From contig JAQWBH010000001.1 in assembly GCA_028707405.1 (NCBI GenBank), forward strand, positions 32,735 to 96,734: 64,000 nucleotides of DNA. Reading direction: 5' to 3'. Below are positions 1-64,000 of the stretch, in pieces. The notes under the pieces were generated by a model that was given only the letters and a program-made list of their open reading frames with translations, did not search any database and was not told the origin of the DNA. The DNA comes from Parabacteroides sp. GTDB lineage: Bacteria > Bacteroidota > Bacteroidia > Bacteroidales > Tannerellaceae. Both the position numbers and the translations under genes were made by a program. Positions within the stretch are counted from its first letter, which is position 1, and every line of letters starts with the position of its first letter.

Positions 1-54
1 TACAGTATTGCGGCTTCAAAGAGTTGTTTCTGATTTTTAATTACTTTTCTTTTT

Positions 55-2316
55 TTAATATTCGGCGTATTGGTCGGATGTATCGGGGATGTAGCCAAAC
101 CCTACATCATCTGAATACTTCTCTGTAATTAAATTGTATACAGGAACGGTCTTTATATAATATCTTTCGCAGTCGCAATTATGTACTAATATACCATTTG
201 CAAAATACTCATGCGCGTCCTCCACGGTAAGGTTATAGACTGCCATTTTCACGTTTTCTTCCTTCACTTGCACAACTTCTGGAACAGTATCTACGTTTTG
301 AATATTTATTAGCTGTGAATTCATTCCCACATTGCTCACAAACAAAAATCTTTTCATCGATCTTAGAAGCCCTTCTCCAAGCAGATTTACAAGCATTCGA
401 ACAGAACCGTGCCGTATCCTTTCTAGTGATATCTTCAAATTCCTTACCACACTGCTCGCATATCCTTTTAATCGGAGTTCTAAGTTTATAAATTTCTTTT
501 CCGTGGTCAGAATGCCATTTCCATCCCGTTTCCGTCCCATGCCATTCTTTAGCAAGATATCGAATCTCATCACAGTGCTTTCTTTTTCGTGCAAGGATAT
601 CGGGATCTTTATTCTGCTCATCCGCGTGCTCTTTGAGATGTTTATGTCCATCGATGCATATAAGGTTATCAAGTGAATTATTGAGTGGGTTCCCGTCCTT
701 ATGGTGGATATGATATCCTTCTGGAATTTTTCCATGTTTTGATATCCATATTTCTTGATGTAATTTTTTAACACCATTTTGAATATTTGTTGCGTTCGCG
801 GTATAATATTTTCTATGCTCCGCTCTTTTAGAACTTGGGTATCTTCGGAATTTGATTCCATTAAATTCGATTTCGTCAACGTCGGGTACTCGATGGGTGT
901 AACTTGCTGGAATAATTTATCACCATATCTTAAAGAATCCAATCGTATAAATCCTTTTCCCTCAACGAATATCGGATGGCATCCAGTGCCCGTTAACGTT
1001 TTTTTATTGTTTAATGTTAATGTGTTTACGATTTCGTTGAAATTTGTGATGCCACACGCCGCGACTTCTTTATATCCATCCCGTGTTAAAACTTTATCCC
1101 CTTGTTGTATTTGTTCAATTGGTATATTCCCATAACTTGTGGTAATAAAAGTCCCAGCGATAAAACAGCAGTGGTCGTTCTGTTTAATTGGTTTATCTTC
1201 CCCTCGTTGTGCAGCCTTGATATCCCAAACATATCCGGATTTTTCCCTTATATTACCCTTGCATGATGGGTCAATCTGGATTAAATCAAGAGAATAACCT
1301 GACGAAACTTCCCGTATTCCATCTAATACATTATTATCCGCATCTTGTACGCTTAATCCACATTTAGCTAATTCGACCTTGAATGATGCGGCGGATGGAT
1401 CTACGATCACACTCCATACCTCTTCAGAACCAATGAACTCAATTAAATCCTGCGCATATTCAGAATCGGTTTTTTGTCTGCCATGCTCCTTAGAGTCATA
1501 GTAATATTCCTTTTTAAGATATCTCTTCCGCCCATCATTCCCCCACAACTGAAATACACATGGATTATTGGTGCCATAGTCAACCGATACGTGCTTAGAG
1601 GTTATATTGTTCCAAATTTCATCAGGTATTGGAGATACATGTCTATCCGCGCTGAACATGTCATAGATCGCACCTTCTGCTAAAACCCATTGCCCTAGAA
1701 TATATCTCTTATAAAACAGTCCCGTATAGAACTGCTTCAACCTCACGACATATTCTGGAGGTAGGTTCTTATTTTCATCTAAGAAAAATTCCCATGACTT
1801 CAGTGAGATTTCATGCTCTCTATCAAGAAAGTTGGTTTTAAGCCAGTGATACGGCCCCTCCGGATTGCATGTCCCGATAAATTTTGCATCATATTCTGAA
1901 AGCCTGGATATTAACATCTGAAAAAAGTTCTCAGGCCATGTAGTGATTTCATCACCATATGCAAGAGCTAAAGTAATACCTTGAATCTTATCCACTGACT
2001 TTTCATCATACGCGCCGGCTGTATAAAAATGATGGTTGTATATTTTTCCTTCTCCGATAGTCCGGCTATATGAAAAATTCGATTTGCCTACGATGTCTTT
2101 TAGAGGCATTAGAACGTTTCTATATAGGGTTTTATCAGACTTCCCTACAAACATAATGTTAGAGTCTGGATATCGTGTCAGCAATAATAAAAAAGCAATT
2201 AACGACGAAATGGTTTTCCCAGATCGCACAGACCCGACTAGGATATTGAGAGTTTCATCGCAGTTAGCCATCACATCTATCTGTTTCGCGCTAAAGGTCC
2301 CAGGTTTAAACGACAT
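55..2316 (-). CDS. terL: Terminase large subunit (TerL) interrupted by an intein
   Basis: This is the packaging motor ATPase and nuclease of a tailed virus. The N-extein has a Walker A motif, GSVRSGKT, at residues 28-35, and a Walker B D122-E123 followed by ITTW. The C-terminal RNase H-like nuclease ends with a D-H-x-x-D-x-E-R-Y motif that is split by an intein at residues 384-713. After splicing the protein would be 423 aa, a normal TerL size. It starts 1 nt after the TerS stop, so the two are co-transcribed. The intein must splice for a working nuclease site. Family assignment is firm; splicing is inferred from intact intein end motifs. Confidence 0.93.
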   Translation of the reverse strand: MSFKPGTFSAKQIDVMANCDETLNILVGSVRSGKTISSLIAFLLLLTRYPDSNIMFVGKSDKTLYRNVLMPLKDIVGKSNFSYSRTIGEGKIYNHHFYTAGAYDEKSVDKIQGITLALAYGDEITTWPENFFQMLISRLSEYDAKFIGTCNPEGPYHWLKTNFLDREHEISLKSWEFFLDENKNLPPEYVVRLKQFYTGLFYKRYILGQWVLAEGAIYDMFSADRHVSPIPDEIWNNITSKHVSVDYGTNNPCVFQLWGNDGRKRYLKKEYYYDSKEHGRQKTDSEYAQDLIEFIGSEEVWSVIVDPSAASFKVELAKCGLSVQDADNNVLDGIREVSSGYSLDLIQIDPSCKGNIREKSGYVWDIKAAQRGEDKPIKQNDHCCFIAGTFITTSYGNIPIEQIQQGDKVLTRDGYKEVAACGITNFNEIVNTLTLNNKKTLTGTGCHPIFVEGKGFIRLDSLRYGDKLFQQVTPIEYPTLTKSNLMESNSEDTQVLKERSIENIIPRTQQIFKMVLKNYIKKYGYQNMEKFQKDIISTIRTGTHSIIHLITLYASMDINISKSTRMSRIKIPISLHEKESTVMRFDILLKNGMGRKRDGNGILTTEKKFINLELRLKGYASSVVRNLKISLERIRHGSVRMLVNLLGEGLLRSMKRFLFVSNVGMNSQLINIQNVDTVPEVVQVKEENVKMAVYNLTVEDAHEYFANGILVHNCDCERYYIKTVPVYNLITEKYSDDVGFGYIPDTSDQYAEY
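178..1167 (-). other. Intein in TerL nuclease motif (330 aa)
   Basis: The intein spans residues 384-713 of the TerL reading frame. Block A starts at C384 (CFIAGTF). Block B has the G-T-G-C-H-P-I motif with H447. Block F is VYNLTVEDAHEYFANG, and block G ends V-H-N followed by Cys +1 of the C-extein. All residues needed for class 1 splicing are visible. Removing it restores N-D-H-C-C-D-C-E-R-Y, the third acidic motif of the nuclease. The central part of this frame resembles no domain; the homing endonuclease lies there in another frame. Confidence 0.92.
233..916 (-). CDS. HNH homing endonuclease frame, out of phase inside the TerL intein
   Basis: The -1 frame relative to the intein is open for 227 codons, from just after TGA-TAA stops (917-922) to a TAA at 233-235. 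It reads as a complete HNH homing endonuclease: an N-terminal segment with FRRYPSSKRAEHRKYY, then LHQEIWISKHGKIPEG, the HNH core YHIHHKDGNPLNNSLDNL, and two C-terminal treble-clef-like zinc motifs (CEQCGKEF...CSNAC and CEQCGNEF...CSRSC). There is no ATG, GTG or TTG anywhere in the frame, so it cannot be started conventionally. It would need -1 frameshifting from the intein frame, or it reflects two compensating indels (real or sequencing). Coding content is clear; expression is unknown. Confidence 0.65.
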   Translation of the reverse strand: MIPASYTHRVPDVDEIEFNGIKFRRYPSSKRAEHRKYYTANATNIQNGVKKLHQEIWISKHGKIPEGYHIHHKDGNPLNNSLDNLICIDGHKHLKEHADEQNKDPDILARKRKHCDEIRYLAKEWHGTETGWKWHSDHGKEIYKLRTPIKRICEQCGKEFEDITRKDTARFCSNACKSAWRRASKIDEKIFVCEQCGNEFTANKYSKRRYCSRSCASEGRKRENGSL

Positions 2317-2317
2317 G

Positions 2318-2749
2318 TTATTTTCCTATCGCCGTAGCGCTGTTCATAATGGCATCTGCGAGTTCTTTTAATTTATCTTCGTCTTCTTTTACATCGGAAG
2401 GTATGACCTTGATAATGAATTCGAGATAATCTAAGAATGTGCTTCTATCTTCCGCGATGTAGTCTTTTTTGATATCCAACGCCTTGAGAGCTTGGCGTAC
2501 TACCCCCGCGCGGGTGGCATTCTCCTGTAAAAAAGTCAGTCTTTCAACTTCTTTCATGAAAGCTGGGTATTGTTTCCACCTAGATATTGCTTCTTCTGAT
2601 ACCCTCAACTCTTTTGCAATTTCTTGTTGAGAATATAAGCCAGTAGATAGCAGTCTTGCGGCTGTTTTGCGTGGGGCAGTCCAGTTCCACAGTTGATAAT
2701 TTATGACTTTTTTTTTTGGTGGTTTACCCTTTTTTTTCTGGACTGCCAT
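2318..2749 (-). CDS. terS: Terminase small subunit
   Basis: This 143-aa protein sits directly upstream of TerL and probably recognises viral DNA for packaging. It begins with a Lys-rich tail, followed at residues 30-60 by a helix-turn-helix of the PBSX/phage terminase small subunit N-terminal type (ARLLSTGLYSQQEIAKELRV, then SEEAISRWKQYP). The C-terminal half is helical and acidic, as expected for the oligomerisation region. The gene is separated from TerL by 1 nt. Assignment rests on the HTH and on its position. Confidence 0.8.
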   Translation of the reverse strand: MAVQKKKGKPPKKKVINYQLWNWTAPRKTAARLLSTGLYSQQEIAKELRVSEEAISRWKQYPAFMKEVERLTFLQENATRAGVVRQALKALDIKKDYIAEDRSTFLDYLEFIIKVIPSDVKEDEDKLKELADAIMNSATAIGK

Positions 2750-2783
2750 ATAATCACTTTTTATTTCCTAAATTATATATAGG

Positions 2784-2793
2784 TATAAATACT
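2784..2793 (+). promoter_or_regulatory. Archaeal TATA box, TATAAATACT
   Basis: TATAAATACT lies 34 nt before the start codon at 2827, in the divergent gap between terS and a plus-strand gene. The same 10-mer recurs at other promoters in this window (near 50655, 52815 and, on the minus strand, 27455). Confidence 0.6.
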
Positions 2794-2826
2794 ATATAAT
2801 TTTAACTGTTCGTCGGGTGACGTAAA

Positions 2827-3066
2827 ATGGATAATAAAACTACAGTGGATCTTAAACAATTCGAAAATGCAATTAATACATTTAATGAACATCTTAAAGC
2901 CAATTCCATAAAACGTAAAAGTTGTTACGGCTATGTATGGGTTGATCCACTCGATTATCATATTGTATACATCGAGTACGATCCAAAAATAAAAGAACAA
3001 CTTCTGAAAACCACGCTGACCCCCGACGAAAGGATGAAAGAATATAAAAAGACATTAAATGAATGA
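2827..3066 (+). CDS. Hypothetical protein, 79 aa
   Basis: Not recognised. It is a small charged protein with an N-terminal helix (VDLKQFENAINTFNEHLKA) and a central YGYVWVDPLDYHIVYIEY stretch that looks like beta strands. A GGTGA ribosome binding site lies just before the ATG, and an archaeal TATA box lies upstream. It forms a two-gene plus-strand unit inserted between the minus-strand terS and the microprotein gene, and overlaps the next gene only if that gene uses its first ATG. Confidence 0.7.
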   Translation: MDNKTTVDLKQFENAINTFNEHLKANSIKRKSCYGYVWVDPLDYHIVYIEYDPKIKEQLLKTTLTPDERMKEYKKTLNE

Positions 3067-3079
3067 TCGGAGAACAAAT

Positions 3080-3295
3080 ATGAATTCGGACACATACAAA
3101 AACACACTTCTCTCTAAAATCGCAGATTGTAACAAAAAATCCGACTACTACAAATCATTCACTGATACCGTAATAGCCGCGCTATGGCAAGGTAAAGGGG
3201 AAGGATACGAAGAGGCGCTGAAACTGTTCTATGAGGTTGAATTTAAGGAAGAAACGAAAGATGTTAAGACAAATGGTAGAAAAATTAAAAATTAA
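3080..3295 (+). CDS. Hypothetical protein, 71 aa
   Basis: Not recognised. Small helical charged protein (NTLLSKIADCNKKSDYYKSF). I prefer the ATG at 3080 because GGAG sits 7 nt upstream; an ATG at 3059 overlapping the previous gene is also possible and would add seven residues. It converges on the minus-strand microprotein gene. Confidence 0.65.
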   Translation: MNSDTYKNTLLSKIADCNKKSDYYKSFTDTVIAALWQGKGEGYEEALKLFYEVEFKEETKDVKTNGRKIKN

Positions 3296-3312
3296 AATAT
3301 AATTAACTTATT

Positions 3313-3357
3313 TTATTTCCCTTTTGGTTTCTTACCACCGCAGCCGCCTTTTGCCAT
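3313..3357 (-). CDS. 14-residue Gly/Lys-rich microprotein
   Basis: The ORF encodes MAKGGCGGKKPKGK. It is preceded by a full Shine-Dalgarno sequence, GGAGGTGA, six nt before the ATG, and its ATG overlaps the TGA of the upstream gene (TGATG). That arrangement is what translational coupling looks like, so I treat it as a real gene despite its size. A single Cys between Gly pairs and a basic tail suggest nucleic-acid or metal contact, but function is unknown. It lies between Tad2/head genes and terS. Confidence 0.55.
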   Translation of the reverse strand: MAKGGCGGKKPKGK

Positions 3358-3629
3358 CAATTCACCTCCTTTTCTTCATCCATCTTAACTAATTTATATT
3401 TCTCTCCGTCGACATATGTTATCATTTCTTTATTTACTTCTACGGGAGATTCGATATCTACTTTAGCTATCAATTCAATCGTCACCAGATTTACAGCATT
3501 ATTTACATGCGTACAAAATGTAATCCCGCGTACACATGGAATGGGAATCCCATTTAATGAAATTTCAGTCGGGAGTGGAATAACGTCATCATATTTTAAT
3601 TTCAAAGTTGGATACTTATCTGAACTCAT
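3357..3629 (-). CDS. Hypothetical virion-region protein, 90 aa
   Basis: Not recognised. It looks like a beta-rich small domain (residues about 5-85: YPTLKLKYDDVIPLP, ISLNGIPIPCVRG, VNLVTIELIAKV). The start at 3629 has a GGGAGATGA ribosome binding site; an ATG at 3644 that overlaps the Tad2 stop (TAATG) would add five residues. It lies in a tight unit between the Tad2-like gene and the 14-aa ORF, within the head/packaging cluster, so a minor structural or DNA-processing role is possible. Confidence 0.7.
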   Translation of the reverse strand: MSSDKYPTLKLKYDDVIPLPTEISLNGIPIPCVRGITFCTHVNNAVNLVTIELIAKVDIESPVEVNKEMITYVDGEKYKLVKMDEEKEVN

Positions 3630-3643
3630 GCAGTCATCTCCCA

Positions 3644-3916
3644 TTATTCAATTACTTTCCATCCAGTCGAGAATACATCCATCTGAGATATCAACCACGG
3701 ACCAAACTCACCCGTTGCATTTTTCATCATCAGATATGGAAGTACTGTTATGCGCTCTCCTTCTGGTATCCCCGTTGCTATAGACAATGCTTCATTAGCT
3801 GGAACGCCATTTGGATATCCTGGCATCATGAAAACATACATTCCTTTACCATTCCATTTTTCATTTGTGATCTTTTTACCCGCTAGGCATTCTTTAAGTG
3901 CATCTGGAAAATCCAT
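3644..3916 (-). CDS. Tad2-like Thoeris anti-defence protein (DUF2829)
   Basis: The 90-aa protein has the DUF2829 signature: an N-terminal helix ending AGKKITNEKWNGKGMYV, a middle loop, then LPYLMMKNATGEFGPW and a C-terminal S-x-x-D-x-F-S-x-G-W. DUF2829 is the family of Tad2, which sequesters cyclic ADP-ribose signals made by Thoeris defence. Whether this copy binds such signals is inference. It has its own TATA-like sequence (TTTATATAAT near 3955) and sits between the MuF-like and small structural genes. A shorter second homolog is at 52432-52647. Confidence 0.75.
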   Translation of the reverse strand: MDFPDALKECLAGKKITNEKWNGKGMYVFMMPGYPNGVPANEALSIATGIPEGERITVLPYLMMKNATGEFGPWLISQMDVFSTGWKVIE

Positions 3917-3964
3917 AATATGTCACATCCACTTATATTATACATACTTACTATTATATAAATA

Positions 3965-4654
3965 TTAAAATAAATATATCGAATATATACACTTACACGA
4001 AAAATGAGAGAGAGGAGGGGCATCATCAATCTCATAAATTTGCCCATCCATATCTTGACATATATGACATGAATTCGATCCAGTTACATGTCTTTGAACT
4101 AGACGCACATTTCCACGTTTCCAGATATGTATTCTGGATTGATGTTCTGCCACGCGAGTTTCTGTAAACGCAGCTACCGACGCCCTCTTATTTTTTGTAA
4201 GTTCTTCAATTTTGGAAAGTTCATCTTTTAATTTAGCAGGATTCCAACCTTCTTGAGTTGCCTTATCGAATATCCTAACAATTTTATCTTTAGTGTCAGA
4301 TTTGAGGTTGTTCAACCAATCCTTAAAAACAAGTTCTTCCGTGGCTCCCTTCTGAACCACTACATAAGACCCCCCTTTCTCTTTCAAGAGTTTTCTATAT
4401 TCATTTGCTGTAGATAGGGCCTCCTGTTTGACCGTAGTTGCATCTAATTTAAGAGGGGATAGTCCAGCCTCTAACCTTGCCTTATTGACTTCACCAAGCG
4501 CATAATATTGAGTTGATATATTTGTCTCAATATTCGCTTTATACAAAACTGTGATATATGCAGCAATCAACACCACAATGTTCTTGTCTATGTATTTCTC
4601 TTCCTCCGGCGATACTTCAGGAGTGGAGTCTTGTTCATCGTTAAGTAATTCCAC
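3965..4654 (-). CDS. Phage Mu gpF-like minor head protein
   Basis: The C-terminus contains the Phage_Mu_F / SPP1 gp7 signature: TETRVAEHQSRIHIWKRG, then TGSNSCHICQDMDGQIYEI and a final PPLSHFSCKC with conserved His and Cys. These proteins sit inside the head near the portal and take part in DNA ejection or head assembly. The gene lies directly downstream of the portal gene. The start is uncertain: the annotated start is a GTG, and no ATG is available in frame after the portal stop. At 229 aa it is on the short side for the family. Confidence 0.8.
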   Translation of the reverse strand: MELLNDEQDSTPEVSPEEEKYIDKNIVVLIAAYITVLYKANIETNISTQYYALGEVNKARLEAGLSPLKLDATTVKQEALSTANEYRKLLKEKGGSYVVVQKGATEELVFKDWLNNLKSDTKDKIVRIFDKATQEGWNPAKLKDELSKIEELTKNKRASVAAFTETRVAEHQSRIHIWKRGNVRLVQRHVTGSNSCHICQDMDGQIYEIDDAPPLSHFSCKCIYSIYLF

Positions 4655-4688
4655 GTCTTCCGCGTCAATCTCATCATCAGGAATAAGA

Positions 4689-6170
4689 TCACGCCCTTAA
4701 CTTCTCAAGGTCATCAAAACAATCTGATATAGCCTTAAATAGATCGTCCTTTGTTTCGGATTCAATTGTCTCTCTTGTTTTTATTGCAGCTTGATTTTCT
4801 TTAATCTGAGTAGTGTCATCCATTGTATTTTTTGATGGGTCGGGGGGGTTGTTTACACTCGGAGTATTCAAATTATTATTCGGCACTGGAGAATCAGTCT
4901 TCACTTGTTTAATTTCATCCTGCGCCTTCAAAAGAGCCTTAATTGAAATGTCCTCCATCCCGAACTTCTCACGAATTTCATTAATTTCAGCTATCGTCAA
5001 TCCTGCCTTTAAAGATGCTAAAAGTTCCTGCCCGATCTGGAAATTAAGTTGCCCATTGTCCTCTTTTATCTGAGGCATGACAATCTGAATTTTTATACCC
5101 GGGTAATAATTAAGCTCAAGAAGTTTTTCAAACATCTGCTCCCATGTTTTTTTGATGTGCGACTGCTGAGAAATGATATATGATTTCATCAGAGTACTTT
5201 CTCCAGCCGTAGAACCCCCAAGCCGGTTAGTTTCACCTATCGACAAGAATGAAGACGGGGAATAACACATTAAAATTAATTTTATAATCAAATTAATCGA
5301 ATCAACTGATATATTTGAAACTTGCCCTTTTACCTCCACTGGGTCCATCTCGGCGGGAAGTCTAAACCATACATTATTAGACAGTTTTCTAAGGATCTCA
5401 CCCATATATCCCCATCGTGACCCTTTCCCATCAGGCATTTTATCACCTGAGTTTTTCGAACTGTCTTTTATAAACAGGATATTAGCACGTTTGTTAGCTT
5501 GCATAAGCCCAGCTTTCGCAATATTCAAATCTGGAGCCAACTGATAAAAGGGGTTAAGAATTGGGACCCCATCGAGATAATAAGAGCTTTTAGGGGATTT
5601 GAAATGTTCGCAGTTTGTAAGCTCAACCTGTTTCATTTGATATGCTTTTTCCTGCCAATAATGAATTTTACCATCGTTGTCTTTCACGATCCCCTTTAAA
5701 AGTTGTCCATACACATAATTAATTGAAGAATATTGAGCAGCGTTTTTAAACGTGTTTGGGGGGAGGCAACGGACTTCATCAATTGTAACCACGTTATCTA
5801 CTTTTACATGTCCCACGGACCTTAAAAACGTCCCATAATTACACTCATCATCGTATTGAGTTTTCATTAGAGTGAGCAGGTCTATTTTATCAGCTTCGTG
5901 CCGAATAAACTCTGCAAGATCTTCACGACTTTTCCCGTTTTCAAGAGCGTTTATGATAGGGTCGCCCTGGAATATCATATTTTTAAGTGATTCTCTGATA
6001 AGATCCGCTGCCCAATGATCTTTATATTTTTCAATGTCCGTAACGGTAAGATTTTGAGTATCCCACGCTGTAAGATAATTAAAATTAGAAATGATATAAT
6101 CCTGACCTTCAGCTTCGGAAACTTTGGGAGGACTTTTTTGGGATTTTTTAAATATATTTAATATGGCCAT
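4689..6170 (-). CDS. Portal protein
   Basis: About 493 aa. Length, position next to MuF and terminase, and composition identify a portal: an N-terminal region, a central RWGYMGEILRKLSNNVWFRLP and SPSSFLSIGETNRLGGSTAGES segment, then a long helical crown and a disordered Asn/Pro-rich tail (residues about 430-470). It forms the dodecameric DNA channel at one vertex. I choose the ATG at 6170; a GTG at 6188 is an alternative. No clear ribosome binding site is seen for either, so the message may have a short leader. Confidence 0.8.
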   Translation of the reverse strand: MAILNIFKKSQKSPPKVSEAEGQDYIISNFNYLTAWDTQNLTVTDIEKYKDHWAADLIRESLKNMIFQGDPIINALENGKSREDLAEFIRHEADKIDLLTLMKTQYDDECNYGTFLRSVGHVKVDNVVTIDEVRCLPPNTFKNAAQYSSINYVYGQLLKGIVKDNDGKIHYWQEKAYQMKQVELTNCEHFKSPKSSYYLDGVPILNPFYQLAPDLNIAKAGLMQANKRANILFIKDSSKNSGDKMPDGKGSRWGYMGEILRKLSNNVWFRLPAEMDPVEVKGQVSNISVDSINLIIKLILMCYSPSSFLSIGETNRLGGSTAGESTLMKSYIISQQSHIKKTWEQMFEKLLELNYYPGIKIQIVMPQIKEDNGQLNFQIGQELLASLKAGLTIAEINEIREKFGMEDISIKALLKAQDEIKQVKTDSPVPNNNLNTPSVNNPPDPSKNTMDDTTQIKENQAAIKTRETIESETKDDLFKAISDCFDDLEKLRA

Positions 6171-6232
6171 ATAATAACATATAGACACTTGTAATATAAA
6201 AAGGTAAATATTTATTTATTAGATATAATAGT

Positions 6233-6376
6233 TTATTCAACGCCCTTTGCTATCCTAAGCAGTCTAGCAACGATTTCGCCATATGATTCATTTTTCTTTC
6301 CAAAATCGCCTAATTCATCATGCGTTTCTTTGGATACTTCCACGAACTTTTTATCTCTTTTTTTGTCCATATTCAT
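6233..6376 (-). CDS. Small RHH/antitoxin-like protein
   Basis: This 47-aa ORF reads MNMDKKRDKKFVEVSKETHD followed by ELGDFGKKNESYGEIVARLL. The pattern V-x-V-S-x-E-T-x-D-E-L, G-K-x-x-x-S-Y-x-E-I-V-x-R-L-L is typical of archaeal VapB-like/DUF7557 proteins with a ribbon-helix-helix fold. No toxin gene follows; the next gene is the portal. It may be a small DNA-binding regulator at the divergent promoter between packaging and head genes. A second ATG lies at 6370. Confidence 0.65.
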   Translation of the reverse strand: MNMDKKRDKKFVEVSKETHDELGDFGKKNESYGEIVARLLRIAKGVE

Positions 6377-6512
6377 AATACACACTTCAATATATATTAA
6401 TTTTATTTATTTGTAGTTAATTTAACTAATGTTATTTATCTTCAACGAAGTTAAACGTATGCGTTTTTAATATTACAAAATACAATTAAATTATTCACAA
6501 AGTTATATATTA

Positions 6513-6561
6513 TTGTAAGTTCATAAATGTACTTTAAAAATGTTCATTTATATAATTACAA
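6513..6561 (+). promoter_or_regulatory. Head-operon promoter with inverted repeat
   Basis: Imperfect inverted repeat arms at 6513-6531 and 6543-6561 (both of the form TTGTAAnnnnATAAATG) flank and overlap a TATA-like TTTATATAA at 6548-6556. The start codon of the head operon is at 6592, with GGAG about 9 nt upstream. The placement suggests a repressor or activator site controlling late genes. Confidence 0.5.
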
Positions 6562-6591
6562 ATTGTTAAAAATGAATATGATGGAGTATAT

Positions 6592-7710
6592 ATGATATCC
6601 ACACACGAACCCTATCAACATGAGACAATTTTAGAAGGGCTCGACTGGACTCAGCGGGGGATACTACCAGATGGGAGACTATATGAACATTATTACCCTC
6701 CCGAAGAATTTGAAAAGGCAGTGCCTCTCGCAGATAAACTCAATATAATATACGCATCTCGCCACCCAAAAGAAGTACGCGACAAAAATATAGAAGATGT
6801 ACTTTCTGAAGTCAACGGGAAATACGCCGGTTATCTTTCAAACACGATGGTCCACAATATGGGGAGTCCAAAATTCAAAACTATTTCGAATGTTGTAGAT
6901 CCAGAAGTTGAAGATAAAATCCGGAAAGGCGAAATCGCGGTATCATTTGCTTTCAAGCATGACCCGATCACTGCAAAAGGTACATTGACTGGAATAATCC
7001 CAGATCACGTTTTATTTTATGATAGAAAGCTCGGAATCCCGCAAGGCGACCCCGTAGCGATGGTTTACAATCAATCCGATTCTGAAACAATCCACTATAG
7101 CGAAAGCTATTTTGTAGGAGATATTATGACACCAGATCCAGAACCGGCAATAAAGCCGGTAGACATGGGACTCTACAATGGACTTCTTGATTTCAAAAAG
7201 AATCAGGAAGCTCTGGTAGAAAAAGAAACGACCATCATGAAACTTAATCAGGATGTCAAAGACCGTGAGGGAATAATTACCGGCCTAAAAACTGATCTTG
7301 AGAAAGCACTTGACGATACTCAGACAACCACTGCAAAATTCAATCAGGATATCGCAAATTTGACAGCAAAGTATAATCAGGATCTTGAAGCGAAGGACGC
7401 GAAAATCAAAGAACTCGAAACTAAAATCGAAAACGATAAGCTTGAAAATTTCAAGGCCAACCAGGACACCAGATGGAACAGACTTCCGAAAGGCGTTCAG
7501 GAAAAATTCGTGTCAAGAAAAGATGAATTTTTCGCAGAAACTACAGCCATGAAACTTAATCAGGATATTCTTGATTTCATGTCTCAGGGTCCTGACACAA
7601 ACAACTTGCCACCGGCTGAAGGGAGCACTACCCAAAAGCAGAACCAGGGCGATGGAAAAGTTCCGCTGGCCAAATTCGACGTTACTACGGGTACAATGGT
7701 GGCGGTTTAA
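6592..7710 (+). CDS. Prohead protease fused to scaffold (DUF2213-like)
   Basis: The N-terminal half (residues about 10-190) resembles DUF2213-type capsid maturation proteases: LDWTQRGILPDGRLYEHYYPPEEFE, SRHPKEV with a likely catalytic His, and GEIAVSFAFKH with a likely catalytic Ser. Residues about 200-330 form a coiled coil typical of a scaffold, with a recurring K-L/F/Y-N-Q-D motif. The protein is first in the head operon and overlaps the next gene (TAATG). Protease residues are my inference from position in the family pattern. Confidence 0.75.
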   Translation: MISTHEPYQHETILEGLDWTQRGILPDGRLYEHYYPPEEFEKAVPLADKLNIIYASRHPKEVRDKNIEDVLSEVNGKYAGYLSNTMVHNMGSPKFKTISNVVDPEVEDKIRKGEIAVSFAFKHDPITAKGTLTGIIPDHVLFYDRKLGIPQGDPVAMVYNQSDSETIHYSESYFVGDIMTPDPEPAIKPVDMGLYNGLLDFKKNQEALVEKETTIMKLNQDVKDREGIITGLKTDLEKALDDTQTTTAKFNQDIANLTAKYNQDLEAKDAKIKELETKIENDKLENFKANQDTRWNRLPKGVQEKFVSRKDEFFAETTAMKLNQDILDFMSQGPDTNNLPPAEGSTTQKQNQGDGKVPLAKFDVTTGTMVAV

Positions 7711-8228
7711 TGGCTGTAGATATAGGCTTTTCTAAATCTGCGGTAGGTGTAGGCGCTGAAGATCTTTTCGAACCGATGATTCTGAAGGTCGGAGCAAATG
7801 CCACCGCTGCTAAAATGTTACCCGGAATTGCTGTAATTCGTGATACAAACGATTACAGCGTGAAGGAATATGGAAGTACCGGAAGTGCGGTGGTTGGCGT
7901 TCTTGGATGGGAGGCGACCCCCAATGACTTCAGGCCCGCGTCAAGAGATACAGCGTATGCAATCGGGAAAGAATGTGCTGTTCACTACGGACCTGGTAAA
8001 ATCAGGATGAGATTAGCTGCCTCCCAAACGATTGTAAAAGGCGATATGCTGACACCCACCACCGATGGATATCTCATCAAGGCTACAATCAACGGCGTTG
8101 TTTCGGTAGTGGAGTCAGGCAGTGCAACCGATAGCACTGGAAACAGCGACGTATACGCTGAAGCTCTTGAAACTGTATCGACTGGCGCTGGTGAAACTGC
8201 CGGGATATTTGTATTCAGGCTGAGGTGA
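7710..8228 (+). CDS. Capsid decoration / stabilising protein
   Basis: 172 aa, located between protease/scaffold and the major capsid gene, the usual place for a head decoration protein. The sequence is small-residue and beta-rich (MILKVGANATAAKMLPGIAV, GSAVVGVLGW, AASQTIVKGDMLTPTTDGYL), similar to DUF2190 or structural-cement proteins. It would bind the outside of HK97-fold capsids. Assignment is from composition and gene order. Confidence 0.65.
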   Translation: MAVDIGFSKSAVGVGAEDLFEPMILKVGANATAAKMLPGIAVIRDTNDYSVKEYGSTGSAVVGVLGWEATPNDFRPASRDTAYAIGKECAVHYGPGKIRMRLAASQTIVKGDMLTPTTDGYLIKATINGVVSVVESGSATDSTGNSDVYAEALETVSTGAGETAGIFVFRLR

Positions 8229-8234
8229 TCAAAA

Positions 8235-9158
8235 ATGTCAATAGCACTTTCTGATATTGAACTTAACTGGAATGGAAAATGCGCTGAAGTTCTTTTCCAC
8301 CCGTATGTTGCTAAAATGGCAATGCCCCTAGATTCGGAATCTTCCGGCCAGGGGATCGGAATGAGGAAATATAAGGGGCTGGCGTGGGCGGCTGGGTATG
8401 GAGGCCGTACCGATGTAAAACTTAAATTTGATGTTGAAACTCCACATATCGGCTCAGTCGATTACACAGTTCCTATCCAACAGACATCCAGATATGTAGA
8501 ACGTGGAGATTGGGAAGCATACCTCCTGAGAGGCATCAATGCAACAAACGGAATAGCTACTCAGATGCTTGGAGAAATTCAGGACCTACAGAACTATACC
8601 GTACTTCAGGGGTGGGCTCCAGATAATACAAATTATGTAACCCTGGGAATGTACCAGGTGGCTCGGAATTCGGCAGCTGGGTCATCGTTTGGCACATACA
8701 ACGGGGCACTTTCTACAGTCGGAACTCTTATAGGCATGTTGCAGAGTGACAAAATATACTCTGATGATGGATACAACCTGTTCATCAATCCGACTCAAAA
8801 ACAGAAGCTTGTAGCCTCTAATTCTCCTAACTCCGGCGTTCGTGAATGGGGTCAGGTTATAGACGCACTCAATGAGCAGACCGATAACTACGGCGGTGTA
8901 AAGCCTGGAAGGATTATCTCAACCCCGTGTATCACGGCTGGAACGTGTATGGTTGCTCCTGTTGCCTCTGAGATCAACAGGAAATACTTCGAATTGATCG
9001 AGGCACAGTCGGTATACAATAACATCTGGTATGAAGACGGGAACACATTGGACGGAAACATTAAATGTAGACAGGTATCCTCGATATTCCCAACTTTCCC
9101 CGGACTCGGAGCGGACAACAAGACCGATGCAGTCGCTATAGGCACAACCGTAACTTAA
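8235..9158 (+). CDS. Major capsid protein (HK97 fold)
   Basis: 307 aa, downstream of protease/scaffold and decoration genes. Features fit HK97-fold capsid proteins of the encapsulin-like or DUF2184-like group: an extended-loop region (WAAGYGGRTDVKLKFDVETP), a long spine helix (ERGDWEAYLLRGINATNGIA), an A-domain DGYNLFINPTQKQKL, and a late ISTPCITAGTCMVAP strand. No separate delta domain is obvious at the N-terminus, consistent with a separate scaffold fused to the protease. Confidence 0.8.
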   Translation: MSIALSDIELNWNGKCAEVLFHPYVAKMAMPLDSESSGQGIGMRKYKGLAWAAGYGGRTDVKLKFDVETPHIGSVDYTVPIQQTSRYVERGDWEAYLLRGINATNGIATQMLGEIQDLQNYTVLQGWAPDNTNYVTLGMYQVARNSAAGSSFGTYNGALSTVGTLIGMLQSDKIYSDDGYNLFINPTQKQKLVASNSPNSGVREWGQVIDALNEQTDNYGGVKPGRIISTPCITAGTCMVAPVASEINRKYFELIEAQSVYNNIWYEDGNTLDGNIKCRQVSSIFPTFPGLGADNKTDAVAIGTTVT

Positions 9159-9171
9159 ACGAGGTTGTGTT

Positions 9172-9597
9172 ATGGCACTCTCCCTTTCCGATGCGATTTT
9201 AGCAGAGTCATTTTTTACGGTTACCGTAGGGATTGGAAGCAAAATTACAAATGAACAATTAGTCTCCTTGCAGTCTCTCGTCGCTGATGATGTTAATAAT
9301 TTCGTCGGAAATCGAGCAATTACAGTTGATGTAAAAACGAGAATTACAGCGTGTTTTATTTTAGATTTATATGCAAATCGAAGCGGGAAAGGAACAATAA
9401 TTCAGGAGTCTGTAACTGACGCTTCTTGGAAATCCCAGGTAAGAACAAGTTCTCAGTACATGGATCGGGCATACACACTTCGAGGCAATGTTGATAGTAC
9501 TCTTCCAGACGAGTTTGACCTGTCAGGTGTTACCCGAGACGATGCATCAATAGCGATGGAGCGAGACAATGAACTTTCCAGACTCCTGTTCAATTGA
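9172..9597 (+). CDS. Head-tail connector (adaptor) protein
   Basis: 141 aa, mostly helical, directly after the capsid gene, as gp6-like/DUF4054 adaptors are. It contains DVKTRITACFILDLYANRSG and a C-terminal acidic helix. It would dock on the portal ring. A GAGG ribosome binding site precedes the ATG. It overlaps the next gene by 29 nt. Assigned by position and length. Confidence 0.6.
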   Translation: MALSLSDAILAESFFTVTVGIGSKITNEQLVSLQSLVADDVNNFVGNRAITVDVKTRITACFILDLYANRSGKGTIIQESVTDASWKSQVRTSSQYMDRAYTLRGNVDSTLPDEFDLSGVTRDDASIAMERDNELSRLLFN

Positions 9598-9886
9598 ACC
9601 CGCCATCTCAAATGATGGATACGACCCCACATATGGCACAGCAATTACTTCAGAGTGCCGTTATACCGAAGCCTCCGAAAATACAACCGGAGGTTCGGGA
9701 TTAGTTTTCTCAGCATGGTTAGGTCTTCCCCCTGGCACTACAATTACACCAGCTTCGAGAATAACTCTGACAGATGGAAGTAAACCTCCGATTGTAAAAA
9801 TTAGGGACGTTAAGAGGCTGTCTGATAATGAAATAGAGTATATCAGAGTTACATTAGGCATTTCAAGTGAACGAGGGGGAGTCTAA
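9569..9886 (+). CDS. Head closure / stopper protein
   Basis: 105 aa, with a beta-barrel-like pattern: an early C-S-I-E-P, then RYTEASENTTGG, ASRITLTDGSKPPIVKI and a final EIEYIRVTLG strand. This matches head completion proteins (gp16/SPP1-type) that close the connector channel. It overlaps both neighbours (TAATG at 9886), showing tight coupling within the head-to-tail block. Confidence 0.55.
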   Translation: MNFPDSCSIEPAISNDGYDPTYGTAITSECRYTEASENTTGGSGLVFSAWLGLPPGTTITPASRITLTDGSKPPIVKIRDVKRLSDNEIEYIRVTLGISSERGGV

Positions 9887-10227
9887 TGATAATAGATGAG
9901 ATTTCTCTGATTTTAAAAAATGTAGAGCAGGCAGCAATTAAGGCAGTAGATGATACAGTCGAAGAAATCTACACCGTTTCGACTGAAAACTTCTGCCCAG
10001 TTGATAAAGAGGACCTGAAACATTCTGCTAAAAACGAACTTGTTGAGGATACCAGCACCTCCCATATCAGAGAACTTTCATACGGCACCGATCATGCAAT
10101 TTACGTTCATGAAATTTTAACAATGTACCATCCTCATGGATCAGCAAAATACTTGGAAAAACCTGTGACCATATACACTCCAAAACTCGCAGAGAACGTA
10201 AAAATAGCAATGGAGAAGACGCTGTGA
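9886..10227 (+). CDS. HK97 gp10-like neck protein
   Basis: 113 aa. The pattern C-P-V-D-K-E-D-L-K-H-S followed by YGTDHAIYVHE and a late H-P-H-G-S-A-K-Y-L is the usual one for HK97 gp10-like tail completion/neck proteins (PVDTG.L..S, Y...vE.GT). The gene is in the usual order after head closure and before tail terminator, and overlaps the next gene by 4 nt. Confidence 0.65.
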   Translation: MIIDEISLILKNVEQAAIKAVDDTVEEIYTVSTENFCPVDKEDLKHSAKNELVEDTSTSHIRELSYGTDHAIYVHEILTMYHPHGSAKYLEKPVTIYTPKLAENVKIAMEKTL

Positions 10228-10616
10228 CTCTCAGCACATATCTTGAAGATCTTGCAACGTACCTCCAAACACAGGGATATGGTACGTTTGGAACTTCGAT
10301 ACTCATTGGATATGTTGAGGGCGCATCAAATACAATTTATCTTACTACATATGGCGGTTCTGAATATCAAGCTATAAAATCTGGTGAAGAAGACGTAATT
10401 AATCCCGATTTTCAAATTTTAATTAGAAATTCAACTCAAAAAACTGCAATCACTACATCCTCTGCTGTTTATAAACTACTCCGAAAAAAAGTAGAGTGGA
10501 CCCTAGGATCAACTCATTTTATGTCTTTATACGCTAAGGGCCCCCCGATTTTTATTAGAAAGACAGATTCCGGATATTACGAATATTCAGTCAATTATAC
10601 AGCTTTAATATATTAA
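10224..10616 (+). CDS. Tail terminator protein
   Basis: 130 aa, located between the neck protein and the tail tube. It resembles minor capsid/tail terminator proteins (lambda gpU-like): YLEDLATYLQTQGYGT at the N-terminus, a central PDFQILIRN strand and a final YEYSVNYTALIY strand. It would cap the tail tube during assembly. It starts with GTG overlapping the previous stop codon. Confidence 0.6.
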   Translation: MTLSTYLEDLATYLQTQGYGTFGTSILIGYVEGASNTIYLTTYGGSEYQAIKSGEEDVINPDFQILIRNSTQKTAITTSSAVYKLLRKKVEWTLGSTHFMSLYAKGPPIFIRKTDSGYYEYSVNYTALIY

Positions 10617-10633
10617 CAAGGACGTGAAAACAA

Positions 10634-11323
10634 ATGACACTAGCATATGCATGGCAAGAAATCGTCACTACGTATATTAGCGCGGCAGGGGTTTCAACGG
10701 TAGTTGGGGAAGTTACTACTGTTCCCTCGCCATCTGTAAAACGTGATACAATAGAAGTTACTTCTCAAAGTTCACATGGATTCAAAGAGTTTATTAATGG
10801 GATGAAAGAGGGAGACGAAATTGAATTCAAGATGAATGATATCTCGTCTGACCCAGGTCAAATGGCATTATCAGCCGCGGCAACTGCTGGAGAAACCGGG
10901 ACCATCGTTTTAACATTTCTAAATGGCCAGTCAGTTTCATTCCCCGCGCTAATTGAAGGATTTTATCTCGGTGAAGACAGCAAAGCCGCTTCAAACTCAT
11001 GTAAAATGAAAATCACAGGCGACATTGTAAGGAGCACCACTCCAGTTCAACTTTCAGCATTGACTACCACAGCCGGAACTCTCCTCCCCACGTTTGCCGC
11101 GGGAACATATCTGTACACAGTCACTGCAACTACTGCTACTGTTACTGTCACACCTACTAGCGTAGGTGCGTCAATTATGGTAAATGGTACAACTGTTGCT
11201 TCGGGAAGCCCATCAGGTGCAATAAATGTAGTATCTGGCGGTGTAAAAGAAATTAATATCGCAGTTTCTAAAGCTGGAAGTACTCCGTCGGTGTACAAAA
11301 TCGTTGCCAGTAAAGCAACATAA
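10634..11323 (+). CDS. Major tail tube protein with C-terminal Ig/cadherin-like domain
   Basis: 229 aa. Residues 1-135 match lambda gpV-like tube proteins (KRDTIEVTSQSSHGFKEFI, GMKEGDEIEFKMN, VSFPALIEGFYLGEDSKAA). Residues about 145-229 look like a cadherin-like beta-sandwich module (PTFAAGTYLYTVTATTATVT, VTPTSVGASIMVNGTTVASG), a decoration common on siphovirus tube proteins. The outer domain probably decorates the tail surface. Confidence 0.75.
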   Translation: MTLAYAWQEIVTTYISAAGVSTVVGEVTTVPSPSVKRDTIEVTSQSSHGFKEFINGMKEGDEIEFKMNDISSDPGQMALSAAATAGETGTIVLTFLNGQSVSFPALIEGFYLGEDSKAASNSCKMKITGDIVRSTTPVQLSALTTTAGTLLPTFAAGTYLYTVTATTATVTVTPTSVGASIMVNGTTVASGSPSGAINVVSGGVKEINIAVSKAGSTPSVYKIVASKAT

Positions 11324-11335
11324 GGAGTCTAAAAA

Positions 11336-11716
11336 ATGGTTGCACACGAAGTTCCCTTCGTTGGGAACTCTTTTCTTTTATATAATTGGAGAAATATTAA
11401 TATTTTCTTCAATGAGTATGATCTGAAAACGCTTGATGAATTTGATACGTTTTGGAAAACACGCCCCGGCACTTTTACATTTGAGGATTATAACAAGATC
11501 GTTTCAATTGGGCTTCAGAGAAAAGATCAGGTAGTTTCGGCAGAGAAAGTTGACGAGTTGGTAGGGGAATACGTAGACAACAACTCGCTTAATGATCTCT
11601 TAGCTACTGTATACAAAGCTCAAATGTCATCGCTTGTAAATGCGGATGTTCCGGGGGAATTGAAGGGGGAGATGAAGGTGAAGCCCCCGAGACCTTCGAA
11701 GAACTCATCAAAGTAA
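11336..11716 (+). CDS. Tail assembly chaperone, upstream frame (gpG-like)
   Basis: 126 aa, between tail tube and tape measure, where lambda gpG/gpGT-type chaperones lie. The start of the protein is aromatic (YNWRNINIFFNEYDLK) and the C-terminus ends in a Gly/Pro/Lys-rich tail. The tail spans two runs of five G at about 11651-11670. A -1 shift there enters the next ORF, giving the long product needed in tail assembly. The ribosome binding site is AAGGAGTCT. Confidence 0.65.
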   Translation: MVAHEVPFVGNSFLLYNWRNINIFFNEYDLKTLDEFDTFWKTRPGTFTFEDYNKIVSIGLQRKDQVVSAEKVDELVGEYVDNNSLNDLLATVYKAQMSSLVNADVPGELKGEMKVKPPRPSKNSSK

Positions 11717-11991
11717 TGCAAAAATCGATGTATAGATTTTGCGACGTGAACTATATAGATTTCTGGGAATACACACCTGCTGAATCCGATGCAATGCTGA
11801 AAATCGCTCAGGACAAATTTGAGTATGACATCACAGAACGAGCAATACTCTTGATGTGGATTGCAAATGCTCCCCATGCATCGAAGAAAAATGACCAACT
11901 GTTTGAAATTAATGACTTCCTGCCGGATTTCCTGAAACATGAACCGACCTATGAAGAAATTGCAGCAGCCTGGTTGAATGCAGCCAAATGA
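11716..11991 (+). CDS. Tail assembly chaperone, downstream frame (gpT-like, made by -1 frameshift)
   Basis: The frame has an ATG at 11716, but it extends further upstream without a stop, reading GIEGGDEGEAPETFEELIKV before the ATG. This is the -1 frame of the previous gene, and shifting at CCGGGGGAA or AAGGGGGAG (11651-11670) would fuse the two. Its own ATG has no good ribosome binding site. The 91-aa region (DVNYIDFWEYTPAESDAMLK, LLMWIANAPHASKKN) is gpT-like in position. Frameshifting is inferred from frame relation and gene order. Confidence 0.6.
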   Translation: MQKSMYRFCDVNYIDFWEYTPAESDAMLKIAQDKFEYDITERAILLMWIANAPHASKKNDQLFEINDFLPDFLKHEPTYEEIAAAWLNAAK

Positions 11992-12076
11992 TGAACGGTG
12001 ATTTTGTGGTTTTTAACCTATTTAGTGTAGCCTTAGAGTGCTTAATTGTAGTAGAAACACATAGGGGGATAAGCCG

Positions 12077-15000
12077 GTGGTAGAACTCGACGGAATTTCC
12101 GTAAAAATTGGAATTAAAAACGAGTTTTCAAGTTCACTGCCCGCTATTACCTCTGGATTAAATACCGTACAAAATCAATTTAAGACCGCAGGCACTTCAA
12201 TTCAGAAAAGCTTCGGGGACTCGATAACTAAATCATTTTCTTCGCTTGGTTCGTCGGCTGTAAAGAGTATTACAAGCACATTTTCAGGTATTGGGGGGAA
12301 GATAACCTCTTCTCTATCCAGTGCGAAATCTGCACTTACAGGATTTTCAAAAAACGTTCAGGATTCATTCAAAGGTTTGTCATCAATAAAAACAAGCGTT
12401 CAAGGTACATTTTCCGGTATTGGAAAAACAATATCATCCTCGTTATCTGGAATTAAAACTAGTATAACCGGTTCGTTTTCCGGGATTGGAGATAAAATAT
12501 CCTCTTCACTGACCGGGATTAAAAATAATATCACAAGTTCATTTTCGGGTATTGGAACTAAGATAACGTCTTCATTGTCTAATGTTAAGAAGAGTATTAC
12601 AAGTTCATTTTCTGGCATCGGAAATAGTTTGAAAACCTCCCTAAGCGGAGCATTTAATTCGGTTACAAATTCTGTAACTTCATTAGGCACTTCAATAAAA
12701 ACTAAAATAACCGGTGCATTTACTGGAATTAAAGATAAAATTGCTTCATCGTTTTCTGGAATTAAAGATAAAATATCGTCTGACTTATCTTCTGCAAAAT
12801 CAAGTATACTTTCCTTTGCGAACTCTGCCAAGGGTGGATTTGATAAGGTAGTTGCCGCTGGGCAGACCGTCCAGGATAAGATGGGGTTAGTTGGGATTGC
12901 AATAACTACAGTCTTCACTACGAAGTTAAAAGATGCAATTTCGTCGGCAACATCTATTTTTATGGGATTTGACGACACAATGCGTCAAGTTCAGGCCATT
13001 ACAGGTACCGCTGGAGATCAGTTTGACTCTTTGACATCCCAGGCTCGATTATTGGGCGCTACGACCTCCTATTCTGCACAAGACGCATCCGAAGCCATGA
13101 CCTATTTGGGTCAAGCCGGTTTTACATCTAATCAAATTTTATCTGCAATGCCTGCGACTCTGAATCTCGCCCGCGCATCAATGACTGAACTCGGAACCAC
13201 AGCCGACATCATGAGTAATATCATGAATGGGTTCCAGATTTCAGCAGATGATACCGGTAGAGCAGCCGATGTTCTTTCAAAAGCCGCAAATGCAACTAAC
13301 ACAGACGTAACCGGTTTAGGCGAGGCAATGAAATATGCTGCCCCGCTTGCTCATCAAATGGGGTGGAGCTTAGAAGAGACAGCAGCAGCAGCCGGGATGC
13401 TTTCAAACGCTGGTATTAAATCGGATATGGCAGGAACCGTTCTTAGAAATTCAATTACTAGGCTAATTGCACCCACTGATAAAATAGTCATGATTCTGGA
13501 AAAATATGGAATTTCCATAGATATGGTAAATCCCAAAACCCACAGCCTAGCTCAAATTTTAGATACCCTCACTGCTGCTGGTGTGACATCTGGAAATATG
13601 ATGTCGATTTTTGGTATGAGGGCAGGCCCTGGAATGATGGCACTTGTAAATCAGGGGACGGGTGCCCTTAAAAATATGAATCAAACGTTGCTGGATTCCG
13701 GGGGATATGCTCAGGAATCCGCAGATAAAATGGACGCTGGATGGGGCGGTGTAGTCCGAGTGATGGATGACACCATTGAAGCCTTGCAGCTTTCATTTGG
13801 AAGTGCATTTGCTGCAATTTTAACTCCCATCGTAAGTGTTGTTTCTACGGTTGGATATGCCATATCTCAACTTCCAGCCCCTATAATTTACGTGGCTTCC
13901 GCTCTCGCACTAGCCGGAGTTGCAGCAGGCACGATGTTCTTATCAATGGCCGCATTGCCAACTATCGTGAGGACGTTGACATCACTTGTAGCAGCAGCCA
14001 CCGGGGAATTCCTTACGTATTCTGTGGCGGTATATACAGCTACCGGGGCTACGACTTTAATGGATGCTGCCTTTGCGCTTAATACCATGTCGTTATCGGG
14101 TATTGCCACCGGAGCAGCAGCCGCAGTTACATCCTTAACGTTTGTTTCAGTCGCGGAATCCATTGCCACGGCTACTACATGGGCAGCTACAGCGGCGTTT
14201 AGTGCCTTAGATATCGCAATCGGGATTCTCACGTCACCAGTTACTATTATTATTGCAGCTATAGCAGCTTTGGGTCTCGCTCTATACGAATTCAACGAAC
14301 GGACACAAATTGTATCCAAAACGTGGGAAACTCTTCAAGATCTATGGACAATCGGAGCATACTATATCGGAAATATATTCGACGAACTGAAAGATTCAAT
14401 CTCTGGCGCGGTAGATGCAATATCCGGGTATCTTCATGATCTAATCGATGATACTGCAATCGGTGACTTTGTAGATTCTATTACAAGTGCTTATGAAAAG
14501 GTATCCAGCTTCTTTGGAGATACCAAGAGTTCCATTCATGATACAGCCGAATCTATTCGTGAAGACGAAGCAAAGACCGCAGAAGGTGCTGCCAATGTTC
14601 AAAAATCCATTGAACAGGCGAATAGCGGGATTGTAACATCTTATAATACAGTGGATAAAGAAACCGGGGAAACCTATGCTTCAATGATTGAAAATGCGGA
14701 TAGTGTCTCAGAAAGTGCGACATCTGCATCTGATAGTGTAACAACTTCGAATAGTAATATTGCTTCCTCCAGTGAAGGGGTCGTGGCTGCAAATAATAAT
14801 GTCGCTGCTTCGAGTTCTGGAGTTGTTGATGGAAATAATAATATTGTATCTTCTAATGATAATTTAATTTCTTCGAATAATGCAGTTACAGCGTCTTCTC
14901 CTAAAATCACCTATACACTCGATCAAACAGATATAGCTTCCATCTCAGACCCTACAAAAGGAAAAGAATTCGTAACGGCTGACACTCTTAATAAGGGTCT

Positions 15001-16747
15001 TGAATTAGCTGACGGATCAATGTTAAAATTCAATGGATCTGGAGAACTTGTAATAGAAACATTGGATGGAATTCAAAAACGGCTGTACGATATAGGGAAT
15101 ACGAGTTTAGACACCGCTGACAGTAAAAAAATATGGTCAATTACGGATAATTACACCGAAACTGACGGAAAATATGTTAATACTGGACCAGTTAACAAGA
15201 TTTCTCTTGCTCAGGCTTCTGCGGCTGCTGAAGAAGAAGAAGCTTATCAGAAAACACCTGAATACACAGAAGCGCAGTGGATACTAGATCATCCAAGAGA
15301 TTCAGTTGTTCATGTGAAATCACAAGCTGGGGCCGGGGGTCGTGCTCCTAAAATCGCTGACAAATATTCTAACTTGCAAGTAAATGACATGCTGGTTGAT
15401 AAAAATAAACAGGATGTCATTGAATCAAATACAATCACCGTAGGGGGAGCTACAGGGCAGGCATCCATTGAAAGAGGGCAAAATTATGCATCCGGCATCC
15501 TGATTAAAGGGCAGGGAAAATCAACAATTGCAAACCCCGAGAAATACGCCGACGCACAAAAAGAGCAGACACAGAAAGAGATGTTTTCCGGGGGAATTTC
15601 AGGTTTCCTCGGAAAAGCTCCGGCCGGTGTTCCAACTGAATATGATCGAGTTACAGAGTCCCTACGAAATGCAAATGGTGAAATTGACATATTCGGGAAA
15701 GCTGTTCAGTGGGTAGGCGGACTAAGTGTATCTGGAGTTGTAACCAGTATTACAGGTGTAGGCGTAGCTAGTGGATCAGCTACTGATAAATCTAATGTGA
15801 TGGGAAAGTCACTCAAAAGTCAAAATTATATTTCTCTTTCTGGAATTGTTAACTCAATCAAAGGGATCGGAAGTGAAGAAACCACCGCTGGTGGAAAGGC
15901 AGTTGAGCATAAAGGGAAACTCAGTTCATTGGTAAGTACTAAATTTTCGGGGCTGTGGGGGCAGATACGAGGAGTTGGAAGTGAACAGACGACCGCTTCT
16001 GGAAAGGGAACCACGCATAAAGGTATCCTTGACAGACTAGGTGGTACTCGTATGGGGTCTGTAATTAGTCAAATTACTGGAATTGGATCACAGCAGACCA
16101 CCGCGTCAGGAAAGGGAACCGCCCACAAAAGTATTCTGGATAGGATTAATGGTTCCAAGATGGGGACTATAATTGGCCAGATCACTGGCATAGGCACGCA
16201 GCAGGACACATCTACTGGAAAAGGATCAACACATAAGGGCATACTTGATAGAATTAATGACTCAAAAATGGGATCTGTAATTGGTCAAATATTTGGAGTA
16301 GGTACAGAATCGGATACATCCAAAGGCAAAGCTGGTTTTTTTAAATCCGGCCTTGATATACTAAATTCTACCTCGATGGGTTCGGTGATTGGTCAAATAT
16401 TTGGAGTCGGCACCGAATCGGACACGTCAAAATTAAAAGCTGGCTTCCTGCAAAGTGCATTAAACCTTGTTAATTCAGTCTCATTTTCCGGATTATTAAC
16501 TGCTATTGGCAATGTAGGTTCCGCGTTGGATGGATTGATTACGCGTGCTAAAAACATGTACGAGCGAGTTACAGATTATGTATTCGGAGCGGATAACGCA
16601 AGTTCAGGCGGGTCATCTAATAAGAGCACAGTGACAACCAATAACAATAACAAAACCACAAACACTACCAACAACAACATTACGATCAAAACATATGCGA
16701 CTGAAAGCAACACTACAAAGTGGGTAAAGCGGGCTACTGGAAATTAA
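12077..16747 (+). CDS. Tape measure protein, 1556 aa
   Basis: This is the tail-length ruler. The N-terminal 220 residues are a series of S-F-S-G-I-G-x-K-I-x-S-S-L repeats of about 20 residues. Residues about 290-530 match the TIGR01760/PhageMin_Tail domain (MGFDDTMRQVQAITGTAGDQ, then QDASEAMTYLGQAGFTSNQI). Hydrophobic segments follow at about 595-740. Near 1250-1490 come about six 40-residue repeats with T-x-H-K-G-I-L-D-R and G-S-V-I-G-Q-I motifs. At about 0.15 nm per residue (known for tape measures), the tail would be roughly 230 nm. GTG start with an AGGGGG site upstream. Confidence 0.92.
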   Translation: MVELDGISVKIGIKNEFSSSLPAITSGLNTVQNQFKTAGTSIQKSFGDSITKSFSSLGSSAVKSITSTFSGIGGKITSSLSSAKSALTGFSKNVQDSFKGLSSIKTSVQGTFSGIGKTISSSLSGIKTSITGSFSGIGDKISSSLTGIKNNITSSFSGIGTKITSSLSNVKKSITSSFSGIGNSLKTSLSGAFNSVTNSVTSLGTSIKTKITGAFTGIKDKIASSFSGIKDKISSDLSSAKSSILSFANSAKGGFDKVVAAGQTVQDKMGLVGIAITTVFTTKLKDAISSATSIFMGFDDTMRQVQAITGTAGDQFDSLTSQARLLGATTSYSAQDASEAMTYLGQAGFTSNQILSAMPATLNLARASMTELGTTADIMSNIMNGFQISADDTGRAADVLSKAANATNTDVTGLGEAMKYAAPLAHQMGWSLEETAAAAGMLSNAGIKSDMAGTVLRNSITRLIAPTDKIVMILEKYGISIDMVNPKTHSLAQILDTLTAAGVTSGNMMSIFGMRAGPGMMALVNQGTGALKNMNQTLLDSGGYAQESADKMDAGWGGVVRVMDDTIEALQLSFGSAFAAILTPIVSVVSTVGYAISQLPAPIIYVASALALAGVAAGTMFLSMAALPTIVRTLTSLVAAATGEFLTYSVAVYTATGATTLMDAAFALNTMSLSGIATGAAAAVTSLTFVSVAESIATATTWAATAAFSALDIAIGILTSPVTIIIAAIAALGLALYEFNERTQIVSKTWETLQDLWTIGAYYIGNIFDELKDSISGAVDAISGYLHDLIDDTAIGDFVDSITSAYEKVSSFFGDTKSSIHDTAESIREDEAKTAEGAANVQKSIEQANSGIVTSYNTVDKETGETYASMIENADSVSESATSASDSVTTSNSNIASSSEGVVAANNNVAASSSGVVDGNNNIVSSNDNLISSNNAVTASSPKITYTLDQTDIASISDPTKGKEFVTADTLNKGLELADGSMLKFNGSGELVIETLDGIQKRLYDIGNTSLDTADSKKIWSITDNYTETDGKYVNTGPVNKISLAQASAAAEEEEAYQKTPEYTEAQWILDHPRDSVVHVKSQAGAGGRAPKIADKYSNLQVNDMLVDKNKQDVIESNTITVGGATGQASIERGQNYASGILIKGQGKSTIANPEKYADAQKEQTQKEMFSGGISGFLGKAPAGVPTEYDRVTESLRNANGEIDIFGKAVQWVGGLSVSGVVTSITGVGVASGSATDKSNVMGKSLKSQNYISLSGIVNSIKGIGSEETTAGGKAVEHKGKLSSLVSTKFSGLWGQIRGVGSEQTTASGKGTTHKGILDRLGGTRMGSVISQITGIGSQQTTASGKGTAHKSILDRINGSKMGTIIGQITGIGTQQDTSTGKGSTHKGILDRINDSKMGSVIGQIFGVGTESDTSKGKAGFFKSGLDILNSTSMGSVIGQIFGVGTESDTSKLKAGFLQSALNLVNSVSFSGLLTAIGNVGSALDGLITRAKNMYERVTDYVFGADNASSGGSSNKSTVTTNNNNKTTNTTNNNITIKTYATESNTTKWVKRATGN

Positions 16748-16761
16748 ATATGGAGTAAAAT

Positions 16762-18879
16762 ATGGCTGATGGAACAACGTGGAAAACCCAATATTTGAAT
16801 ACTGACATCGACGAAGTACTGTTAAATGGCAAATTTGGAAACATTGTTACAGTAGCAAAAACAAAGGCTGAACGAGCAAATTATTACTGTGATAATGCGG
16901 TGTATGCTGGATCAGATGCAGTGTGTATTCAAGCGGCTCTTGACTATATTTCCGGGTTAGGTGGAGGAATTCTGTATCTTAAGGGGGGACATTATAATTG
17001 TACGTCTCAGTTGCTATATACTGGATCAAATCTTACCATAATGGGGGACGATGCGAATACAATTCTTGATTTTTCATCAGTTGCATCAAATCTGCGTTGT
17101 ATATATATTCATGGTGCAATCACCGCAACAAATTCAGTCGTTACAACCGCAGATGCTCTTGAAGGAGCCCTTACCGTAACAGTCGCGGATGGATCTAAAT
17201 TCTCGGCGGGTGATTGGGTGCGCGTTAGAAGTGAAGGGATACTCATCACATATGCTGCTGATGTATACGGAGATCCGGTTTTAAAACGAATGGGAGAAAT
17301 CCAAAAAATAAAATCAATCAATGGAAATATACTTACTTTTTATGAGTTGCTGCATGGCGATTATAAATTATCCGATACGGCCACCGTTGACAAAATGACG
17401 ATGGTGGAAAATATCACATTGAAAGATTTTAAGATGATTGGGAATCCAGCACAATACCCATATGGTATCAGTGTTGAACAATGCCACCGCCTCAAAATTC
17501 AGAACATCCAGTCAGTGGATATGATAGATCGAGCAACTCACATAGTTGATTGTGTGTGGTTTAGATGGTATGACAACTATGTAATAGGCTCAAATCGCAC
17601 GGGGCTTGGATATGGGTGTCACATCCAGAATTCATCGCGAGATGTGATCTGCAAACGAAATGGCGGGATTGACTGCCGACATCTTATAGCATGTGGGGGG
17701 GATGCAGATTATGGAGTACAATATACTCAAAACTGGAGTGACAATATACTTGAATATGATTCAAAAACAGTTGGAATGTTTGGGCCACATCCTACATACA
17801 AAGGATTAATAATTTCAAACAATAACGCTGGGCAATGTTCTCTAGGGTTCGCCAATGGATTAGATACAATTGTCACGGGAAATACTGCCACAAGTTTTGC
17901 GATTCCATCAGCAGTAGATGGTATGATTTTTTCGGAAAATGTTATTGATTCTATCGCAGATCATTGTCTAACAATAAGAAGTCAAAAAGGACATATTAAG
18001 ATATTTAACAATAAATTTTCGTGTTCTGCGGTAGATTGTGATGGTATAAATGCAGCATACCAGATGAAAAATTTAGTTATTGAGAATAACGAAGTCAACG
18101 TGGCTGGAATTGGAATTAATTGTACTACATATTCTGGCCTGATGGGCTCTGAAAATGTTTCTATTAAAAATAACAAAGTAACATGCACTGGAACTGAACC
18201 AGGGATCACTGTAATATCCACAACTTATGATATCGTGGGTGTAACTGTAGAAGATAATACTGTGATATCTGCTGCTGACGGAATTATGTTCACATGCTAC
18301 AATAATAATATAACTCGCGCGATAGTCGAAAACAATAAAGTTACGGTTCCGGCAACTGCAATGGGTATAAGCATGGATTCCACTGGAACGGGATTGTATG
18401 CACAATCGTCGGTATCCGAAAACACAGTATATGGAAGTCTCGACGGGATTAAACTTACTCATTGCACCTACATAGATGCAGTACACAACCGCGTATTTAG
18501 TGCTGCACAAAACGGCCTATCAATCCTGACAGGATGTATATATTACAATGTCATGGACAACGATCTAGCAACATGTGCGACTCCACTCCTCAGAACTGCG
18601 GGGGTCACAGGTCGCATAATTATAAATAATCGTGGTTATAATCCGGTTGGATCATTTACAGCGCCGGATATACCGTCGTCTGGTGATGGTACTACAGGGC
18701 AGGTTGTAAATAATTTTGGTTATCCCTGTGAAGTGTACATACATGGGGGCACAGTAACCGCGATATATATTTCTGGGACTGCTACAGGATTAACAACTGG
18801 AACGTTTAGGATTGAACCATTGCAAAACGTCGCATTAACGTATTCCAGCGCTCCAACGTGGACATGGCGCGGGCTATGA
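16762..18879 (+). CDS. Beta-helix tail protein (pectate-lyase-like)
   Basis: 705 aa. Residues about 30-110 match the Pectate_lyase_3 start (YCDNAVYAGSDAVCIQAALD, then GGGILYLKGGHYNCT), followed by many rungs with N-N-x-V patterns (IENNEVNV, IKNNKVTC, VEDNTVIS, VENNKVTV) of a right-handed beta helix to about residue 620. The C-terminus is a small beta domain. Located between tape measure and distal tail genes, it is probably a tail fibre or spike acting on host surface glycans. No signal peptide. Confidence 0.8.
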   Translation: MADGTTWKTQYLNTDIDEVLLNGKFGNIVTVAKTKAERANYYCDNAVYAGSDAVCIQAALDYISGLGGGILYLKGGHYNCTSQLLYTGSNLTIMGDDANTILDFSSVASNLRCIYIHGAITATNSVVTTADALEGALTVTVADGSKFSAGDWVRVRSEGILITYAADVYGDPVLKRMGEIQKIKSINGNILTFYELLHGDYKLSDTATVDKMTMVENITLKDFKMIGNPAQYPYGISVEQCHRLKIQNIQSVDMIDRATHIVDCVWFRWYDNYVIGSNRTGLGYGCHIQNSSRDVICKRNGGIDCRHLIACGGDADYGVQYTQNWSDNILEYDSKTVGMFGPHPTYKGLIISNNNAGQCSLGFANGLDTIVTGNTATSFAIPSAVDGMIFSENVIDSIADHCLTIRSQKGHIKIFNNKFSCSAVDCDGINAAYQMKNLVIENNEVNVAGIGINCTTYSGLMGSENVSIKNNKVTCTGTEPGITVISTTYDIVGVTVEDNTVISAADGIMFTCYNNNITRAIVENNKVTVPATAMGISMDSTGTGLYAQSSVSENTVYGSLDGIKLTHCTYIDAVHNRVFSAAQNGLSILTGCIYYNVMDNDLATCATPLLRTAGVTGRIIINNRGYNPVGSFTAPDIPSSGDGTTGQVVNNFGYPCEVYIHGGTVTAIYISGTATGLTTGTFRIEPLQNVALTYSSAPTWTWRGL

Positions 18880-18903
18880 TTCTGATTAACGGGGGCGTGA
18901 AAT

Positions 18904-21900
18904 ATGGCAGGTGAAACTCGGATAGTCGCAGGAGACGGCACCGGATATTATAACTGTGATGGAACAGATGACCATATCCAGATTAATCTTGCTCTTGCGT
19001 GGGCTGCCGCGAATCCGGGAAATACCGTATACCTCAAAGGCCCGTTTACCTATTCAATCCGGGCTCAACTAAAAATTGGATCTTCAACGGTATGGAAAGG
19101 AGACGCTACCGCATGTGTAAGAGTTGCGAATAATGCATGTGGAGCAAGCCGAGCAACGTGTGTGTTCCCAGATGGCACTCCTGTAATCGGTGCTCTTAAT
19201 TCATCACCCACCGGAATTGAAATAACTGGATTTGAAATTGATGGAAATTGCGGCAATCAAGTTTTCACACTAGGGATAACACACAGTGAAGAACGTTCGG
19301 CGGGATCTGGAGTCGAACGGTTAATTCAATTCAGCCATGCAACGGATGTTAATATTCACCATATGAATTTCCATGATTCATTCGGGGAAGCATTCATTGA
19401 GTATTTTGGGTCAAATATTCGTTTTCACGATAATGTCTGCTCCAATCATCAACACGATGGCGTGCTTTATAAAGGAGTTACGGGTTCTGGAAATGCAATA
19501 TATAATAATGCAATTGCCGGCTTGGGTTCGGATTGCGTTCGTGTGGGATCAAGTCAAAATGTAGATGTCTACAACAACACATTGACATCGTACGCTGGCA
19601 CAGTAGGTATTGGGAGTCACCCGAAAGCGACCCTTAATGGTCACAATGCTATCCAGATCTCAAATGAAAGTAATTATACAACACTGACGAATAATATTAC
19701 AATCCATGATAATACAATTGTGGGCCCGAATCTATGTGGAATGTGGATATTAGACGCTCGACAGACGGCTGGAACCTCGAATCAAACTGTACATGTCCAT
19801 CATAATACATTTACAAACTGTGGGTGGGCATCAGGGGCAGCGTGGGCATCTGGAATAGGTATCGTTTGGGGAAATGGAATTACAATTGAGAAAAATACAA
19901 TTGATGGGTCATATTGTGAGGGAATATTAGTTTATGGGAAAATTACCGCATCCTCAACAAAAGTAACAATCAAAAATAATAACATCTCAAATACTTTGAA
20001 AAATCGAGCGGGATCATCTTCATATCCTTCCGTATTAGGCTATGGCATCGCAGATTCAATATCAACATACGTCACGGTTGCTGCGTCTGGAAACTATATG
20101 GTGGGGAATACCACAGGAAATTATTACAAAGTAACCCCGTCGTCAACTGCTACAAGTTATATTACAGATGCATTTCCAAGCGGTGGTACTGATGATCCTG
20201 ACAATCCGGTGATTCCAGACGTTCCAGTTACTCCCACTCCTGGAATATATATCCCTGGATCGACGAACATTATAGATGATGATTACGAAGAAATCTTGCG
20301 GGATGGAGACGAATTAACAGCCTATGTTAATTACATTCCATTTACAGTTATTGGTTTTTCAGGAGATGGAGAAAAAACAATAGGGGAATCAAAAAGTCCG
20401 ACTGTGGCAGGATCAAACTTATCAGATTTTAATTTTCGTGGAGCAAATGTTACATTTGATTGTATTTCACGTAGTATCGATGATCTGCTGAAAGTCCTAG
20501 CTGCGTTTTATAGACCTGGCAGAACTACAATTGAATTAGGTGTGCCATATAAGGGGTACAAAATTACCGGTGTAGGAGTTTCACATACTACTGGCTGGAA
20601 TTTTACAAAAGGAGATGTGCCGCAAAATGCTCATCCATATTCTTTGACATTCAAGGCTGAGCTACCATGCATGGAATTAATAAGAAAACGCAATCGTGGG
20701 AGGTATGTGTATAATTCGATGCAGTTTTCAGCGGATGATATTTATGTGGGAAATCGTGTGAAAAACCCTTCGTTTGAGAACTGGACTCCAAATACAGCCC
20801 TGAACTGGATTTTACGAACCCCCGCCGCAGTGAATAGTTTAGAGTGTATAAAATATTCTCCTGAACTTGATCAATACTGTGCAGTATCATCGTCTGGAAC
20901 CAACAATAGAATTGCGATATCAGACGGAATCACCTGGAGTATTCCAACCGGTCTAACTACTGCAACTAATCACGATAATGCATGGAATACACTTGTATGG
21001 TGTCCAGCATGGATGCTTTGGGTGGCGATGTCAAAAAGCGGACTTACAGGATATTCTTGTATTACGTCTCCTGATGGGGTCACATGGACTGCAAAACCAA
21101 CACCTACAGCAGTATATTCAAATGTTTGGGAATGTGCCGTTTTTGTTCCTCCTGGTATGGATCTCTATCTATCTACTTCTAATGATTATTTAATTTCAAC
21201 ATCCAATGATATGATTCTTACAGTTGGGAATGGAAGTGAATTATCGTTAGGTAGAGTTATAGCGTTTTCCTCAACTGGATCATCACGGATAATGTATTCC
21301 GAAGATCAGGGCGCAAATTGGATATTCCCAACGGTTGATGCTGCTATAAATACCCATAGCTGGAAAAGTGCAGATTATTGTTCTGCACTACATAGAATTG
21401 TAGCGGTGTCTGATGATGGTTACGCGATGTATTCTGATGATTATGCTACGTCGTGGGCGATTGTCACAGCACCATCTCAGAAATGGACATGTATTCGATG
21501 GATTGATACGTTAGAATTGTTTATGGCATGTTCCGAAGACGGTACCCAACAAATAATGACCTCCCCAACTGGTTTAAGTGGCACTTGGGAATTACAAGAT
21601 ACTCCATATGTATCTAGTGCTACTACAGACAGCGGAGGGGCAGTCGTAAACACCCTAAATGGCATTACACCTACTGGATATTCATATACCACGAAATTTA
21701 CAGATTATACAACTGTATACACTTTTACCCTTCCAGCTTTATCCTATGGTCATATCTATAGAATTAATAATGTCCATTGTAATTTACGCTCGTCAAGCTC
21801 GGCGTATACAGTTTATATGAGGGTTTTGGTTTCTTCGGCATCCCTCGGAACGGATGTATTGGTGAAACGGTGGGACGAAAATTCAACCACCCTAGTTCCA

Positions 21901-23904
21901 AAATCGTTTAATATTGCGCTAGAATCCGCTACAAATGAAGAAGTAACTATAAAATTTGTGCTCCGCACTACAAACGCAACATGCAAGGCCGTGTCTACTA
22001 TGCTGGGATATACAGCCTCCGAAATGACCACAGGAGGAAGTGTAATCACGTACACTAGACCGAAATTAAGCGGGCTTGAATGGGCTAATGAGTACGGAAT
22101 AGGGGTAGCAATCTCTAATGATACCACTATCAATAAAACGATGTATACGACAAATGGAATAAATTGGACGTTGGGAGATAGCGCCGCTGCTGATGCTTGG
22201 TCGTCTATGTGTGTATCAAATGAACTCGGGGAATTCATGGCAGTTTCCACCGATGGAACGATCATGAGTTGTCGCGGCTATGGAGAAATGAAAGATATCG
22301 CTCCTAATAATTGGACTCTTGGAAATACAGGTCAATCAAGAAGCTCTGAAAATGTCATTGATGGTTTATATTCCCTTGAAATTCAGGGAGATGGAGTAAC
22401 TGCTGAACCTGGATTAATCTCTCAAAAACTCGCCTTCGATTCTCATTATGATAGTGGCGAAACATTCAAATTATCTGGACAGTGTACGGTGAGCGGGCTT
22501 ACATCTGGAAGTTTTAGGGGAGATATATACGCGGGGGGCATGGTAATAAAGGAATTGAGATGGGAGGCTGATACAGATGGACCAATTCAAAAAGATATTA
22601 GTTTCCGATTTGATACGATCCCCACTCAGGTATATATTCGTGTACATGGGTCTGGAACTCCGAATGCAGGGGCTACATGCTTTTTTGATGATTTTGTAGT
22701 ATCCAGGTATTCAGATTTTGAAATTGCTGAAACGGGTTCGGATATATCCACCACTGGATATTATGACGTAATTCCAGATGTTACCATCCGGGGCATCGGG
22801 ACAGATGAAGCGAGTGCATCTACCAGTCAAGTAATTTCAAAAATTACACCAGATGATGATACGTTTGAATCAACATCGACGAGTTATGGTAGCGCGTGCT
22901 ATACAGCAGTGCTTCCGGCACTTACGGGAGGTTCAAAATATAGACTCACTGAATTATCAGCCAGTTTCAAAAGTTCAAATTTATTATCATATACTTATAT
23001 AAAAATTACAATTCAGGCAGCTTCTCTATTTTCAGGGAAGGAAACGGCTCTTGGGCTGTATACTACTCATCGAACTATCTACACCAGACGAACATATACG
23101 CTTCCGTATGCATTAGAATCAGCGACTAATGAGACGGTTACTTTGAGATATTATATTAGATGTTCAGACCCTGGTTATAGAGCATCTGCGACCAGACTTG
23201 GGTATATTTTCAAAGAAATATTAAATAGTGTGGTCGTGGATGAAAATGAAATATACCTGTATAATACAGCAGATCCCAGGATTATATTACATTGTTGCAA
23301 TACAGTTCCACGCGGATACATGGCACAAATAAAAGCCAATTGTACCGGATCATATAGATATGTGGAACCATTCACAGACGATGCGTATATCTCAAATGCA
23401 TACTCGATAACAGGAACCGTAGCACGAAATGAGGAAAATAATTCCCTTGTAATGAGTGCAGGAAGTTCTATAGTATTTCCATTTGATTGTCTGTATCCAG
23501 TGACAGGCATCCCATTCATAAAATTATTCGTGCTATCAGGAATCCCTCAAATATCAATTGCTGATGACGGTGGTACTGGTGGAATTCCTGGAACATTTTA
23601 TCCAATCTATACAAACACGAGTATAGCTGTCGAAAACGCAGATGTTCTGCGAGAACTCGATAATGTAGGATCGCTGCGATTACGAGGAAAAACTAAATAT
23701 TACGTAAAAATTGAACCGTATTCAGGAGCTTCATGTGAATTTTCCCAGATGTTAGAATATGCCTCCCTTGACACGATGGATGCAGAAAGGCCATATATTT
23801 ACTCCACCGGATCAGCGAATACCTTTGGGGTTGTGGTTGGGGGAACTGGAAAATGTTCCGCAGTGATCAGTTTAGGGTATCATGATTCTAATATTTTACC
23901 GTGA
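18904..23904 (+). CDS. Multidomain distal tail / receptor-binding protein, 1666 aa
   Basis: Domain order read from the sequence: residues 1-420, right-handed beta helix (GDGTGYYNCDGTDDHIQINL start); 425-450, a Pro-rich linker; 453-620, a distal-tail-like domain (FTVIGFSGDGEKTIGESKSP, NFRGANVTFDCISRSIDDLL); about 650-905, sialidase/BNR-like repeats (S-x-D-G-x-x-M-Y/W-x-S-D-D/P); about 913-1040, a beta-sandwich domain; propeller repeats resume to about 1125; CBM-like domain; then a second copy of the sandwich at about 1310-1440; and a C-terminal beta region. It combines tail-tip structure with glycan binding. The fusion of helix, Dit and propeller is unusual. Confidence 0.75.
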   Translation: MAGETRIVAGDGTGYYNCDGTDDHIQINLALAWAAANPGNTVYLKGPFTYSIRAQLKIGSSTVWKGDATACVRVANNACGASRATCVFPDGTPVIGALNSSPTGIEITGFEIDGNCGNQVFTLGITHSEERSAGSGVERLIQFSHATDVNIHHMNFHDSFGEAFIEYFGSNIRFHDNVCSNHQHDGVLYKGVTGSGNAIYNNAIAGLGSDCVRVGSSQNVDVYNNTLTSYAGTVGIGSHPKATLNGHNAIQISNESNYTTLTNNITIHDNTIVGPNLCGMWILDARQTAGTSNQTVHVHHNTFTNCGWASGAAWASGIGIVWGNGITIEKNTIDGSYCEGILVYGKITASSTKVTIKNNNISNTLKNRAGSSSYPSVLGYGIADSISTYVTVAASGNYMVGNTTGNYYKVTPSSTATSYITDAFPSGGTDDPDNPVIPDVPVTPTPGIYIPGSTNIIDDDYEEILRDGDELTAYVNYIPFTVIGFSGDGEKTIGESKSPTVAGSNLSDFNFRGANVTFDCISRSIDDLLKVLAAFYRPGRTTIELGVPYKGYKITGVGVSHTTGWNFTKGDVPQNAHPYSLTFKAELPCMELIRKRNRGRYVYNSMQFSADDIYVGNRVKNPSFENWTPNTALNWILRTPAAVNSLECIKYSPELDQYCAVSSSGTNNRIAISDGITWSIPTGLTTATNHDNAWNTLVWCPAWMLWVAMSKSGLTGYSCITSPDGVTWTAKPTPTAVYSNVWECAVFVPPGMDLYLSTSNDYLISTSNDMILTVGNGSELSLGRVIAFSSTGSSRIMYSEDQGANWIFPTVDAAINTHSWKSADYCSALHRIVAVSDDGYAMYSDDYATSWAIVTAPSQKWTCIRWIDTLELFMACSEDGTQQIMTSPTGLSGTWELQDTPYVSSATTDSGGAVVNTLNGITPTGYSYTTKFTDYTTVYTFTLPALSYGHIYRINNVHCNLRSSSSAYTVYMRVLVSSASLGTDVLVKRWDENSTTLVPKSFNIALESATNEEVTIKFVLRTTNATCKAVSTMLGYTASEMTTGGSVITYTRPKLSGLEWANEYGIGVAISNDTTINKTMYTTNGINWTLGDSAAADAWSSMCVSNELGEFMAVSTDGTIMSCRGYGEMKDIAPNNWTLGNTGQSRSSENVIDGLYSLEIQGDGVTAEPGLISQKLAFDSHYDSGETFKLSGQCTVSGLTSGSFRGDIYAGGMVIKELRWEADTDGPIQKDISFRFDTIPTQVYIRVHGSGTPNAGATCFFDDFVVSRYSDFEIAETGSDISTTGYYDVIPDVTIRGIGTDEASASTSQVISKITPDDDTFESTSTSYGSACYTAVLPALTGGSKYRLTELSASFKSSNLLSYTYIKITIQAASLFSGKETALGLYTTHRTIYTRRTYTLPYALESATNETVTLRYYIRCSDPGYRASATRLGYIFKEILNSVVVDENEIYLYNTADPRIILHCCNTVPRGYMAQIKANCTGSYRYVEPFTDDAYISNAYSITGTVARNEENNSLVMSAGSSIVFPFDCLYPVTGIPFIKLFVLSGIPQISIADDGGTGGIPGTFYPIYTNTSIAVENADVLRELDNVGSLRLRGKTKYYVKIEPYSGASCEFSQMLEYASLDTMDAERPYIYSTGSANTFGVVVGGTGKCSAVISLGYHDSNILP

Positions 23905-23913
23905 GGCTGTACC

Positions 23914-25077
23914 ATGATACGAATTATCAATTTTAGACTCGTGATTGAAAAATTTGATACTCACGAAAAATATTATCCACGGGTGGTATCATTTGATACG
24001 ATAGATAGTTACCCTCTGACTGACGCGCCATCAGCGACTATCAAAATGATATCAACTAGCAACCTAGATGATGTTTCAACGGTTTCTCAGGTGGAGTTTG
24101 ACGATATAGTGAGGCTTCAGGCATCAGCACGATACAATGTACTGGAAAAAAATGTATGGGTAAATATATTCGAAGGGCGAGTCCAGAACCAATCGAAAGA
24201 GTATGGCGAAAATAACGAGATTGAGCTATCGTGTGTCGGGCATATTATAGAAGCATATAACAAGTCGATCCATGTCGATTTTACTTACAATAATGTCGAT
24301 GCATCAATACTATTGCAAGCAATGGCCGCTAATACGGTAAGAATCGATTACAATGCAAGTTATGTTCAGACTGCTCTTGCAGTGACGGAATTTAATCAGG
24401 TCGCAAAACAGAATTTTGTGATTGACACATATAAAGAAATTGAGAAACTCAGTGGCTATAGACAGATGATTGATGTTGTGCCGGTTTATAGTTCTGCTGG
24501 AAATTTACAGGTCTGTTATACTCGATGGAGAAATTTTTCGTCTACCCCCACAAAACAATATGCTGTCATCGCTGGCACTCCACGGTTGATATCCGCGTCG
24601 TTTGATATAGTTGGAGAAGAAGTGTATAACTATAGGTATATTCAAGGTGGAGAGGACACTAACGGCGTACAGTGCGAGGGAAGTGCTTATAATACCGACA
24701 GTGTGAAATTATACGGAACCCGTGATAAAATAGATACATTCTCATGGATCAAAACTAATCAGCTATGCAATGCGATTGCAGCAGGGTTAGTGATTGATTC
24801 TGGGGTTCCGTATGTTGCAGGGCAGGCAGTGTTGGAGGGCACCATTGACGCACACATCGGTGATTTAGTAAATGTAAAAATCGCTTCTCTTGAAGTAAAT
24901 GGCGTAGAAATTAACGGATATTATACAGTTTATCGCGTAGCTCATTCATTTTCCGGAGAACAATTTACCACTACTCTAGATTTGGGGAGAATAAAAAAGA
25001 ATGAATATGATTATATATCCATGAGTTTGACTCAGATCTTGAAAACGTGTTATAAAAACCAATCAAAACTTAAATGA
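23914..25077 (+). CDS. Tail hub / tail-associated protein (gpD/gp27-like)
   Basis: 387 aa. The fold pattern is that of phage hub proteins: an N-terminal FRLVIEKFDTHEKYYPRVVS strand set, ANTV central segment, and a C-terminal stretch AAGLVIDSGVPYVAGQAVLE, GTIDAHIGDLVNVKI, then NGYYTVYRVAHSFSGEQFTT, which matches late-control-D-like/Tal N-terminal domains. It would form the trimeric tail tip and is the last gene of the late operon. No peptidase domain is attached. Confidence 0.7.
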   Translation: MIRIINFRLVIEKFDTHEKYYPRVVSFDTIDSYPLTDAPSATIKMISTSNLDDVSTVSQVEFDDIVRLQASARYNVLEKNVWVNIFEGRVQNQSKEYGENNEIELSCVGHIIEAYNKSIHVDFTYNNVDASILLQAMAANTVRIDYNASYVQTALAVTEFNQVAKQNFVIDTYKEIEKLSGYRQMIDVVPVYSSAGNLQVCYTRWRNFSSTPTKQYAVIAGTPRLISASFDIVGEEVYNYRYIQGGEDTNGVQCEGSAYNTDSVKLYGTRDKIDTFSWIKTNQLCNAIAAGLVIDSGVPYVAGQAVLEGTIDAHIGDLVNVKIASLEVNGVEINGYYTVYRVAHSFSGEQFTTTLDLGRIKKNEYDYISMSLTQILKTCYKNQSKLK

Positions 25078-25085
25078 TTGGTTTT
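25055..25085 (+). terminator. Hairpin terminator at end of late operon
   Basis: Eleven-bp perfect arms (AAAACCAATCA at 25055-25065 and TGATTGGTTTT at 25075-25085) with a 9-nt loop, followed by ATTTTATAT. The left arm lies in the last codons of the hub gene. It stands between the late operon and the opposing minus-strand accessory genes. Confidence 0.65.
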
Positions 25086-25126
25086 ATTTTATATCGTTTT
25101 TTTGAGATCAAGATGGCAACATCTGG

Positions 25127-25510
25127 TTAATACATCCGAGTGAGTTCTACCTTACCCCCGTCGACCCCGGAAACTTTAAAACGATGATTTCCTTTGTAAA
25201 TCTCAACATACGAAGCGGTTATTTTATCATATGAATACCCATAGTCCGCATCTGCGATACCATTCATAACCCCTTCAAGAATTTCTCCCAAGTTGAATAT
25301 TAAAGTTTCATCGGTGATTCCAGCCATTTGCATTCTTTTTTTGCATTGATATAATCCAACGGTTTGGTTGTATAGTAGTTGAAATTCACTTGAGGGGGGA
25401 TTATTTTCAATGTCATATTCAAGAGATAGTTTTCTAAGCGCATTTGATAATTCAAGATCATAATCATGCATTATTTTTTCAGTTCGTTGACCGTCGTTCT
25501 CTGGTTCCAT
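25127..25510 (-). CDS. Hypothetical protein, 127 aa
   Basis: Not recognised. The start at 25510 has AGGGGG upstream; a longer frame to 25543 overlaps the next gene. Helical N-terminal half (DLELSNALRKLSLEYDIEN) and a Lys/Gly-rich end (YKGNHRFKVSGVDGGKVELT). Last gene of a minus-strand accessory operon. Confidence 0.65.
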   Translation of the reverse strand: MEPENDGQRTEKIMHDYDLELSNALRKLSLEYDIENNPPSSEFQLLYNQTVGLYQCKKRMQMAGITDETLIFNLGEILEGVMNGIADADYGYSYDKITASYVEIYKGNHRFKVSGVDGGKVELTRMY

Positions 25511-25521
25511 GATATTTCCCC

Positions 25522-25773
25522 CTAGTGAAGCATATATTTGCATAACATCAAACCTATATACTCCTCAAATGTGATGTCTTTATCATCATCTTTATATGTG
25601 GCATATCCTTCCCTTAGAAGAGGTATAAAAAAATCAGGTAACTTTGCAGATATTTCAGTTGTTGTAGTCAGCTCAAGAGATTCCAAAAAACCATAGGGTA
25701 AACCTCCAACTTGCTCTTCAAAAATTTGATTTAATAATTCTATGTAAGTTAACTTTTCAGTCATTGTGTTCAC
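25522..25773 (-). CDS. Hypothetical protein, 83 aa
   Basis: Not recognised. An acidic small protein with hydrophobic patches (LTYIELLNQIFEEQVGGLPY and KDITFEEYIGLMLCKY). Preceded by GGGAG. It stands in an operon with the 104-aa gene upstream and the 127-aa gene downstream. Confidence 0.65.
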   Translation of the reverse strand: MNTMTEKLTYIELLNQIFEEQVGGLPYGFLESLELTTTTEISAKLPDFFIPLLREGYATYKDDDKDITFEEYIGLMLCKYMLH

Positions 25774-25778
25774 TCCCT

Positions 25779-26093
25779 TTATACCACATTTAATTTTTCA
25801 ATTGTAACCTCAAAACCACACGTTTCTAACTCTTCAGCAGCTTCTCTAAATATCTCAGGATTCGGGTTACCACCAATTACCACACATTTAAAAGTTGTAT
25901 GTTCATAGGGATACACATATCCAATACGTTCTAGGGAAATCAAGTGCTTTTTGTAAAAAATGTCCATTTCCCATGTTTCATCGTCCCATACCAATCGATA
26001 ATTTCCCAATTTAAAATACTTAGATAATATTTCTTTTATTTTCTTTTCATTATTTTCTCTTAACATACGTCTGGACTCTTGGAGGTGTACCAT
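25779..26093 (-). CDS. Hypothetical protein, 104 aa
   Basis: Not recognised. An alpha/beta small protein: helix (SRRMLRENNEKKIKEILSK), strands around RLVWDDETWEMDIFYKK, and a late FREAAEELETCGFEVTIEKL. The GGAGGATGA ribosome binding site decides the start at 26093. It lies directly downstream of the 3' part of the gene split by the TnpB element, so it may be read from the same upstream promoter. Confidence 0.65.
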   Translation of the reverse strand: MVHLQESRRMLRENNEKKIKEILSKYFKLGNYRLVWDDETWEMDIFYKKHLISLERIGYVYPYEHTTFKCVVIGGNPNPEIFREAAEELETCGFEVTIEKLNVV

Positions 26094-26110
26094 ATTTTGT
26101 TCATCCTCCT

Positions 26111-26299
26111 TTATTTATCATCGTTGGGAGTCTGTAGTATAAAGGTTCCATGATCGTAATTATCTTCTTTTTCAACTGTACTCACCAAAAACGTTTTCAA
26201 TACATTAGTTCCAGCAGAAGCGTTAATTTGCTGCATAGTACCAAGTGCAGCCATCCGCCCTATGAATTCCGCGCGTGTTAGATTGTGCACATTGTCAAC
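26111..26299 (-). pseudogene. 3' part of a gene split by the TnpB element
   Basis: Reads VDNVHNLTRAEFIGRMAALG and continues to ...TPNDDK and a TAA. It has no start of its own. With the 5' part at 27525-27648 it makes one small protein of about 100 aa if the element is removed. Function not recognised. Confidence 0.6.
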
Positions 26300-26450
26300 T
26301 TCTCCACGCTAAAGCAGTGGAGCTTGCGCTTCTACGTCTTAGTTACCTAAGCAGAGCACATTAGGCAGGTTGACAACTGCCCGAAGCATGATATTTTTAG
26401 CTGCATTGAAATCAGCATTTTCAGCATGCCCGCACTCAAGGCAAACGAAA
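26294..26450 (-). ncRNA. Putative omega/reRNA of the TnpB element
   Basis: In TnpB systems a guide RNA overlaps the 3' end of tnpB and runs to the right end; the flanking DNA is the guide. Here the minus strand downstream of tnpB carries a hairpin (26302-26322) and ends in GTTGAC at 26294. The expected guide would be the minus-strand sequence of about 26274-26293, beginning AATGTGCACA. The RNA's 5' limit is a guess. Confidence 0.45.
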
Positions 26451-27418
26451 GATGCCTGATTCTTTCTGTTTTTCTTATCGGTATATCCGCATACCGAGCA
26501 AGCCCTTGATGTATTTCGAGGATCTACTGCAACAACAAGAACTCCTAACAGTTTTGATTTATACTCAATAAAGTTCCTCAATTCAAAAAAAGCCCATTTA
26601 CCAATAGATTCTCGAACAGCTTTTGAAACCGTTACGTTCTCTTTAATGCCTGAAATATCTTCTAAGGCAATCGAGCGATTTGTGTCTTTAGCTGTGTTTA
26701 CAATTTCCTTTGAAATACAATGATTAGTATCTTTTTTGAATCTACGTTCTCTACCACTGATCTTTTTAAGATGCTTCTTAGCTGAATATGTACCAACTGA
26801 TTGGAGAACTGCTTTTATTTTTGCGTATCTTTTCCTTACTTTGGTACATTTATCACCTGAATATACTTTACCATCGGATGTAACAGCCAGATTAACAATA
26901 CCTAAATCTACACCTAATACACCGTCTGAATCTATAGGTTCAGCGTCTGGAAGATCTACAACAATCATTAAGTAGAAAGTTCCCTTGATATAGATAAGAT
27001 CAGCTTGCCCTCTAACTCGGTTTGCTTCGAGTTTTCTATATTCTCCATATTGAATCCCTACTTCTATTCTTCCATCTAAGGTTAATATAGAAATAGTATC
27101 GGCTGATTTGTAGGACAGGATACGTTGGTCGTATACGGTAGCTCCATGAAGATCAAAATCATGAAGTGTTTTTTTATCTACCTTATACGATTCTGCTACT
27201 TTTCCAACTGCTCTTACTGTCATTTGAGCCGATAATCCATATTTCTCTCTAATTTCATAGTATAGTTCTTTTTGAATTCCGATTTTACCGAATACTTTTG
27301 TATTGAATGCGAAAATTGAAACAAAGTTACATGCTTCATTGAACTTCTCCATAGTCTTCAATAGACTATCATGCTGTTCTTTTGTAGTTATCAGTTTAGT
27401 TTTAACAGTTAGAAGCAT
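26339..27418 (-). CDS. tnpB: TnpB, RNA-guided endonuclease of an IS200/IS605 element
   Basis: 359 aa. The RuvC residues are present: D171 (GVDLGIVNLA), E253 (ALEDISGI) and D336 (NADFNAAKN). A zinc motif C-S-V-C-G ... C-L-E-C-G lies between the last two. The N-terminus (MLLTVKTKLITTKEQHDSLL) is the usual OrfB start. It appears intact, so it may be active as an RNA-guided nuclease that keeps its element in place. Its promoter is TTATAAATA at 27453-27461 within a small palindrome. Mobilisation would need TnpA from elsewhere. Confidence 0.9.
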   Translation of the reverse strand: MLLTVKTKLITTKEQHDSLLKTMEKFNEACNFVSIFAFNTKVFGKIGIQKELYYEIREKYGLSAQMTVRAVGKVAESYKVDKKTLHDFDLHGATVYDQRILSYKSADTISILTLDGRIEVGIQYGEYRKLEANRVRGQADLIYIKGTFYLMIVVDLPDAEPIDSDGVLGVDLGIVNLAVTSDGKVYSGDKCTKVRKRYAKIKAVLQSVGTYSAKKHLKKISGRERRFKKDTNHCISKEIVNTAKDTNRSIALEDISGIKENVTVSKAVRESIGKWAFFELRNFIEYKSKLLGVLVVAVDPRNTSRACSVCGYTDKKNRKNQASFVCLECGHAENADFNAAKNIMLRAVVNLPNVLCLGN

Positions 27419-27449
27419 GTCATCATCTCGGTATAGAGTATATGGTTCT

Positions 27450-27466
27450 ATAGTATTTATAACTAT
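27450..27466 (-). promoter_or_regulatory. tnpB promoter
   Basis: On the minus strand the sequence ATAGTTATAAATACTAT places a TATAAATACT box between ATAGT/ACTAT inverted arms, about 35 nt before the tnpB ATG. The box is the same as that used by genes of the element itself (2784, 50655, 52815). Confidence 0.5.
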
Positions 27467-27524
27467 CGTGCCTTGAATTAAGTTTACGTAATTCCTCCCC
27501 TGGCTAAAGCGCGGGGCTTCCTTC

Positions 27525-27648
27525 CTTCGACGCTGTGAGCGAATCCGGCATTATAAAATAAGGTTAATTGTTCAAGTGCTTTTTTTGAGAATATAGCGGA
27601 TACAATTACAGTTTTTTCATCTTTGAATATGTCTTCCGTTGTTATCAT
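27525..27648 (-). pseudogene. 5' part of the gene split by the TnpB element
   Basis: Starts MITTEDIFKDEKTVIVSAIF and continues SKKALEQLTLFYNAGFLTAS before running into element sequence and a stop about seven codons later. GGTGA lies upstream of the ATG. The 3' part is at 26111-26299 in a frame that can be rejoined. Product not recognised. Confidence 0.6.
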
Positions 27649-27673
27649 ATTGTTTCACCAAATCGATTTATAA

Positions 27674-27979
27674 TTATAATGCTCCAATTTCAAGTCGAAC
27701 AACTAAATGTTTAGGGCCGTCATCTATTATTTTATTCGTATGTTTATCAATTGAATACAATCCATACACCAAATCATCGACTGGATATATTCTTACAACC
27801 CCCTGGTCGAGATCAGTTGTCCACTTAAATTCTGTCACTACAAAGGAATAAGTTAGCCAGTCTGGATTTATTTTATGCGTTTTATTTGAACATTTGTGAT
27901 TTGCGTAATCTGAAATTAACTGCTTTCGTTCATCTTCGGTGCTTAGAAATTCAAAATACTTGTTGGAGTCATCCATCAT
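27674..27979 (-). CDS. Hypothetical protein, 101 aa
   Basis: Not recognised. An acidic protein with strand-rich segments (YSFVVTEFKWTTDLDQGVVR, YPVDDLVYGLYSIDKHTNKI) and a final HLVVRLEIG. AAGGAGACAC precedes the ATG. First complete gene downstream of the small membrane gene at 27990 and upstream of the split gene. Confidence 0.65.
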   Translation of the reverse strand: MMDDSNKYFEFLSTEDERKQLISDYANHKCSNKTHKINPDWLTYSFVVTEFKWTTDLDQGVVRIYPVDDLVYGLYSIDKHTNKIIDDGPKHLVVRLEIGAL

Positions 27980-27989
27980 GTGTCTCCTT

Positions 27990-28199
27990 TTAATAGTTTA
28001 TTTTAAACATACTCCATATATCTTTAACAGTCGTAAAACACTCATAGACCACATACAAACACACAATATCTACTACAATAGCTATTAGCCAAATCGGATT
28101 ATTGGTTCCAACTAAGTTATATAGAGCCCACATTAGTTTTAGAATTAAGAAGGCAATTAATGAATATCCCAAACGTCGATATGTTTTTTCAGAAATCAT
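27990..28199 (-). CDS. Small membrane protein, 69 aa
   Basis: Two predicted membrane segments (LGYSLIAFLILKLMWALYNL and PIWLIAIVVDIVCLYVVYE). Basic N-terminus. It overlaps the stop of the upstream gene by 4 nt. Function unknown. Confidence 0.65.
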   Translation of the reverse strand: MISEKTYRRLGYSLIAFLILKLMWALYNLVGTNNPIWLIAIVVDIVCLYVVYECFTTVKDIWSMFKINY

Positions 28200-28507
28200 G
28201 TTTTAACCTCGGTGGTTGGAGGGTTATAAGTTTCTTCAACTAATTCTACCTTCCACGCCTCACACCCGATATATACTGCCCAAGATACTACATTTTTCCG
28301 AATCTCATCTACCGCTATATAAGGGTCATAATTGTATTTCTTTACAAGAAGTGCAACGACTGCTTCAAAGTAGTCTTTTGAGTCGATTTCAGGTCGTCTT
28401 CCGGTGGCTGCTCCGATCATCGGATCGTAACATGTACCTACGGTGTAATTATGTAACCACGGATATTTTTGATAGATTTCTTCAAGATCCGTATTATTAC
28501 CGCCCAT
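28196..28507 (-). CDS. Hypothetical protein, 103 aa
   Basis: Not recognised. Start placed at the ATG at 28507; a TTG at 28531 would overlap the upstream gene. Contains DSKDYFEAVVALLVKKYNYD and a WAVYIGCEAWKVELVEE segment, a helical small protein. It overlaps the downstream membrane gene by 4 nt. Confidence 0.65.
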   Translation of the reverse strand: MGGNNTDLEEIYQKYPWLHNYTVGTCYDPMIGAATGRRPEIDSKDYFEAVVALLVKKYNYDPYIAVDEIRKNVVSWAVYIGCEAWKVELVEETYNPPTTEVKT

Positions 28508-28521
28508 GTTTATATTTCGTA

Positions 28522-28920
28522 TCACTTCCAAGAAATCGCAGTAGTAGCCTTACTAGCCTCCTCACTCACGCATTTCTTTACATCATCGTTAGTTTCAGCC
28601 AGTTTCAAAATTCCCGCTTTATCAATCTTCGTTTGTATCGTAGAGGGTCTATAAGACACAGTTGCGAAGTCAACCTTAAAGGTTTTCTCAGACGACAATA
28701 CATAACTTTTAACTCTCTGTACCATACCCTCTGCGTAATCCTGTTTAGATTTAATATCCGTGAGTGCGGTATTTGCTAACATCAATGTCTCTTTTAGCAG
28801 TGCTTCCGTAGCATCTTCGGGATTATTACCAAATCCTGCTGGACTTACTTGGAGGTTAATAAAGTCTTCATATGTCGCACAGTATGAATTTCCATCTAAA
28901 AATGTTTTAATTTGTGTCAT
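28522..28920 (-). CDS. Hypothetical viral protein, 132 aa
   Basis: Not firmly recognised. A long central helix (EALLKETLMLANTALTDIKS) is followed by KTFKVDFATVSYRPSTIQTK and a final K-A-T-T-A-I-S-W-K. The Y-R-x-S segment after a helical stalk recalls the C-terminal part of siphovirus Gp157-like proteins, but the match is weak. Member of the minus-strand accessory operon. Confidence 0.65.
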   Translation of the reverse strand: MTQIKTFLDGNSYCATYEDFINLQVSPAGFGNNPEDATEALLKETLMLANTALTDIKSKQDYAEGMVQRVKSYVLSSEKTFKVDFATVSYRPSTIQTKIDKAGILKLAETNDDVKKCVSEEASKATTAISWK

Positions 28921-28935
28921 TTTAATATCTCCATT

Positions 28936-29079
28936 TTAAATTTCATTTATTAATTTTTCTGCATCAAGAATATTACCCGTTCTACCGGGAAGTAGAGATT
29001 TAAGATACAATAAATCAAAAATGAGTGCACAATTACCCTCGCCGCGTATAAGGTTATCATAAGCAGTTTCCAGATCCAT
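28936..29079 (-). CDS. Hypothetical protein, 47 aa
   Basis: Not recognised. Start at 29079 chosen because GGAGTGATATA precedes it; a longer frame would overlap the upstream gene. Reads MDLETAYDNLIRGEGNCALI and ends LDAEKLINEI. Confidence 0.55.
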   Translation of the reverse strand: MDLETAYDNLIRGEGNCALIFDLLYLKSLLPGRTGNILDAEKLINEI

Positions 29080-29083
29080 TATA

Positions 29084-29599
29084 TCACTCCTTCCGCATAG
29101 CCGGTTCTTTGAAATCATTATCTATATTCTGTTTGATAACTGAAATCATCCACTCTCTACATTCTGCTATGTTACAAATCCAATACCAGTCGTCCACAGA
29201 CTCATAATCAAATCCGATTCGATTTTGAATTGCGTCAATAAATTCCTGAAAGAATGCTTGTTGAGATGCACTTGCTCCATTACAATTGCCATCTGGAAAA
29301 CGAGCCACACAACCGTATAATAACGTTGCGAAGTCTATCTTCTGCCATCCCTTTCTTAGAGTCATCGGATATGTCAGACGCTCACCAAGTAAACAATCAC
29401 AAGCTACGGAGAACTCCACTATCCGTTTATCTTTAATTTGTAATTGTTTTGCTGCGAGTTGTGGGATTAACGCCAATAAATCAGAAGTTCTATTGAGATC
29501 ATTAGCATAAGCCAAAACCAGAGTTTCAACAATTTCTTTAATATTTTCGTTTTTTAATTGTGCGTTTATAATTGACAGTTGCTCAATCGTCAGCGTCAT
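29084..29599 (-). CDS. Hypothetical protein, 171 aa
   Basis: Not recognised. Mainly helical N-terminal half (EQLSIINAQLKNENIKEIVE, DLLALIPQLAAKQLQIKDKR), a Cys-containing middle (FSVACDCLLGERLTYPMTLR) and a C-terminal Trp-rich helix (YESVDDWYWICNIAECREWM). The first base pair overlaps the stop of the upstream gene. Within an operon of small genes. Confidence 0.65.
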   Translation of the reverse strand: MTLTIEQLSIINAQLKNENIKEIVETLVLAYANDLNRTSDLLALIPQLAAKQLQIKDKRIVEFSVACDCLLGERLTYPMTLRKGWQKIDFATLLYGCVARFPDGNCNGASASQQAFFQEFIDAIQNRIGFDYESVDDWYWICNIAECREWMISVIKQNIDNDFKEPAMRKE

Positions 29600-29772
29600 T
29601 ATTCAACCACCACCAACATCTTAAGATAATCCATAGACTTTTCAAAACATAAACAATGTGGCAGCCTTTCCCCATATAAGGTTTCATGCATAATATGGAA
29701 ACCTCCACAAACCAGATCGCCACATTCGGCTTTATCACCGGGAATTAAAAGGGATAATAGAGTTTCTTTCAT
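29599..29772 (-). CDS. Hypothetical protein, 57 aa
   Basis: Not recognised. Start at 29772, overlapping the TGA of the upstream ORF (ATGA). Contains several Cys/His (KAECGDLVCGGFHIMHETL, LPHCLCFE), which could bind a metal. Confidence 0.6.
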   Translation of the reverse strand: MKETLLSLLIPGDKAECGDLVCGGFHIMHETLYGERLPHCLCFEKSMDYLKMLVVVE

Positions 29773-29939
29773 ACGCTCGCCGCCCATTCATCCACTAGAT
29801 CATTAATATAAATAGTTCTTTTGAACCATGAATTAACCGAGATTACAAATGCTTTTAGGGACTCACTGTACTCTACTCTTCTATCTCCTGCTATATCATT
29901 AATAATAGAGACGACAAACTGCTCAAATGTGTCGCTCAT
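29769..29939 (-). CDS. Hypothetical protein, 56 aa
   Basis: Begins MSDTFEQFVVSIINDIAGDR and ends INDLVDEWAASV. Overlaps the genes on both sides by ATGA junctions, which supports it as a real gene in the operon. Function unknown. Confidence 0.55.
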   Translation of the reverse strand: MSDTFEQFVVSIINDIAGDRRVEYSESLKAFVISVNSWFKRTIYINDLVDEWAASV

Positions 29940-30061
29940 GCTTCCCTCGCCTCACTCTTTCTTTTTCCCTGGTATAAACAGTGTTCCGTATACGTTCTTG
30001 CATCACACACTTTGCAGGAATAGCCCTCGCATTCTTTTTCAGTCGTAGGGAAGGTTAACAT
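29936..30061 (-). CDS. Cys-rich miniprotein, 41 aa
   Basis: Contains C-E-G-Y-S-C-K-V-C-D ... H-C, a probable small zinc site. The ribosome binding site GGAGG lies about 10 nt before the ATG. Overlaps both neighbours, as expected for translational coupling. Confidence 0.5.
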   Translation of the reverse strand: MLTFPTTEKECEGYSCKVCDARTYTEHCLYQGKRKSEAREA

Positions 30062-30180
30062 GTTCTGGACCTCCTGCAATAATAGACTAGATCAGCCGCA
30101 TCCGTAATAAATTTAAGATGCAGATAACTGAAGTGATTTTTAAAGATTGCAGCCCTGAAACTTCGTTGTAGGGGATTCAT
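30055..30180 (-). CDS. Small basic protein, 41 aa
   Basis: Reads MNPLQRSFRAAIFKNHFSYL, then a short helix and a C-terminal CRRSRTC. It is overlapped at both ends by neighbouring genes. Function unknown; coding status is less certain than for its neighbours. Confidence 0.45.
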   Translation of the reverse strand: MNPLQRSFRAAIFKNHFSYLHLKFITDAADLVYYCRRSRTC

Positions 30181-30389
30181 TGCACCCCTCCGTTTTCAAG
30201 ATATTCAATTTCCCATGTAGGGTGACATTTTATGTTTGTCTTGTCTCCATCAAGTTTTACAAGCAGGTAAGAACTTGTACCACCGCGAATAACACCGTCT
30301 TGCCCCTGGTATTTGATTTTTGCACCTTTGAAGGCTGGAACTCTGTAATAATGGCGAATATATTCAAGAGCATCATCACTGGCTGACAT
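30177..30389 (-). CDS. Small SH3-like beta-barrel protein, 70 aa
   Basis: Start at 30389 preferred (AAGGTG upstream). The pattern YYRVPAFKGAKIKYQGQDGV, then LLVKLDGD and a final H-P-T-W-E-I-E-Y-L resembles a small domain found in many phage genomes that ends in P-T-W-x-x-x-Y. Fold is inferred as a beta barrel; function unknown. Confidence 0.65.
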   Translation of the reverse strand: MSASDDALEYIRHYYRVPAFKGAKIKYQGQDGVIRGGTSSYLLVKLDGDKTNIKCHPTWEIEYLENGGVQ

Positions 30390-30390
30390 T

Positions 30391-30534
30391 TTACACACCT
30401 TCTGGATATGTAGGAATCGTTTGAAGGAATGCCCCGCAAAAACTGCATGATAAATGCCTAACTTCATTTACAGTGTTTCGATGACGTGTTTCTGATATGG
30501 GTTCGCTATCTCGATTACATGTAGAGCAGCGCAT
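30391..30534 (-). CDS. Zinc-ribbon miniprotein, 47 aa
   Basis: Two Cys pairs (C-S-T-C-N-R-D near the start and C-S-F-C-G-A near residue 32) form a likely zinc ribbon. The ATG follows the upstream stop directly (TAAATG) and the stop lies just before the next ATG. Function unknown, possibly nucleic-acid binding. Confidence 0.6.
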   Translation of the reverse strand: MRCSTCNRDSEPISETRHRNTVNEVRHLSCSFCGAFLQTIPTYPEGV

Positions 30535-30651
30535 TTAAAACACCCTCTTTATACGCTGCTGTTTGCCAGATCTAAACAGACCCACCCTAGCTTTTGAGGG
30601 CCTTGTATGTCTTAGACGGCCATTCTCGCGTTTTACAATATTGGGAGTCAT
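30535..30651 (-). CDS. Small basic protein, 38 aa
   Basis: Reads MTPNIVKRENGRLRHTRPSK and ends KQQRIKRVF; strongly Arg/Lys-rich. It overlaps the upstream gene by 4 nt and touches the downstream gene. Probably nucleic-acid binding by composition only. Confidence 0.45.
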   Translation of the reverse strand: MTPNIVKRENGRLRHTRPSKARVGLFRSGKQQRIKRVF

Positions 30652-30971
30652 GCGATAACCCCCTCCACATTTTCAAAAGTAGAATGAGTGTTATGTTTCT
30701 GGAACTTAGGAAGATATTCATTCACATATTCGTTCCGATATGATCTAACGCTCCTGATAGTAACCAGCCCATTAGGTGAAATTGCTGTAATCGTGTTGGT
30801 CCGTGGAAATGCGTAAAACTTGAATCCCTTGCTTTCGAAGTGCTCTTTCCCTTCAAGTACCCATTGGGAGAATTTAGATGGTTTATACTGGCGAGGCATT
30901 TGATTCCAGCGTCTGTGCTGTACGGAAATTGCTTGTTTTTGGGATGGTGTCATTTTCATTCTGCTGTTCAT
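30648..30971 (-). CDS. Hypothetical basic protein, 107 aa
   Basis: Not recognised. Basic N-terminus (MTPSQKQAISVQHRRWNQMP) and a strand-rich middle (FKFYAFPRTNTITAISPNGL) that could be a small DNA-binding fold. It is the first gene of this minus-strand operon; copies of GCTACAAT lie about 50-80 nt upstream. Confidence 0.65.
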   Translation of the reverse strand: MNSRMKMTPSQKQAISVQHRRWNQMPRQYKPSKFSQWVLEGKEHFESKGFKFYAFPRTNTITAISPNGLVTIRSVRSYRNEYVNEYLPKFQKHNTHSTFENVEGVIA

Positions 30972-31022
30972 TTTATCTACGCTCCAACTTTTATTTTGTA
31001 TTTATTGTGTATGCTCTAATAC

Positions 31023-31295
31023 GCTACAATGGTATTTATAGTTTGCTACAATGAATTATTAAAAAAATATGTTATTTTTCATCGGGCAATACTAGAATTA
31101 TAATTTTTCTTCCTTCAAATCCTCTTTTTACATACGCCTGTGAATTTCCTTTAACAATTGTATGTATTTCGGTTATCCCTTTTCGAGGGAATGTTAATAC
31201 TCCTTTATCATCTATGGAATATTCATGAATTTTAGCTTCTCTCGCTGACATATACAATTATTAATGCAATGATGATATATAACGTTTGCTACAAT
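31023..31295. repeat. Three GCTACAAT copies flanking the 31072 gene
   Basis: GCTACAAT occurs at 31023-31030, 31045-31052 and 31288-31295; the last two extend to GTTTGCTACAAT. They lie in the promoter gaps on either side of the 31072-31251 gene and upstream of the 30648 operon. They could be binding sites for a regulator shared by the adjacent units. Confidence 0.45.
31072..31251 (-). CDS. Small AbrB/DUF2080-like protein, 59 aa
   Basis: The C-terminal half, K-G-N-S-Q-A-Y-V-K-R-G-F-E-G-R-K-I-I-I-L, matches the G-N-S-x-x-V-x-x-P/x-x-W-x-G-K-x-V pattern of small AbrB-like/DUF2080 proteins. Such proteins are DNA-binding regulators or antitoxin-like. It stands alone between GCTACAAT repeats, so it may regulate itself. 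No clear ribosome binding site. Confidence 0.55.
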   Translation of the reverse strand: MSAREAKIHEYSIDDKGVLTFPRKGITEIHTIVKGNSQAYVKRGFEGRKIIILVLPDEK

Positions 31296-31389
31296 AGCTT
31301 AATGCCATAAATTTAATTATGAATTATATATCATATAATTTAATATACTGTTACCAATATATAAGTAATAAATATATTGGAGCGGTTAT

Positions 31390-32763
31390 ATGACTAAAGA
31401 AATAACAGTAAGCTCTTCAATTGACGACTCAACGAAATTACAAAAACGAATTAATGCCGAGGGGAACACACCCGCCAGATACACATTTCAAGGCGATGAA
31501 CTCGAAATTAATTCACTAATCCGATTTTTCAATTATACCGAATGCTCGGGAAATGGAATTACATTTAGACTAATGGAAAATGCCCCAACAAATCCATTTA
31601 GCGAACAGGTTCCCCTAGTAGGTTCTAAGTTCACGAATGGGGCTGAAGGATTGAATTTCCATGATATAATTTTCGAAGGAAATCGAGACATTCAGAATAA
31701 GGTCCCGAAGAAAAACGGAAAGAATTGGGGATTAGGTTATCATAATTTTATTGGATTGGGCTCGAATAAAAGTATCTCTTTTTCGAATGCGGTTAATTGT
31801 GAATTTTATAATTTAGAATTTAATAATTCGCTTGGAGATGGCATACGTCCCGAGGGTGGAACCAATATAAAAGTCCACGACATCAAAGGAAAGCGTACAG
31901 GTCACGATACCATCAATTACAGTGCCGTGAAAGGTGGCGAAGTATATAATGTCGATCTGATGCTAGGTGTTGGCTCTGGCGTTCGTATGCGCTCCTGCCA
32001 GAACGTGAAAATCCACGATTGCAAACTAGATAATAGTGCGGGATTGACTTATGGTCCCGGTATCCAGATACAGAGTACTGCTTTAAATTGGATCAGTTCA
32101 GGAATTGAAGTTTATAATAACTATGTACACGACACTTACGGTCCTGCTGTTCAAGTAGCCGGGAAAGTCCCCAACAATGGATTAGTATCAATCCACAATA
32201 ACATCTTTGAAAACTGCGGTAAGATGCCCAAGAGTACGGTTCGCCCAATAAACGGAGGAGTAGCTTTTGAAGGTATTCCCGTTGAGATCTATAATAATAC
32301 TATTGTGGGAAGTTATGGGTTTGGATTGGTCGCGGGTGCTTATGATGTTGGTTCTACGTACTCGTTTTCTGCAAAATTATATAGGAATATCATAACTGGC
32401 ACAAGGAAATGCCTCACTCCGAATTCCCAATCCGGTACTGGGATTGCTAATTTTGTAGGATCCAGATGTCAGTTAACGTGTTCTGAAAACTGCCTATATG
32501 AAAATCTAGCTGAAGTGTACAATGTAAAAAATACAAATGGCATTTCAAAAGATCCACTGTTTGTCGGGGAAGGAGACTATCATCTCAAAACTTCAAGCCC
32601 ATGTAGACTGTCAGGATATCAGTTAGGACGATATGCAGACACCACAACTGACGATCCCGAAACTCAAACACCCACGTCTATTTTTGTACACTGTACTGAA
32701 AGCGAAGCTGCTGAGATCGTTAGAAAATATAATTCTAATTATATAGTTTATAGGAGCGCATAA
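31390..32763 (+). CDS. Beta-helix protein, probable tail spike
   Basis: 457 aa. Right-handed beta-helix rungs run from residue 70 to 380 (FHDIIFEGN, FYNLEFNNSLGDGIR, VHDIKGK, IHDCKLDNSAG, VYNNYVHDT, IHNNIFENCG, IYNNTIVG). It lacks a signal peptide, so it is likely a virion or cytoplasmic protein rather than surface-anchored. A C-terminal 30-residue module (IFVHCTESEAAEIVRKYN) is separate from the helix. GGAG precedes the ATG. First gene of a plus-strand operon. Confidence 0.75.
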   Translation: MTKEITVSSSIDDSTKLQKRINAEGNTPARYTFQGDELEINSLIRFFNYTECSGNGITFRLMENAPTNPFSEQVPLVGSKFTNGAEGLNFHDIIFEGNRDIQNKVPKKNGKNWGLGYHNFIGLGSNKSISFSNAVNCEFYNLEFNNSLGDGIRPEGGTNIKVHDIKGKRTGHDTINYSAVKGGEVYNVDLMLGVGSGVRMRSCQNVKIHDCKLDNSAGLTYGPGIQIQSTALNWISSGIEVYNNYVHDTYGPAVQVAGKVPNNGLVSIHNNIFENCGKMPKSTVRPINGGVAFEGIPVEIYNNTIVGSYGFGLVAGAYDVGSTYSFSAKLYRNIITGTRKCLTPNSQSGTGIANFVGSRCQLTCSENCLYENLAEVYNVKNTNGISKDPLFVGEGDYHLKTSSPCRLSGYQLGRYADTTTDDPETQTPTSIFVHCTESEAAEIVRKYNSNYIVYRSA

Positions 32764-32764
32764 C

Positions 32765-33244
32765 ATGACTACAGTATCCGATACGAAGGAATACCCATCC
32801 ACCAGTACAAAACCGGCTGTCACGATCAAGGGGCAGGCAGGAAAGCAAATTAAGATTGAATCGGTTTCCATTCAGCTTATTTCCGGAAAAGAGGGAGTGA
32901 CCAATTCAACCACCGTATCAATAAATGGGACACCATTTGCAGCATGGAAGTATACTGCTGCGAAGTATAGCGATGTTCTCACATACAACAAATATCCAGT
33001 CGTGGCTGATGCTGGGAAAGATGCGGTTATTTCCTGGGCCATAACAACTAATAACAGTGTATATCCCGCTAAATTCAAGAACGCTTCTTATACGTACTCA
33101 TTTGTTGATGTTGAAACTGGCACTGAAGTTACTAATCAGTATCTAATAATCAAATGCGAGTCTGATGCTGCTGCTACTGCGCTACTCCCGAAAATAAAGG
33201 AACTTGCGCCGAATGCTGAAATCGGGACTGTGAGTAAGGTGTGA
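32765..33244 (+). CDS. Beta-rich protein with C-terminal ferredoxin-like module, 159 aa
   Basis: Not recognised. The first 120 residues look like an immunoglobulin-like sandwich (VTIKGQAGKQIKIESVSIQL, STTVSINGTPFAAWKYTAAK). The last 35 residues (YLIIKCESDAAATALLPKIK) resemble the C-terminal module of the beta-helix protein just upstream. It probably associates with that spike. Confidence 0.65.
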   Translation: MTTVSDTKEYPSTSTKPAVTIKGQAGKQIKIESVSIQLISGKEGVTNSTTVSINGTPFAAWKYTAAKYSDVLTYNKYPVVADAGKDAVISWAITTNNSVYPAKFKNASYTYSFVDVETGTEVTNQYLIIKCESDAAATALLPKIKELAPNAEIGTVSKV

Positions 33245-33250
33245 TGGTAT

Positions 33251-33502
33251 ATGACCAGCAAATACGAGTTGAAACTGTTAATTGAAGAATTAAGACAGGA
33301 AATCAGGGAATTAAGGAAAGAGGTTGCAGAACTTAAACCCACTGATATCACATCAAACATTCAACCGTTATATCCAACCACTTCATACCCACCCAGAGGC
33401 GGAACTACACGGATCACGACACCAATGTTCCCTTCGACATCAATTTACGATTCATCGAGTTCCGGAAAAACAAAGAGTACTGACGTAATAAGTACCTATT
33501 AA
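33251..33502 (+). CDS. Coiled-coil protein, 83 aa
   Basis: The first 30 residues are a leucine-zipper-like coiled coil (LLIEELRQEIRELRKEVAEL); the rest is Pro/Ser/Thr-rich and disordered. Position after beta-helix genes suggests a fibre trimerisation or linking part. Similar coiled-coil pattern in the gene at 33619. Confidence 0.6.
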   Translation: MTSKYELKLLIEELRQEIRELRKEVAELKPTDITSNIQPLYPTTSYPPRGGTTRITTPMFPSTSIYDSSSSGKTKSTDVISTY

Positions 33503-33527
33503 AGGTGAACACGCTGGATGTGTTAAC

Positions 33528-33632
33528 ATGTGTGAGATATTCCTAACGATCGGGCAAATCGAAAGGCAGCGGCTTGAAATCGCACGTTACGAAGCTCAAC
33601 AAAAAAAAGAGGATGAAGATGGCAAATTATAA
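33528..33632 (+). CDS. Small charged protein, 34 aa
   Basis: Begins MCEIFLTIGQIERQRLEIAR and ends QQKKEDEDGKL. It overlaps the next gene by 14 nt. Function unknown; coding status moderate. Confidence 0.4.
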   Translation: MCEIFLTIGQIERQRLEIARYEAQQKKEDEDGKL

Positions 33633-33825
33633 CCCAACCACGGCTGATCCGTTAGCACGCAAAAATCCAATATGTACATATTCTAACGGTGTTGGAAAAT
33701 TAAAAACTCCAACTATGAAAGAACAAATCACAGCTTTACAAAAGGAAGTAGACGAACTTCGGCAAGAAATCACAGTTCTAAAGACACTACTTCCACCACC
33801 TGAATACATTTACGGGATGAGGTAA
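33619..33825 (+). CDS. Coiled-coil protein, 68 aa
   Basis: MANYNPTTADPLARKNPICT precedes a coiled coil (MKEQITALQKEVDELRQEIT) and a short Pro-rich end. Start at 33619 chosen because GAGGATGAAG is a plausible ribosome binding site. It may pair with the coiled-coil protein at 33251. Confidence 0.6.
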   Translation: MANYNPTTADPLARKNPICTYSNGVGKLKTPTMKEQITALQKEVDELRQEITVLKTLLPPPEYIYGMR

Positions 33826-33828
33826 AAC

Positions 33829-34041
33829 ATGTTGCATATTTCAGTAATTGAGAATTATATTAACGGTTGGAGAACCGACATCATAAACGATGATGGGAAG
33901 ATGTTGGTATTCGCAAATACTGCTACTGTAAAGGAAGGAGTAATCGAAGTCGTTGATAAATTAATTTCCAAGTGTCCAGAACTCCGGAAAGATGCAATTG
34001 AGGCTATGTATAATTGCATTTCACACGACGAAGACATTTGA
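33829..34041 (+). CDS. Hypothetical protein, 70 aa
   Basis: Not recognised. Small alpha/beta protein (LHISVIENYINGWRTDIIND, ATVKEGVIEVVDKLISKCPE). Four nt after the previous stop, in a plus-strand operon. Confidence 0.6.
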   Translation: MLHISVIENYINGWRTDIINDDGKMLVFANTATVKEGVIEVVDKLISKCPELRKDAIEAMYNCISHDEDI

Positions 34042-34062
34042 AAAGTAACTAGAGGTTAAACG

Positions 34063-34236
34063 ATGGATACTACAGAATTTGACGGAATGCCTGGAATATT
34101 AATCCCATGTGAAAGTGTCGAGGCGCTAACCGCACTTGTAAAAGAACTATATGATAAAGGAATTTTAACCGATGAATCGATCAAACTGGTGAATGTTCCC
34201 GAAGATATTAAAGATATTTTAAATGAGCATGTTTGA
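34063..34236 (+). CDS. Hypothetical protein, 57 aa
   Basis: Reads MDTTEFDGMPGILIPCESVE, then LTALVKELYDKGILTDESIK. Helical and acidic. AGAGG before the ATG. Function unknown. Confidence 0.55.
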   Translation: MDTTEFDGMPGILIPCESVEALTALVKELYDKGILTDESIKLVNVPEDIKDILNEHV

Positions 34237-34245
34237 GGTTTAATA

Positions 34246-34386
34246 ATGCCTGAATGCTGCGGTTCGTGTAGATCCTACATCAAAGATCTGGATTATCCCG
34301 CGTTATATGGGGAATGCGAAAGGAAGGGAAGAATCGTAGCTTATCACGCGATATGTGACATCAACCGATGGAGGCCGAAGTTGTGA
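34246..34386 (+). CDS. Cys-rich miniprotein, 46 aa
   Basis: Begins MPECCGSCRSYIKDLDYPAL and has further Cys at C-E-R-K and I-C-D-I-N-R-W-R-P. The pattern C-x2-C...Y...G-x-C...C...RWRP is seen in small zinc-binding phage proteins. Unknown function. Confidence 0.6.
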   Translation: MPECCGSCRSYIKDLDYPALYGECERKGRIVAYHAICDINRWRPKL

Positions 34387-34505
34387 TCCAAAATCCAGAA
34401 AATAACCCTGTTGAAATGGTTGAGGATTGCTCAGGAGATCCGCTTGATATTAATTATTCAGATTCATCAGTCCCAATTATTGACAATTATATAATATTAA
34501 ATTAA
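34368..34505 (+). CDS. Small acidic protein, 45 aa
   Basis: Reads MEAEVVIQNPENNPVEMVED followed by an Asp/Ser-rich tail. It overlaps the previous gene by 19 nt. Unknown. Confidence 0.45.
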   Translation: MEAEVVIQNPENNPVEMVEDCSGDPLDINYSDSSVPIIDNYIILN

Positions 34506-34522
34506 TAATAAGGAGACTTTAC

Positions 34523-34867
34523 ATGATTGATTTTGAAGAAATGAACCAGCTAATAACATTTATTATCGGTATCGTAGTGGCTATTGCCACCGCATATGGA
34601 ACTATGAAAGCACAAGGGAATATAATATATCCAGCCGCAAAAGTTGAAGCAGGTAAGGCAAAGATAGCTGCCGGTGTAGAGCAAATAAAACAACTTACCG
34701 AGAATAACGCAATTGCTCAGGATATTATGTCAGTAACTGGAAACATATCAGCTCAGGAATTAGGTGCAATCCTGACAGTAGCAAAACAGTATTCAGTCGA
34801 TGGGTTCACAGCATTGGAAGCTCAGGAACTTGGAAGTATGATCGTTGAGGCTGCAAAAAATAACTAA
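34523..34867 (+). CDS. Membrane protein with one TM segment (holin-region candidate)
   Basis: 114 aa. One N-terminal membrane segment (LITFIIGIVVAIATAYGTM) followed by an amphipathic helical tail (AGKAKIAAGVEQIKQL). AAGGAG before the ATG. With the next two-TM protein it may be a holin/spanin-like lysis pair, or a membrane anchor. No endolysin is nearby. Confidence 0.6.
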   Translation: MIDFEEMNQLITFIIGIVVAIATAYGTMKAQGNIIYPAAKVEAGKAKIAAGVEQIKQLTENNAIAQDIMSVTGNISAQELGAILTVAKQYSVDGFTALEAQELGSMIVEAAKNN

Positions 34868-34929
34868 GATGGTCTGAATGAATTTGAGGATCTAAAACGG
34901 ATGTTAAATAACGATATATGTGAGGTACG

Positions 34930-35151
34930 ATGTGCAAAGGATGTGATCCTGCGAATTTCATCGAAATATTAAAAGTCATTGGTAATATTTTAGCAGTAAT
35001 TGGGATAATAGGAATTGAAATTGCTCTAATAATAACAGGGAATGATGGAATGTATGCTCTGCCGCTCGTTGCAGTTGTATGTTTAATTTTAGGAGTTAAA
35101 ATCCCTGAAGAAACGGCAAGAGGGCTTGTTGGGGGAGTGCTAAAAAAATAA
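34930..35151 (+). CDS. Two-TM membrane protein, holin candidate, 73 aa
   Basis: Two membrane segments (ILKVIGNILAVIGIIGIEIA and YALPLVAVVCLILGVKIP) with a charged C-terminus. Size and topology fit a class II holin, but nothing in the sequence proves that. GTGAGG precedes the ATG. Last gene of the operon; convergent with the ParA partner gene. Confidence 0.55.
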   Translation: MCKGCDPANFIEILKVIGNILAVIGIIGIEIALIITGNDGMYALPLVAVVCLILGVKIPEETARGLVGGVLKK

Positions 35152-35161
35152 AAAATGATAA

Positions 35162-35539
35162 TCAGAGTACTCCAATTTTCTTTTTTTCCTCAGCAATCCG
35201 TTCAATCTTCTTCTCATTCGCCTTATATGCGGCATCTAAAGCCCACCTAAGAGCTTCGCCGTCGTTCGTAGTACTAAGAGCCGATTTGATCATTTTTAGC
35301 TTCTGTATTTGGCTCTCTGTATATTTAGCTGAACGATATTCTGTTAATGGGTCATCCTCTACGTGTTTAGGTTTTCTTCCACGTTTAACTTTTTTTACTT
35401 CTTTTATCGGAGAGTTGTTCTCTCGCTCCTCGGTGCCTGCGTAAAGTTCAATAGGTTGCCCATTCGGAGAAGTACTTGGATTTTCTTCAAACATCGAATC
35501 TATAACATCATTATCTCCGAAATTATCCCAATCCTTCAT
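35162..35539 (-). CDS. Putative ParA partner (ParB-like DNA-binding protein), 125 aa
   Basis: It directly follows parA with overlapping TAATG, the usual place of a partition partner. It is acidic at the N-terminus, has a Lys/Arg-rich KKVKRGRKPKHVE hook in the middle and a C-terminal helical region (YTESQIQKLKMIKSALSTTN, GEALRWALDAAYKANEKKIE) that could be a ribbon-helix-helix or dimer module. It likely binds the AT-rich tract upstream of parA. Assignment by context; start moved to the ATG at 35539. Confidence 0.6.
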   Translation of the reverse strand: MKDWDNFGDNDVIDSMFEENPSTSPNGQPIELYAGTEERENNSPIKEVKKVKRGRKPKHVEDDPLTEYRSAKYTESQIQKLKMIKSALSTTNDGEALRWALDAAYKANEKKIERIAEEKKKIGVL

Positions 35540-36324
35540 TAGTTCCACCCCCACCTTTCCAATAATTCTTCTGTAAATTCCATATAAGCTATCGCGCCTG
35601 TAGATCCAGGTTCATAGTCATAGATAGATTGTTGATACATTGTACATTCTTCAAGTTTTATACATACCGGAATCGTAGTTTCGAATACTTTATTTCCAAA
35701 CCGTTTCACTAAAACCTTTTTTATTTTCTTTGACATGTTGGTTCGATCATCGTATTTTGTAAGGAGTATTCCCCGGATCATTAAATTTGGGTTCAGCCTC
35801 GGAGACATTAGAGCTTTAAAGTAACTAAAGATTTGATCCATGATGTCCATCGCAAATGCCCCAAATATAGGGATTATTACCTCATCCGCAGCGCACAACG
35901 CGTTCGTGGGTATAGTCTCAACGCCAGGCTTTGTGTCTATGAGGATTACATCATACTTTCCTTTAATAGATTCCAGTGCATCCCTTAGAATTGACTCTCT
36001 TGAGAATTCAGAGATTAACATTGGCTCAATCGTAGACAACGCAAAACACGAGGGAATAATATCTACATTCGGATCTATAGATGGATATATTAAATCCCCG
36101 ATTGGAACGCCTAAGAACAGATCTCTTATTGTTTTTGTTATATCTTCCGAACATGCTGCTCCGCTCGCGTTCGCTGAACTGTCGGAATCTACAATTAAAA
36201 CTCTAAATCCCTTTTTCGCTAGTCCAAACGCTAAACATAGCGTTAATGTTGTTTTACCTACCCCGCCTTTTCGGTGATAGATTGCAACTACTTTAGCTTT
36301 TTTTACTGTTTTCTCGTTTTCCAT
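35539..36324 (-). CDS. parA: ParA-family partition ATPase
   Basis: 261 aa. Deviant Walker A K-G-G-V-G-K-T-T at residues 19-26 with the signature Lys, a second motif LIVDSDSSANASG, and Walker B-like DVILIDTKPGVET. It belongs to the Soj/ParA class that segregates low-copy replicons using ATP. The ATG at 36324 has GAGGA upstream. Adjacent to a partner gene and to an AT-rich repeat tract, so this genome is probably maintained as an extrachromosomal element at some stage. Confidence 0.9.
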   Translation of the reverse strand: MENEKTVKKAKVVAIYHRKGGVGKTTLTLCLAFGLAKKGFRVLIVDSDSSANASGAACSEDITKTIRDLFLGVPIGDLIYPSIDPNVDIIPSCFALSTIEPMLISEFSRESILRDALESIKGKYDVILIDTKPGVETIPTNALCAADEVIIPIFGAFAMDIMDQIFSYFKALMSPRLNPNLMIRGILLTKYDDRTNMSKKIKKVLVKRFGNKVFETTIPVCIKLEECTMYQQSIYDYEPGSTGAIAYMEFTEELLERWGWN

Positions 36325-36330
36325 TTTCAA

Positions 36331-36545
36331 TTCCTCGATCTATTAATCTATGTGTAAATTGATCTATTAGTAAATTAATTTTTTTGTGTATCTATATTTT
36401 AATATATTTGTTGATTGATAAATTAATATATTCATGGATTAATAAATTAAATTATTTGTACATTGATGTTTTAATAAATTGGAAAATTAGTAGATTGATA
36501 ATTTAATAGATTAATAGATTCATATATTAATTTATTAAAATTCAT
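36331..36545. repeat. AT-rich repeat tract, candidate centromere (parS/parC)
   Basis: About 215 nt upstream of parA are almost purely A/T and full of variants of ATTAATnnATT and GATTnATAnATT. Two 29-nt units at 36422-36450 and 36510-36538 are nearly identical (ATTAATAnATTCATnnATTA core). Position and repeats fit a partition site and/or ParA promoter operators. Confidence 0.55.
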
Positions 36546-36629
36546 ATGCGGGCTGCCGCGAAGAAGGTGATAAAAACCCCGAAAGAGAAGAAAAACGTTT
36601 TGAAAAATATGGTAAATTAAAAAAGAGAA

Positions 36630-36713
36630 TTAAATACTCAAAACTTCCTTCATGACCTCAAACTTTTCCGCTTCTAAAATTTGAGTTCTGCACTCCATAC
36701 AAATCCACCCCAT
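36630..36713 (-). CDS. Possible 27-aa C-x-x-C microprotein
   Basis: Reads MGWICMECRTQILEAEKFEV and ends MKEVLSI. A C-M-E-C pair suggests metal binding. No ribosome binding site is visible, so it is a weak call. The rest of 36546-36842 holds a second doubtful 24-aa ORF at 36546-36620 and the ubiA promoter. Confidence 0.3.
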   Translation of the reverse strand: MGWICMECRTQILEAEKFEVMKEVLSI

Positions 36714-36803
36714 ATACAATTAATAGTCCAACGCTATAAAATAATCTTACAAATATAATATTAGTCTCCCAAACATATCATATACACCCAATGCAATATT
36801 ATA

Positions 36804-36825
36804 CTGAGTGAAATATATTACTCAG
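36804..36825 (+). promoter_or_regulatory. ubiA promoter with inverted repeat around TATA
   Basis: CTGAGT (36804-36809) and ACTCAG (36820-36825) flank a TATA-like AAATATAT, about 20-40 nt before the ubiA ATG. A protein bound here would block TBP; the FilR1-like regulator encoded on the other side of ubiA is a candidate. Confidence 0.5.
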
Positions 36826-36842
36826 AATATTTAAGTTCGTAT

Positions 36843-37760
36843 ATGAATACCACTGTTTTTGTAGAGGATTTCAAAAAAACAACAACGAAAATACGCCTGA
36901 ATATCCCGACCGTTTATAAAAAGAATGCCACCGTCGAACTCTTAAAAAGCTCTGTTTTAATCGCAGTCTCCGGCGCGCTACGTGTTTATATCGCGTGCCT
37001 ATTACTCCAAACTCAACCAAGTATCATAACATGTATTGCAGGCGGCCTAATCATCTACAGTGTATATACGCTTGACAGATCTCTGGATTCCGAGGAGGAT
37101 GTTATAAACAGGAAAGAACTAAGTGGTTCAAAAAAAGAAATCGGGATTGCAGCGTCGGTAATTACTTTTTTGATTGGAAGTTATGTACTGGCAAAAGAAG
37201 GTATGCTGGCAGTTGCATTTTTACCTCTGATAATCGGATACCTCTACAGTAAAGGTATTAAAATCGGGAAATTTACGTTTAGATTGAAGGGCGGGCTTGG
37301 AATTAAAAACGTAGTGGTTGGTATTACGTGGGGTATTTTCATCGCTTGGCTCGCGTGTAATACCTGTAAAAGTGTTATTTCAATCGTGTTAGTATTCATT
37401 TTATACGGAATCAAAACGGGCATTAATTCGGTTATAGACGATTTCAAAGATGTCAACGGGGATGCACTTACAGGACTTAAAACACTTCCTGTAACATTAG
37501 GAGAAAGAAATACTCATCGTTTGCTTACCAGCCTGCATATAATCACTCATTTGATACTCGGTATTGCATTGATTCTAAAATTGATAGCATATGAACCTCT
37601 TGTACTTTTATCCAGCTTTATATGTGGATTGATCTGTATTCAGAGATATACAAAAGAGGATTATACATCAATCCAAAAAGTAGGATCAACGTTTTTTAAG
37701 GATGGAGAATCAACGATTACTATCATATTAAGAGGGATTGCGGGTACATTTTTTGTATGA
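36843..37760 (+). CDS. UbiA-family prenyltransferase
   Basis: 305 aa integral membrane protein with about eight hydrophobic segments. Both Asp-rich prenyl-diphosphate/Mg sites are present: D78-x3-D82-x3-D86 (LDRSLDSEED) and D199-D200-x2-D203-x3-D207 (DDFKDVNGD) followed by LKTLPVTLG. The family attaches isoprenoid chains to aromatic or glycerol-phosphate acceptors (archaeal lipids, quinones, methanophenazine-like carriers). Substrate cannot be told from sequence. On a virus it is an unusual auxiliary gene, perhaps altering host membrane lipid or electron carrier. Its 3' end overlaps the end of the convergent regulator gene. Confidence 0.85.
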   Translation: MNTTVFVEDFKKTTTKIRLNIPTVYKKNATVELLKSSVLIAVSGALRVYIACLLLQTQPSIITCIAGGLIIYSVYTLDRSLDSEEDVINRKELSGSKKEIGIAASVITFLIGSYVLAKEGMLAVAFLPLIIGYLYSKGIKIGKFTFRLKGGLGIKNVVVGITWGIFIAWLACNTCKSVISIVLVFILYGIKTGINSVIDDFKDVNGDALTGLKTLPVTLGERNTHRLLTSLHIITHLILGIALILKLIAYEPLVLLSSFICGLICIQRYTKEDYTSIQKVGSTFFKDGESTITIILRGIAGTFFV

Positions 37761-38559
37761 TTGACATGTATAGAGGCGGCGTACTTACCATTTCAACCGC
37801 TTGAGCCTTATACCAACTAAATAGGGATTCTCCCCATTTTATAGATGCTGGATCAGAACCCTGCATATCATTTTTAGTGTCATGTACGCCATTAAAATAA
37901 TTAAGTGATAATGATAAGAATTCATCTGTAACCGCAAACGATGTTTTAAGATCATTGTAGATATAAAAATGTGTACCATGTTTAAGTAAAATATCAAGTT
38001 CCGATGCATATTCGCATTTAATTTTATTATACACTCCATCAGTTAGAATTATTTCAATTGATGCGCCACGGTTCGCTAACTCTAAAAATAAGTCGATCCA
38101 TGATGGAATGAATATACATGCAGCTCCTTTGAAATATAGCGAATTTGAAACGTTTTCTTTGAATTCGGGATGCGATTCGCAAATATTATAGCTTTCTGCT
38201 CTGATGACGGAACACTCTTTTAACTCCCGTATCCTGTATAACAACTCTGCCGAGATTGCAGAGAGATCATGTTCGCCCCAGAACGACTCATTTGATTCGA
38301 TGGCATCTAGGGTGTCCAGTAGCGGCTTGTAATACATCGCTGCAACCCGGCCAAGTGGAGCCAATGAGTATAGACCATCTTGCTTGATAATCATCTTTGC
38401 GGCTTCCATTTCTTTAAGGCGAGGCAGGATTTCAGGTGACCTTACATCGAAATGATCTTTAATATCTTGAAGGGTTCTTGGTTTTTCATGAAGAAGGAAT
38501 AGTACATCCTTCCTTTTTTCGGAAGCGGTTAAAAGAGATAACAATCCGTCCTTTTTCAT
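37723..38559 (-). CDS. FilR1-like winged-helix regulator (DUF1724)
   Basis: 278 aa. An N-terminal winged helix (residues 10-75: SEKRKDVLFLLHEKPRTLQD, IKDHFDVRSPEILPRLKEME) is followed by a FilR1_middle/DUF1724-type domain with SVIRAESYNICESHPEF, a G-A-A-C-I-F-I-P-S-W and YNDLKTSFAVTDEFLSLSLN. This architecture is common in Methanosarcina regulators. GGAGGAG precedes the ATG at 38559. Its last dozen codons run antisense into ubiA, so the native stop may have been lost. Likely regulates itself or ubiA. Confidence 0.8.
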   Translation of the reverse strand: MKKDGLLSLLTASEKRKDVLFLLHEKPRTLQDIKDHFDVRSPEILPRLKEMEAAKMIIKQDGLYSLAPLGRVAAMYYKPLLDTLDAIESNESFWGEHDLSAISAELLYRIRELKECSVIRAESYNICESHPEFKENVSNSLYFKGAACIFIPSWIDLFLELANRGASIEIILTDGVYNKIKCEYASELDILLKHGTHFYIYNDLKTSFAVTDEFLSLSLNYFNGVHDTKNDMQGSDPASIKWGESLFSWYKAQAVEMVSTPPLYMSIIQKMYPQSLLI

Positions 38560-38876
38560 GTTTTCTCCTCCATGTGTGTTGTTTTCAATTCTTTTCCGGA
38601 AATTGTTCCTTTCAAGCCTTCGCATTCTATAACATAGATTTCTAGTTCGTGTAGGAGTTCTTCAATTTCGGATTCTAAAGATTTGACTCTTGTTTCTAAA
38701 AATTCATTCCTGCAAACTATTCGCATGATAACATCTTGTTGACTTTCATTTCCAATCTTATGATCGTCGAGATACTGTTTTAAGCGGTTTGACGCTTTCA
38801 TTGTTGATATTTTATCGGGATCTGGTGTTAACTGATCTTCAATTGCTTTTACGCGGGATTCTAGGTCATCAGTCAT
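38556..38876 (-). CDS. Coiled-coil protein, 106 aa
   Basis: Not recognised by name. Begins with ESRVKAIEDQLTPDPDKIST, followed by a helical region ending in a coiled coil (ETRVKSLESEIEELLHELEI). The first 45 residues resemble the protein at 51234-51449 (RLKALEDKLTP...S-S-I-Q-A-S-x-x-L-K), so the two are paralogs. It overlaps the FilR1-like gene by 4 nt and the DUF262 gene by 8 nt, indicating one operon. Confidence 0.65.
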   Translation of the reverse strand: MTDDLESRVKAIEDQLTPDPDKISTMKASNRLKQYLDDHKIGNESQQDVIMRIVCRNEFLETRVKSLESEIEELLHELEIYVIECEGLKGTISGKELKTTHMEEKT

Positions 38877-39378
38877 TTTTAATCATGCTCCTGACTCTAT
38901 CAAGTTCTTCCTTTGTATGCGGAGTGCCGCCTTCGTTCATCTCTAAATACCAAATGAGGACATCTTCTTTATTTATGAGATCGTTCACATGCCAGTGGAA
39001 ATTAATTCTGAATGGGAGAGAATCTTCATACTCGTTTCTATAATGTCCAAACACCGGAATTTCATTCTTCAAGAATCGGAGAATAGCGGTAATTCTCTGA
39101 AGCCCATCCACACAGACGTATTCACCTTTCCAATCTCGAAACCACCCTGGATGATTAAAGTAAAAGTCTCTCCCCGACTCCCCGCCTCGAAGAATATATT
39201 CAATATATCTGATTTGCTGTTCCTCAGTCCATACGTGGCCTCGTTGGAAATCGGGGTATAGATTAAGCCCATGTTCTTTAATGTCTCGCTCTAATCGGTT
39301 CTCAAAGTCTTCCATGAATACATCTACCTTGTATCCAGGTGTCTTTGTAAATTGTGGAATTAGTTTAAATTTTAGCAT
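38869..39378 (-). CDS. DUF262 (GmrS/ParB-like) protein
   Basis: 169 aa. Contains LNLYPDFQRGHVWTEEQQIR and a V-D-G-L-Q-R motif, the DUF262 signature (usual form DGQQR) of ParB/Srx-like nucleotide-using domains found in GmrSD-type restriction enzymes and many phage proteins. Only the DUF262 part is present; no HNH/DUF1524 half. Start at 39378 preferred over 39399 because GGAAGG lies between them. It is the first gene of the operon with a palindromic operator upstream. Confidence 0.75.
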   Translation of the reverse strand: MLKFKLIPQFTKTPGYKVDVFMEDFENRLERDIKEHGLNLYPDFQRGHVWTEEQQIRYIEYILRGGESGRDFYFNHPGWFRDWKGEYVCVDGLQRITAILRFLKNEIPVFGHYRNEYEDSLPFRINFHWHVNDLINKEDVLIWYLEMNEGGTPHTKEELDRVRSMIKND

Positions 39379-39416
39379 ATATCTTATTCCTTCCAACATA
39401 TTATTCTGTATGGTAT

Positions 39417-39430
39417 AGTATACGTATACT
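39417..39430. promoter_or_regulatory. Palindromic operator AGTATACGTATACT
   Basis: A perfect 14-bp palindrome just downstream (minus strand) of a TATA-like TTTATATC at about 39430-39437, upstream of the DUF262 gene. Similar in length and placement to the palindrome at 50666-50679. The rest of 39431-39573 contains only a doubtful 26-aa ORF at 39497-39577. Confidence 0.55.
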
Positions 39431-39573
39431 GATATAAATAATTAACGTACGGTCTCTAAAAATAAACTGAAAACACGGCGAAATCTAAGCCCACCCATGC
39501 GGAGAAAAAAGAAAGGTAATGGAGATACATTAAAACGAGAATTTGAGGGCATACGCGGGCTTAGGAAGGAGTG

Positions 39574-40032
39574 TTAGCATACTCTCTTAATACCCTTGAC
39601 TACATACTTAACGCCCTTAACCACACACTTCGGTACAACCCGCTTACATCCAGAGTATACCATATCTGTAAACATATGGCACCAAAGCATCGATACAGCC
39701 CCTGCAATGATTTCAATGTGGATAGTATATCCAATCCATAACGCAGGAATCAACCACCAGCCAATGAGAACAAACGGCCCCCATGCGTAGTGATGAAGTA
39801 CTTCACGGTGGCCAAAATCCGCGAATGGTGCGAAAATGTTGAATGGCCCGAATAGTTTTGTTACAACACTACTTGCTGAATCGAGATCGCAGGTGATGAC
39901 GAGCGTATAGGGGATTACTCCGATCCAGAAATAGACTAGCGTTTCTGTTGTTAAATGGTTAGTTGCTAGTCCTATGATTGAAAGGATTATTGCTGTTATG
40001 ATGCAGGCTAAAGCATGATGTTTATAGTTCAT
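39574..40032 (-). CDS. Membrane-bound metal-dependent hydrolase-like protein (DUF457/DUF2227 type)
   Basis: 152 aa with four hydrophobic segments. His/Asp motifs N-Y-K-H-H, D-L-D-S and H-R-E-V-L-H-H match YdjM/DUF457-DUF2227 type membrane proteins, thought to bind metal and possibly act on lipids. Role in the virus unknown. The GTTCAT-start overlaps the stop of the upstream Cys-rich gene by 4 nt. Confidence 0.65.
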   Translation of the reverse strand: MNYKHHALACIITAIILSIIGLATNHLTTETLVYFWIGVIPYTLVITCDLDSASSVVTKLFGPFNIFAPFADFGHREVLHHYAWGPFVLIGWWLIPALWIGYTIHIEIIAGAVSMLWCHMFTDMVYSGCKRVVPKCVVKGVKYVVKGIKRVC

Positions 40033-40271
40033 TTTAGCCTCTCAAATATTCCACAATAACAAACACCATCAGCTTCTAATTCCCTGTTAGCACCCTCACA
40101 CGGGCACATAGTACCTACCTTACACAGACATGCAGGTGTTCCAGACTCGCCTTTCTCATTCATCAGTTCTATTTTCTTGATGTGGCGATCCATGCAGGGA
40201 TTACAGTTTAGATCCTGCGCTTTATGCCGGAAGTAATCATATAGTTCAGTTGTTGAGTTGAAAGCTGCCAT
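40029..40271 (-). CDS. Cys-rich FTR-like protein, 80 aa
   Basis: Nine Cys residues in the order C-N-P-C, C-L-C, C-P-C and C-Y-C-G-I-F. The end C-P-C-x12-C-Y-C-G-I-F resembles the catalytic chain of ferredoxin:thioredoxin reductase, which has C-P-C...C-P-C...C-H-C around a 4Fe-4S cluster. Methanosarcina species encode several FTR-like proteins. Spacing differs, so catalytic activity is uncertain; it could be an iron-sulfur or zinc protein. Confidence 0.55.
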   Translation of the reverse strand: MAAFNSTTELYDYFRHKAQDLNCNPCMDRHIKKIELMNEKGESGTPACLCKVGTMCPCEGANRELEADGVCYCGIFERLK

Positions 40272-40762
40272 TAATAACCCTCCGGTAATACGGTTTTAGA
40301 CCAGACTACCGCGCCTTTTGGGGGATTATACCGCAGAGGCTTCTCAAATTTAACCGGATTTGCGAGTTTCCAATAATACTTTGGGGCGGAATCTTTATTC
40401 AAAGGAACGCATAAATGATGATTAACAAATGGTTCATCATAGAAATGCTGGTTATCTATTTGTTCGGTGCCGGTTAATTCAACCGTTCCTAGAATATAAC
40501 CATGCCTTCTGTCAACCATTTCAATTTTATCTCTTTCGTTCCGAGAAATGACTTTTGAATCCTGCATCCTATATATTAAATTGATAAACCATTCATTGTG
40601 CGCATTATCTTCTTTATAAGAAGCGTATATAGCTACACGTTCTCTAATTTGTGTATTTCTTGGCCGGACTTCTAAAGTTTTCAACCCTTCCACGATCAAA
40701 GAAGCCCACGGCTGCCTAACTGCAAGAACGCGAATTTCATTATCTTTCAATGGCTCGGTCAT
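40271..40762 (-). CDS. ASCH-domain protein
   Basis: 163 aa. The N-terminus, V-L-A-V-R-Q-P-W-A-S-L-I-V-E-G-L-K-T-L-E-V-R, is the classical ASCH start (PUA-like beta barrel, RNA or modified nucleotide binding; some are nucleases or anti-defence proteins). GYILGTVELTG matches its second strand pair. Commonly found in phages. It touches its neighbours at single-base overlaps. Confidence 0.85.
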   Translation of the reverse strand: MTEPLKDNEIRVLAVRQPWASLIVEGLKTLEVRPRNTQIRERVAIYASYKEDNAHNEWFINLIYRMQDSKVISRNERDKIEMVDRRHGYILGTVELTGTEQIDNQHFYDEPFVNHHLCVPLNKDSAPKYYWKLANPVKFEKPLRYNPPKGAVVWSKTVLPEGY

Positions 40763-41013
40763 TATTTTCCCTGCCTTTTCTTCTGTGCTTTCTTGATCTC
40801 AGTTTCAGCCGCAGCAATCGCCATTACAACAATATCATGATTTTTGTTTTTATCTATAACTCCCAAATCGTACAACATCCTCCGCATACCCCTCGCAAAG
40901 GCAACGTGTAGAGAATCCTCAGGAGTGCCTTTATGGGACAACTTAACTTCATCGAAATAATGATTGAGGGCGACATTACGTTTGTCAAGTTCGAATTCAG
41001 GTTGTGCGCCCAT
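40762..41013 (-). CDS. Hypothetical protein, 83 aa
   Basis: Not recognised. Helical (RNVALNHYFDEVKLSHKGTP, DIVVMAIAAAETEIKKAQ) with a basic C-terminus. One-base overlaps with both neighbours show it is part of the operon. Confidence 0.65.
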   Translation of the reverse strand: MGAQPEFELDKRNVALNHYFDEVKLSHKGTPEDSLHVAFARGMRRMLYDLGVIDKNKNHDIVVMAIAAAETEIKKAQKKRQGK

Positions 41014-41387
41014 TATACAGCCTCCACGCGCACAGATTCGCCCACAATCATACCGTCTGGAATTTCACATGGAGCAATAACCACAATCTCCCCATCTCGT
41101 TCTAAAAACAATGGTGCGACTTCAAGAGATGGAAATCTCCAGGTGTGAACTCCCATCCATAATGTGCCCTCGTTATCAATGTGACCATATGGTTCTAATA
41201 GATTTAAATAGAATATGGCTTCCTGACCGGCTTTATTCATCAGCATGATTTGAGAGTTACTTAGTCTGGTGTAAGATTTTATTTTGCAGCCATCGTCAAC
41301 ATAATCATAAAATTGTTGAATCTTTTCTGGAAGTTCATCAACGTTCTCTGCAATCATTACTGTGTTTTCAGAATTTATTTTCAACAT
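41013..41387 (-). CDS. Hypothetical protein, 124 aa
   Basis: Not recognised. Beta-rich: KSYTRLSNSQIMLMNKAGQE, GTLWMGVHTWRFPSLEVAPL, GEIVVIAPCEIPDGMIVGES. Starts with an ATG preceded by GGAG-like TTGGAGCGCAG. Same operon as the ASCH gene. Confidence 0.65.
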   Translation of the reverse strand: MLKINSENTVMIAENVDELPEKIQQFYDYVDDGCKIKSYTRLSNSQIMLMNKAGQEAIFYLNLLEPYGHIDNEGTLWMGVHTWRFPSLEVAPLFLERDGEIVVIAPCEIPDGMIVGESVRVEAV

Positions 41388-41438
41388 TTTCTGCGCTCCA
41401 ACTTAGTTTCGATTATTATTTGTTTGAATAAATTACCT

Positions 41439-41597
41439 TCATACAACCGGCTCAAAAAGCCCTTCCTTCCACATTCCTACAAATTTATTCAACTTCTCCG
41501 TGTCTACACATCCTTTATGTGTTCCAGTGGAATATGTGCAGGAAATGCATTGATAATTATCGCATGTTGATCCGGGAGACCAATATACAAATGACAT
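41439..41597 (-). CDS. Cys-rich miniprotein, 52 aa
   Basis: Begins MSFVYWSPGSTCDNYQCISC and continues TYSTGTHKGCVDTEKLNKFV. Four Cys (C-x4-C-x2-C-x9-C) form a plausible zinc site. GGAG lies upstream. Unknown function. Confidence 0.55.
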   Translation of the reverse strand: MSFVYWSPGSTCDNYQCISCTYSTGTHKGCVDTEKLNKFVGMWKEGLFEPVV

Positions 41598-41600
41598 TTT

Positions 41601-41834
41601 TCAGTTCTCCTTCTTACTTAATTGGTTAATAACATCAACGCACTGTTTAACACGATCCGAACTCTTTACTAACAGTCTTGAAAAAAGTGGGAGCTCTATG
41701 AAAGCCTCTTTGTCGGTAATTACACCTTGATTGTTCTCCCGTATGATATCTTCTATTGATTCGATATTATTTTTTATTTGTTTTAAATCGTCGAGAGTTA
41801 GGTTATATAACTCATCTTTTATGATTTGATTCAT
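41601..41834 (-). CDS. Hypothetical helical protein, 77 aa
   Basis: Not recognised. Reads MNQIIKDELYNLTLDDLKQI and NNIESIEDIIRENNQGVITD; mostly helical. Start at 41834 set by AGGAGTGAGAACG. Confidence 0.6.
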   Translation of the reverse strand: MNQIIKDELYNLTLDDLKQIKNNIESIEDIIRENNQGVITDKEAFIELPLFSRLLVKSSDRVKQCVDVINQLSKKEN

Positions 41835-41839
41835 CGTTC

Positions 41840-41983
41840 TCACTCCTTCGTGTCTTCCTTTGTATACCCGCCAATCGGCTTTAGAATCTCATCCGCTTGT
41901 TCTTCCGTGGATTCTTCTTTTGGGATTTTAGATGAAATTCCCTTTTTTATCATAGTTTTCATCACGTCAAAATCTTCTGTCAT
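41840..41983 (-). CDS. Small charged protein, 47 aa
   Basis: Reads MTEDFDVMKTMIKKGISSKI and a Glu/Lys-rich C-terminus. GGAGGACTG ribosome binding site just upstream. Unknown. Confidence 0.5.
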   Translation of the reverse strand: MTEDFDVMKTMIKKGISSKIPKEESTEEQADEILKPIGGYTKEDTKE

Positions 41984-41986
41984 TAT

Positions 41987-42268
41987 TCAGTCCTCCTTCT
42001 TTACCCACAAATAGCAACCAAGCCCTTTATTCATACCACCGCTAATCTCTCCTATCTTCTGCATCTTAAGAAGTGCCCGCTTAACACCATCAATAGATAT
42101 TGCATTTTTTGTCATCCTTTTCCCATAAATTTCAGGTTTCAGCATCACTAACTCATCCCGAACTTGACTATTTTTTAAAGGGGTTTCAGCGTTATCGAGG
42201 ACAGTTTTAATGTCCTCCGGTTGAATTACCCGCTGAAATCCCGAAACTCCTTTTGTACCTTTTGTCAT
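41987..42268 (-). CDS. Winged-helix-like DNA-binding protein, 93 aa
   Basis: The sequence fits a winged helix: IQPEDIKTVLDNAETPLKNS (helices 1-2), KNAISIDGVKRALLKMQKIG (recognition-helix region) and a wing-like GEISGGMNKGLGCYLWVK. Phage-type regulators of this size are common. It follows the 42269 gene with no gap. Confidence 0.6.
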   Translation of the reverse strand: MTKGTKGVSGFQRVIQPEDIKTVLDNAETPLKNSQVRDELVMLKPEIYGKRMTKNAISIDGVKRALLKMQKIGEISGGMNKGLGCYLWVKKED

Positions 42269-42535
42269 TTAGTATCCAACCAGCCGACCGTCTTTATATG
42301 CCTGCAACACTTCGGCCTGTGTTTTAAGTTTTGGATTAGTGGAGTAATAATCTATTTTTGTAACTGAATCTGAAGATATACACACGACCTCTCGAACGTT
42401 GCTAAACCTACTTAGATGTGTGAATTGTAAAAACTGGTTGCCATTTAGATATACGATTTCGACATTCGATACGTTATCATACCAAAACTGATCTGTGTGA
42501 ATTTCAGATACATTTCTTAAAGATACTGATGTCAT
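42269..42535 (-). CDS. Hypothetical protein, 88 aa
   Basis: Not recognised. Beta-rich with Asn-rich turns (SLRNVSEIHTDQFWYDNVSN, VEIVYLNGNQFLQFTHLSRF); one or two leucine-rich-like strands. Start at 42535 chosen because AGGAGTG lies upstream. Confidence 0.6.
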   Translation of the reverse strand: MTSVSLRNVSEIHTDQFWYDNVSNVEIVYLNGNQFLQFTHLSRFSNVREVVCISSDSVTKIDYYSTNPKLKTQAEVLQAYKDGRLVGY

Positions 42536-42576
42536 GTTATTTTTCACTCCTACACGATTATCTAAAACAAAGAGAG

Positions 42577-42975
42577 TTAATCATCATTAGGTATTTTGAA
42601 TCCGCTTAGCTGACCTGTGACCTGTTTTACAAGTTCATCGATGTCTATTCCATCACCGTAATTATTTATTGCGTGGTGGAGTGCTGCATTTGATAAGAAA
42701 CCAATCTGGCACGATCTCAATACCGCGACCGTTTTCCACAGACTTTCTTTACACACGTCTTTGTAAAGCATCCAGATCTCTGATCCATATACGTTTTCAG
42801 TATCTAAACTTAGGAGAGTTCCGAGCCCACCTACAAAACTATTTGTGTCGATGTCCCCTGCTTCTTTGAGGAGTCTTATACATACAGTAGCTGCTCCAGG
42901 GTTACCATCAGCCAATTTCATAATTGCGCTCATTGCATTATCTTCTAGTGTGATTCTTGTGTTTGTGTTTGCCAT
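42577..42975 (-). CDS. Conserved phage protein of unknown function, 132 aa
   Basis: The stretch IMKLADGNPGAATVCIRLLK and YGSEIWMLYKDVCKESLWKT, then LRSCQIGFLSNAALHHAINN, is familiar from phage genomes but without known function. It is the first gene of the minus-strand operon controlled from the 43011-43071 region. Confidence 0.7.
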   Translation of the reverse strand: MANTNTRITLEDNAMSAIMKLADGNPGAATVCIRLLKEAGDIDTNSFVGGLGTLLSLDTENVYGSEIWMLYKDVCKESLWKTVAVLRSCQIGFLSNAALHHAINNYGDGIDIDELVKQVTGQLSGFKIPNDD

Positions 42976-43010
42976 ATCTAATTACCTCATGTCCTAACTA
43001 TTACTCTATT

Positions 43011-43071
43011 ATGTGCCATATAATATATAAAGTTATCGTTATCTTAGGATAATGATAATGCTTTTATAATA
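43011..43071. promoter_or_regulatory. Divergent promoters with central inverted repeat
   Basis: TTATCGTTATC (43033-43043) and GATAATGATAA (43048-43058) form an 11-bp inverted repeat (one mismatch, 4-nt spacer). TATA-like boxes lie on each side: TTTATATATTAT on the minus strand (43020-43031) for the 42975 gene, and TTTATAATAT (43063-43072) for the 43139 gene. Flanking outer arms TATGTGC/GCACATA give further symmetry. This has the form of a genetic switch. Confidence 0.55.
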
Positions 43072-43138
43072 TGAGCACATAAAGGTGTAATAGATACGGG
43101 GCGAAATGCCCTAGTAAAATTAAAAGGAGAACTCGAAA

Positions 43139-43363
43139 ATGAAAATGACAATAAAACCCGATTTGCATTCTGCGGTGTTGAGGAATGAAAAATCAAATAT
43201 AACAGGTCAGTTTTGGTTTGAAACGGTGGATGTTGAACAACTCGGGAATATGAAGAGAAAGGTATCATTTATTCAGAATGGAGCTCTTTTTTGCTATATT
43301 ATAGTCGATGATGTTGAATTTAAAAAACCAATCCTAGACACAGAGAGTGGCGAGAGTGACTAA
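43139..43363 (+). CDS. Hypothetical protein, 74 aa
   Basis: Not recognised. Small beta-rich protein (SNITGQFWFETVDVEQLGNM, FIQNGALFCYIIVDDVEFKK). AAGGAGAA before the ATG. First gene of the rightward operon from the divergent switch. Confidence 0.6.
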   Translation: MKMTIKPDLHSAVLRNEKSNITGQFWFETVDVEQLGNMKRKVSFIQNGALFCYIIVDDVEFKKPILDTESGESD

Positions 43364-43571
43364 ATTCGAAATGTATGCAAAATTCAGTGTCGTACACGAG
43401 AAACAACTCCCTATAATAGAAGCCGAAAACGAATTTGAAGCTTTAACAGAAGCATACGAGAAGGAAGAGGGCATCGTCAATGAGTTAGTCGATGAGTACG
43501 GGGATAGTGTTGTGGTGGAAGAGTTTATTGCAAATCCCGTGGGAGAACCTGAAAATAAGACAACAATGTAA
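43347..43571 (+). CDS. Hypothetical acidic protein, 74 aa
   Basis: Not recognised. GTG start overlapping the previous gene by 17 nt; another GTG lies three codons in. Alpha/beta with an acidic helix (AENEFEALTEAYEKEEGIVN). Unknown. Confidence 0.55.
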   Translation: MARVTKFEMYAKFSVVHEKQLPIIEAENEFEALTEAYEKEEGIVNELVDEYGDSVVVEEFIANPVGEPENKTTM

Positions 43572-44013
43572 ACGAACGGGGAATAATAACGAGGAGCTGA
43601 TTAAAACGCCGATACCCGATGATGATAAACCCTTAATAACACTCAGCATTGTAAATGAGATTAGTGCAACGGTATGCCCCGTTTTATCTGGAGCTATAGA
43701 AGATTCCATTGAAGATGAGTTACAGCGAAAAACGAGTGAAATAAATAAGCTCAATGAAGAATTTAACAAACTGCAAGATGAACAGCGACTTATCAGGGAA
43801 ATTGATAATCAGCCGGTAATTGAGATAAATGTCACTAATAAGAAAAGTAAAAATAAACTATGTGAGTTGGTAAAGTCCGGAAGTGTACGACTTATAAATG
43901 ATTCTGAAGACCCCCAGTTAAAAGAAGAATTCAAGAAATTTTCGTTTGAATTTAATAGAAAAACGAAAAGTAAAGAAGGAAAGTTGCCTAAAAGACTTAG
44001 GAATGGTTGGTAA
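43492..44013 (+). CDS. Coiled-coil protein; start uncertain
   Basis: The convincing coding part begins near residue 40: acidic segment, then a coiled coil (RKTSEINKLNEEFNKLQDEQ), a strand pair (QPVIEINVTNKKSKNKLCEL) and a Lys-rich tail. The first 25 residues overlap the previous gene and have no ribosome binding site, so the true start is probably at a non-ATG codon around 43560-43600. Function unknown. Confidence 0.55.
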   Translation: MSTGIVLWWKSLLQIPWENLKIRQQCKRTGNNNEELIKTPIPDDDKPLITLSIVNEISATVCPVLSGAIEDSIEDELQRKTSEINKLNEEFNKLQDEQRLIREIDNQPVIEINVTNKKSKNKLCELVKSGSVRLINDSEDPQLKEEFKKFSFEFNRKTKSKEGKLPKRLRNGW

Positions 44014-44014
44014 A

Positions 44015-44287
44015 ATGAATAAATGGTACAACTTCAAACCCCTGACCCCCGCCAATCGGCAGAAATTACCACCTCAAAAAAAGTATGTGTTAGTCAGAGT
44101 GAAAAATTTAGATGTCGGGATGCAAGATCCAATCTGCGTAGGTTATTTAAAATATCACGCTGGCGAAAAATCCGAACCGTATTTTATCACTCCGGGATGT
44201 AGTATAAACAGTCCTCGTGGAGATGACAGGGTTTTGCAATGGTGTGATTGCCTCCCTGATGATTTTGAATGGGGAGATGTGGAATGA
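44015..44287 (+). CDS. DUF551-like phage protein, 90 aa
   Basis: Start at 44015, just after the previous stop. MNKWYNFKPLTPANRQKLPP, then a V-L-V-R-V strand, a VGYLKYHAGEKSEPYFITPG segment and a final W-C-D-C-L-P: this pattern (W...P.....yvLv......y.vgy.......f..pg....V..W..lP) is that of small DUF551-like phage proteins of unknown role. Confidence 0.65.
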   Translation: MNKWYNFKPLTPANRQKLPPQKKYVLVRVKNLDVGMQDPICVGYLKYHAGEKSEPYFITPGCSINSPRGDDRVLQWCDCLPDDFEWGDVE

Positions 44288-44460
44288 ATATACAACAATT
44301 CAGAGAGAAATGGCCGAAAGAGGAGATCGTTGATTATATCCATGACGTTGATTATCTAGCAGACCACACCGGAGACGGAGAAGAAGATGAGTTTTTAAGG
44401 GATTTATATTGGTTACTAATAGACCTATTTCCTGACTGTGACCCGTATAAACAAGATTGA
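44284..44460 (+). CDS. Hypothetical acidic protein, 58 aa
   Basis: Not recognised. Reads MNIQQFREKWPKEEIVDYIH then an acidic loop and YWLLIDLFPDCDP. Overlaps the previous stop by 4 nt (ATGA). Confidence 0.6.
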   Translation: MNIQQFREKWPKEEIVDYIHDVDYLADHTGDGEEDEFLRDLYWLLIDLFPDCDPYKQD

Positions 44461-44483
44461 AATATATCATGGAGTTAGTAAAA

Positions 44484-44813
44484 ATGAAACCTGGATTTTG
44501 TGGAGAATGCTACTATCTAAGTATAACAGAAAAAGAACAAGATAAACTGAAACCAAAACCAGAACATATTTGCAATAAATTCAATGTTAAATTATATCAC
44601 TTTATATATCATCCGAAAATCTTACGTTGTAATCGATGTTTGCTTGTTCCGGAACGTGTGTATAGCAGTGAAGTAACAAATTCATTTGGTGATCCCGGTG
44701 TAATCGTTGAACGTGTGATATGTGGACAAAAATATGTAGGCAGTTTGGTTAATGGAGATGTGTTTAGGAAGATGTGGCAGAAAGAATTTCAGAGGAGTGG
44801 TTTGAAGAAATGA
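44484..44813 (+). CDS. Zinc-ribbon-like protein, 109 aa
   Basis: MKPGFCGECYYLSITEKEQD begins the protein; further Cys at H-I-C and C-N-R-C and V-I-C-G. Two zinc sites are likely. GGAG lies 9 nt before the ATG at 44484; an ATG at 44469 is an alternative. Function unknown. Confidence 0.65.
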   Translation: MKPGFCGECYYLSITEKEQDKLKPKPEHICNKFNVKLYHFIYHPKILRCNRCLLVPERVYSSEVTNSFGDPGVIVERVICGQKYVGSLVNGDVFRKMWQKEFQRSGLKK

Positions 44814-45106
44814 CAATCGATGACTCAATAAAATACATTTTTGATAAAATCGATGACGAACTTATCGACCTGGCTATATTAATTAATGCTGATCCAGAGA
44901 AGAAAGATGAAATATTGAATAATTGGGTGCAAAATAAAGTATTTACAGTCCATTATCCGTATGTGTACGCGCACAACCTCTGTAAACAAGATCCTGCTGA
45001 ACTTTGCAGGCAGGTTGATGTTTTGTACAAAGAAACTTTTGGAGATTTTGACGAGTTGTTCAAGACAGTTCCATGTTTGCGTAGGTTTGAGAAAGATATG
45101 TTGTAA
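44810..45106 (+). CDS. Hypothetical protein, 98 aa
   Basis: Not recognised. ATGA overlap with the previous gene decides the start at 44810. Helical and acidic (SIKYIFDKIDDELIDLAILI, PAELCRQVDVLYKETFGDFD). Confidence 0.6.
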   Translation: MTIDDSIKYIFDKIDDELIDLAILINADPEKKDEILNNWVQNKVFTVHYPYVYAHNLCKQDPAELCRQVDVLYKETFGDFDELFKTVPCLRRFEKDML

Positions 45107-45120
45107 GGAGCGTGAATAAC

Positions 45121-45417
45121 ATGGACGATGAATGCGAATGTTTGAAACGTAGAAAAAAATACGGCGTGTCAGAAAAACAGTTTAGGAACATTTCCTGTGA
45201 CGATTTGGCCTGCTGGGAGGAATGTCATCGGGACGAACTAGACACACTAACAAGCGGAGAACAAGAAAGATATTTAGCTGGAATTTTAAAAAATAAATCA
45301 GCGTTGGAGTTGGTTGCTGAAATCCCGAAGGTAGAGGACCTTGTGATATCTCATTATATGGATAAGATGTTCGAGATGAAGGAAGCTGAGATTACTAAAC
45401 GAAACAGTGCGGTATAG
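45121..45417 (+). CDS. Hypothetical protein, 98 aa
   Basis: Not recognised. Begins MDDECECLKRRKKYGVSEKQ; Cys at C-E-C and later C-D-D-L-A-C-W-E-E-C-H may bind metal. AAGGAG lies 10 nt before the ATG at 45121; a GTG at 45112 is possible. Confidence 0.6.
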   Translation: MDDECECLKRRKKYGVSEKQFRNISCDDLACWEECHRDELDTLTSGEQERYLAGILKNKSALELVAEIPKVEDLVISHYMDKMFEMKEAEITKRNSAV

Positions 45418-45432
45418 GGAAGTTGATAAAAA

Positions 45433-45636
45433 ATGAGTGAAACCACAAATAATTATAAATTAATGGGATTTTTTGAAGTGTTAACATTAATTTTTGTTAT
45501 TGCAAAAATAACAGGATATATTACATGGCCTTGGTGGTGGGTATTTTCCCCGGTTTTAGTACATGCCGTGTTATTAATTGGAGTTTTTGGAATTGTTATT
45601 ATTTTTGCCATCATAAAAGCATGGTCTGATAATTAA
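45433..45636 (+). CDS. Phage two-TM membrane protein (Fragile-X-F-like), 67 aa
   Basis: Two membrane segments: FFEVLTLIFVIAKITGYITW and FSPVLVHAVLLIGVFGIVII, separated by W-P-W-W-W-V. This F-x-x-L-K-x-x-G-x-I-x-W-x-W-W-W-V pattern is that of small phage proteins labelled transmembrane Fragile-X-F. Function unknown. Confidence 0.7.
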   Translation: MSETTNNYKLMGFFEVLTLIFVIAKITGYITWPWWWVFSPVLVHAVLLIGVFGIVIIFAIIKAWSDN

Positions 45637-45707
45637 TTATACTTACCTTTTTTTAAAAACGCCACGAATTCTAAGCTATTTTAAACCATTTTTAATTTTA
45701 CCACATA

Positions 45708-45767
45708 CAAACACACCAGACCACGCCAAAACGTTCAACTGCGTGGCTTAAAACGTGTGTGTGTTTT
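45708..45767. terminator. Nested stem-loop between convergent genes
   Basis: Outer stem CAAACACAC / GTGTGTTTTG and inner stem CCACGC (45721-45726) / GCGTGG (45741-45746) form a long hairpin in the 168-nt gap between convergent genes ending at 45636 and 45805. It may stop transcription from both sides or be a structured RNA. Confidence 0.4.
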
Positions 45768-45804
45768 GAGATGGGGAGTAGAATAATCAAAAATGAAAAA
45801 TGAA

Positions 45805-46197
45805 TTAAATTTCAATATACTCTTTGATCACAATTTTATTAAAAGACTGATACAAATAATCTTCCACACTTGGACTACATATCTCGAAATCAAATTCGGG
45901 CAAATCGATATCTAATGATTTGATTGTATCTAGGACTATACGTGTGCCTTTGTGGTCATGATTGAGATCATTTGTAGCAATGAAAAGCCACCAATCTCCA
46001 CTATACCATTCTTGATCATCATCATAACGCAGATAAAAATACGCATAGTCTATGTTGTATCCTTTACCATTGTTGAGTATGCAACTTGAACCATTTGAAT
46101 GAAATGGGTTCCCTGATAGTGCACTTATTAATTTTTGTGCAGCTTCTATATATTCAGAATTTAGAGTGCAGCGTTTAACGCTTACCATTTGTGACAT
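45805..46197 (-). CDS. Hypothetical protein, 130 aa
   Basis: Not recognised. Alpha/beta: LNSEYIEAAQKLISALSGNP, YAYFYLRYDDDQEWYSGDWW, LDTIKSLDIDLPEFDFEICS. Start overlaps the TGA of the upstream small gene (AAGGTGATG, where AAGGTG is also the ribosome binding site). Confidence 0.65.
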   Translation of the reverse strand: MSQMVSVKRCTLNSEYIEAAQKLISALSGNPFHSNGSSCILNNGKGYNIDYAYFYLRYDDDQEWYSGDWWLFIATNDLNHDHKGTRIVLDTIKSLDIDLPEFDFEICSPSVEDYLYQSFNKIVIKEYIEI

Positions 46198-46349
46198 CAC
46201 CTTAAATTATATCTTTGAGATTTCCATTTTGAATAATTTTCAGGTTTTCTATTTAATATAACATCGACCCAACGGACTTTAACAATTTCAGTTGGTGTAG
46301 ATATTGGGAGAGAGTTACGTGATTGGGTAACGTCATTTAATTTTGTCAT
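46197..46349 (-). CDS. Small basic protein, 50 aa
   Basis: Reads MTKLNDVTQSRNSLPISTPT and continues EIVKVRWVDVILNRKPENYS. GGAGAATA precedes the ATG. It overlaps the next gene by one base. Unknown. Confidence 0.5.
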   Translation of the reverse strand: MTKLNDVTQSRNSLPISTPTEIVKVRWVDVILNRKPENYSKWKSQRYNLR

Positions 46350-46363
46350 TTATTCTCCTTTAC

Positions 46364-46957
46364 TCAAATCCCTGATTTTTCCAATTGAGAGGTTTCGTTA
46401 TGAGTCCATTTTACAATCATAATTACATCTTTGTTCTTATTGTCAGTCCCACACGACGCAGGATACCCTCTATTATCAGTATGTGTGTGTATTACATGAT
46501 CGCCTGGATTTACTTTAATCCAGTACTCATCATCACTAATTTTAATTAAATTGTTTGACCGGTCAAGGAAATCGCAGCCATGTATATTTAGACTGTACGT
46601 GCTTCCATCAAATCTCCATTGGTCATTATCTTTCTTGATAACAATTGAATTCCCGATATCAATTTTTGACTTTTTAATTTCGTCTATTAAAAGATCAGGG
46701 AGTTGATCAAGAGGTATTAACGTTATTGATTTGGTAGTTTTTCTTGGTATTAATTGGTTATCGCCTAGTTCTGGATTTCTAATTCGGGACTCTACGCGAA
46801 GTTCAACAGTATCTTCAGATACGTCTTTGATAGTTGGGAGGTCTCCTGTGTACTCTCCGGCTAACCCCCAATACACCCGGTAATTTAAGAGCACACTTTC
46901 ACAATATAGATAATACTTATCTCCTGTTTTATACAAAGTTCCATCCAGGAATTGCAT
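46364..46957 (-). CDS. Hypothetical protein, 197 aa
   Basis: Not recognised. Mostly beta: QFLDGTLYKTGDKYYLYCES, VYWGLAGEYTG, ESRIRNPELGDNQLIPRKTT, and a C-terminal VIHTHTDNRGYPASCGTDNK. First gene of a minus-strand unit with a palindromic promoter region at 47034-47061. Confidence 0.6.
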   Translation of the reverse strand: MQFLDGTLYKTGDKYYLYCESVLLNYRVYWGLAGEYTGDLPTIKDVSEDTVELRVESRIRNPELGDNQLIPRKTTKSITLIPLDQLPDLLIDEIKKSKIDIGNSIVIKKDNDQWRFDGSTYSLNIHGCDFLDRSNNLIKISDDEYWIKVNPGDHVIHTHTDNRGYPASCGTDNKNKDVIMIVKWTHNETSQLEKSGI

Positions 46958-47033
46958 TATTTTAGAGTCGTGGTCAGTATCACATTCTACGTTTTGAATA
47001 TTAGCTTTAAATTATATCACCAATTATATATTA

Positions 47034-47061
47034 TACAGTAAAGTATTTAAAGCTTACTGTA
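47034..47061. promoter_or_regulatory. Inverted repeat TACAGTAA/TTACTGTA
   Basis: Perfect 8-bp arms (47034-47041 and 47054-47061) enclose AGTATTTAAAGC, which on the minus strand reads as a TATA-like TTTAAATACT about 85 nt from the 46957 start. Possible operator. The following 47062-47340 stretch holds one doubtful 64-aa ORF and nothing else I can support. Confidence 0.45.
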
Positions 47062-47340
47062 AAACGGATATATTTAAGATCGGGATAATTACTTCGAATT
47101 TGATATTCCTAAAAGGGTTACACTGCCCTGTTAAGAAAAACGAAATGAAAAAAAGAATTAATTGGAAAGACCAGCCGCCAAGCATTGGTCTAACCGATGG
47201 AAATCAAAACATGTTTCTACAAATAGATGATTGCTTTGTGGGAATAAATAGTTTTCTCAGATGTTGCTCTTCTTTGCACATGCTCGAGTTCTGAGATATC
47301 ATACCCTTCTAGGGAGTGTTACTGAAATATGTAATCCGAA

Positions 47341-47674
47341 AAATTACACATTTGGGAAATAATTACCTTTTTTTAGATAATTACCTTTTTTTCAGAAAAA
47401 TTACACATTTGCCTTTGGAAAATTACACATTTTTTGTGTGATTAAACGATATCAGAAGGATATGTCAACCCGGAAGTTCCACAAATTACACATTTTAGAA
47501 ATAACACATTTCTTTAGTATAGAGAAGGAATACTATATTTTCTTTACACGTGTATGTTATTTCTAAAATGTGTAATTTGTGGAACTTTTTAGTTATATTA
47601 TGTCTATTGATATTGAATAATCGTTTTCTTAAATGTGTAATTTATGTGTAATTTATGTGTAATTTATGTGTAAT
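47341..47674. repeat. Iteron-rich candidate replication origin
   Basis: ATTACACAT occurs four times on the plus strand (near 47343, 47400, 47422, 47485), and its complement ATGTGTAAT five times (near 47569, 47633, 47644, 47655, 47666), the last four in an 11-nt periodic array. Two copies of ATAATTACCTTTTTTT lie at 47359-47392. A perfect 33-bp inverted repeat has arms at 47474-47506 and 47555-47587 with a 48-nt spacer. Directly followed by a DUF927 helicase gene. Confidence 0.7.
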
Positions 47675-47713
47675 TTATCAGTACTCTTTTTATTAATCTA
47701 AAGAAGTAGTAAA

Positions 47714-47753
47714 GTTTATATACGTTAGGTACATTAATACAATTGTACATTAA
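47714..47753 (+). promoter_or_regulatory. RHH gene promoter with direct-repeat operator
   Basis: TATA-like GTTTATATA at 47714-47722 is followed by direct repeats GTACATTAA at 47729-47737 and 47745-47753 around the expected start of transcription, then AAGGAGGT and the ATG at 47765. Spacing of 16 nt between repeat starts fits an RHH dimer pair. Confidence 0.55.
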
Positions 47754-47764
47754 GGAGGTATACA

Positions 47765-47911
47765 ATGGCAGAAGATCTAACAAAAGCTACCATCCGTCGG
47801 GAGACAAAAAAGGTATTAAACCGGATAGTAGCCGATGAAGACAAGTATGAGTATCAACTCATAGAAGACCTATTAAGAGAAAAGTATCCTTCATACTTTC
47901 GAAAAAGAATG
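47765..47911 (+). CDS. RHH-like small regulator, 48 aa
   Basis: Reads MAEDLTKATIRRETKKVLNR then IVADEDKYEYQLIEDLLRES. The T-x-I-R-R-E-T strand followed by helices fits a ribbon-helix-helix. Strong AAGGAGGT ribosome binding site. Located between the iteron region and the helicase gene, it probably controls copy number or its own promoter. Confidence 0.65.
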
Positions 47912-48085
47912 ATATCAATTTAAAATTGAAAAATCAAGAAGTATGCCCTGGAACTGTTGTAGCAGTCCCAAAGCACAAAAGAATAGTATGAGGTATTAAC
48001 CCCTACTTCACATCAGGGAAATATACTCATTGCTCGTATAAATTCTTTTTGTTGCGCGTGGCTCCCTTCTTGTGGGAAGTAGCAC

Positions 48086-50359
48086 ATGACAGACAATCCG
48101 GAAAATGTATTTGTAAAATGTCCTAAATATGACCGAGAACTTCACGATTGGTCGTTATCATATCCAAGAATTAGAGAAGCATTTGCAAATCTGGGGAATA
48201 ATAGAGAGTCTGTTTTTATTAATGAATCTGCTCTTGCTCTTGCAAATCTCGGGGATATTATCAATCCGAAAGAGAAACTTCAGTTTCAGCGAATGGATTA
48301 TGCATTTCCTGAAGATCAAATTATAGAGATCGTCCATTCATACGCTGAAGATGACTGGACCCCCGAAATGAGCGAGTCTCTTAGGAATAGTATTGTTCAG
48401 TCCAGAGAAGCTGCACTTAATGAGCGGTTATATACAAACAATCTCGTTAGAGGGTGGAACGAGTACGAAGTTCCAACCGTTGATACAAAAAGCTACTATT
48501 ATCTGACAAATTCCGGAGTGTTCCGAGTCGTTGAAACCATCAACGAGGAAACTAGGCAAAGTTCATTTGCTACTCGGGAAGTTTGCAGGACTCCTTTTAT
48601 ATTGTGTGGAATCAGCGAACCATTGAATGATGACACGGTTTACTATAAGATTCGATATTCTACATACAACGGAACCGTGAAGGAGTTCTGGGCAAGTCAA
48701 AGTACAATTCTATCCCGTAAAGAGATGAAGACTATTTTTAACGCGAAGGGTATAAACTGCCCTGAAAATGTCCTGTTGATTGAAACCATTGATTACATCA
48801 GTCGAAGCATTGCTGAATTCGGATCACGATTAAAGAAAGAGTTCTCGGCAAAAAGAAACGGCTGGAACGAAGATCGTACTATTTTTGTTATAGGGGATCA
48901 CGGAATAACGTCAAAGGGTTCAGAACCCATACTGTCAGTAGCCGACGATAGTAAGGGATTCACTGAACTGGAAAAGAAAGGAAACGTCGAATCGTGGGCA
49001 ACCGGAGTTAAGCCGCTTTTAGACTTTGATGTAATCCGGTTTAAATGCTACGATGCCATGACAGCCCCTTTAAAAGCAGTTCTCGGAGTTGAAAGCCATG
49101 CAACTGACCACTACGGTAACACTTCCTGCGGTAAAACACTGTCCGCGTGGGTGGCTCTATCTATGATTGGAAATGCGGAAAAGCTCACCATCGGAGCTAA
49201 GAGCACAACAAAGGGGATACTTGTAAGAGTTCGGGACTTCTCAGACTTACCAATTCTGATAGATGAAAGCTCGGACGCTGGCGATCATCTTGCAGACCTG
49301 GTGTATACCCTAACAAGTAACAAGGGGAGAGTCAAGAGCACTGTAACAGGTGGTAGAGATGGCGGGGAGGAATATCATACAACTGCACTATTTACGGGTG
49401 AAAAGCCAATATGGGATGAATTGCCAAACTCCGGACAGCGATACCGAGTCAATGAACTGACGGATACCCTCCCGGATTTACCAACTTCTGAAATTAACGG
49501 GGTAAAAAAGGCAATTGCCAACAATCACGGACATATTATTGAGTTCTATATTCACGAAATATTCAAGGAACTGGAAGCCGGGACACTATCATCCTTGTAT
49601 GATGCCTGCTTTGACAAACTGCCAGAGACGAATTCTAACATTGAAGGTCGATCCAGATCTATATTTGCCTGTATAATGACCGCAGGAACGTTATTAGAGA
49701 GGATTTTTCAGAGAATCGGACTTCCTGAAAGAGATCCGAGTAAGATTGTAAGTAAATATTTCCAAAAATGTATTTTGGACAATCCAGTAGAACTTGAATA
49801 TATACGCGCTCTCCGTGTTGTTCTAGATTGGGTACACTCCGATTATGGAAGATTCGCGGAAGTTGACTTGAAGTATGATGATGTGACGATTCGAGACAAA
49901 TCTAAAAGATATGGATGGATCGACAACGATTTTATTGATATTATAGGTTCAGAATTCACAAAAAAGATGAAAGATGATGGATTCTCACCTACTAAAATTA
50001 AGCAGGATTGGGGAGATCAAGGCATTACATTATGCAATGATCCAACCAGGAAGGGAGCTTGCAGGTTCACACGGGAAAAGAAGACCGTCGCAGGTGTAAG
50101 AATTAACCGAGCAATCGCGGAAGAACTGACGGGGTTATATTACGATGAAACTGAAATGAACGATTGCCAGCTCCCACAAGATGAAAAGATTAAATGGATA
50201 ATGAAGACTATTCAATATCTGACAGAGCGCAAAGGCGAGGCTGATATACAGCTTATACGGCAAATTGAGAATATCCCTGATTTAGATGATATGTTGAACA
50301 TTCTGACTAAATATGGCAAAATCTTAAAGATAAATCAAACTTCTTATAAATATATCTAA
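48086..50359 (+). CDS. DUF927-family replication helicase, 757 aa
   Basis: The protein has the DUF927 superfamily-3-like ATPase core: an N-terminal region to about residue 150, a beta-rich DUF927 part with YYLTNSGVFRVVETINEE and FVIGDHGIT, Walker A G344-N-T-S-C-G-K-T351, and Walker B L-I-D393-E394-S-S. A C-terminal winged-helix-like domain follows (residues about 580-757). DUF927 proteins act as replicative or accessory helicases in phages and plasmids. Gene position beside an iteron array supports a replication role. TATA-like GTATAAATT lies near 48038. Confidence 0.8.
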   Translation: MTDNPENVFVKCPKYDRELHDWSLSYPRIREAFANLGNNRESVFINESALALANLGDIINPKEKLQFQRMDYAFPEDQIIEIVHSYAEDDWTPEMSESLRNSIVQSREAALNERLYTNNLVRGWNEYEVPTVDTKSYYYLTNSGVFRVVETINEETRQSSFATREVCRTPFILCGISEPLNDDTVYYKIRYSTYNGTVKEFWASQSTILSRKEMKTIFNAKGINCPENVLLIETIDYISRSIAEFGSRLKKEFSAKRNGWNEDRTIFVIGDHGITSKGSEPILSVADDSKGFTELEKKGNVESWATGVKPLLDFDVIRFKCYDAMTAPLKAVLGVESHATDHYGNTSCGKTLSAWVALSMIGNAEKLTIGAKSTTKGILVRVRDFSDLPILIDESSDAGDHLADLVYTLTSNKGRVKSTVTGGRDGGEEYHTTALFTGEKPIWDELPNSGQRYRVNELTDTLPDLPTSEINGVKKAIANNHGHIIEFYIHEIFKELEAGTLSSLYDACFDKLPETNSNIEGRSRSIFACIMTAGTLLERIFQRIGLPERDPSKIVSKYFQKCILDNPVELEYIRALRVVLDWVHSDYGRFAEVDLKYDDVTIRDKSKRYGWIDNDFIDIIGSEFTKKMKDDGFSPTKIKQDWGDQGITLCNDPTRKGACRFTREKKTVAGVRINRAIAEELTGLYYDETEMNDCQLPQDEKIKWIMKTIQYLTERKGEADIQLIRQIENIPDLDDMLNILTKYGKILKINQTSYKYI

Positions 50360-50396
50360 ATTTTTTAAATTTTTAATCAACTTTGGAGCGCACGCT

Positions 50397-50531
50397 ATGG
50401 AAAAAATACAATATCAAAAACCGAAGAACACAAGGCAAACGACACTCTTTGCAACACACGACGAATACATTCCAGGTTTATTCATGGTATGTAATGTGGG
50501 AGGGCCGATTGAATTTAAAAAGAGACGATAA
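50397..50531 (+). CDS. Small basic protein, 44 aa
   Basis: Reads MEKIQYQKPKNTRQTTLFAT then HDEYIPGLFMVCNVGGPIEF and KKRR. TTGGAGCG lies upstream. Frame chosen over an overlapping one because its start has the ribosome binding site. Unknown. Confidence 0.5.
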   Translation: MEKIQYQKPKNTRQTTLFATHDEYIPGLFMVCNVGGPIEFKKRR

Positions 50532-50653
50532 GTATTCTAGTTTCATTGGCAATGCTATATCACGATGCCGATTTCTTAACATTCCTTTTTTTGAGAACTC
50601 ATTTTCCATCTGAATATAACAATTATCCAGAACCGATTGGTTATCAATAGAAA

Positions 50654-50679
50654 GTTATAAATACTACTATAGCTATAGT
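50654..50679 (+). promoter_or_regulatory. TATA box plus palindrome ACTATAGCTATAGT
   Basis: TTATAAATACT at 50654-50664 is followed by a perfect 14-bp palindrome at 50666-50679, about 40 nt before the 50718 ATG. The layout repeats that at 39417-39437. Confidence 0.55.
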
Positions 50680-50717
50680 ATAGATTACAGAATACAAAGT
50701 TAAGGATGGTTAGAACG

Positions 50718-51014
50718 ATGGAACCTTTGACAATTGAACAACTCAGAAAAGTGATGAGATATGCGAATGATCTAGGATTTAACGATTATGTCAGAAATGA
50801 TGGGGAATACGCATACTTTGAAATAGGAATCCCTTCAGCTAGGATAACCGTATATTATGAAGTCACTCTTGTGAAAGGTGCGAATGCAGTTCACGGAGAG
50901 GTTAGCGTCGGATGGTCTTCCTGTGATGGCGGGCAAGTTAGCGTTGCACAGACCAATGATTTCATTAAATTCATGGGTTATGCTGTGCAGATTGCAGAGA
51001 AACTTAAGGAGTAA
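50718..51014 (+). CDS. Hypothetical protein, 98 aa
   Basis: Not recognised. Small alpha/beta protein (EQLRKVMRYANDLGFNDYVR, ARITVYYEVTLVKGANAVHG). Start at 50718 preferred; an ATG at 50706 is possible. First gene of a plus-strand operon under the palindromic promoter. Confidence 0.6.
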   Translation: MEPLTIEQLRKVMRYANDLGFNDYVRNDGEYAYFEIGIPSARITVYYEVTLVKGANAVHGEVSVGWSSCDGGQVSVAQTNDFIKFMGYAVQIAEKLKE

Positions 51015-51018
51015 TTTA

Positions 51019-51234
51019 ATGGATCTCGCCGATATTCCAACTGATTTACTATTGCAGCATATTGATACACTTCAAAATATGTTGGTTCATATGGTACGAT
51101 ATTTCCCTCATACTGGATGTTTCGATCAGGATGTTGAAGAAATGAAACAATATATCTACAAATGGGAATCAGAAGCCGATGCCAGACACCTTTCTTATAA
51201 ACATATAGATGAAAGATTACAGGAGATTAACTGA
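51019..51234 (+). CDS. Hypothetical helical protein, 71 aa
   Basis: Not recognised. Reads MDLADIPTDLLLQHIDTLQN; all-helical. AAGGAG ribosome binding site. Its last base overlaps the next ATG. Confidence 0.6.
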   Translation: MDLADIPTDLLLQHIDTLQNMLVHMVRYFPHTGCFDQDVEEMKQYIYKWESEADARHLSYKHIDERLQEIN

Positions 51235-51449
51235 TGGAAAAAGACGAGATCGAAGCACGTTTAAAAGCACTAGAGGATAAATTAACTCCCCCTGCATATC
51301 CGAAAGTATCCAGTATCCAAGCGTCTGGATATCTCAAAGAAGAGCTTGATACATTCCGAGAGAAGGATGGAAAGAAAGAGACGTATGAAGAGATCATTTG
51401 GAAATTGATATGGAAGGTTAAAGAGGGAATTAAAGGAGATGAAAAATAA
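51234..51449 (+). CDS. Paralog of the 38556 coiled-coil protein, 71 aa
   Basis: Begins MEKDEIEARLKALEDKLTPP, then S-S-I-Q-A-S-G-Y-L-K-E-E-L-D. This is the same N-terminal pattern as the 38556-38876 protein, indicating duplication within the element. Helical, perhaps a DNA-binding or scaffold adaptor. Unknown. Confidence 0.6.
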   Translation: MEKDEIEARLKALEDKLTPPAYPKVSSIQASGYLKEELDTFREKDGKKETYEEIIWKLIWKVKEGIKGDEK

Positions 51450-51845
51450 ATGAGCCAATTTAAAAAAGAGTTTTCGGCATTATGGGACACTGAAGTAAAA
51501 GAACAGATACAAAAATGTACTCCAGAATATGAAACCTTTAGAAAAATGTATAACGTCTCAGAAGCAGACGCTAAAATCATGTATGAGGAGATTCAAGCAA
51601 AAGGTTACCATGACGTTTATGGACAATATGTGATAGGTAATTTGATATGGGCTGTAGAGCACGCCCTCGCTGATGGCAGGCCAGACTTAAACTTTATAAC
51701 CACGTTTTGCCAGGTGCGTGAAACTCTCAATGGTGATGAATATTGGGAAAATGTATTCGGGACTGAAATTGAATGTGAAGAAGCTAAGGAACTAATGAAG
51801 CTTCGAGATTATATAAACCGGCTAGGGGATATGATTGAATTATGA
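51450..51845 (+). CDS. Hypothetical protein, 131 aa
   Basis: Not recognised. Helical, with TFRKMYNVSEADAKIMYEEI and VYGQYVIGNLIWAVEHALAD, then FEC-type acid-rich end. Directly follows the previous stop. Moderate certainty that it is real, based on operon packing. Confidence 0.6.
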   Translation: MSQFKKEFSALWDTEVKEQIQKCTPEYETFRKMYNVSEADAKIMYEEIQAKGYHDVYGQYVIGNLIWAVEHALADGRPDLNFITTFCQVRETLNGDEYWENVFGTEIECEEAKELMKLRDYINRLGDMIEL

Positions 51846-51896
51846 GAACTAGATAAATAGAACATATTTGAGAAGATGAATAATAAGGTGATAAAT

Positions 51897-52127
51897 ATGA
51901 AAATGATATTAATTAAAATAAAATCATGTTACGATTGCACGCATTGCATATATGATTATGAAAAAGAAAGCGGCGATGAATGGTATGGATGTGATAAAAC
52001 TGGATCTATAATTATAGATTTGGATTTAATAAATTCTGATTGCCCACTTGAAGATTATATTGAAAATCAAAAATTATCCGCGCTTGAGAAAGCTGTAGAT
52101 GTTGAACGGGGGAGTATGCATGAGTAA
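51897..52127 (+). CDS. Zinc-binding small protein, 76 aa
   Basis: Contains C-Y-D-C-T-H-C ... W-Y-G-C ... C-P-L-E, matching small cysteine-motif phage proteins (K-x-C-x2-C-x2-C ... C ... CPL). AAGGTG ribosome binding site sets the start at 51897. Unknown function. Confidence 0.6.
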   Translation: MKMILIKIKSCYDCTHCIYDYEKESGDEWYGCDKTGSIIIDLDLINSDCPLEDYIENQKLSALEKAVDVERGSMHE

Positions 52128-52215
52128 TGGTGAAGAACGTAAATACTGCCAACTCATCCGGTATTGCACGAAAATTGATGAATTAGAAAAAAGAAATGAT
52201 GAAAAAGACGATTAA
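52120..52215 (+). CDS. Small charged protein, 31 aa
   Basis: Reads MSNGEERKYCQLIRYCTKID and a Glu/Lys tail. Its ATG overlaps the previous gene's stop region and GGGGGAG lies upstream. Unknown. Confidence 0.4.
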   Translation: MSNGEERKYCQLIRYCTKIDELEKRNDEKDD

Positions 52216-52239
52216 GCGTATTGGAAGGAGCGATTGGAA

Positions 52240-52407
52240 ATGATAGAGTTCACACCATCAGAGAAGGAAGATATCATAAAAGCACTAAATGAAATTGAGA
52301 TTAAAGTAAATAACGCTAGAAAGATAGTTACTGAGCCCACGGAGATTGAAATGCTCGATGAAATTGATAAAATGTTAGATAAAATGAGAGTAAAAAAGGA
52401 TGATTAA
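52240..52407 (+). CDS. Small helical protein, 55 aa
   Basis: Reads MIEFTPSEKEDIIKALNEIE and ends DKMLDKMRVKKDD. AAGGAG lies upstream. Unknown. Confidence 0.5.
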   Translation: MIEFTPSEKEDIIKALNEIEIKVNNARKIVTEPTEIEMLDEIDKMLDKMRVKKDD

Positions 52408-52431
52408 AATATGCTTTTTTTAAAAAACGTA

Positions 52432-52647
52432 TTACTCAACAATGGTCCATTCCGTACTGAACAGTTCAATCATCGTTTCCTTCCAGGGAACCATACCAAA
52501 CCTACTTTCTACATATAAATAAGGTGCAGTCATCTTACTATTCGCATCTGGAAACTGGGCCCTTATAACTACTTCAGGACTCCACGCTGGAAGCCTCATA
52601 CCTTTACCATTTATTACTTCATCTAGTGCTTTTCCAAAACTTACCAT
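52432..52647 (-). CDS. Second Tad2-like (DUF2829) protein, 71 aa
   Basis: Short DUF2829-like protein: MVSFGKALDEVINGKGMRLP, then TAPYLYVESRFGMVPW and a final S-T-E-W-T-I-V-E. The F-G-x-V-P-W and C-terminal W-x-I-x-E match the Tad2-like protein at 3644-3916. It lacks the K-W-N-G-K-G-M-Y loop, so ligand binding may differ. It stands alone on the minus strand. Confidence 0.65.
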   Translation of the reverse strand: MVSFGKALDEVINGKGMRLPAWSPEVVIRAQFPDANSKMTAPYLYVESRFGMVPWKETMIELFSTEWTIVE

Positions 52648-52792
52648 AGTTACGTATTATATATTTAATATTTATAAATGTTTCTCATTTTTAATATTGT
52701 TGGTAGGTTTGTATACATGTAATTTTGTATTTTTGTAATTATGATTACGTTTATGAGGATATGCCATAGCGGAATCAACTATCAATTACTTT

Positions 52793-52821
52793 ATTGTATA
52801 CAATACAGTTAATTATAAATA
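52793..52821 (+). promoter_or_regulatory. Palindrome ATTGTATACAAT with TATA box
   Basis: The 12-bp palindrome at 52793-52804 lies just upstream of TTATAAATACT at 52813-52823, about 45 nt from the 52865 start. Third case of a palindrome beside this TATA type. Confidence 0.5.
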
Positions 52822-52864
52822 CTTTGACACCTATTACTATATTGTACTAAGGTGGTACAGGAGA

Positions 52865-53158
52865 ATGAGACAAATGGAAGAATTTATAGCAAAATCTGGA
52901 AATTTCGGTGTAATAATAAACAGAATACCTCTTAACAATGTAGAAATTGATCAGTTATTCAAAGCTGAAAAAATTAAGGCACAGACCAAGAAATTAAACT
53001 ATTTGCGAGCGGTTCTAAATCTAGGTAGAATTCACAATATCGAGTTTGAATCTGAAGAACAGAAACAAGCAATAAATGATTATATTTCATCGGAAGTAAA
53101 AAAGCAAAGAGATAAAGCTAGTGATAAATGGAGAAAAGCAAAAATTAGAGTGAGATAA
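52865..53158 (+). CDS. Hypothetical basic protein, 97 aa
   Basis: Not recognised. Helical with basic C-terminus (KAEKIKAQTKKLNYLRAVLN, SSEVKKQRDKASDKWRKAKI). Could be nucleic-acid binding. AGGTGG ribosome binding site upstream. Confidence 0.6.
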   Translation: MRQMEEFIAKSGNFGVIINRIPLNNVEIDQLFKAEKIKAQTKKLNYLRAVLNLGRIHNIEFESEEQKQAINDYISSEVKKQRDKASDKWRKAKIRVR

Positions 53159-53335
53159 ATGTCTGAAAAACACCTCAGACGAAAAGGCCAGGGCGAAACA
53201 GAACGCCCTATATGTAATAACAAACGCTGCATAAACTACCAACACGATTTATTACGATCTTATATTCGAAAAAACGAGAAATTTAAACCGAATGGATGGG
53301 AATGTCCAGATTGTAAATTTAAAATGTGGGATTGA
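53159..53335 (+). CDS. Zinc-ribbon protein, 58 aa
   Basis: Has C-N-N-K-R-C in the middle and C-P-D-C-K near the end, plus a basic start (MSEKHLRRKGQGETERPICN). Overlaps or abuts its neighbours. Unknown. Confidence 0.55.
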   Translation: MSEKHLRRKGQGETERPICNNKRCINYQHDLLRSYIRKNEKFKPNGWECPDCKFKMWD

Positions 53336-53344
53336 ATTGAGGGA

Positions 53345-53701
53345 ATGAAAATGGTAAAAATAAGAATAAATAGAGAAAGTGTATTCTTTTTATTCATGAG
53401 TTATATCCTAAGTTATTTTCTATTATTCATCACACTAAGTCTACTAAACAACATGAAATCGGATTTTACAGGAATTCCTTTCGCATATAATAGCGTATTT
53501 GATATAACCATTTTAGGGATATCTTACGTGCTGACATGGGTGTATCTTCCTCTGAACATATTTGCAATGTTTTTGATGGATACGCCTACCAGTATTACAA
53601 TTCCTGGAATCCTCAGCAGTCTGGTATTATATCACATTGTATTCAAGCAGGTTGATTTTACGATTGAGATTCCAATTTCATGTAATAAGAAGGATGATTA
53701 A
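53345..53701 (+). CDS. Membrane protein, 118 aa
   Basis: Three hydrophobic segments (SVFFLFMSYILSYFLLFITL, DITILGISYVLTWVYLPLNI, PGILSSLVLYHIVF). GAGGGA ribosome binding site. First of three small membrane-protein genes just before the VirB4-like cluster on the other strand. Confidence 0.6.
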   Translation: MKMVKIRINRESVFFLFMSYILSYFLLFITLSLLNNMKSDFTGIPFAYNSVFDITILGISYVLTWVYLPLNIFAMFLMDTPTSITIPGILSSLVLYHIVFKQVDFTIEIPISCNKKDD

Positions 53702-53715
53702 CGGCGGGAATAAAA

Positions 53716-53856
53716 ATGAACGATCTATTAAAAGAATACCTAATCACATTATTAACTCTTCTGATTGCAGTTCCATTGAGTATATTACTCGCAGATATAA
53801 TAGCAGGTTTTATTTCGGAGCCGTTGTATAATATATTAGTCAATATGGGATTTTGA
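53716..53856 (+). CDS. Small membrane protein, 46 aa
   Basis: Reads MNDLLKEYLITLLTLLIAVP with one or two membrane helices. In the small membrane-protein operon. Unknown. Confidence 0.5.
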   Translation: MNDLLKEYLITLLTLLIAVPLSILLADIIAGFISEPLYNILVNMGF

Positions 53857-53860
53857 GGGA

Positions 53861-54088
53861 ATGAAAATGTCAATATTAACTGATTTTGCAAACTTCGACG
53901 TGTGGTCTTTTAATACACTATTTGATTTCTCGATGTGGGCCATTAACAGTATAATCACATTTCCCCCCGGATTTGAAAAAATAGGGCATTTGATGGGAGA
54001 CATGCTTACATTATTCATTACAGCGATTGTTCTGTATATTTTAAGCATTTTTCTAAGAGTTATTTTAATGGTACATCGAGAAATATAA
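53861..54088 (+). CDS. Membrane protein, 75 aa
   Basis: Two hydrophobic segments (FDFSMWAINSIITFPPGF and MLTLFITAIVLYILSIFLRV). GAGGGA before the ATG. Converges on the pilin-like gene at 54121. Unknown. Confidence 0.55.
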   Translation: MKMSILTDFANFDVWSFNTLFDFSMWAINSIITFPPGFEKIGHLMGDMLTLFITAIVLYILSIFLRVILMVHREI

Positions 54089-54120
54089 AAATATGACAAT
54101 TAAAAATAGAGAGAATGAAA

Positions 54121-54567
54121 TTAGATTAAATCCTTTTTTTCATTCATTACATCAATTTTATCCTTTAAATCAGACGATTCGTAAGTATAGGCATCTACAA
54201 CATCAGAAGCCGCATTAAGATACTCCATATAAGCATGATTAGTTTTCATGTCTTCTGAACTTATAGCAGTCTGATCCTTTGAAAATACCTTTTCATAAGA
54301 AATAGCATTATTAGCTTTTCCAATTTCAACATCACCAGATAACATATTATCTACGGTGTTTCCTATCCCTTCAGCGCGGGATAAAATGCCATCTCTGAAG
54401 CTACCATCTGAATTACTATTTTGAATTAAGAAGTTCGCCCCATCGCCCACATCAGATCCATGTACTTCTTCGGATACAACAGCATACCCGCCCACTGAGG
54501 CAATTAATAACCCAATTGCCACAACAATACCTTTAATGCTTAACAAAGACCCTGTAATCGGTTCCAT
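54121..54567 (-). CDS. Membrane-anchored, pilin-like protein, 148 aa
   Basis: One N-terminal membrane segment (IKGIVVAIGLLIASVGGYAV) and a helical, acidic extracellular-type region. Last gene of the VirB4-like cluster, it could be a minor pilin or surface subunit. GGTGA before the ATG at 54567; a longer TTG-started frame overlaps the upstream gene. Confidence 0.6.
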   Translation of the reverse strand: MEPITGSLLSIKGIVVAIGLLIASVGGYAVVSEEVHGSDVGDGANFLIQNSNSDGSFRDGILSRAEGIGNTVDNMLSGDVEIGKANNAISYEKVFSKDQTAISSEDMKTNHAYMEYLNAASDVVDAYTYESSDLKDKIDVMNEKKDLI

Positions 54568-54928
54568 GTTGATTTTCACCAATCCATATAGTTCCGTTCT
54601 TATCTACACTCAACGGTTTATATTTATTTATGCCTCGCTTTTTCCTTAACTCTATCCAATCTTTTCTATCGAATAATTTATAGTCGTTTTCAAGGGTTAT
54701 TATAGTTGCGTTTTTCCGCATCCCGACGAACAATCTAACTTCTTTATGCGCGTATTCTACGGTTACGCCGATCCGACATTTTCCGCTCGGATAACACGGG
54801 ATTTCAGACCACGTTTCGTCCAGCGTGTAGTACTCGCCAGATGCGCCCGAGTCGTCGTAGATCACCACATTGTTAATATCGGTATCCGGTGACTGAGATT
54901 CGGTTTTATTTTGTTCAGTATTAGTCAT
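54533..54928 (-). CDS. Hypothetical protein, 131 aa
   Basis: Not recognised. Acidic start, then a beta-rich domain (YTLDETWSEIPCYPSGKCRI, GVTVEYAHKEVRLFVGMRKN, KPLSVDKNGTIWIGENQHGT). Located between VirB4 and the pilin-like gene. It may be a small soluble factor of the secretion cluster. Confidence 0.6.
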   Translation of the reverse strand: MTNTEQNKTESQSPDTDINNVVIYDDSGASGEYYTLDETWSEIPCYPSGKCRIGVTVEYAHKEVRLFVGMRKNATIITLENDYKLFDRKDWIELRKKRGINKYKPLSVDKNGTIWIGENQHGTDYRVFVKH

Positions 54929-55045
54929 AATATAATTCCTACACTCTGTACCATTTTTAACGCGGGTTTTTCGTTCCTTGTTTCCTGTAATTGCAGTGTT
55001 CTCGCGCTTTTATAGCGTGAAAGAAGGATAATTTAAGTATAATAA

Positions 55046-57709
55046 TTATCCCTCTGTTTGAACGGATTCTGGCTCATTTATTGGCCCGTTTTGGTTATTT
55101 TTCATGTTTGCTATACCGCGAATAAATTCCCCTAGCCCCTTACCTCTGACAAGATAAAAGTCTTTTCCAACGGCCTCTTTAATGTCCTGCTCATTTTTCT
55201 GCTGACAAACGCATAACCATTTATCACAGAACCTCATCTGCTTATTCTTTTGCTCTTCGATCTGCTTTTTTGTCCGGCTACCAGGATGAGCGTATTCAAC
55301 CCATAGTACCCTTCCATCCGGCATTACGCAGGTCACATCTGCATCTTCTACGCCTTGACCACCATAATTATGGACATCTACTTCTGTGCAACCTGCAAGC
55401 TGTAATTGCCCTGCCAACAGGTAACATGTTGTATAATGGTCCTGACTTTCTCCGCATATCTTATCAAGCTTTGCGATGTCATTTGATAACCAAATTACCT
55501 TTGACATATCATCTGTAGGCGGTGTTAGGTTCTTTCCTCTTGAGAAGTCTTTGATATTGACATCCAGCTTATTTGAGAGCCATGATTCAGACATTACACC
55601 TTTGTCTCTGATCCACTCAAGCCCCTCTAATAGCTCATAATTATATATTGAATTGCACTCGTCTGATAGTGGTATATCGTTATGCTCATCGAAGAATATT
55701 TTCTTCTGTATTCCACTTAATTGCACCTGTCCTGGCACATGCAAACCGTTCATGTAAAATAGGAATTTACCTTTATCTGCTTTATTGATACATGGAGTTT
55801 TCAGGATTGCTTTATCTTTTGCTGAGAATTTATATTCCTTCGAAAACTCTTCTATATCTTCTTCGCTCATACCGCACATAAAGATAGTAGCGTCTGTATT
55901 CGCTTTCAGAACAGGCAAGAGAACGTTTACGCCCTCTAAATCTTGGTTATCGAGGATTATGCTACATTTCCCAGACCTAGCTTCTCTGAACCACTTCTTG
56001 ATATGTTTCTGCATCCCTGGGTTTTCAAGGAGTGCTGCCCCCTCATCCAGCATAATGAGAGTTCGCCTCTTAGCCTTATACGCGGCCTCATTCGGTGATT
56101 TCATACGGCTGTTGATGATATCCACCAGCAACACCGTTACAGCATCTTTATAGCCCTCTGGGATCTCCGACACATCAATGCATATATATCTACCAGACGG
56201 TTTGAAGGTTTCTTTATTGTCGAGCCAGTGTAACTCTTCACCTGGGAGAATATCAGTCATATAGTTGATTAACGCCTGGATCGAAGCTTTATCTTTCATA
56301 TGTGCGGTTTTTTCAATTGCCTGATCAAGCCACTTTTCCCACTTTTTAAGGAGATCCCCGAGGGATGGCCAGTTTTTACCATCTACCCACTTATCCAGAT
56401 TAATTGGATGTGCCTGTTTATCTACAAGCTCGAAGTCCCTGTACAGTTCAGATAGAGACAGCTTAAACACCCCACTCATGGCCTTGCTGAAGGCAGTACC
56501 TATAACCATACTGAAGAAGTTTGTAACGGCTCCCTTGTGCTTCGCGTATGCCATTGTTATTTGTCTGGTATCCTTCCCGTGAATTTTTGGATCGTAAAAC
56601 ACCATCAAAGGATTAAAGCACTGTCCACTTTCCCCAATCTTGATAAGTTGGCCTCCGATAGCCTCTATCATTCGAATAGCCGACGTTCCAAAGTCCTGTT
56701 TCGGGAAGATGTGAACAAAATCACAGTTTGCAGCTATTGAATTATAATCCATGTACAATAGAAGTGTACTTTTTCCAACTCCTGAACCACCAAATACCGC
56801 CAGATGCTTTGAATTATATTTTGGGTCCTCTGGATTCCAGTACACGGGCACTCCATCCCTCGAAAATCCGATTATAATCCCTTCCTGGTCGAGTTGCTTT
56901 ATTGTACTTCGGCCTGGCCACATCGCAGCAGCCACATTACTCATGATCTTTCCGAGTGATTTTGTATCAAATTCATTCGATGGAAGGCTCCCACGCATTG
57001 CCCCAATTTGATCTCCATAAGGGACGTAAGAATATAGTCCCGCACTTCTAAGTTTTAGTCCAAGTAGATGTGTATTCATTTCAACTTCGGAAGGGTTATC
57101 TCCATCTATCCTGGCAATATACAACTGTTTAAACGATTTGTGTTCTCCATCGAACTCTTGTTTTGAGAGTATTTCTATATCTTGTTCCTGATGGTCGAGT
57201 CTGAGGGAATACCGCCCATCCTGTTTTAGTTCAATGTTCTTTATTTTTTCAAGATTTGATAATTCCTTATCAGTTTCCTTCGTGTTCTGATGGGAGGATA
57301 ATTTATAAAGCACCTGAGTAAGTGTTAAATCGAATTTCTTTTTTTCGGCAACTTCTAATATCGTATCCATAATGAACGGGTCTGCGCGTTTATCTATACC
57401 TGTCTCGGTTGGATCAGTTTTAGATGGAGACGCGACATAAGTTAATGTTGCAAATTTATTTTTATTAATTATAACCCCTATTCCATCCTCACTTGATTCA
57501 ATTGATGCCGGACAAACTAAGAAAGCAGCTTCGTTCACCAACTGCCTTTCGTAATCGTTTTCTTTAAATAATTTATATCGTCCGATGATGTTATTGACGA
57601 ATTCCCTAGCAGTGTCTATTGTACCTTTTAACAGATGTTTTTCAAGTCTGCCAAGTCTAGGTTTACATTTCGAAAGTTTTGATTGTTTCTCTAAAACATT
57701 TCTACCCAT
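55046..57709 (-). CDS. VirB4/TraC-like conjugation ATPase with C-terminal extension
   Basis: 887 aa. Walker A G-G-S-G-V-G-K-S-T at residues 307-315 and Walker B L-I-M-L-D555-E556, with VPVYWNPEDPKYNSKHLAVF before the former: the FtsK/HerA-class fold of VirB4/TrbE ATPases that energise type IV secretion and conjugation. After the ATPase (to about residue 690) comes an extra domain with DVTCVMPDGRVLWVEYAHPG, a D...E-x pattern that could be a nuclease-like fold. Start at 57709 has GAGGGGG upstream. Overlaps nothing except the preceding stop. Confidence 0.8.
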   Translation of the reverse strand: MGRNVLEKQSKLSKCKPRLGRLEKHLLKGTIDTAREFVNNIIGRYKLFKENDYERQLVNEAAFLVCPASIESSEDGIGVIINKNKFATLTYVASPSKTDPTETGIDKRADPFIMDTILEVAEKKKFDLTLTQVLYKLSSHQNTKETDKELSNLEKIKNIELKQDGRYSLRLDHQEQDIEILSKQEFDGEHKSFKQLYIARIDGDNPSEVEMNTHLLGLKLRSAGLYSYVPYGDQIGAMRGSLPSNEFDTKSLGKIMSNVAAAMWPGRSTIKQLDQEGIIIGFSRDGVPVYWNPEDPKYNSKHLAVFGGSGVGKSTLLLYMDYNSIAANCDFVHIFPKQDFGTSAIRMIEAIGGQLIKIGESGQCFNPLMVFYDPKIHGKDTRQITMAYAKHKGAVTNFFSMVIGTAFSKAMSGVFKLSLSELYRDFELVDKQAHPINLDKWVDGKNWPSLGDLLKKWEKWLDQAIEKTAHMKDKASIQALINYMTDILPGEELHWLDNKETFKPSGRYICIDVSEIPEGYKDAVTVLLVDIINSRMKSPNEAAYKAKRRTLIMLDEGAALLENPGMQKHIKKWFREARSGKCSIILDNQDLEGVNVLLPVLKANTDATIFMCGMSEEDIEEFSKEYKFSAKDKAILKTPCINKADKGKFLFYMNGLHVPGQVQLSGIQKKIFFDEHNDIPLSDECNSIYNYELLEGLEWIRDKGVMSESWLSNKLDVNIKDFSRGKNLTPPTDDMSKVIWLSNDIAKLDKICGESQDHYTTCYLLAGQLQLAGCTEVDVHNYGGQGVEDADVTCVMPDGRVLWVEYAHPGSRTKKQIEEQKNKQMRFCDKWLCVCQQKNEQDIKEAVGKDFYLVRGKGLGEFIRGIANMKNNQNGPINEPESVQTEG

Positions 57710-57710
57710 A

Positions 57711-58556
57711 TTAGACCCCCTCGATATGTACACCATACGTAATCATACTGTAATACATATCCAGAATTTCATCATCCGTTTTCAAGATTTCATTTCCAAC
57801 TTTCAACATGCCTAGACATTCTGAAATATTATTTGTGATAATATCTAACGTCTTTTTAGCTTTTTCAAACGATTGAGTATAATCTAATAGAATCTGCATA
57901 TGGCAAATGTAACTTTTTTGTTCTGCTTCCTCACATAAGCCCTGCAATTCAAACATGCTCTCTCTAACTACCTGAGGTATTCTATCGCGTTTTAATTCCG
58001 CTCTAATCGGCTCTGCGTAGTCAGTATTATCAGATCTAAGTTGGAGAATTGTTTTTATGACTGTTTTGTCGGGGAACCCGATAAATAGCTTCTCAATCGA
58101 ATCTGCAAATTGCACCAGGTTCTCAGGAGAAATACTGTCAATTTTAATAAACGTAGACCAGTTATGAGGTCTTTCTTTAGTGTAATAAAATTCTACATAT
58201 TTACCTTCATGTATCTTTTTTAGATGTGTAAATCCCCTTGCTTTTTCGACTCCGAATTTTCCATGCTTTTCAATGAAATCGTCGCCTTTCTTTATGGATT
58301 TTAAAAATCTGATAGTACATTCAAAGTGATAAAGATCGGCGGCACTTCTGGCAACTTTGATAAAAATAAGTGCCTCTATGATGAATAGACCTTCACACAG
58401 TTTTACTGTGATATCAGGACCCAGAACATACATCCCAATTAAAAATAAAAGTACCAGAGGAATACACAATAACACTGCAAACTCCTGCTGGTTTTTCTGC
58501 AATCCATAATACGTAGGATCGAATTTTCTCGACGTAGTAAGTGGAGTTTGACTCAT
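57711..58556 (-). CDS. Two-TM membrane protein of the VirB cluster (VirB3-like position)
   Basis: 281 aa. Two adjacent membrane segments (AVLLCIPLVLLFLIGMYVLG, VKLCEGLFIIEALIFIKVAR) near the N-terminus, followed by a soluble, mixed alpha/beta domain resembling the N-terminal part of VirB4 proteins (KYVEFYYTKERPHNWSTFIK). In some conjugation systems VirB3 is fused to the VirB4 N-terminus. This gene fits a split or fused VirB3 type. It overlaps the upstream gene by 4 nt. Confidence 0.6.
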   Translation of the reverse strand: MSQTPLTTSRKFDPTYYGLQKNQQEFAVLLCIPLVLLFLIGMYVLGPDITVKLCEGLFIIEALIFIKVARSAADLYHFECTIRFLKSIKKGDDFIEKHGKFGVEKARGFTHLKKIHEGKYVEFYYTKERPHNWSTFIKIDSISPENLVQFADSIEKLFIGFPDKTVIKTILQLRSDNTDYAEPIRAELKRDRIPQVVRESMFELQGLCEEAEQKSYICHMQILLDYTQSFEKAKKTLDIITNNISECLGMLKVGNEILKTDDEILDMYYSMITYGVHIEGV

Positions 58557-59572
58557 TGTCTAAACCTCTTTAACATTTGGATATTGTTGTTTAACCTGAT
58601 TAGTTTGAATCCTGCACCCATAATATAATTTGTAATTACTTTTATTATAAAATTCAGTATCGGCCAAAGTACGAGCACTAACATTGTAAGGAACGAAATA
58701 ATTACAACCAGTGACATGTCAAATGCGGTGGCTGCTATCATCGCTGCGTTTGAACTCTTAGATGCGATATCCTCAACCGCAAGAGACGAATACCACAACA
58801 CTAGAGGGCGGGCAAATAAACACGATACGAACCATGTCCCGAGCATTTTTGAAAACTGCTTGAATGAATATACAGGAAATAATGCAAGTATCAGTATTTT
58901 TAGAATGTGTTTACAGAAAAAATTAATATATATTGCCCTTTCAGCAAACATATATCCACATGAAGCATATGCAGCAGACTCAAAAAAGAACACACCTGCC
59001 GTTTTTGTTGATAGCTGGATATACTGCATTGCATCTTGCATTAATCCAGACGACATAAGTTGTTCAAGTGTCATTAAAAAATCAATCGCCATGAAAACTG
59101 CAAGAGGTAAGAATGCACCTATAAGAGCAGTTTCTACCGTTAGTTTACTTCCATAGAACCCATCGTGGCCTGAGAACTTTTCAGATAATGAAGCTATTAG
59201 ACCCGGATTAGTTTCCTGAATTAAACATCCTAGATAGTTCAGTAATATCGCAAAAATTAGAAATATATAATACCATACTGCATCAGTAGAGATTGTATCT
59301 CTCACATCTTCGTTTTCAAATGGATGTTGTTCAGCAGCTCCTATCATATATACAAGTCGTTGTGGGGGAGTTAGATTCTCCATATCTCCATTGTCGCCAA
59401 ATGTAACGCCGAACGATTTATTAAGGTTCTGTTCGGCTTTGTATTCTACAAAACGTTCCAGCCCACGCGCTACCATATCAATTCCGTCATCTATCGGGCT
59501 TGCAGCTACAGGCTGAACAATTTGCAGAAAAAGTAAAATGAAAATTAATATGGTTATCGCGTGTGGTTTCAT
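58553..59572 (-). CDS. VirB6/TrbL-like polytopic membrane protein
   Basis: 339 aa, N-terminal signal peptide (HAITILIFILLFLQIVQPVA), an extracytoplasmic loop and about six further membrane segments (WYYIFLIFAILLNYLGCLI, AFLPLAVFMAIDFLMTLEQL, KILILALFPVYSFKQF, LVVIISFLTMLVLVLWPIL). Size and topology match VirB6/TrbL channel components. It is next to VirB4-like genes, supporting that role. Overlap of 4 nt with the next gene. Confidence 0.65.
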   Translation of the reverse strand: MKPHAITILIFILLFLQIVQPVAASPIDDGIDMVARGLERFVEYKAEQNLNKSFGVTFGDNGDMENLTPPQRLVYMIGAAEQHPFENEDVRDTISTDAVWYYIFLIFAILLNYLGCLIQETNPGLIASLSEKFSGHDGFYGSKLTVETALIGAFLPLAVFMAIDFLMTLEQLMSSGLMQDAMQYIQLSTKTAGVFFFESAAYASCGYMFAERAIYINFFCKHILKILILALFPVYSFKQFSKMLGTWFVSCLFARPLVLWYSSLAVEDIASKSSNAAMIAATAFDMSLVVIISFLTMLVLVLWPILNFIIKVITNYIMGAGFKLIRLNNNIQMLKRFRQ

Positions 59573-59578
59573 ATGCCC

Positions 59579-59998
59579 TCACAATTGATAATTCATGAAC
59601 ACGCCAACGAAACCAAGACAGACTAGTAACACAAGAAGCCCAATTGTATGCTTTCCCATATTAAGAAAACCACTTGACGATTTTTCACTATTGTCGGATT
59701 GTGACTGGATGTAGTCTTTAATCAACGAATATAACGTATACAACATTACGAACCCAACTACTAGATTTAATACGCTTTTGATTGGTTTCCCAGCAGGTGA
59801 ATTCAATACGCTATTCAATCCCGCCAATGGATCAATCAAGTCTGTTATGGCATTTGAACTTGACAATTCTGAACTATTTGAATCAGAATTGCTTGAATCG
59901 CCTCTCGATACACTATACGACCCTGTAGCTCCCAACGCTGGATATGAAAGCATTAAGATGCATAGGACTATCATTCCTATTGTATGTTTATTTCTCAT
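59579..59998 (-). CDS. VirB2-like small membrane protein
   Basis: 139 aa with a signal peptide (TIGMIVLCILMLSYPALGA), a Ser-rich segment and two membrane helices (KSVLNLVVGFVMLYTLYSLI, TIGLLVLLVCLGFVGVFM). This topology is that of VirB2/TrbC pilin-like subunits. First gene of the cluster; TATA-like TTTATATATA and GGAGAAG lie upstream. Confidence 0.6.
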   Translation of the reverse strand: MRNKHTIGMIVLCILMLSYPALGATGSYSVSRGDSSNSDSNSSELSSSNAITDLIDPLAGLNSVLNSPAGKPIKSVLNLVVGFVMLYTLYSLIKDYIQSQSDNSEKSSSGFLNMGKHTIGLLVLLVCLGFVGVFMNYQL

Positions 59999-60087
59999 GT
60001 AGACTTCTCCATTTCACGTAACTATGCTATATACGTTAAACTATTGGGAATATATATAAATATTTCTACTGAGAAAAAAGAAAAGAA

Positions 60088-61962
60088 TTAATATTTTTTT
60101 AAGTCACTATACAGCCATTTTATATAAAAAAATAAGATAAGCAGTGCTGCGATGAATGGATAAAACCAACCCGCTATAGCTCTCTGCGGGAATTTAGACA
60201 CTTTGATTTCAAACTTATCAACTTTAACTTCTTTATATGGAGTTTCAACTGTGACATTTAGTTTTGTTTTGTCGAAAATGTCTAACACGTTCACCCAGTC
60301 TCCTTGATGCTCTAGTTCTCCTGTCCAGCGATTGATACGGTTATACTCGGTATATATTACCCCGGTATCAGTTTGATTTCGAATTCCAGTTAATAATAAA
60401 TGTTCAGTTATATTTCCATCATATTCATAATTGATTTTTACTAGATTTTTAGAGGGAACTCTAATTAGAAATGATGTAGGGTATACGTAGATTATACCAG
60501 TGATATTTTCAGGTTGCTCGATTACTTCAGGCGCAGGCGAGAATACATCTGAGAATGTATATACTGAAGTTTTAATATTACTTTTAACCTTTTTGCCTGA
60601 GATCGAACTCGTTTTGAGACTATACCACGACGTTTTAACTGTCATATTAGCATACGCAGTGCCGTTGATGATCGTAGTTTTAATGTCTTTTTTTGATTTT
60701 TGAATTCCACCGCTCCATGAATTTAAAGTGGGGTTCCTGACGACTGACGACTTGATTAAAATGCTTTCGTTAGATTCAATATACTGTTGATTATCGATCA
60801 CTGCGACATCCTTGAATCCTACAATTTTTATACCGCCTGCGATTTTACCTTTTGGCGTTTCTTGGACAGTATAATTAATAGTATCAGCCGTTTGGTTTGT
60901 TTTCGCGGACTCCGAAAAATCTAAATCTAAAATATCAAAAATGTTGGAGAATATTCTCTCCGACATTTTCACCGTTGGCGGGTTATCATATGAAATGTTT
61001 CTTGAGATGTCACCTACTGATATTCCCTGAATTTCAAGACCTGCAACATCAATGAATGAATTATCGTGCACAAACACGCTACCATCATAATTGTGAAGCC
61101 ATATAGCCTGTCTTCCTGGATCTGCAAACACATTAAAACACACCTCAATTTTATCAGTTTTTTGAGGTTTGTTCGCTGCGTTGTAACCGTGGCTACTCAT
61201 TGCATTAGCAATTTGTAAACCGGCTTGCCCGCCTTTAAACTGCCCGTAGCTTTCACCATTATAAGAGAAGAAATAGTTATTATACACCTTGCAGTTTTGG
61301 CAGTTGTCGAGCCTTCCACAATCTGAACATATCCCTGCGATTTTATTGCCATATATTGAACCGTAGTTAACACAAGATAAATAGAAACCTTCATGCTGGC
61401 AATTTGAAATAAAATTATCGTAACATTGTACATTTTCTCCAAAAATGATATAAATTCCATCCGAAAATGAATTATAAAGCTTGAGGTTATGGATCTTTAT
61501 ATTATTTGCAAATTGATTAGAATAGCCTCTCAAAATTATGAGTTTTTCGCAATCGTGGTCCGTATCGCTTCTTGAATTCGCATAACTCGACGGAAGGTTG
61601 CCGATATTTCCATCCATTTGGATGTTTGAAATTTCAACATTCTGCACGGATTCTGTGCAGCTTATTACACCTGTAGCACCTGTAAACCATTGAGAAGACC
61701 CCGAATAAACACGAATGATAGCATTCGGATCTCCTGATAAAATACGATTTGAGCCTATGATAATAGTATCATCTACCTCATAGATTCCAGCATTCAGATA
61801 GACATTCCCATTTTCAAGAGCTGCATTAATCTGGTTTTGATTTGAATGTCCACCATCCGGACTTAATGTAATCTGTTCTCCTGCCTGTGCAAGTTCTACA
61901 GAGTACAATATCACTAAAAAAAGAAATATCAGTTTTTTAAATGGGATCTTTCGCAAGTGCAT
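60088..61962 (-). CDS. Membrane-anchored surface beta-helix protein, 624 aa
   Basis: N-terminal signal peptide (KLIFLFLVILYSVELAQAG), right-handed beta helix (residues 40-340: VEISNIQMDGNIGNL, IKIHNLKLYNSFSDGIYI, CYDNFISNCQHEGFYLS), a beta-rich region and a C-terminal membrane segment (WFYPFIAALLILFFYIKWLY) with Lys-rich end. The helix is clearly similar in layout to the tail protein at 18904 (DGN..., F-S-D-G/F-G-E-A, C-Q-H-E/D-G). It would sit on the host cell surface, next to VirB-like genes. Confidence 0.75.
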   Translation of the reverse strand: MHLRKIPFKKLIFLFLVILYSVELAQAGEQITLSPDGGHSNQNQINAALENGNVYLNAGIYEVDDTIIIGSNRILSGDPNAIIRVYSGSSQWFTGATGVISCTESVQNVEISNIQMDGNIGNLPSSYANSRSDTDHDCEKLIILRGYSNQFANNIKIHNLKLYNSFSDGIYIIFGENVQCYDNFISNCQHEGFYLSCVNYGSIYGNKIAGICSDCGRLDNCQNCKVYNNYFFSYNGESYGQFKGGQAGLQIANAMSSHGYNAANKPQKTDKIEVCFNVFADPGRQAIWLHNYDGSVFVHDNSFIDVAGLEIQGISVGDISRNISYDNPPTVKMSERIFSNIFDILDLDFSESAKTNQTADTINYTVQETPKGKIAGGIKIVGFKDVAVIDNQQYIESNESILIKSSVVRNPTLNSWSGGIQKSKKDIKTTIINGTAYANMTVKTSWYSLKTSSISGKKVKSNIKTSVYTFSDVFSPAPEVIEQPENITGIIYVYPTSFLIRVPSKNLVKINYEYDGNITEHLLLTGIRNQTDTGVIYTEYNRINRWTGELEHQGDWVNVLDIFDKTKLNVTVETPYKEVKVDKFEIKVSKFPQRAIAGWFYPFIAALLILFFYIKWLYSDLKKY

Positions 61963-62069
61963 AAACCCTTAAACGTGGCAAACTTATTTATAGCTTCGCG
62001 TATATGGTATATTTACGTGAAACCGTATTAATTATTTGGAAAGTTAAATATTTAGTTTTAGGAGACAAA

Positions 62070-62729
62070 ATGAAACCAAGTATAGTATTCTTTATAATTT
62101 TTCTAGTGTTACTTCTAGCAAGTACGGCAAGCGCAGCAACTCTAAAAGTACCCACTCAATACAAAACCATCCAGACCGCCGTAAACGCTGCTCATGATGG
62201 TGATACAATTCAAGTGTCAAAAGGTGTCTATAAAGAAGCTGTATTAATCGAAAATAAAAACATCAACGTATACGGCATGATAAAAGGAGGCAAACTAAAA
62301 GATTATCCTTCTGTTCGTGGTTTTGAACTGAGATCCAATAGCGAAGGCATAATAAACGGCTTTTCAGTTTTGAAGAACGGGGTAGATATCCACGATAATT
62401 ACAATGGAAAAGTCACTGTAAGGAATAATTACTTTTCAAAGTGTGGAATCTCAATTGCAGGACCATCTTATACAGGTCATATAATCCAGAATAACAAACT
62501 TTCCGGCGGGACCATCAGCCTGTTTGATACGATGAACGATCAAGTATTAGGCAACATAATTACAAAATCGAAGATCGGAATTACTCTAGGCGATGGAGTT
62601 AACGCGAAGGTGGCTAAGAATACTCTGTCCTATAATAAGATAGGCATCAGGAGAGTTCAGGAATCCGGGCAGTTAGTAAAGAATGTGATGAAAAATAACA
62701 AAGTTGATATAAAAAACGTTAATATGTAA
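62070..62729 (+). CDS. Secreted beta-helix protein (NosD-like)
   Basis: 219 aa. Signal peptide (IVFFIIFLVLLLASTASAAT), then Y-K-T-I-Q-T-A-V-N-A-A-H-D-G-D-T-I-Q-V-S-K-G-V-Y, a start common in methanosarcinal surface beta-helix proteins, and NosD-like rungs (VRNNYFSKCG, IIQNNKLSGG, AKNTLSYNKIGIR). Start at 62070 set by AGGAGA. Probably exported to the cell surface. Divergent from the 60088 gene. Confidence 0.75.
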   Translation: MKPSIVFFIIFLVLLLASTASAATLKVPTQYKTIQTAVNAAHDGDTIQVSKGVYKEAVLIENKNINVYGMIKGGKLKDYPSVRGFELRSNSEGIINGFSVLKNGVDIHDNYNGKVTVRNNYFSKCGISIAGPSYTGHIIQNNKLSGGTISLFDTMNDQVLGNIITKSKIGITLGDGVNAKVAKNTLSYNKIGIRRVQESGQLVKNVMKNNKVDIKNVNM

Positions 62730-62744
62730 GACTGAGGTTAAAAT

Positions 62745-63470
62745 ATGAAACCAAATCTAATTAGAATAATCGGTATACTTTGTATACTGACAATGTTTAC
62801 GACATCGGTAAATGCAGCCGGTGTAAATCCTCCGAAAGATAATCTAACAACCTTCATGAAAAACTATGATTTGAACGGAGAAAATAACTCCCTCCAATTA
62901 GCCTGTGAAATCGGTCAAGCCGCCGCAGATGAAGGCTGGAACTGTGATGTAAGAGAAATTACATTCGGGAATCATACTCCTGTATATATTAATGTGTTCT
63001 ATCCACCAGCAGACAATAAAAAAGGATACGATGCTTATTATGGATGGTTTGGGCCGCAGAAAAAAGAAGTTACTGGTTTTTGGGGAAAGGATCATAAAAT
63101 GATGTATAGAGGGTGGGGATCTTCAACAGCGTTTATGTGTTATACTTCAGGAGTTAAGAGTTATCCAATTGTACAAAGTTATTGGGGAAATGGCACAACT
63201 ACCACGCAAATTGTAGATACTTCAATCGTGGATAATACCACGTCACCGGCTATAGAACAATGTGAGATAGAAAATAATACATTTGTCAATACTGGCAATC
63301 AAACGGATAATAATATCACAGTAATAACCGCTTCAAGTAATCTCTCATCGGGCGATAATTCAACTGGAACCGTAAATAATCAAGGTGTTATTGACAGGAT
63401 TGAACAGTATTTCTTTGATTTTTCAAATACCAATTGGTCTAATGTTACACTACATTTTTGGGGAAATTAA
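62745..63470 (+). CDS. Secreted protein of unknown function, 241 aa
   Basis: Signal peptide (IIGILCILTMFTTSVNAAGV), then a mixed domain (CEIGQAAADEGWNCDVREIT, TPVYINVFYPP) up to about residue 150, and a Thr/Asn-rich glycosylation-prone tail. Operon with the previous gene. Not recognised. Confidence 0.6.
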   Translation: MKPNLIRIIGILCILTMFTTSVNAAGVNPPKDNLTTFMKNYDLNGENNSLQLACEIGQAAADEGWNCDVREITFGNHTPVYINVFYPPADNKKGYDAYYGWFGPQKKEVTGFWGKDHKMMYRGWGSSTAFMCYTSGVKSYPIVQSYWGNGTTTTQIVDTSIVDNTTSPAIEQCEIENNTFVNTGNQTDNNITVITASSNLSSGDNSTGTVNNQGVIDRIEQYFFDFSNTNWSNVTLHFWGN

Positions 63471-63471
63471 C

Positions 63472-63720
63472 ATGAGTGAAACATTTAAGTTAACAGCAGA
63501 GATGATTCAGCAAATTGAAGAGAAAGTAAACAACGGACTCGTAGATATAAACGATGGAATGAAAGAACGGCTTATAGCTGCGAATTGTTATAATCCATTA
63601 TCTCGCATCTCAGTATGTTGGATCACGATTGATATAGAAGATTCAAAAGTGCGTGTGATTGATCCAATACAATCTTATGATGATGACGAAGAAGACGAGG
63701 AAGACTTCAGCGACTTTTAA
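63472..63720 (+). CDS. Hypothetical protein with acidic tail, 82 aa
   Basis: Reads MSETFKLTAEMIQQIEEKVN and ends in a run of Asp/Glu. Alpha/beta with a strand-rich middle (RISVCWITIDIEDSKVRVID). Start just after the previous stop. Unknown. Confidence 0.6.
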   Translation: MSETFKLTAEMIQQIEEKVNNGLVDINDGMKERLIAANCYNPLSRISVCWITIDIEDSKVRVIDPIQSYDDDEEDEEDFSDF

Positions 63721-63726
63721 TTTCGT

Positions 63727-63752
63727 TGGGCATTAAGCCCACTTTCTTTTTT
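63727..63752 (+). terminator. Hairpin terminator
   Basis: TGGGC-ATTAA-GCCCA followed by CTTTCTTTTTT between the 63472 and 63766 genes; a typical short stem and T-run. Confidence 0.55.
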
Positions 63753-63765
63753 AGAGGTGTTTATT

Positions 63766-64000
63766 ATGACAGAATTAACGGATTTTTCACAAGAAGAACA
63801 GGAACTTATCAAAGAAATGTTATCGTTGGATTATACCAAAGAAGATTTTGAAACTCGAAAATGGGAAATTTTAAATTCCCTATCGACTGATGGGCTGGAT
63901 TATGTCCGTGAACACATATTTGACATCGTTGTTAACAAATTAGAAAAAGCTACCAATAAAGCTATTGAGGAACTTGAAAAAATTGAAAAAGAACAAAAAG
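63766..64000 (+). CDS. Hypothetical protein, cut by the window end
   Basis: Open from ATG at 63766 to the end of the window (78 codons). Reads MTELTDFSQEEQELIKEMLS, then helices and a Glu/Lys-rich coiled coil. Not recognised; the C-terminus is missing from this window. AGAGGTG lies upstream. Confidence 0.6.
   Translation, partial: MTELTDFSQEEQELIKEMLSLDYTKEDFETRKWEILNSLSTDGLDYVREHIFDIVVNKLEKATNKAIEELEKIEKEQK

Follow-up and report, generated by a model that had tools for sequence, protein, structure and literature searches.

How is an HNH endonuclease made, and what would it do, when its whole reading frame lies out of frame inside an intein that is itself open from end to end? The question is raised by a terminase large subunit (TerL) gene in a stretch of 64,000 nucleotides of Parabacteroides sp. 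contig JAQWBH010000001.1, referred to below as the window. The explanation we favor is that the DNA of the TerL intein also encodes an HNH protein in the -1 frame. This protein is probably translated separately, from an internal start of its own, and would cleave DNA as the homing endonuclease of the intein, which would be removed from TerL by splicing.

The TerL intein and the HNH ORF in the window

The minus strand of the window has a 756-aa open frame at 55-2325 that contains TerL and the intein. The TerL precursor (58..2316, minus strand; ATG at 2316, stop at 57-55) is of the PBSX type (TIGR01547, 125.6 bits, cut-off 105.05). It consists of the N-extein (2316-1168), a 330-aa intein (178..1167) and the C-extein (177-58), all on the minus strand. 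Counted along the stop-to-stop ORF, the intein (window 1167-178) covers residues 387-716; the last 40 residues of TerL follow it. The splicing residues are present: Cys1, the block B motif T..H (residues 61-64; 976..987, minus strand), the terminal Asn and Cys+1 of the C-extein. Blocks F/G (VYNLTVEDAHEYFANGILVHN) lie at 178..240 on the minus strand. In an alignment of 28 inteins, window included, H64 and N330 are invariant and T61 is found in at least 90%. The splicing domain profile PF14890 scored 42.8 bits (cut-off 35.8) in a profile search of the window frame, and the C-terminus profile TIGR01443 matches the end of the intein. The frame is uninterrupted from start to finish, and IntN and IntC are not on separate ORFs in the window. 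Thus the ORF, both profiles and the 28-intein alignment confirmed the original prediction of an open intein frame with splicing motifs.

In the AlphaFold2 (AF2) model of the intein, taken in 10-residue blocks, pLDDT is 82-98 in residues 1-90 and 291-330 and 35-50 in residues 91-290, a region of about 200 residues that interrupts the splicing domain. A Foldseek search with this predicted model gave the gp41-1 intein as top match (E 1.7e-6), consistent with a Hint fold, and gp41-1 is the nearest solved intein both by sequence and by fold. The gp41-1 intein is a split intein of the fractured-gene kind. The insert thus appears to be an intein, predicted from its motifs and modeled fold to splice. 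The stop-free intein frame over the HNH DNA would be translated into a disordered linker, as modeled, and the linker would leave with the intein on splicing.

The nested HNH ORF (233..916, minus strand; 227 aa and a stop) is in the -1 frame of the intein. Its HNH_3 motif (residues 51-88; 653..766) matches PF13392 with 51.1 bits (cut-off 24.8). Two zinc-finger-like CxxC...C regions follow, C153-C176 at 389..460 (CxxC at 460-449) and C193-C215 at 272..340 (CxxC at 340-329), all on the minus strand. The HNH and zinc residues are intact, and the AF2 model has a mean pLDDT of 94.9. In an alignment of 47 relatives made without the window, 29 columns are invariant and 17 nearly so; the ORF matches all of them. 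Thus the window DNA holds a complete HNH endonuclease out of frame in an open intein. The claim that this frame has two CxxC motifs and lacks ATG, GTG and TTG also holds; a listing of all 228 codons of 233-916 showed that CTG is absent as well.

No solved chain matched the window HNH by sequence at E 0.01. Its only match in 395 genomes of the phylum (E 1e-10) was itself, and the same was true of the window TerL in 197 related genomes (E 1e-30). GTDB contigs gave ten distant matches to the window copy.

Nesting among HNH relatives

HNH relatives were taken as the best 80 of 178 and the best 80 of 315 matches, using a profile built from nested copies; the class proportions given here describe window-like HNHs and are not a census of inteins. 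In each of the first seven relatives from IMG/VR (L002-L008, including two near-identical pairs), the intein ORF is open and terminase-like and the HNH occupies its -1 frame, as in the window. Of the first 100 loci among the matches listed, window-type nesting was found in 68 with both intein ends and in four with the C-end. Three of these 100 were nested in the other frame (one with the N-end only), ten had intein halves around the HNH with no continuous frame, and 15 were without an intein; there was no in-frame fusion.

The enlarged set contained 185 loci, window included, and was reduced to 170 after HNH copies with more than 90% identity were dropped. Among these listed and de-duplicated relatives, in 138 of the 170 the intein frame is open and the HNH is nested in it out of frame. 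In 135 of the 138 the relative frame is that of the window (both intein ends found in 128, one end in seven), and in three (L084, L085 and L103) the HNH is in the other forward frame. The HNH lies between split-intein halves in nine of the 170 listed, 21 have no intein or open frame, and an in-frame fusion of HNH and intein was found in none (0/170). Two further loci among those listed (L165 and L206) are open in the +1 frame without an intein profile and may be due to chance or be ShiLan-like (see below).

Host proteins were profiled at ten nested loci. A terminase was matched in six (L058, L066, L068, L073, L100 and L105), and intein domains alone were matched in the host ORFs of L057, L075 and L088. 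The host at L091 (3147-5252) is a DegT/DnrJ/EryC1 aminotransferase with a nested out-of-frame HNH intein, so the arrangement is not confined to TerL. Three loci (L057:1191-4772, L068:1107-4757 and L075:1197-4796) have an in-frame LAGLIDADG domain in addition to an intein overlapped by an out-of-frame HNH; a terminase match was found in L068 only of these three. A single terminase ORF at L073:1-2832 has two Hint regions, each overlapped by a +1 out-of-frame HNH ORF, the first of which scores only 58 bits. Tetrasphaera phage TJE1 and Acinetobacter phage Highwayman have database records in which TerL is the sole annotation at the nested locus.

Stops and constraint in the overlapping frames

Each HNH was recoded synonymously, either with GC-matched codons or by shuffling the copy's own codons, and stops in the intein frame were counted. 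All 72 nested +1 copies among the matches listed have no intein-frame stop, against an expectation of 5.0 stops per copy in the GC model and 2.5 in the own-codon shuffle; 0.49 or 7.1 open copies, respectively, would be expected among the 72. In the same set, ten split copies have a mean of 8.3 stops (7.8-8.4 expected) and 15 intein-less copies a mean of 6.3 (6.4-6.8 expected), and none of these 25, which have no intein frame to keep readable, is open. Openness helps to define the nested class and closure the split class, and the test rests on the share of open frames among loci picked by their HNH.

For the window copy alone, 3,000 GC-matched recodings gave one intein frame free of stops, and 3,000 shuffles of its own synonymous codons gave such a frame in 1.9% of cases; its open frame by itself is therefore moderately unlikely. 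It had been estimated that two frames open over this length would arise by chance about 2 times in 100,000. The arithmetic is right for equal bases (1.8e-5), but the figure overstates the surprise at this one copy because the HNH protein, once given, already leaves the intein frame open at the rates above. The real strength of the case for dual coding comes from the relatives, where nesting is common. The frame of nesting is also accounted for. About 18 stops are expected from HNH proteins in the other forward frame versus about five in the window-type frame, a difference that explains the near-constant nesting frame without frameshifting.

In the proposed comparison of codon positions across relatives, the HNH DNA varies most at third positions of the HNH frame and the N-part of the intein at third positions of the intein frame. 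Over the HNH DNA, mean identity in 138 pairs (which overlap each other and were aligned in the HNH frame) is 0.50 when read as HNH and 0.29 when read as intein. Of the two overlapping frames, conservation is higher in that of the HNH. Intein-frame identity is 0.29 in nested pairs versus 0.23 in seven non-nested pairs, and the linker may be constrained beyond the mere lack of stops. The arrangement is a long overlap on one strand, about 200 codons, with different constraint on its two frames.

Proposed internal initiation and its alternatives

Start codons were surveyed in 140 de-duplicated open-frame copies (L165 and L206 included), of which 139 could be anchored on the YY motif. A standard start between the upstream stop and the HNH core was found in 136 of the 139 among the matches listed (ATG in 127 and GTG in nine); an earlier and smaller survey gave 73 of 75. 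Half of the starts lie 25-31 codons before the YY motif, with the 5th to 95th percentile at 42-18 codons before it. In the same zone and the same listed copies, ATG is found in 60 of 139 in the intein frame and in 42 of 139 in the third frame. A Shine-Dalgarno (SD) duplex of -7 kcal/mol or stronger precedes 45 of the 136 starts; among 1343 ATGs taken from the same ORFs as controls, the share is 4.3% (p = 5e-12). L059, for instance, has AAGGAGGT and L007 has AGGAGG. The SD is weaker than -7 kcal/mol at the other 91 of 136 starts, the median is -4.55 kcal/mol, and several weak-SD copies have A-rich leaders. Own ATG or GTG starts, SD enrichment and no excess of slippery sites make internal initiation the best-supported mechanism for the family. 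From these sequence features, the nested HNH is most likely a separate gene, translated by internal initiation and not by frameshifting.

One option in the original prediction was that -1 frameshifting within the TerL intein produces the endonuclease, a form of dual coding that keeps TerL spliceable. Dual coding of that kind is retained in our interpretation; frameshifting itself we consider very improbable. It would fit the -1 position of the HNH in 135 of 138 nested copies among the matches listed, as well as the lack of a start codon in the window, but the frame bias already follows from the expected stop numbers and the relatives have starts of their own with SD enrichment. Moreover, a scan for canonical X XXY YYZ heptamers in phase found none in the window's zone; of 72 nested copies, nine have such a heptamer in the right phase, compared with 13 and 17 for the two phases that are irrelevant here. 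Indels are a still weaker explanation. Canonical inteins carry the endonuclease in frame, also in mycobacteriophage TerL inteins, and an ancestral in-frame endonuclease could have been moved out of frame by two compensating indels or could appear so through sequencing indels at both edges. Relatives that restore an in-frame fusion were looked for, and among the 170 listed none was found; 138 have an open intein frame with the HNH outside it, and many separate contigs share one offset. Neither kind of indel agrees with these counts, and we regard such a shift as having almost no chance of being correct.

Separate translation of the HNH from an internal start is least supported at the window copy, which has no standard start. 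It shares this property with only two of the other anchored copies, L043 and L174. The window HNH ORF opens with TGA TAA | ATT ATT. A candidate non-standard start is the second ATT (AUU, 911..913, minus strand), 35 codons ahead of the YY anchor and at the limit of the range in relatives. Upstream, GGTGAT (919..924, minus strand) encodes Gly-Asp of the intein, supplies the TGA stop before the HNH ORF and is a 6-nt match to the 16S anti-SD, located 5 nt from this ATT with a duplex of -7.4 kcal/mol. AUU is a rare start codon elsewhere (infC). Locus L043 (2750-3419) has a nested HNH with a strong AGGAGG, no standard start near it and an ACG at SD spacing. Weak non-standard starts may recur among nested copies, or such copies may have lost their start not long ago.

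The endonuclease of the window could also be silent: the start has been lost, only the intein frame is expressed and the copy is in early decay after fixation, in an architecture that is still nested. Zero ATG, GTG, TTG or CTG in 228 codons speaks for this, as does the rarity of such a lack: among the matches listed, all but three of 139 nested copies have an ATG or GTG. Against it, the frame is intact and all 29 invariant and 17 nearly invariant columns are kept, so any loss of the start would be recent; in addition, the 6-nt anti-SD match stands at the usual distance from an AUU. We give silence of this copy somewhat less than an even chance. Between weak initiation at the AUU at 913-911 behind GGTGAT and a silenced endonuclease, the evidence is about evenly balanced.

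Probable mobility and possible relation to split inteins

A search with the N-extein gave six TerL relatives (identity 43-72%; L135 and L136 are alike), none of which has an intein at this site. These intein-free sites fit a mobile element, as expected. The TerL proteins of Highwayman and BP10 share 32% identity and are too diverged to place an empty site.

In six named phage records the same HNH lineage forms a gene of its own next to terminase genes. IntN and IntC are on separate ORFs around the HNH in L124, L044-L046, L049, L050, L062, L086, L128 and L129. L124 (454-2771) is Lactobacillus phage CL2; its record lists large terminase and HNH as two genes and leaves the IntC piece unannotated. 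The lineage thus occurs nested, between split halves and beside intein-less terminases, a natural series for studying the origin of split inteins. An HNH tree was built from 98 rows (L063 and L129, short or broken, were omitted). The nested label changes at least 12 times on it by parsimony, and well-supported branches force three of these changes; the tree settles neither a single clade of nested copies nor the number of switches. We offer, as a rather doubtful proposal, that out-of-frame nesting is a stable home of the HNH lineage and the missing link between ordinary and split inteins. Once the HNH is translated from a start of its own, stops arising in the intein frame would produce the three-piece fractured layout, and split inteins would come from overlapping genes.

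Comparison with known systems

A close published case is the ShiLan domain of phage DNA methylases, which, like the Pacc40 insertion, has an out-of-frame HNH (Arsenault, Gosselin and Gogarten 2025, PMC11855218). Its authors infer spread by homing, report no ribosome binding site and propose leaderless initiation at GTG; no intein splicing domain could be detected in ShiLan, which presumably remains in the protein (PMC11855218). A genome announcement reports a ShiLan-like methylase with an out-of-frame HNH (PMC12613952). Like ShiLan, the window has an insertion that keeps the host frame open and carries an HNH in another frame. Unlike ShiLan, the insertion in the window is an intein whose splicing motifs are intact, and the nested relatives are SD-enriched. 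Mycobacteriophage terminase inteins sit in the N-terminal ATPase domain (PMC5050341). The window resembles these canonical TerL inteins in having a Hint domain in TerL and endonuclease DNA between blocks B and F (PMC5050341), and it differs in its out-of-frame endonuclease and in the location of the intein near the TerL C-terminal end.

The HNH homing endonuclease I-HmuI (PDB 1u3e) matched the window HNH by Foldseek with an E-value of only 0.09. I-HmuI is encoded in an intron. Fractured genes, in which split inteins have a separate endonuclease between the halves, were reportedly described by Dassa et al. in 2009. The nine de-duplicated HNH relatives with IntN and IntC on separate ORFs are like these, whereas in the window both intein halves are in one continuous frame that overlaps the endonuclease gene.

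Among the titles and abstract openings listed by a literature search in which subscription journals are thinly covered, there was no out-of-frame endonuclease inside an intein. What appears to be new here is the intein with a nested out-of-frame HNH gene; out-of-frame HNH insertions without intein domains were already known. When an endonuclease is sought in the intein frame alone, the nested gene is missed and the element passes for an endonuclease-free intein with an odd linker. Nesting would also uncouple the dose of the endonuclease from that of the essential host protein.

Other genes in the window

A transposase (phrog_506, phrog_12300) is found at 26339-27418 on the minus strand, inside the phage region of the window. 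The assembly gave no match to MCR or to archaeal S27e, and the host is therefore likely to be bacterial. Two genes on the plus strand are unusual among phage genes, one for a disaggregatase-related/beta-helix protein (31390-32763) and one for a UbiA prenyltransferase (36843-37760). A DUF927/primase-helicase-like protein is encoded at 48086-50359, also on the plus strand.
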